Both the position numbers and the translations under genes were made by a program. From Clostridia bacterium (GTDB lineage Bacteria > Bacillota_E > RBS10-35 > JAJYVN01): a stretch of DNA of 12,304 nucleotides. The notes beneath the pieces were generated by a model. That model was not told the DNA's origin. It made no database searches and saw only the letters and a program-made list of their open reading frames with translations. How positions within the stretch are numbered: the stretch's first letter is position 1; each line of letters starts with the position of its first letter. Shown here in pieces: positions 1-12,304 of the stretch. The DNA lies in the NCBI GenBank assembly GCA_027335515.1, contig DAHWHT010000375.1, positions 1 to 12,304 on the forward strand. The letters run 5' to 3'.

Positions 1-1191
1 GTTGCACCCCTCCTCCAACGTCTCCATGGACGCCGCGTAGGACATGCGGATGAACCCCGGCGTTCCAAAGCCTTCCCCGGGGACGGTGGCAAGCCCGCCC
101 TCTTCCAGGAGGCGCATCGCCAGGGTTTCGGTGTCCGCCACACCGTCGGCGGCGGACGTCGCGCCCCGGGTCAGCACGCCCCGCATGTCGGGGAACACGT
201 AGAAGGCGCCGCCGGGGGTGCTGCACCGCACGCCGTCCATCGCCCGCAGGCGTCCCAGGATGTAGTCGCGGCGGCGGCCAAACTCGGCCACCATGGCGGC
301 CACCTCCGGCTCCGCCCCGCCCAGGGCGGCAAGCGCCGCCGCCTGCGCGATGGAGGTCGCATTGGACGTGGTCTGGCTCAGGAAGTGCGCAATCGGTCGC
401 GCGACCACCTCCGGGGCCGCCGTGTAGCCGACGCGCCAGCCGGTCATGGCATAGGCCTTGGAAAAGCCGTTGATGGTGACGGTGCGGGCCCAGAGCTCGG
501 GCGCCAGGGCCGCGAAACTCTGCGGCCGTATGCCGTCGTAGGCCAGGCGCTCGTAGATCTCATCGGAGAGCACCCACAGGCGGGGGTGGCGGGCGACGAT
601 CTCCCCGATTCGGGCCAACTCGTCGGGCGGAACCACCGCCCCCGTCGGATTGGAGGGGCTGTTGAGAATCAGCAACCGGCTGCGCGGCGTCAGGTGGGCG
701 GCGAGATCCGCGGCCCGCAGCACGAACCCGTCGGCCTCTGCGGTCGGCACCACGACCGGCACCGCTCCCGCGAGCTTGGCCTGCTCCGGGTAGGAGACCC
801 AGTACGGGGACGGCACGAGAACCTCGTCCCCCGGATCGCACAACACCTGCATCGCCGCATGCAGCGCATACTTGGCTCCCGGGGTGACCGCGATCTCCTC
901 CGGTCGGTAACGCAAACCGTTGTCGCGCGCCAATTTGGCGGCGATCGCCTCGCGCAGCGGCCGAATCCCGGCCGCCTCGGTGTAGCGGGTGAAACCCTCG
1001 CGGATCGCTTCGACGGCGGCCGTCGCCGCGGCGCGCACCGTCGGGAAATCCGGTTCCCCCGCGGTCAGGTTTACGAGGTCGCGGCCTTCCGCCTTGAGGG
1101 CCTTCGCGCGCGAGTCCATGGCCATGGTCGGTGACGGTGCCAGGTTGCGGGCACGGGCCGACAGCGGCGTGGACACGGCGACATCGATCAT
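1..1191 (-). CDS. Class I PLP-dependent aminotransferase (aspartate aminotransferase-like), C-terminus cut by the window edge
   Basis: The 397 visible codons encode a fold-type I aminotransferase, a cytoplasmic PLP enzyme that moves an amino group between an amino acid and a 2-oxo acid. The start is the ATG at 1189-1191, preceded by a G-rich stretch (GGGGGG). Early motifs LTAGEPDFPT and GAKYAL match the aspartate aminotransferase family. SPSNPTG contains the Asn that contacts the cofactor. NGFSKAYAMTGWRVGY carries the Schiff-base lysine at K245. FIRMSYAAS carries the substrate-carboxylate arginine at R382. Only the last few residues are missing. The gene lies 54 nt downstream of fabZ on the same strand, so it may be co-transcribed. 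The family is secure. Substrate choice (aspartate, or another amino acid as in PatA-type enzymes) cannot be decided from the sequence. Confidence 0.93.
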   Translation of the reverse strand, partial: MIDVAVSTPLSARARNLAPSPTMAMDSRAKALKAEGRDLVNLTAGEPDFPTVRAAATAAVEAIREGFTRYTEAAGIRPLREAIAAKLARDNGLRYRPEEIAVTPGAKYALHAAMQVLCDPGDEVLVPSPYWVSYPEQAKLAGAVPVVVPTAEADGFVLRAADLAAHLTPRSRLLILNSPSNPTGAVVPPDELARIGEIVARHPRLWVLSDEIYERLAYDGIRPQSFAALAPELWARTVTINGFSKAYAMTGWRVGYTAAPEVVARPIAHFLSQTTSNATSIAQAAALAALGGAEPEVAAMVAEFGRRRDYILGRLRAMDGVRCSTPGGAFYVFPDMRGVLTRGATSAADGVADTETLAMRLLEEGGLATVPGEGFGTPGFIRMSYAASMETLEEGCN

Positions 1192-1245
1192 GGTGTGCCC
1201 CCCGGGGGAAAGGTTGACGGTGGCTTTGGCCACCACCCCCCGAGG

Positions 1246-1725
1246 TTACGCCGTCGACCCCGGGGGTGCAACCTCGCCGCCGGCCTCGACGGCAAAGGTC
1301 AGGTCCGCCTCCGCCGCGCGGGCCCCGTCGACGGTCGCCACGCCGCGGCCCTTGCCGAGACGGCCGTGGCGCCGGACGATCTCCACCTCCAGGCGCAGCA
1401 CATCCCCCGGCACCACCAGCCGCCGAAACCGCACCCGGTCGACCCCGCCGAAATAGGCAATGCGCCCCGCATACTCCGGCAGCGACAAGAGCGCCACGGC
1501 GCCAACCTGCGCCAAGGCTTCCAGCAACAACACCCCGGGGAAGATGGGCCGGCCGGGGAAGTGGCCTTGAAAGAACGGTTCGTTCGTCGCCACACACTTG
1601 ATGCCGACGGCACGCCTTCCCGGTTCGCAGGATTCCAGACGGTCCACGAACAGAAAGGGTGGCCGATGCGGCAGCAACCGCAGGATCTCCTGTGCCGACA
1701 TGCCGGCGTCCCCCGGATCCGCCAC
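1246..1725 (-). CDS. fabZ: 3-hydroxyacyl-ACP dehydratase FabZ
   Basis: FabZ removes water from (3R)-hydroxyacyl-ACP in the elongation cycle of type II fatty acid synthesis. The 159-codon frame has the hot-dog-fold signatures: LPHRPPFLFVDR near the N-terminus, and FFQGHFPGRPIFPGVLLLEA with catalytic His55 and Glu69 (numbered from the GTG at 1725). Two starts are possible: this GTG, with AAGGTGG about nine bases upstream, or the ATG at 1699-1701, with GGGGGA seven bases upstream, which gives a more typical length of about 151 residues. It lies 79 nt after the flhP-like gene, the same neighbour as in Bacillus, where fabZ (ywpB) follows flhO-flhP. The assignment is firm; only the start is uncertain. 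Confidence 0.95.
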   Translation of the reverse strand: MADPGDAGMSAQEILRLLPHRPPFLFVDRLESCEPGRRAVGIKCVATNEPFFQGHFPGRPIFPGVLLLEALAQVGAVALLSLPEYAGRIAYFGGVDRVRFRRLVVPGDVLRLEVEIVRRHGRLGKGRGVATVDGARAAEADLTFAVEAGGEVAPPGSTA

Positions 1726-1804
1726 CGGATACCACCACCTTGTCGACCGCGTCGCGGCGGTCGGCAGGGCGGTTCCGGCAGGGTGGGTCGGATTCCTGCG
1801 TTTG

Positions 1805-2593
1805 CTACGCCAGGAGCTGGTTCGCCGAATTCCACACCTGCAACCCGACCGAGAATGCCCGCGCGTTCATCTGATAGGCCCGTTGCACCGAAAGCAACGA
1901 CGGCAGCAGCGTCGTCAGACTCGCGTTGCTCTGCTCCAGGAATCCGGAGGCCACGTGACCGGCGGCCCCGCTGCCAGGGGCCGAAACCGCCACAGCGCCG
2001 GCCGCCGCTCCGGCGTGCCAGACGCCGGGCCCCGCGCCCGTCAAGCCCTGGGGATCGGCCGGCACGGACAGGCCAAGTTGCCCCACCGTCTGGCGGTGGC
2101 CGCCGACCAGCGCGGACACGGCGCCCCCGCGGTCGACGGCCACCGACGCCGCGCCGGCAGGCAGCGTCAGGGGATGGCCGCCGAGCCCCAGCAGCCGACG
2201 GCCGGCGGCGTCCACGACGTTGCCGGCGGCATCCACCAGGAAGGCGCCCTGCCGGGTGTATACGGTGGCGCCGGCGGCGTTGCGCAGCGCAAACAATCCG
2301 TTGCCCACGATGGCCAGGTCCAACGGACGGCCCGTGTGCTGCAGGGGACCTTCACTGAAATCCACCCGCAGGGCCTGCGGCACGACGCCGCCCCCGGACA
2401 ACACCGCCCCCGGAGCGGCCGGGCCGCTGGCCAACCCGCCCGGATAGGCCGCCTGGGGCGCCACCGCGGCACCCACCGGCAGTTGCGCCTTGAAGCCCGC
2501 CGTGTCCGTGTTGGCCACGTCGTTGGCCAGGGCGTCCATCTGCCACGCACGGGTCTCCATCCCGGACGCTGAAATCCAAAGGTTGCCGGACAC
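1805..2593 (-). CDS. flhP: Flagellar rod/hook-basal-body protein, FlhP (FlgG) type
   Basis: This 262-residue protein belongs to the FlgF/FlgG rod and hook family, exported by the flagellar type III apparatus to build the distal rod or hook base. The N-terminal motif LWISASGMETRAWQMDALA followed by NDVANTDTAGFKAQ corresponds to the family signature NNLANxxTxGFK. Near the C-terminus, GFLEQSNASL and SVQRAYQMNARA match the conserved C-terminal helix that packs against the N-terminal one. I chose the GTG at 2593 because a GGGGGG stretch lies nine bases upstream; a GTG at 2602 directly abuts the same stretch and leaves no spacing. It lies 30 nt after the flhO-like gene and clearly shares its operon. 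Position and paralogy support FlhP, although FlgG would be an equally valid family name. Confidence 0.9.
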   Translation of the reverse strand: MSGNLWISASGMETRAWQMDALANDVANTDTAGFKAQLPVGAAVAPQAAYPGGLASGPAAPGAVLSGGGVVPQALRVDFSEGPLQHTGRPLDLAIVGNGLFALRNAAGATVYTRQGAFLVDAAGNVVDAAGRRLLGLGGHPLTLPAGAASVAVDRGGAVSALVGGHRQTVGQLGLSVPADPQGLTGAGPGVWHAGAAAGAVAVSAPGSGAAGHVASGFLEQSNASLTTLLPSLLSVQRAYQMNARAFSVGLQVWNSANQLLA

Positions 2594-2623
2594 CCCGGAC
2601 ACCCCCCCGTTACCGCGCGGCGC

Positions 2624-3394
2624 TCAGGGCAGCGATCCGACGTCGGTCAGAGCGGTCTTCATTGTGTGGTTGGCGATTTGCACCGCCCGTTGGTCCGAGG
2701 CATACGCCTCTTGCACCTGAAGCAGGGCCGCCATCTGGGCGACCACATCCACATTCGCCTGTTCGACATAACCGGGCCGCAGCGTCGCCGCGACGGCGGC
2801 GGGGGCGGGGGCACCGGCCGGCAACGCGAACAGGCTGCCGCCCACCGGGGTCAGCCGCGCCTGCGGCGGCGCAAACACGCCGACCACACCGACCGCCTGT
2901 CCGTGAACCCGGACCGTGCCGTCGGCCTGGATCGCGCCCGTGAAGCCTGCGAGCGACGAGGGTACCCTCAGGGCATGCCCGTTGGCGGCCAACACGGACG
3001 CCCCCGCCGGGTTGACGACCAGGCCCGCGCCGTCGATGCGGAACTCGCCCGCTCGCGTGTAGCGAATCCCCTGGGCGGTTTGCACTGCGAACATACCCGG
3101 ACCCGAGATGGCGGCCGCCATGGGGTTGTCGGTCGCCCGCAGCGGGCCCGGCGTCCAGTTGACGGCGGTCTGGTCGATCATCGCACCACTGGAGACGGTA
3201 CCGATCGGCGCGGCGCCCGCCGCCATCGCCACCGATCCCACCCGGTCCAGGGCCATGGGGCCAAAGGCGGCAAAGGTAACGTGGCGTGCCTTGTAGCCGG
3301 CGGTGCCGCTGTTGGCGAGGTTGTCCGCAACCACGCCCTCCTGCAACTGCGTCGCCAGCAACCCGGCCGCCGCGCTGTACAGCCCACGGATCAT
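2624..3394 (-). CDS. flhO: Flagellar rod/hook-basal-body protein, FlhO (FlgF/FlgG) type
   Basis: A second flagellar rod-family protein of 256 residues starts at ATG 3392-3394, which a GGGGGG stretch precedes by seven bases. MIRGLYSAAAGLLATQLQ and DNLANSGTAGYKA are the N-terminal signature. The C-terminus has YVEQANVDVVAQM and a terminal helix ending in AVQIANHTMKTAL. It is the upstream member of the flhO-flhP pair. The frame stays open upstream, and an ATG at 3487 with a good AGGA ribosome site would add 31 residues, including a hydrophobic stretch (MGLYLGLTWVLVGG). That is odd for a type III-exported rod protein. I therefore prefer the start at 3394, but translation from 3487 would run straight into this gene. 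Confidence 0.88.
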   Translation of the reverse strand: MIRGLYSAAAGLLATQLQEGVVADNLANSGTAGYKARHVTFAAFGPMALDRVGSVAMAAGAAPIGTVSSGAMIDQTAVNWTPGPLRATDNPMAAAISGPGMFAVQTAQGIRYTRAGEFRIDGAGLVVNPAGASVLAANGHALRVPSSLAGFTGAIQADGTVRVHGQAVGVVGVFAPPQARLTPVGGSLFALPAGAPAPAAVAATLRPGYVEQANVDVVAQMAALLQVQEAYASDQRAVQIANHTMKTALTDVGSLP

Positions 3395-3712
3395 CCCGTC
3401 GCCCCCCGCCGCCGAGCCGTGCCGGCCCGGACGGCCCCCGACCAGGACCCAAGTAAGACCCAAGTATAGTCCCATTTTGCGTCTCATTGGCGATTCCTGC
3501 CGGCGGGGGATGTGAATCTGCACCCCGGAGATCGTGGTCGAACTTGGACGCACGGCTGGGCGCAACGCGGATGTGCGCCCGCCGTGGGGTTGGCGGCTGC
3601 GGCAACGGCGGGAGGGGCGCAGCGGTGGGACCGCGCCACGCTCCGCCGCCGCGCAGGCGACGGGAGCGCGACCCTTGGGGTTCCCGGAGCGCCCCGGTGC
3701 CAGCCGCCGATT
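3395..3712. other. Gap between spoIIID and flhO; no gene except a possible leader frame
   Basis: These 318 bases lie where Bacillus carries mbl (MreB-like), and no MreB-like sequence is present in any frame. The stretch 3395-3487 could be read as a 31-codon extension of flhO starting with MRRKMGLYLGL. No convincing terminator with a T-tract follows spoIIID, and no clear sigma-D consensus precedes flhO. Confidence 0.55.
3446..3466. repeat. Tandem 10-bp direct repeat (GACCCAAGTA, one base apart) upstream of flhO
   Basis: GACCCAAGTA occurs at 3446-3455 and 3457-3466, an 11-bp period close to one helical turn. It sits in a locally AT-richer patch just upstream of flhO and overlaps a TATACT on the minus strand (3463-3468). 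No matching -35 element is found at 16-18 bp. It might be an operator, or simply reflect the repeated Leu codons of the frame running through it. Confidence 0.3.
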
Positions 3713-3973
3713 TCAGTGCAGTAGCGGCATCCCCTCGGACGGCATCGGCTGCCCCTCGTCCATATACTTACGGCGCGTCGATTCCCCCCCACGCAGATGG
3801 CGTTCCGCCTTATTGGTATCCAGCACCTTCTTGACGCGGGCGGCAAGGTCGCGGTTCAGCTTGGGCAGCCGCTCCGTGACGTCTTTGTGGACCGTCGACT
3901 TGCTCACTCCGAAAACCTTAGCCGTCTCGCGCACCGTCGACTGGGTGCGCGAGATGTAACGGCTCACCTCCAT
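3713..3973 (-). CDS. spoIIID: Sporulation transcriptional regulator SpoIIID, 3' piece of a split gene (residues 12-95)
   Basis: SpoIIID is a small DNA-binding protein acting in the mother cell under sigma-E. It activates and represses many genes and in B. subtilis supports sigK expression. This piece holds almost the whole protein: the helix-turn-helix AKVFGVSKSTVHKDVTERLP and the C-terminal signature NKAERHLRGGESTRRKY. Homology runs without gaps from VSRYISRTQSTV (codon 3965-3967) to the TGA at 3713. Upstream of that, the normal N-terminus (D-Y/H-I-x-x-R) is absent. The same frame reads GQRCDGTRLMEV instead, with an ATG at 3973 that lies on the crossover site. The missing N-terminus is at 9123-9154. 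As it stands this piece could at best be translated from ATG 3973 or TTG 4018, giving a protein with a wrong or missing first helix, and it lacks its promoter. Confidence 0.9.
   Translation of the reverse strand: MEVSRYISRTQSTVRETAKVFGVSKSTVHKDVTERLPKLNRDLAARVKKVLDTNKAERHLRGGESTRRKYMDEGQPMPSEGMPLLH
3969..3972. other. Proposed left attachment core (TCCA on +, TGGA on -)
   Basis: SpoIIID homology begins immediately after this point on the minus strand. The same four bases occur at 9123-9126, where homology in the 5' piece stops. Joining at the shared TGGA gives codons CGG-GTT-CTG-GAG-GTG-AGC and restores the frame. The core is short, as is usual for large serine recombinases, which cross over at a dinucleotide. 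Confidence 0.65.
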
Positions 3974-4088
3974 GAGCCGGGTGCCGTCACAACGCTGGCC
4001 CCGCGGAGCCCGCCGCAACCGGGCCTCACCGCAGGTCGCCACATGGCCGGCACACCGACGGGCACCTCGGGCCGGGTACGGCAAACCA

Positions 4089-4107
4089 CCGGCACGGCGT
4101 GCGCCGG
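4089..4107. repeat. Short imperfect palindrome between the recombinase gene and the left core
   Basis: CCGGCACGGCGTGCGCCGG has 5-bp GC arms (CCGGC/GCCGG) around a nine-base centre. It lies 46 bases past the recombinase stop, inside the 180-base end of the element. It could be a hairpin ending the recombinase transcript or a recombinase-binding feature. There is no T-tract, so I do not call it a terminator. Confidence 0.3.
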
Positions 4108-4153
4108 CGGGAGCGTGCAACGCCCGTCGGTCGGCCGGGCGGCCCAAAGACGG

Positions 4154-5593
4154 TCAGGGCTCCTGCACCGCAAGGCGGACGTGAACGGCGCCCGCCGGGG
4201 ACACACACACGCGCACCCCGAGGGCGGCCAACACACAGCGTCGAATCTCGATGTCCTCCAGCCGGTGCGCGTCGGCAAGCATGCGGCAAACCACCGCCTC
4301 GCCGCCCCCGGCCGCCTGCGGCGTCGCGGCCTGAACCTGAGCCGCCAGCGTCTCGTGGCGATGGTCCAGAATCCGCGCTTCGGCGTCCACCTCGCGCTGC
4401 TGTGCGACCAACGCCTCGTCACCGATCACCCCGCGGCGAAAGGCACGTACCACCCGTTCCCGCTCCTCGCGCAGACGCTCGCGGTCGCGCTCGATCGTCC
4501 GCAACTGGCCCTCCAGTTCCGCCCGCCGCTGGGTGTCGCCGCCCGCCACGGCGCAGACCGCGCGCACGGCCTCGGCGTCGGTGATGCAGGCAAAGACGTG
4601 CTGCCAGACCTGGGTATCCAAGAGATCGCTGCGCCAATAGCGGTTGGGACAACGATCCGGTCCCCGCTGGGGTTTGGCCCGCGCCGGGCACCCGTAGTAC
4701 GTGGTGACCCCTTGGCGGGTGGGCCGGCCGTAGCCGCCGCACATGGAGCGGCCGCAGGCGGCACAGCGCAGAAGTCCGGTGAGCAGATAGGGGTGCGTCG
4801 GCCGCCCGCTTGGCCGCGTCCGGCGCGCCGCGCGGGCAGACTGAACCCGCTCGAACTGCTCGGGCGTCACCAGCACCGGGACGGGTACCGACCCGATGCC
4901 GCCCATTTGGGGCATGCGCCCCAGGTAGGTGGGGTTGCGCAAGATGCCGGCGACACTGCTCGGGCTCCAACACCCCCCGAACCGGGCGGGCACGTGGTCC
5001 ACGTTGAGGCGGCGCGCCAGTTCCGAGGTGCCGGCCTCGGCCGCCCATTCGAACAGCAGGCGCACCACCTGCGCCTCGCGCGGCTCCACCTCCCACTTTT
5101 TGGCCGTGCGGTCGAGGCGATAACCGTAGATGCAGGTGCCGGCCGATACCTGGTTCGCGCGCGCCCTGGCCTGTTTGCCGGAGTACAGGCGCTGCTTGAT
5201 GCGGTGCGCCTCAAACTCGCTGATGGCCCCGCGCACCGTAAACAGGAGGCGGCCGTCGGGCGAGAGGTCCGTCGCGAAGTTGACGAACTCAACCGCAACC
5301 CCGGCCCCCCGCAGCTCGTCCACCAAGAGCAAGAGGTGCGCGGCGTTGCGCGACAACCGATCCGGGTCGTAGGCAATCAGACGGGCAAGCGCCCCGCGTC
5401 GGGCCGCAGCGAGGATCGCCTGCAGCTGGGGTCGCTCCAGGGTGGTGCCACTCAGCGCGGCGTCGATGTGGAGGCACGCCTCTTCCCCCGGCGCCAACCG
5501 CTGGCGGCAAACGCGCACCTGCTCGTCCAAACTGGTGCCGTGTTCGGCCTGCTCGTCCGTGCTGACCCGCGCATAAATCGCGGTCTGTCCCAT
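4154..5593 (-). CDS. Large serine recombinase, SpoIVCA-like; the element's integrase/excisionase
   Basis: This 479-residue site-specific recombinase should cut and rejoin the ends of the spoIIID element. The start is ATG 5591-5593 with AGGGGTGG five bases upstream. The N-terminal resolvase domain (about 1-145) has IYARVSTDEQ with nucleophile Ser11, and YDPDRLSR with the arginine cluster at R79 and R82. SPDGRLLFTVRGAISEFE closely resembles the SpoIVCA stretch as I recall it. A recombinase domain (about 155-260, NPTYLGR near 221) follows. Next come a zinc ribbon with Cys277, Cys280, Cys302 and Cys315, and a charged coiled coil (about 356-415). Length is close to SpoIVCA's 500. Its stop is 182 bp from the left core, the expected place. 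A 56-codon gene lies 11 bp upstream. No key residue is missing, so the enzyme looks functional. Confidence 0.95.
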   Translation of the reverse strand: MGQTAIYARVSTDEQAEHGTSLDEQVRVCRQRLAPGEEACLHIDAALSGTTLERPQLQAILAAARRGALARLIAYDPDRLSRNAAHLLLLVDELRGAGVAVEFVNFATDLSPDGRLLFTVRGAISEFEAHRIKQRLYSGKQARARANQVSAGTCIYGYRLDRTAKKWEVEPREAQVVRLLFEWAAEAGTSELARRLNVDHVPARFGGCWSPSSVAGILRNPTYLGRMPQMGGIGSVPVPVLVTPEQFERVQSARAARRTRPSGRPTHPYLLTGLLRCAACGRSMCGGYGRPTRQGVTTYYGCPARAKPQRGPDRCPNRYWRSDLLDTQVWQHVFACITDAEAVRAVCAVAGGDTQRRAELEGQLRTIERDRERLREERERVVRAFRRGVIGDEALVAQQREVDAEARILDHRHETLAAQVQAATPQAAGGGEAVVCRMLADAHRLEDIEIRRCVLAALGVRVCVSPAGAVHVRLAVQEP

Positions 5594-5604
5594 CGGCGCC
5601 ACCC

Positions 5605-5775
5605 CTAACGCCCCGCGGGCGGCCGCGGCCCACCGCGCGAAGCCTCCCCCGCGGCCACCTCCGCAAGTCGTTCCCGCAGCCGCCGCCCATACAGGGCCCG
5701 CAGACCCTGGATGGCCCGCACCTTGTCCGCAAGGGACGCCTGCACGACGACCTGGACTTCCGACGGTCGCGCCAT
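5605..5775 (-). CDS. Small 56-residue protein coupled to the recombinase; candidate recombination directionality factor
   Basis: The ATG at 5773-5775 is preceded by a strong ribosome site (GGGAGGGGAG, five bases away). The frame ends 11 bases before the recombinase start, so the two are almost certainly co-translated. The protein begins MARPSEVQVVVQAS, continues with a probable basic amphipathic helix (about residues 15-42, with LRALYGRRLRERLAEV), and ends in a Gly/Pro/Arg-rich tail. I recognise no family. Serine recombinases of this group need a small partner to switch from integration to excision; SprB of SP-beta, of similar size (58 residues), is one. The directionality role is inferred from size, charge and position only. 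An alternative is a small regulator of recombinase expression. Confidence 0.6.
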   Translation of the reverse strand: MARPSEVQVVVQASLADKVRAIQGLRALYGRRLRERLAEVAAGEASRGGPRPPAGR

Positions 5776-5844
5776 ACGTGCTCCCCTCCCGCTGCCTGTC
5801 CCGGCAGGGTATGCGCCCGAGGGCACCCGCAGGACCGACCGCGC

Positions 5845-6204
5845 TCATGGAGGAGGCACCCGACCGTCCGGTCCGGGCGGCGGCCAGACCGCCTCCAGCG
5901 CCTGGATCTCACGCCACAGGCGCCGCGCCCGCCGCGAGCGCACCTCAAGCGGTGCCTCCAACCCCACCCACGAAGCAAAGGGCGCCGACCCGTGGCGGCG
6001 CTCCTGGTCACTGAACACATACCGCACGTCGCGCCGGTTGCCGTCCGGGGTAACCGCATCGCCAACGGCCGCCCGCGCGGCCCACTGCCGGCCGACGCAT
6101 TCCCGAACCCACGGCGGAGCCGCCGCCAACCGCGCCCGGCATCGATCCGCATCCAGATCCAACGCGCCACGCAGGGCCGCCACAAGCTCCCCCTGGCGCC
6201 GCAC
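5845..6204 (-). CDS. Hypothetical protein, probably the 3' part of a frameshifted element gene
   Basis: A 119-codon minus-strand frame with the GC-rich third positions typical of real genes here. It starts at GTG 6202-6204 without a good ribosome site and contains motifs such as PPWVRECVGRQWAARAAVG and DVRYVFSDQERRHG, which I cannot assign. It ends 69 bases before the 56-codon gene and is probably in the recombinase operon. Coding character continues upstream of the GTG in another frame (6205-6532). In the present frame a TGA about nine codons above the GTG blocks translation. I therefore think this is the tail of a longer protein broken by one indel near 6205-6230, rather than a complete gene. 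Confidence 0.5.
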   Translation of the reverse strand: MRRQGELVAALRGALDLDADRCRARLAAAPPWVRECVGRQWAARAAVGDAVTPDGNRRDVRYVFSDQERRHGSAPFASWVGLEAPLEVRSRRARRLWREIQALEAVWPPPGPDGRVPPP

Positions 6205-6532
6205 CGCCGCAACGCGTTCGGACGCGGGTCAGGATCCGGGCGTACGAATGGTCTCGGGCTCCCCAAGCGGCCAGAGCCCATCCCAGCGTCGCGCACCCGA
6301 ACGCGGCCAGCCAGGCGGCGGCCTGCGTCGCGTGACCGCTGGACCGCGCGGCCACCCACCCGAGCCACGCCCGCCACCGCGCCTCCAACGCCCGCCGCGT
6401 GCGATCGGCCACCACGGTCGGCAGGAAACGGGCCGCCGTCAGCCCCTCGGCCAAGCCGGAGGCCAGTTGCCCCCCGCGGCCCGCCCCGGCCGCCAAAGGC
6501 CTCGTATAAAGGGTGCGGCGGACAGACCACAC
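6205..6532 (-). pseudogene. Upstream, out-of-frame coding part of the same unknown element gene
   Basis: From a possible GTG at 6530-6532 a frame reads VWSVRRTLYTRPLAAG and later ARFLPTVVADRTRRALEARW. It then has a hydrophobic stretch (AAWLAAFGCATLGWALAAW) and ends in coding-like sequence at YARILTRV, about 6225. Beyond that it runs out of frame over the next gene to a stop at 6008. A one-base insertion or two-base loss would join it to the 5845-6204 frame. No ribosome site was found, and function is unknown. The start is a guess. Confidence 0.3.
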
Positions 6533-6705
6533 GCAGGTGGGTCCCGGGGGCTGCTGGCCACGAAGGCCCGCGCCGCTCGTCGGAGGCGAGTGAGCGCTCG
6601 AAAAGAGTGCCGGCGGGGCTGGGTCGGGACACGGGACAGGCCCCCGGCGCCCGAGCACTCAGTCCCCAACCCCGGGCGTCCGCCAGACGTGAGGGGGATG
6701 CCCAG

Positions 6706-7047
6706 ATGGTCACACGACGATGGGATCGGCGCCTGACCGTGCGGCTGAGCCAGACGGAGTGGGAACCCTTCGAAGAGGCGCGGCGGGCCATTCACGCCCG
6801 CAGGGTGGTCCGCGGCTCTCCTACCAAGGCGGACACCATCGGCCTGCTCGCGGCGACGCTGTGTTACCGAGCGGGCCAGGGCCCGGCCCTCACCCCCGCG
6901 CGCCTCGGATCGCTCACATCGTTCCGCGGGGCGAACCGCCCCGTCCCAATCCAGGGCGTCCTGCGCGACGCGTGTGCCGTTGCGCCACCATCGTTCGCGG
7001 CCCTGGGTCCTGAATTCCTTCCTCCCCCAGCCGTACCCAGCCGTTGA
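6706..7047 (+). CDS. Small putative ribbon-helix-helix DNA-binding protein
   Basis: This is the only gene on the plus strand within the element, 113 residues from ATG 6706 with GAGGGGG about eight bases upstream. The N-terminal third reads RRLTVRLSQTEWEPFEEAR, a basic strand and helix. It is followed by GSPTKADTIGLLAA, which resembles the second helix of CopG/Arc-type ribbon-helix-helix proteins. The C-terminal half is rich in Pro, Ala and Arg and may be disordered. It is transcribed away from the recombinase operon, so a role in controlling that operon is possible but inferred. The family call rests on pattern resemblance only, and the C-terminal half may not be conserved. Confidence 0.5.
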   Translation: MVTRRWDRRLTVRLSQTEWEPFEEARRAIHARRVVRGSPTKADTIGLLAATLCYRAGQGPALTPARLGSLTSFRGANRPVPIQGVLRDACAVAPPSFAALGPEFLPPPAVPSR

Positions 7048-7204
7048 TGGCGTGCATGCCCGGACGGCCGTGATCGTTCGCTCTCGGACGCGCGGGTATG
7101 GGGCCGCGGTCCACTTGCGCCCACCGGTGAAAACGGCGGCGAACCGCGCGCCGGCATCTCCAGGTCCTGGGTCCCGCAACGCCGCGGGCGGTGTCTCCCG
7201 GTGG

Positions 7205-8041
7205 TCAGACGCCCGCAAGCCACGCCTCGGCATCTCCCGCCGCATCATGGGTCGCGAGTTCTTCCAGGAACGAAAAGAAGTTGTGGTGCGGCTCGTAGCC
7301 CAGGCACTCCCGGGTCGCGACCGGGTCGGGTCGGCCGATGCGATCGGGCAGAGTCAGGTTGTGGCGCCGCACCAGATCCGCCGCACCCGGGCGGTGGCGT
7401 TCCAGCACCGCCAACGGGTCCCGCGCCCAGGCGGCCACGTCCTCAACGGTGAACGGGTCGTGGCGCAGGACCGGCAACGCCTCAAAGGTCGCCTCGGTGT
7501 TCTCCACCGCCAGCGCCGCCGCGGCAATGACATCCCTGCGGTCCACTCCACCGCGCAGCAGCCGTTCCCCATACCGCCTGCGGTTCGGATACGGCGTGAA
7601 ATCCGCCGGGCGCAGGAGAATGCAGGAAATGCCGGCCGTGCGGTGATAGAAGGCGCACAGTTCCTCACCGATCACCTTGCTGAAGCCGTAGATGTTGTTG
7701 CGATCGTGCACCGACATGCTGGAAATCCACACGACCCGGCGCACACCATGGGCGAGTGCGGATTGAAACACGTTGAACGTGCCATCGACGTTCAGATCCC
7801 AAAAGGCATCCTGACCGCGGGACCGCAGGTGGATGCCGTGCCAGGCCGGCGTGTGCACGACGACATCCATCCCCTCCGCCAGGGCCAGGACCTCCTCGCG
7901 CCGCCGCACGTCGGCCTGGATGAACTCCGCCGCCGTTTCCACCGGATTCAGGTCCGACAGCCGCAGGGCATGGCGCGCAGCGAGGCTGGCGGCAAGCCCG
8001 GAACCGAGGCTGCCGCCAGCCCCCGTGATCAACACCTTCAC
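7205..8041 (-). CDS. NAD-dependent epimerase/dehydratase (extended SDR)
   Basis: A 278-residue extended short-chain dehydrogenase starting at GTG 8039-8041. The Rossmann motif ITGAGGSLGSGL lies at residues 5-16. Asp30 in LRLSDLN would bind the ribose of NAD. ISSMSVHDRNNIYGFSK supplies the catalytic Ser, Tyr118 and Lys122 (YxxxK). Such enzymes epimerise, dehydrate or oxidise sugars or sugar nucleotides. The short length and the N-terminal pattern recall uronate dehydrogenase-type members, but the substrate cannot be read from sequence. It lies 140 bp downstream of the hydroxypyruvate-isomerase-like gene on the same strand, and the pair suggests a small sugar or sugar-acid catabolic unit carried by the element. 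The ribosome site is weak, so the start is moderately certain. Confidence 0.88.
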   Translation of the reverse strand: MKVLITGAGGSLGSGLAASLAARHALRLSDLNPVETAAEFIQADVRRREEVLALAEGMDVVVHTPAWHGIHLRSRGQDAFWDLNVDGTFNVFQSALAHGVRRVVWISSMSVHDRNNIYGFSKVIGEELCAFYHRTAGISCILLRPADFTPYPNRRRYGERLLRGGVDRRDVIAAAALAVENTEATFEALPVLRHDPFTVEDVAAWARDPLAVLERHRPGAADLVRRHNLTLPDRIGRPDPVATRECLGYEPHHNFFSFLEELATHDAAGDAEAWLAGV

Positions 8042-8140
8042 TGCCGATCGGCGCGCCCGCCAGCCCGCGGGCGGCGCGCGCCCTACCTCCCCTGCTCGAC
8101 CGACTGAGGCGCCCCCGTGAGCGCCGCGGGAGCCCCTGAG

Positions 8141-8162
8141 GCCCACCGACCCGGGGGTGGGC
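8141..8162. repeat. GC-rich inverted repeat (7-bp perfect stem) between the two sugar genes
   Basis: GCCCACC (8141-8147) and GGTGGGC (8156-8162) pair perfectly around an eight-base loop. The hairpin would form about 20 bases after the stop of the isomerase-like gene in its transcript. No T-tract follows on either strand. It may be a weak terminator or an mRNA-stabilising hairpin that lowers expression of the epimerase. Confidence 0.45.
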
Positions 8163-8181
8163 GCAAGCGCGGCGGGGGCGG

Positions 8182-8970
8182 TCAGGTGGGATCGGCAAAG
8201 GCCGCGCGCACCTCGCGCAACGAGGCCTCCGGGTCGATGGACGGCCCGTATTCCAACCCGACGAATCCGCGGTATCCGGTGGCGGCGATGGTTGCCAGCA
8301 CCGGCCGGAAATCCACCTCGCCGCCCGTCGGCTCATGGCGTCCGGGGACCCCGGCGATGTGGTAGTAGCCGATCAGCGCATGGTGGGCGCGCACGACGGC
8401 ATCAAGATCGTCCCCCATGACCCGCATGTGGTACAGGTCATACAGCACCCTGACGCTGGGTGACCCCACGGCCTCCACGACCGCAAAGGCCTTGGCCGAG
8501 GTGTCACACCAGCAGTTGCGATGGTCGACCAGGCTGTTGAGCGGCTCAAGCAGCGCGGTGATCCCCGCGGCCTCCAGTTGCGGCACCACCGTGCGCAGGG
8601 AGGCGACGACCGCCGCGTGGTGCTGGGCCTCCGACCATCCGGCCACCCGGTCGCCGGGCACCATGACCAGATTCGAACAGCGCACGGCGCGCGCGGCGCC
8701 GATCGCCGCGGCCACATCGGCCGCAAGCTGCGCGTGGTCCTGGGGCTCGATCAGGGCGGGCCGGCCGTGGCCGGGCGCTCCACCCGTCGTTCCCCCCATG
8801 CAGGTCACTGATAGCCCTGTTTCCGCCTGCAGTTGAGCTGCCTGCGCCATGTCCTTGCCCCGCCACACAAACTCGCAGGCGGCAAACCCGAGGGCCTTGC
8901 TGATCCGCCAGCGCTCGGGAAAGGGACGATCCCGCAAATGGGTCTCCAGATGCACCGCCAAACCCGGCAC
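8182..8970 (-). CDS. Hydroxypyruvate isomerase-like sugar isomerase (AP endonuclease 2-family TIM barrel)
   Basis: A 262-residue TIM-barrel protein from GTG 8968-8970, which has GGAGG seven bases upstream. It has the metal and catalytic residues of the hydroxypyruvate isomerase/tagatose epimerase superfamily: Glu142 (LLEPLN), Asp178 (LYDLYH), His204 (YYHIAG), with RHEPTGGEVDF after it, and Glu240 (GLEYGPS). These fall at almost the same positions as in E. coli Hyi. The likely reaction is isomerisation or epimerisation of a small keto-sugar or hydroxypyruvate in the cytoplasm. It is the element gene nearest the right end, 152 bp from the core. Any transcript from the spoIIID promoter would therefore enter it while the element is in place. 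Family firm, substrate unknown. Confidence 0.85.
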   Translation of the reverse strand: MPGLAVHLETHLRDRPFPERWRISKALGFAACEFVWRGKDMAQAAQLQAETGLSVTCMGGTTGGAPGHGRPALIEPQDHAQLAADVAAAIGAARAVRCSNLVMVPGDRVAGWSEAQHHAAVVASLRTVVPQLEAAGITALLEPLNSLVDHRNCWCDTSAKAFAVVEAVGSPSVRVLYDLYHMRVMGDDLDAVVRAHHALIGYYHIAGVPGRHEPTGGEVDFRPVLATIAATGYRGFVGLEYGPSIDPEASLREVRAAFADPT

Positions 8971-9122
8971 GCGTATACCTCCAACCGCCCCACCGTTCAG
9001 AGCCCGCTTTCCGCATCCCGCAGTTGGAGTCCTGCCCTGCCGCGGAGGGGGATCGCGGCCGCCACGCCCGACCAGACCCCGCAAACGGCCGCCGGCGGCG
9101 TTGTGGCCGCGAAGGACTCCTT

Positions 9123-9126
9123 TCCA
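9123..9126. other. Proposed right attachment core (TCCA on +, TGGA on -)
   Basis: Here the 5' piece of spoIIID ends: codons CGG-GTT-CTG-GAA are followed by AGG-AGT-CCT, which are not SpoIIID-like. The four bases match those at 3969-3972 in direct orientation. Confidence 0.65.
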
Positions 9127-9154
9127 GAACCCGCTTCCAGATATGGTCCTTCAC
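9123..9154 (-). CDS. spoIIID: SpoIIID, 5' piece of a split gene (residues 1-11)
   Basis: Eleven codons from GTG 9152-9154 encode VKDHIWKRVLE, which aligns without a gap to the known SpoIIID N-terminus (B. subtilis MHDYIKERTIK). The next expected residues, an I/V-x-x-Y-I pattern, are found as VSRYI at the start of the 3' piece. The joined protein would be 95 residues against 93 in B. subtilis. A GGGGGG stretch seven bases upstream could bind the ribosome, the same type of site as flhO and flhP use. Past the core, the frame runs on through element DNA without SpoIIID similarity. A CATA at 9195-9198 (minus) sits at a plausible -10 distance for sigma-E, but I see no convincing -35. Confidence 0.85.
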
Positions 9155-9640
9155 GGGCTCGCCCCCCGTCCCTCCGAAACGTCTAGCCAATCGATATGTA
9201 CGGCCCCAAGACGGCAGACCCTCTCCAACCGCACCGTGACCCTCCCGGGGCGATCCACGTGAACCGGCGCACGACCCGGACGGAGCGACCGCGCAGATCT
9301 CGCCTGCTGCTTATGAACGCCACTATCTTCCACCATGCCCACTGCACGTCCCATTCCGCTATTGCAGTCGCGCAAGCGCCACGAAACCTCACCAGCGGCG
9401 CGAAACGGCTGTTTATCTCATCCATACTCGTCGTGACGGCTGCATGGACACACTTACGACCTTTGAGGACGGGAGTAAGCTCGTGTAACGTAGGCACGCT
9501 GGCGCGCGCGTCTTGAGATGTAGCGTACAACTCACATACCACGTCTACTACATAACTCTACTTGTGTATCCCGGTGTATAAGGGATATACTTGCGATGCT
9601 TTCTTGACAGACCGCGGTCGAACGCGTTGCTGAGCTCGAA
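9155..9640. promoter_or_regulatory. Divergent intergenic region between the spoIIID 5' piece and the ectB remnant
   Basis: Some 485 bases without a gene I can support. Base composition is clearly less GC-rich than the rest, especially 9420-9600. It should hold the spoIIID promoter (minus) and the ectB promoter (plus). No ectA-like acetyltransferase sequence is visible here, although ectA normally precedes ectB. Confidence 0.5.
9562..9591 (+). promoter_or_regulatory. Candidate vegetative-type promoter for ectB with an overlapping inverted repeat
   Basis: TTGTGT (9562-9567) and TATACT (9586-9591) are 18 bp apart and resemble sigma-A -35 and -10 elements. They lie 50 bp upstream of the ectB start. 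Within the spacer, TATCCC (9567-9572) and GGGATA (9582-9587) form a perfect 6-bp inverted repeat, a possible operator. It lies in the AT-richest stretch of the window. Confidence 0.45.
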
Positions 9641-10861
<1,221 letters not shown>

Positions 10862-10933
10862 GCAACGGGTGGCCGATGGCGCGTGGAACCCCAGAGGGAC
10901 TGCGGAGCAGGGATCTGGAGCGAGGAGGCGGGC

Positions 10934-11029
10934 ATGCCTGTGCTGGTACGTCACCTGGAATCCATGGTGGGCAGCGAACGCGACGTGCGGGCCGAGACCT
11001 GGTCCAGCCGCCGCCTGCTGCTGCGGGCG
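10934..11029 (+). pseudogene. ectC: 5' fragment of ectC (L-ectoine synthase), first 32 codons
   Basis: ATG 10934 has a good ribosome site (GGAGG, five bases away). The encoded MPVLVRHLESMVGSERDV and ETWSSRRLLLRA match the N-terminus of EctC, the cupin enzyme that cyclises N-acetyl-diaminobutyrate to ectoine. Homology stops at about 11029; the expected DGMGFS and the cupin barrel are absent. The frame then continues as noise opposite the end of the spoIIQ-like gene. With the broken ectB it marks a decayed ectoine operon. Confidence 0.85.
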
Positions 11030-11078
11030 CGTCGCCCTCTACCGCTGACCGCGGCTTGCGACGACGCGCCGACTGGCG

Positions 11079-12068
11079 CTATCCAGCCGCCGGCGCCGTC
11101 GCAAGCTCCGGATCCAGGGCGCGCGATCCGGCGAACACCTGCCAGAACACGTGCGGCGCCAGACCGGCCTCGGCCGGCGGCGCCTCACCCACCGCACCCA
11201 GCGGGGTGCCGGGCTGCACCGCCTGGCCAACGCGCACCTGGACGCTGGCCAACCCCGAGACGTTCGTGGAATAGCCGCGGTCCAGTCCAATGCTCACCAC
11301 CCAACCCCACAGGCTGTCGCGGTGGACCGCCAACACCTGTCCCGCCCCCGGAGCCACCGCCGTCTGCCCCACGCGGGCGGCCAGGTCCACCCCGGTGTGC
11401 TCCTGCCAATCACCGAACACCTTCGAATACTGCCAGCCAAACCCCGAGAGCACCCGGCCCACCACCGGAGGAATCAGCAGCGGCGGGGGCGCGGCCGCCG
11501 TGCGTCCGGTGACCGCCGCCGCGGCGGTCGCCAAACCCCGCGTGGACGTCGGCGACGGGGTGCCGCCGGCGGCTGCGCCGGCATTCGCCTGGGAGGCCGC
11601 AGTGGTCGCGGCGGTGTTCACCCTGGTCGTCGCGCGGGAAGCGGTGGACGCCCCGGTCCTGCGGCCGCCGCCCGCCCCGGTCGCGAAACGGCCGCTGGTG
11701 TGAACGGCCGCCGGGGTTGCACTGGGACCGACGGCGTCCGTGCCCTGACTGCGCTCCCGGGTCCCCACGGCCGGCAGCGGCGTCGGGGCGGCACTGCGTC
11801 GCGCCGCAAGCGAGGCGCTCGCCGAGGCCGAGGCCGACGCGCGGCTTGAGGTGGCCGTGGCGGTCGGTCGGGCCGTCGCAGGGCGGGACGGGACCGAACG
11901 CGTCCCCCCATGCCCGATCAGCGCCACCACGGCGTAGGCCCCCGCCGCCACCAGGCCAAGTCCGACCGGAATCAGGGCGCGCCGGCCCCGGCGCCCGGCC
12001 ACCCCGCTCCAGCCCCGCGCCCGCATCCACCATCGCTGCAGGGTCGAAGGGCCGGTATGCCGCCCCAT
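11079..12068 (-). CDS. spoIIQ: SpoIIQ-like membrane protein with degenerate LytM/M23 domain
   Basis: A 329-residue protein from ATG 12066-12068, with GGGAGG upstream. It has a basic N-terminus, one membrane segment (about 31-51, LIPVGLGLVAAGAYAVVAL), a long Ala/Ser/Thr/Pro-rich linker (about 55-200) and a C-terminal LytM fold (about 203-320). SpoIIQ sits in the forespore membrane and binds SpoIIIAH across the intermembrane space during engulfment. The metal site is incomplete. HTGVD keeps His224 and Asp228, but the HxH motif reads PHVF (His306, Phe308), and the YxHL histidine is replaced in VSGL. A non-catalytic role is therefore likely, as in B. subtilis SpoIIQ, which is also degenerate though at a different residue. 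Position upstream of spoIIID fits the spoIIQ-spoIIID order of several Bacillaceae. Another M23-family sporulation protein remains possible. Confidence 0.8.
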   Translation of the reverse strand: MGRHTGPSTLQRWWMRARGWSGVAGRRGRRALIPVGLGLVAAGAYAVVALIGHGGTRSVPSRPATARPTATATSSRASASASASASLAARRSAAPTPLPAVGTRERSQGTDAVGPSATPAAVHTSGRFATGAGGGRRTGASTASRATTRVNTAATTAASQANAGAAAGGTPSPTSTRGLATAAAAVTGRTAAAPPPLLIPPVVGRVLSGFGWQYSKVFGDWQEHTGVDLAARVGQTAVAPGAGQVLAVHRDSLWGWVVSIGLDRGYSTNVSGLASVQVRVGQAVQPGTPLGAVGEAPPAEAGLAPHVFWQVFAGSRALDPELATAPAAG

Positions 12069-12100
12069 CGCCCATCCCTCCCGTCTCTGGCTTCCGGTGA

Positions 12101-12130
12101 GGATGGTTCCAGCGATCGCGGCTTTTATGC
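12101..12130 (-). promoter_or_regulatory. Candidate forespore (sigma-F/G-type) promoter of the spoIIQ-like gene
   Basis: On the minus strand GCATA (12126-12130) matches the -35 consensus shared by sigma-F and sigma-G. GGAACCATCC (12101-12110) follows after 15 bp and partly fits the sigma-F -10 (GG and the central A/T kept, three positions off). It ends 32 bp before the start codon. B. subtilis spoIIQ is sigma-F-dependent, so such a promoter is expected here. Confidence 0.4.
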
Positions 12131-12304
12131 GCGCCCTGCGAAATCCGCCACACCTGGGCCGTTGCGGGAGCCCCCCCCCACAATACCCGGGGCCACCGCA
12201 CCCGACGCGCCCGCGGCACCCCGGGGACCGGAGCCCACCCATGCGCAAGGGGCGCCGGCGGCCTGTGCCACCGACGCCCCTCCCCGCGGCACCCCCGGAT
12301 GCGG
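12131..12304. other. Right edge: no supported gene
   Basis: Very GC-rich sequence with homopolymeric C runs. The frames that cross it have no recognisable motif, no good ribosome site and no family resemblance. It is probably the upstream region of the spoIIQ-like gene. Confidence 0.4.

Follow-up and report, generated by a model that had tools for sequence, protein, structure and literature searches.

The elements skin, gin, and SP-beta are excised by serine recombinases, which rejoins the mother-cell genes that they interrupt (PMC5595907, PMC6957869, PMC5025042). In the portions of the literature on such elements available to us, spoIIID is not among the interrupted genes named. The skin element splits sigK and is associated with SpoIVCA and Skr in Bacillus subtilis and with CD1231 and CD1234 in Clostridioides difficile; in B. 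subtilis, skr and the 5' end of spoIVCA overlap (PMC6957869). Excision of skin in both species depends on SpoIIID (PMC5025042), which is needed for spoIVCA (PMC5025042, PMC517825) and likewise for CD1234 (PMC5025042). The gin element, which some strains of B. cereus and B. toyonensis carry, is a nonphage element (GirC and GirX) that splits the small mother-cell regulator gene gerE; its attP is an inverted repeat about a central dinucleotide, and a directionality factor is needed for its recombination (PMC5595907). Sporulation genes are also split by vfbin (spoVFB), the spoVR element, SP-beta (spsM), and yin (yabG), each with a recombination unit on the element (PMC6957869, PMC10747680), and the fdxN element of Anabaena (XisF) is excised developmentally in a terminal cell type (PMC6957869).

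The window analyzed here (i.e., the whole stretch of 12,304 nucleotides) holds a spoIIID gene that is split by an element of this general kind. As in skin, a serine recombinase lies within a split mother-cell regulator gene, and a small open reading frame (ORF) abutting the recombinase resembles the skr/spoIVCA overlap. Unlike sigK, the target gene stands one step higher, and the SpoIIID requirement of spoIVCA and CD1234 cannot hold for an element in spoIIID itself. The skin element is 48 kb in B. subtilis (PMC517825), whereas spoIIID elements are 1.7 to 7.5 kb, and the element in the window lacks phage structural families. The predicted attP is, as in gin, an inverted repeat about a dinucleotide; gin differs in its size (28.6 kb), its three recombinases, and its target, which belongs to the sigma-K stage. 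By contrast, vfbin, SP-beta, and yin are prophages or prophage-like, and neither they nor the spoVR element target the regulator SpoIIID. The XisF model matches the window recombinase with 91 bits, below its cutoff of 375, but the fdxN element serves heterocyst nitrogen fixation rather than sporulation.

The split gene and the ends of the element

The following features, all on the minus strand, define the interruption.

9122-9154, minus: spoIIID 5' piece, codons 1 to 11 (VKDHIWKRVLE, GTG start), from translation and TIGR02844
3713-3967, minus: spoIIID 3' piece (VSRYIS...LLH), codons 12 to 95 and stop
3969-9122, minus: intervening element, 5,154 bp if crossover is at GA
9123-9124, minus: core dinucleotide GA of attL, which forms positions 1 and 2 of codon 11
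3969-3970, minus: attR core dinucleotide GA, in the same orientation as attL
9093-9122, minus: predicted attP arm adjoining attL, with CACAAC 17 nt from the core
3971-4000, minus: predicted attP arm adjoining attR, with GTTGTG 17 nt from the core

When joined, the two pieces give 95 codons in frame. The 3' piece alone matched the SpoIIID model TIGR02844 (cutoff, 111.5 bits) with 118.6 bits over model positions 12 to 79, and the joined protein matched it with 139.2 bits over positions 1 to 79 of 80 in one gap-free stretch. B. subtilis SpoIIID (PDB 2L0K) also aligned with the joined protein without gaps over residues 2 to 82. Both alignments agree with the first-pass annotation, which had proposed that the two pieces make a gap-free protein of 95 residues. 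The interruption lies inside codon 11, within the family model; upstream of spoIIID in the window is a broken aminotransferase gene.

The att sites were compared among the 10 elements with both ends. Near the junction, no dinucleotide other than GA was shared by both ends in every one of the 10, and codon 11 read across the GA join was Glu in every case, as in intact relatives; read from attL alone, it was Asp in 6 of the 10. Serine-integrase attP sites are inverted repeats about the core. In the predicted attP of the window, 16 of 26 arm positions were complementary (shuffle P = 0.0015), and the GA core was the best of 25 registers. In all 10 elements it ranked first of the 25 registers, alone or jointly (with another register in G047 and G050), with a summed score of 136 versus 42 to 84 at other registers; the symmetry of G073 was weak and not significant by shuffling (P = 0.10). 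The crossover point likely lies in codon 11, at its GA (9124-9123 and 3970-3969), which gives an element size of 5,154 bp, close to the 5.15 kb first estimated.

Recombinase, adjoining ORF, and cargo

The element carries the following features on the minus strand; the last one lies upstream of spoIIID.

4154-5593, minus: large serine recombinase, 479 amino acids (Pfam Resolvase, Recombinase, Zn_ribbon_recom)
5605-5775, minus: 56-codon ORF, candidate recombination directionality factor, ending 11 bases before the recombinase
5810-5835, minus: possible promoter of sigma-E type (GTCC-N18-CATA) for the small ORF and recombinase
5845-6658, minus: cargo remnant, the broken counterpart of a 347-amino-acid ORF intact in G075
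7205-8041, minus: NAD-dependent epimerase family protein (Pfam PF01370), also in the G075 element (82%)
8182-8973, minus: hydroxypyruvate-isomerase-like TIM-barrel protein (TIGR03234, PF01261), also in G075 (82%)
9195-9220, minus: possible sigma-E-type promoter of spoIIID (GGTCTGCC-N14-CATA)

The recombinase reported between the two pieces is indeed intact: its ORF is unbroken, and its likeness to SpoIVCA was assessed at the level of the large-serine-recombinase class, in which its catalytic resolvase, Recombinase, and zinc ribbon domains place it. Among relatives within spoIIID, omega for the recombinase was 0.11 to 0.24 (nine pairs).

The 56-codon ORF is alignable within the clade of the window and matched no named family in the libraries searched. 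By the same criteria, a short ORF was found in all 16 elements for which upstream sequence was available and also before 17 of 21 other recombinases. Its end fell within -25 to +30 of the recombinase start in 15 of 16 elements, compared with 15 of 21 other recombinases and 7% of random positions. Because of this control, the ORF is retained only as a candidate directionality factor, and the idea that it is special to spoIIID elements was ruled out.

Motifs resembling GTCC-N18-CATA, sought with a regular expression drawn after inspection (post hoc), occurred in six of seven elements outside the compact clade (i.e., all but G073) and in none of nine inside it. A promoter matrix trained on spoIIID promoters did less well than the regular expression, with weak matches upstream of 16 recombinases (P = 0.014 to 0.64), and this result speaks against the recombinase promoter. 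Upstream of spoIIID, GGTCTGCC-N14-CATA was in register in 13 of the 14 regions compared; in a 15th, that of G016, CATA was missing. In four of the compact elements, CATA is followed downstream by the string GGACAAG. Its interpretation as a SpoIIID box was dropped; no such string was present in the paper examined.

Cargo varies by lineage, with sugar enzymes in the window and in G075, its closest relative found, and ABC transporter genes in G073. The TIM-barrel protein scored 161.7 bits against TIGR03234, under the cutoff of 353. By eye, the cargo remnant consists of overlapping frames in the window, compared with one frame in G075. None of the six ORFs of the window element matched a phage structural family in PHROGs; the matches were to integration families (the recombinase), one enzyme family, and one unnamed family.

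Distribution of split spoIIID genes in the class

Among 154 genomes of the class, 127 had a SpoIIID match, and the same split was present in 14 of these; 2 more had a spoIIID N piece with a recombinase. Each of the 14 split genomes had a single SpoIIID match at an E value of 1e-8 (i.e., no second spoIIID). The empty site that the first-pass annotation had suggested seeking in close genomes is present in G072, with the same gene order (M23-spoIIID-flg-fabZ-aspAT), and the site is uninterrupted in other relatives as well; the uninterrupted sequence of an empty-site relative is VKDHIWKRVLEVSRY. By blastn, both flanks of the window fall on the empty site with a 12-base overlap; this placement and the recurrence of the split in 16 other genomes exclude chance. 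Judged from these genomes, the spoIIID split is a family of elements in one class and not a one-off.

The smallest (compact) elements are 1.7 to 2.2 kb. In one supported rpoB clade, all seven sampled genomes were split (G049 to G051, G053, G054, G056, and G057). The split or intact state changed at least four times on the rpoB tree, the bootstrap of which is not fully settled; the split is thus not simply inherited. In G075, sigK is split too, and spoIIID and sigK each have a recombinase beside one of their pieces. Matches to the recombinase and to neighbor genes on contigs of equal size (33,113; 88,028; 54,172; and 14,491) suggest further split loci and are not proof of them.

All 17 recombinases located in spoIIID form part of one clade (SH-aLRT, 99). 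No SpoIIID match (E value, 1e-3) was found in the flanks, of about 1.5 kb or less, of 13 located recombinases outside this clade. A phylum sample of 398 genomes yielded 9 further genomes with recombinases at 32 to 39% identity, and the flanks retrieved for these likewise held no SpoIIID match at 1e-3; the family thus seems restricted to this class. Viral contigs contained four distant recombinases.

SpoIVA and Spo0A were each over the cutoff in 13 of the 14 genomes queried (13 split genomes and G072), and the hosts thus look able to sporulate. The bacteria with split spoIIID are little studied and are predicted spore formers.

A possible excision mechanism and its alternatives

Several features that mark elements of the skin kind were found here: a split coding region, a recombinase on the element, a direct core repeat with an in-frame join, and an empty site. 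A skin-like element in spoIIID, as originally suggested, is the best reading; it is supported by the in-frame join, the empty site, the shared core and symmetric attP, purifying selection on the recombinase and on SpoIIID, and the 16 further split genomes, with no second spoIIID in the 14 that had a SpoIIID match. Its excision and its tie to sporulation are what we infer. The gene spoIIID is interrupted in codon 11, and we consider it highly probable that the recombinase removes the element from the mother-cell chromosome at an early stage of sporulation, rejoining the gene. The recombinase would recombine attL with attR and release a circle, with the abutting short ORF acting as a putative directionality factor. 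Expression of both would start in the mother cell, probably under sigma-E rather than SpoIIID; since no intact SpoIIID yet exists before excision, the trigger must be SpoIIID independent. The spore chromosome would keep the element, and the split gene would thereby be inherited. Excision would set the onset of the SpoIIID regulon.

The element might instead be static, with an N-terminally shortened SpoIIID made from an attR-side ATG or GTG and working without rejoining. The attR-side codon just before codon 11 is indeed a potential start, ATG or GTG, at 12 of the 15 loci (always ATG at the five from the clade of the window that show it), and in the window the longest match to the ribosome-binding consensus is four bases at this start versus three at the start of the N piece. 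Such a start is absent from G049 (ACG), G050 (GCG), and G047 (CTG, with GTG one codon further up), and VKDHIWKR is identical in all 12 N pieces found (located in relatives by a loose peptide pattern and in G073 by DNA similarity), although the N piece doubles as one half of the att site. Maintenance of the recombinase and of att symmetry, as well as an interruption inside the family model, likewise argues against a short form, which we regard as quite improbable. A dead insertion or an assembly artifact, with spoIIID of the window a pseudogene, would fit the other broken genes there (the aminotransferase gene and the cargo ORF). This reading is in the main refuted by the recurrent split, the single SpoIIID match, and purifying selection, and its probability is close to negligible: both pieces are conserved, and in none of the 16 other split genomes does the recombinase match have an internal stop.

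We also weighed an ordinary mobile element that favors the conserved spoIIID sequence and is excised randomly or during transfer, independently of development. The unlike cargo of different lineages would fit, as would the repeated changes of state on the species tree, according to which elements come and go. Omega for the SpoIIID C piece, at 0 to 0.05 in eight pairs among split lineages, indicates strong purifying selection, which is hardly expected of a gene rejoined by accident. The uniformly split clade of seven, in which the five measured elements are just 2.07 to 2.16 kb, also speaks against a purely mobile element, and we hold this explanation to be unlikely.

Under developmental excision, cells like those of G075 might run a two-lock sporulation program written in DNA, in which spoIIID and then sigK are freed. 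The first lock, on spoIIID, would be opened by sigma-E; SpoIIID would in turn permit both the second excision and the transcription of sigK, each step committing the genome of the mother cell only. We put this forward tentatively, as plausible but somewhat less than an even prospect.

A split spoIIID would amount to a DNA lock one level above skin, for which a SpoIIID-independent trigger is forced, and entry into the late mother-cell program would hinge on a recombination event. The compact cassettes are candidate site-specific serine integrases for which both att sites are predicted; if the reading is true, they would be, to our knowledge, the smallest developmental gene-splitting units, each a self-contained genetic switch. 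The lineage series, from the empty site through compact cassettes and cargo-bearing elements to two split genes, makes a comparative test possible, one that addresses why sporulation genes collect excisable elements.

Split spoIIID gene and its empty site

The spoIIID gene of the window lies in two pieces:

9154-9122, minus strand, N piece, first 11 codons of spoIIID (window sequence)
3967-3713, minus strand, C piece, codons 12-95 of spoIIID (window sequence)

In a profile search, TIGR02844 (cut-off, 111.5 bits) matched the C piece alone with 118.6 bits, from model position 12, and the joined protein with 139.2 bits in a single uninterrupted stretch (model positions 1 to 79 of 80), which bears out the proposal of the first-pass annotation that the gene is in two pieces. 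The solved B. subtilis SpoIIID (2L0K) aligned to the joined protein over residues 2-82. An M23 peptidase gene lies upstream; downstream are two genes resembling flgF/flgG, one resembling fabZ, and one for an aspartate aminotransferase, an arrangement resembling the B. subtilis order (spoIIQ-spoIIID-flagellar rod gene). Between the M23 gene and spoIIID is a frame-broken aminotransferase-like gene (9600-10861, plus strand), and a related piece occupies the same place in genome G075. At two inspected loci (L159 and L168) of the compact clade, a supported group of genomes with small elements, spoIIID is followed by an MreB/Mbl-like gene, the B. subtilis arrangement, instead of the window's flagellar rod genes.

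The empty site that the annotation had suggested seeking in relatives was found in genome G072, where spoIIID is unbroken (85% identity to the joined protein) and has the same neighbors. Both window flanks meet there in blastn alignments, the left flank extending to base 946 of the G072 locus and the right flank starting from base 935.

Occurrence and history of the split

Among the best 80 of 551 relatives whose contigs were compared with the joined protein, all 80 were unsplit (matches from residue 1 or 5), and the nearest of these (L001) led to a class of 154 genomes. Sixteen of the 154 (G071, G073-G076, and G047-G057) had a recombinase match of 42 to 80% identity over most of its contig-held length; matches in the remaining genomes reached at most 45%, over the first half only. 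One or both spoIIID pieces adjoin the recombinase in all 16. SpoIIID was matched once per genome in 127 of the 154, starting at residue 5-9 in 14 genomes (all among the 16) and at residue 1-4 in the other 113. In G048 and G074, the remaining two of the 16, the contig carries the N piece and the recombinase and stops before the C piece, with no SpoIIID match elsewhere in either genome. In a phylum sample of 398 genomes, a recombinase of >40% identity at an E value of 1e-60 was found in G049 alone, a known case. Contigs end inside or near the element in 8 of the 16 split genomes (G076, G074, G071, G049, G055, G048, G051, and G052). A mixture of excised and integrated forms could be the cause, but G048, G052, and G055 are broken in rpoB as well.

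In a tree of 95 recombinases built by a quick method, all 17 recombinases located in spoIIID fell within one 64-row clade (SH-aLRT, 99), whose other 47 rows are without known context, several being copies of located ones. Thirteen located recombinases outside the clade had no SpoIIID match at an E value of 1e-3 in the flanking sequence retrieved. An rpoB tree was built for 40 genomes of the class; it omitted G048, G052, and G055, whose rpoB is partial, and so covered 13 of the 16 split genomes. Split genomes formed two groups on it. One, with 100/99 support for its six members, consists of G071, G073-G076, and, nested among them, intact G072; the other comprises the seven sampled members of G049-G057 (100/100). 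G047 was placed near intact G061 (95/70). The split or intact state changed at least 4 times on this tree, versus 11 times with shuffled labels. Together, the trees point to a single clade of recombinases tied to spoIIID, with either more than one gain or repeated loss; the intact site of G072 likely represents a precise loss.

The recombinase showed omega values of 0.11 to 0.24 in nine pairs (dS up to 1.4). For the SpoIIID C piece, omega was 0 to 0.05 in eight pairs of split genomes, compared with 0.085 to 0.11 in two intact pairs and 0.02 in one mixed pair; these low values in split genomes indicate that SpoIIID is still maintained there as a working protein.

Predicted recombination site and element content

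Seventeen loci were compared, one from the window and one from each of 16 genomes: 12 yielded the N piece, 15 the C-side junction, and 10 both ends. The N piece read VKDHIWKR in 12 of 12, which was partly expected, since it was located by a loose pattern or DNA similarity. Because it doubles as half of an att site, its conservation is by itself no proof of a protein role. Within 15 positions of the junction, GA, which opens codon 11, was the sole adjacent-base pair agreeing at both ends of all 10 elements; three single positions also agreed. Joining at GA gives Glu at codon 11 in all 10 elements, the residue also present in the three intact relatives examined, although attL (the element end carrying the N piece) alone gives Asp in six. 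Since the core is in direct orientation at both ends, recombination would delete, not invert, the element. In G047 (L158), the recombinase is opposite to spoIIID, unlike at the other loci compared, and a 9-base stretch, GTGCTGGAA, is common to both element ends.

When the ends of the 10 elements were joined at GA, the predicted attP was an inverted repeat centered on the core, the layout described for serine recombinase attP (PMC5595907). The window attP has GTTGTG and CACAAC, each 17 bases from the core, and 16 of 26 positions complementary (shuffle P = 0.0015); nine of the 10 elements gave P values of 0 to 0.03, and G073 gave 0.10. When the center was slid up to 12 bases either way, none of the 24 other centers scored above the GA core in any of the 10 elements, with a tie in G047 and in G050; the summed score was 136 at the core versus 42 to 84 elsewhere.

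Element lengths, beginning one base past the attL GA and ending with the attR GA
Window: 5,154 bp
G075: 4,889 bp
G073: 7,450 bp
G047: 1,747 bp
G053: 2,101 bp
G057: 2,069 bp
G054: 2,073 bp
G050: 2,075 bp
G056: 2,157 bp

The window and G075 elements share a hydroxypyruvate-isomerase-like gene and an epimerase gene, whose versions in the two are 82% identical; a 347-aa cargo ORF, with no match in Pfam, is intact in G075 and broken in the window. The G073 cargo includes a MacB-like ABC ATPase and permease. A comparison of six ORFs of the window element with PHROGs returned integration families (for the recombinase), an epimerase, and one unnamed family, with no phage structural families among them.

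A small ORF (30 to about 65 codons), sought by criteria that included a G-rich ribosome site, precedes the recombinase at all 16 loci with upstream sequence (G052 is cut), ending within 20 bases of its start in 15 and 122 bases before it in G073. Under identical criteria, short ORFs ending at -25 to +30 occurred at 15 of 16 spoIIID loci and, in the controls, beside 15 of 21 recombinases from elsewhere and at 7% of 4,000 random positions, so they are common beside such recombinases and nothing peculiar to spoIIID. The ORF is alignable within the window's clade (seven invariant columns) and has two database relatives; omega was computable in seven of nine pairs (30 to 59 codons) and ranged from 0 to 0.56, a weaker signal than for the recombinase. 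The ORF is a candidate directionality factor, because proteins of this kind are small and the skr gene of B. subtilis overlaps the beginning of spoIVCA (PMC6957869).

Hosts, sigK, and regulation

Of 14 genomes queried (13 split ones and G072), 13 had SpoIVA and 13 had Spo0A over the cut-off. A one-piece sigK exceeded the TIGR02846 cut-off in G076, G047, G050, and G054 and fell just or somewhat under it in G071 and G074. In G075 and G072, sigK is divided into two pieces, one covering about residues 2-112 and the other about 109-225, which lie on different contigs; one of the pieces adjoins a serine recombinase:

G075, contigs C79:410-751 and C34:2423-2767, split sigK (loci L222 and L223)
G072, split sigK (loci L225 and L226)

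Thus, spoIIID and sigK are both split in G075, the closest relative found. A sigK C part adjoins a recombinase in G073 (L224), and in G049 and G051 (L231 and L232) a serine recombinase comes after an N part about 65 residues long; the break point in these genomes is at about residue 112 or 65. Extra sigK 3' fragments, several starting near residue 104-108, occur beside or away from full sigK in G050 (contigs C73, C28, and C9; L233) and G054 (contig C11; L234), perhaps as stacked elements, each bringing a new 3' end.

Sporulation genes described as interrupted include sigK, spoVFB (also printed spoIVFB), spoVR, spsM, gerE, and yabG (PMC6957869, PMC5595907, PMC10747680). Among the titles listed in a literature search of titles and abstract openings, none concerned an element in spoIIID; the search covered a minority of subscription papers and no bioRxiv preprints, and the absence of such an element from print is not proven.

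Upstream of spoIIID, a [G/C]G[T/C][A/C]T-N17-CATA-like motif was found in 13 of 14 regions; a 15th, from G016, is without CATA. A looser G[T/C][A/C][T/C]-N16-19-CATA preceded the recombinase in six of seven elements outside the compact clade, versus 2.6% of random windows, and in none of nine within it. All nine compact-clade elements, which are related, have CATA at -126 to -130; among random windows, 16% contain any CATA. A matrix derived from spoIIID promoters yielded P values of only 0.014 to 0.64 upstream of recombinases. A mother-cell sigma factor common to spoIIID and the recombinase is plausible. A recombinase that frees spoIIID could not depend on SpoIIID for its own switch-on. The SpoIIID-dependent transcription described for spoIVCA of the B. 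subtilis skin element and for the directionality factor gene CD1234 of its C. difficile counterpart (PMC5025042, PMC517825) would therefore be impossible for an element in spoIIID.
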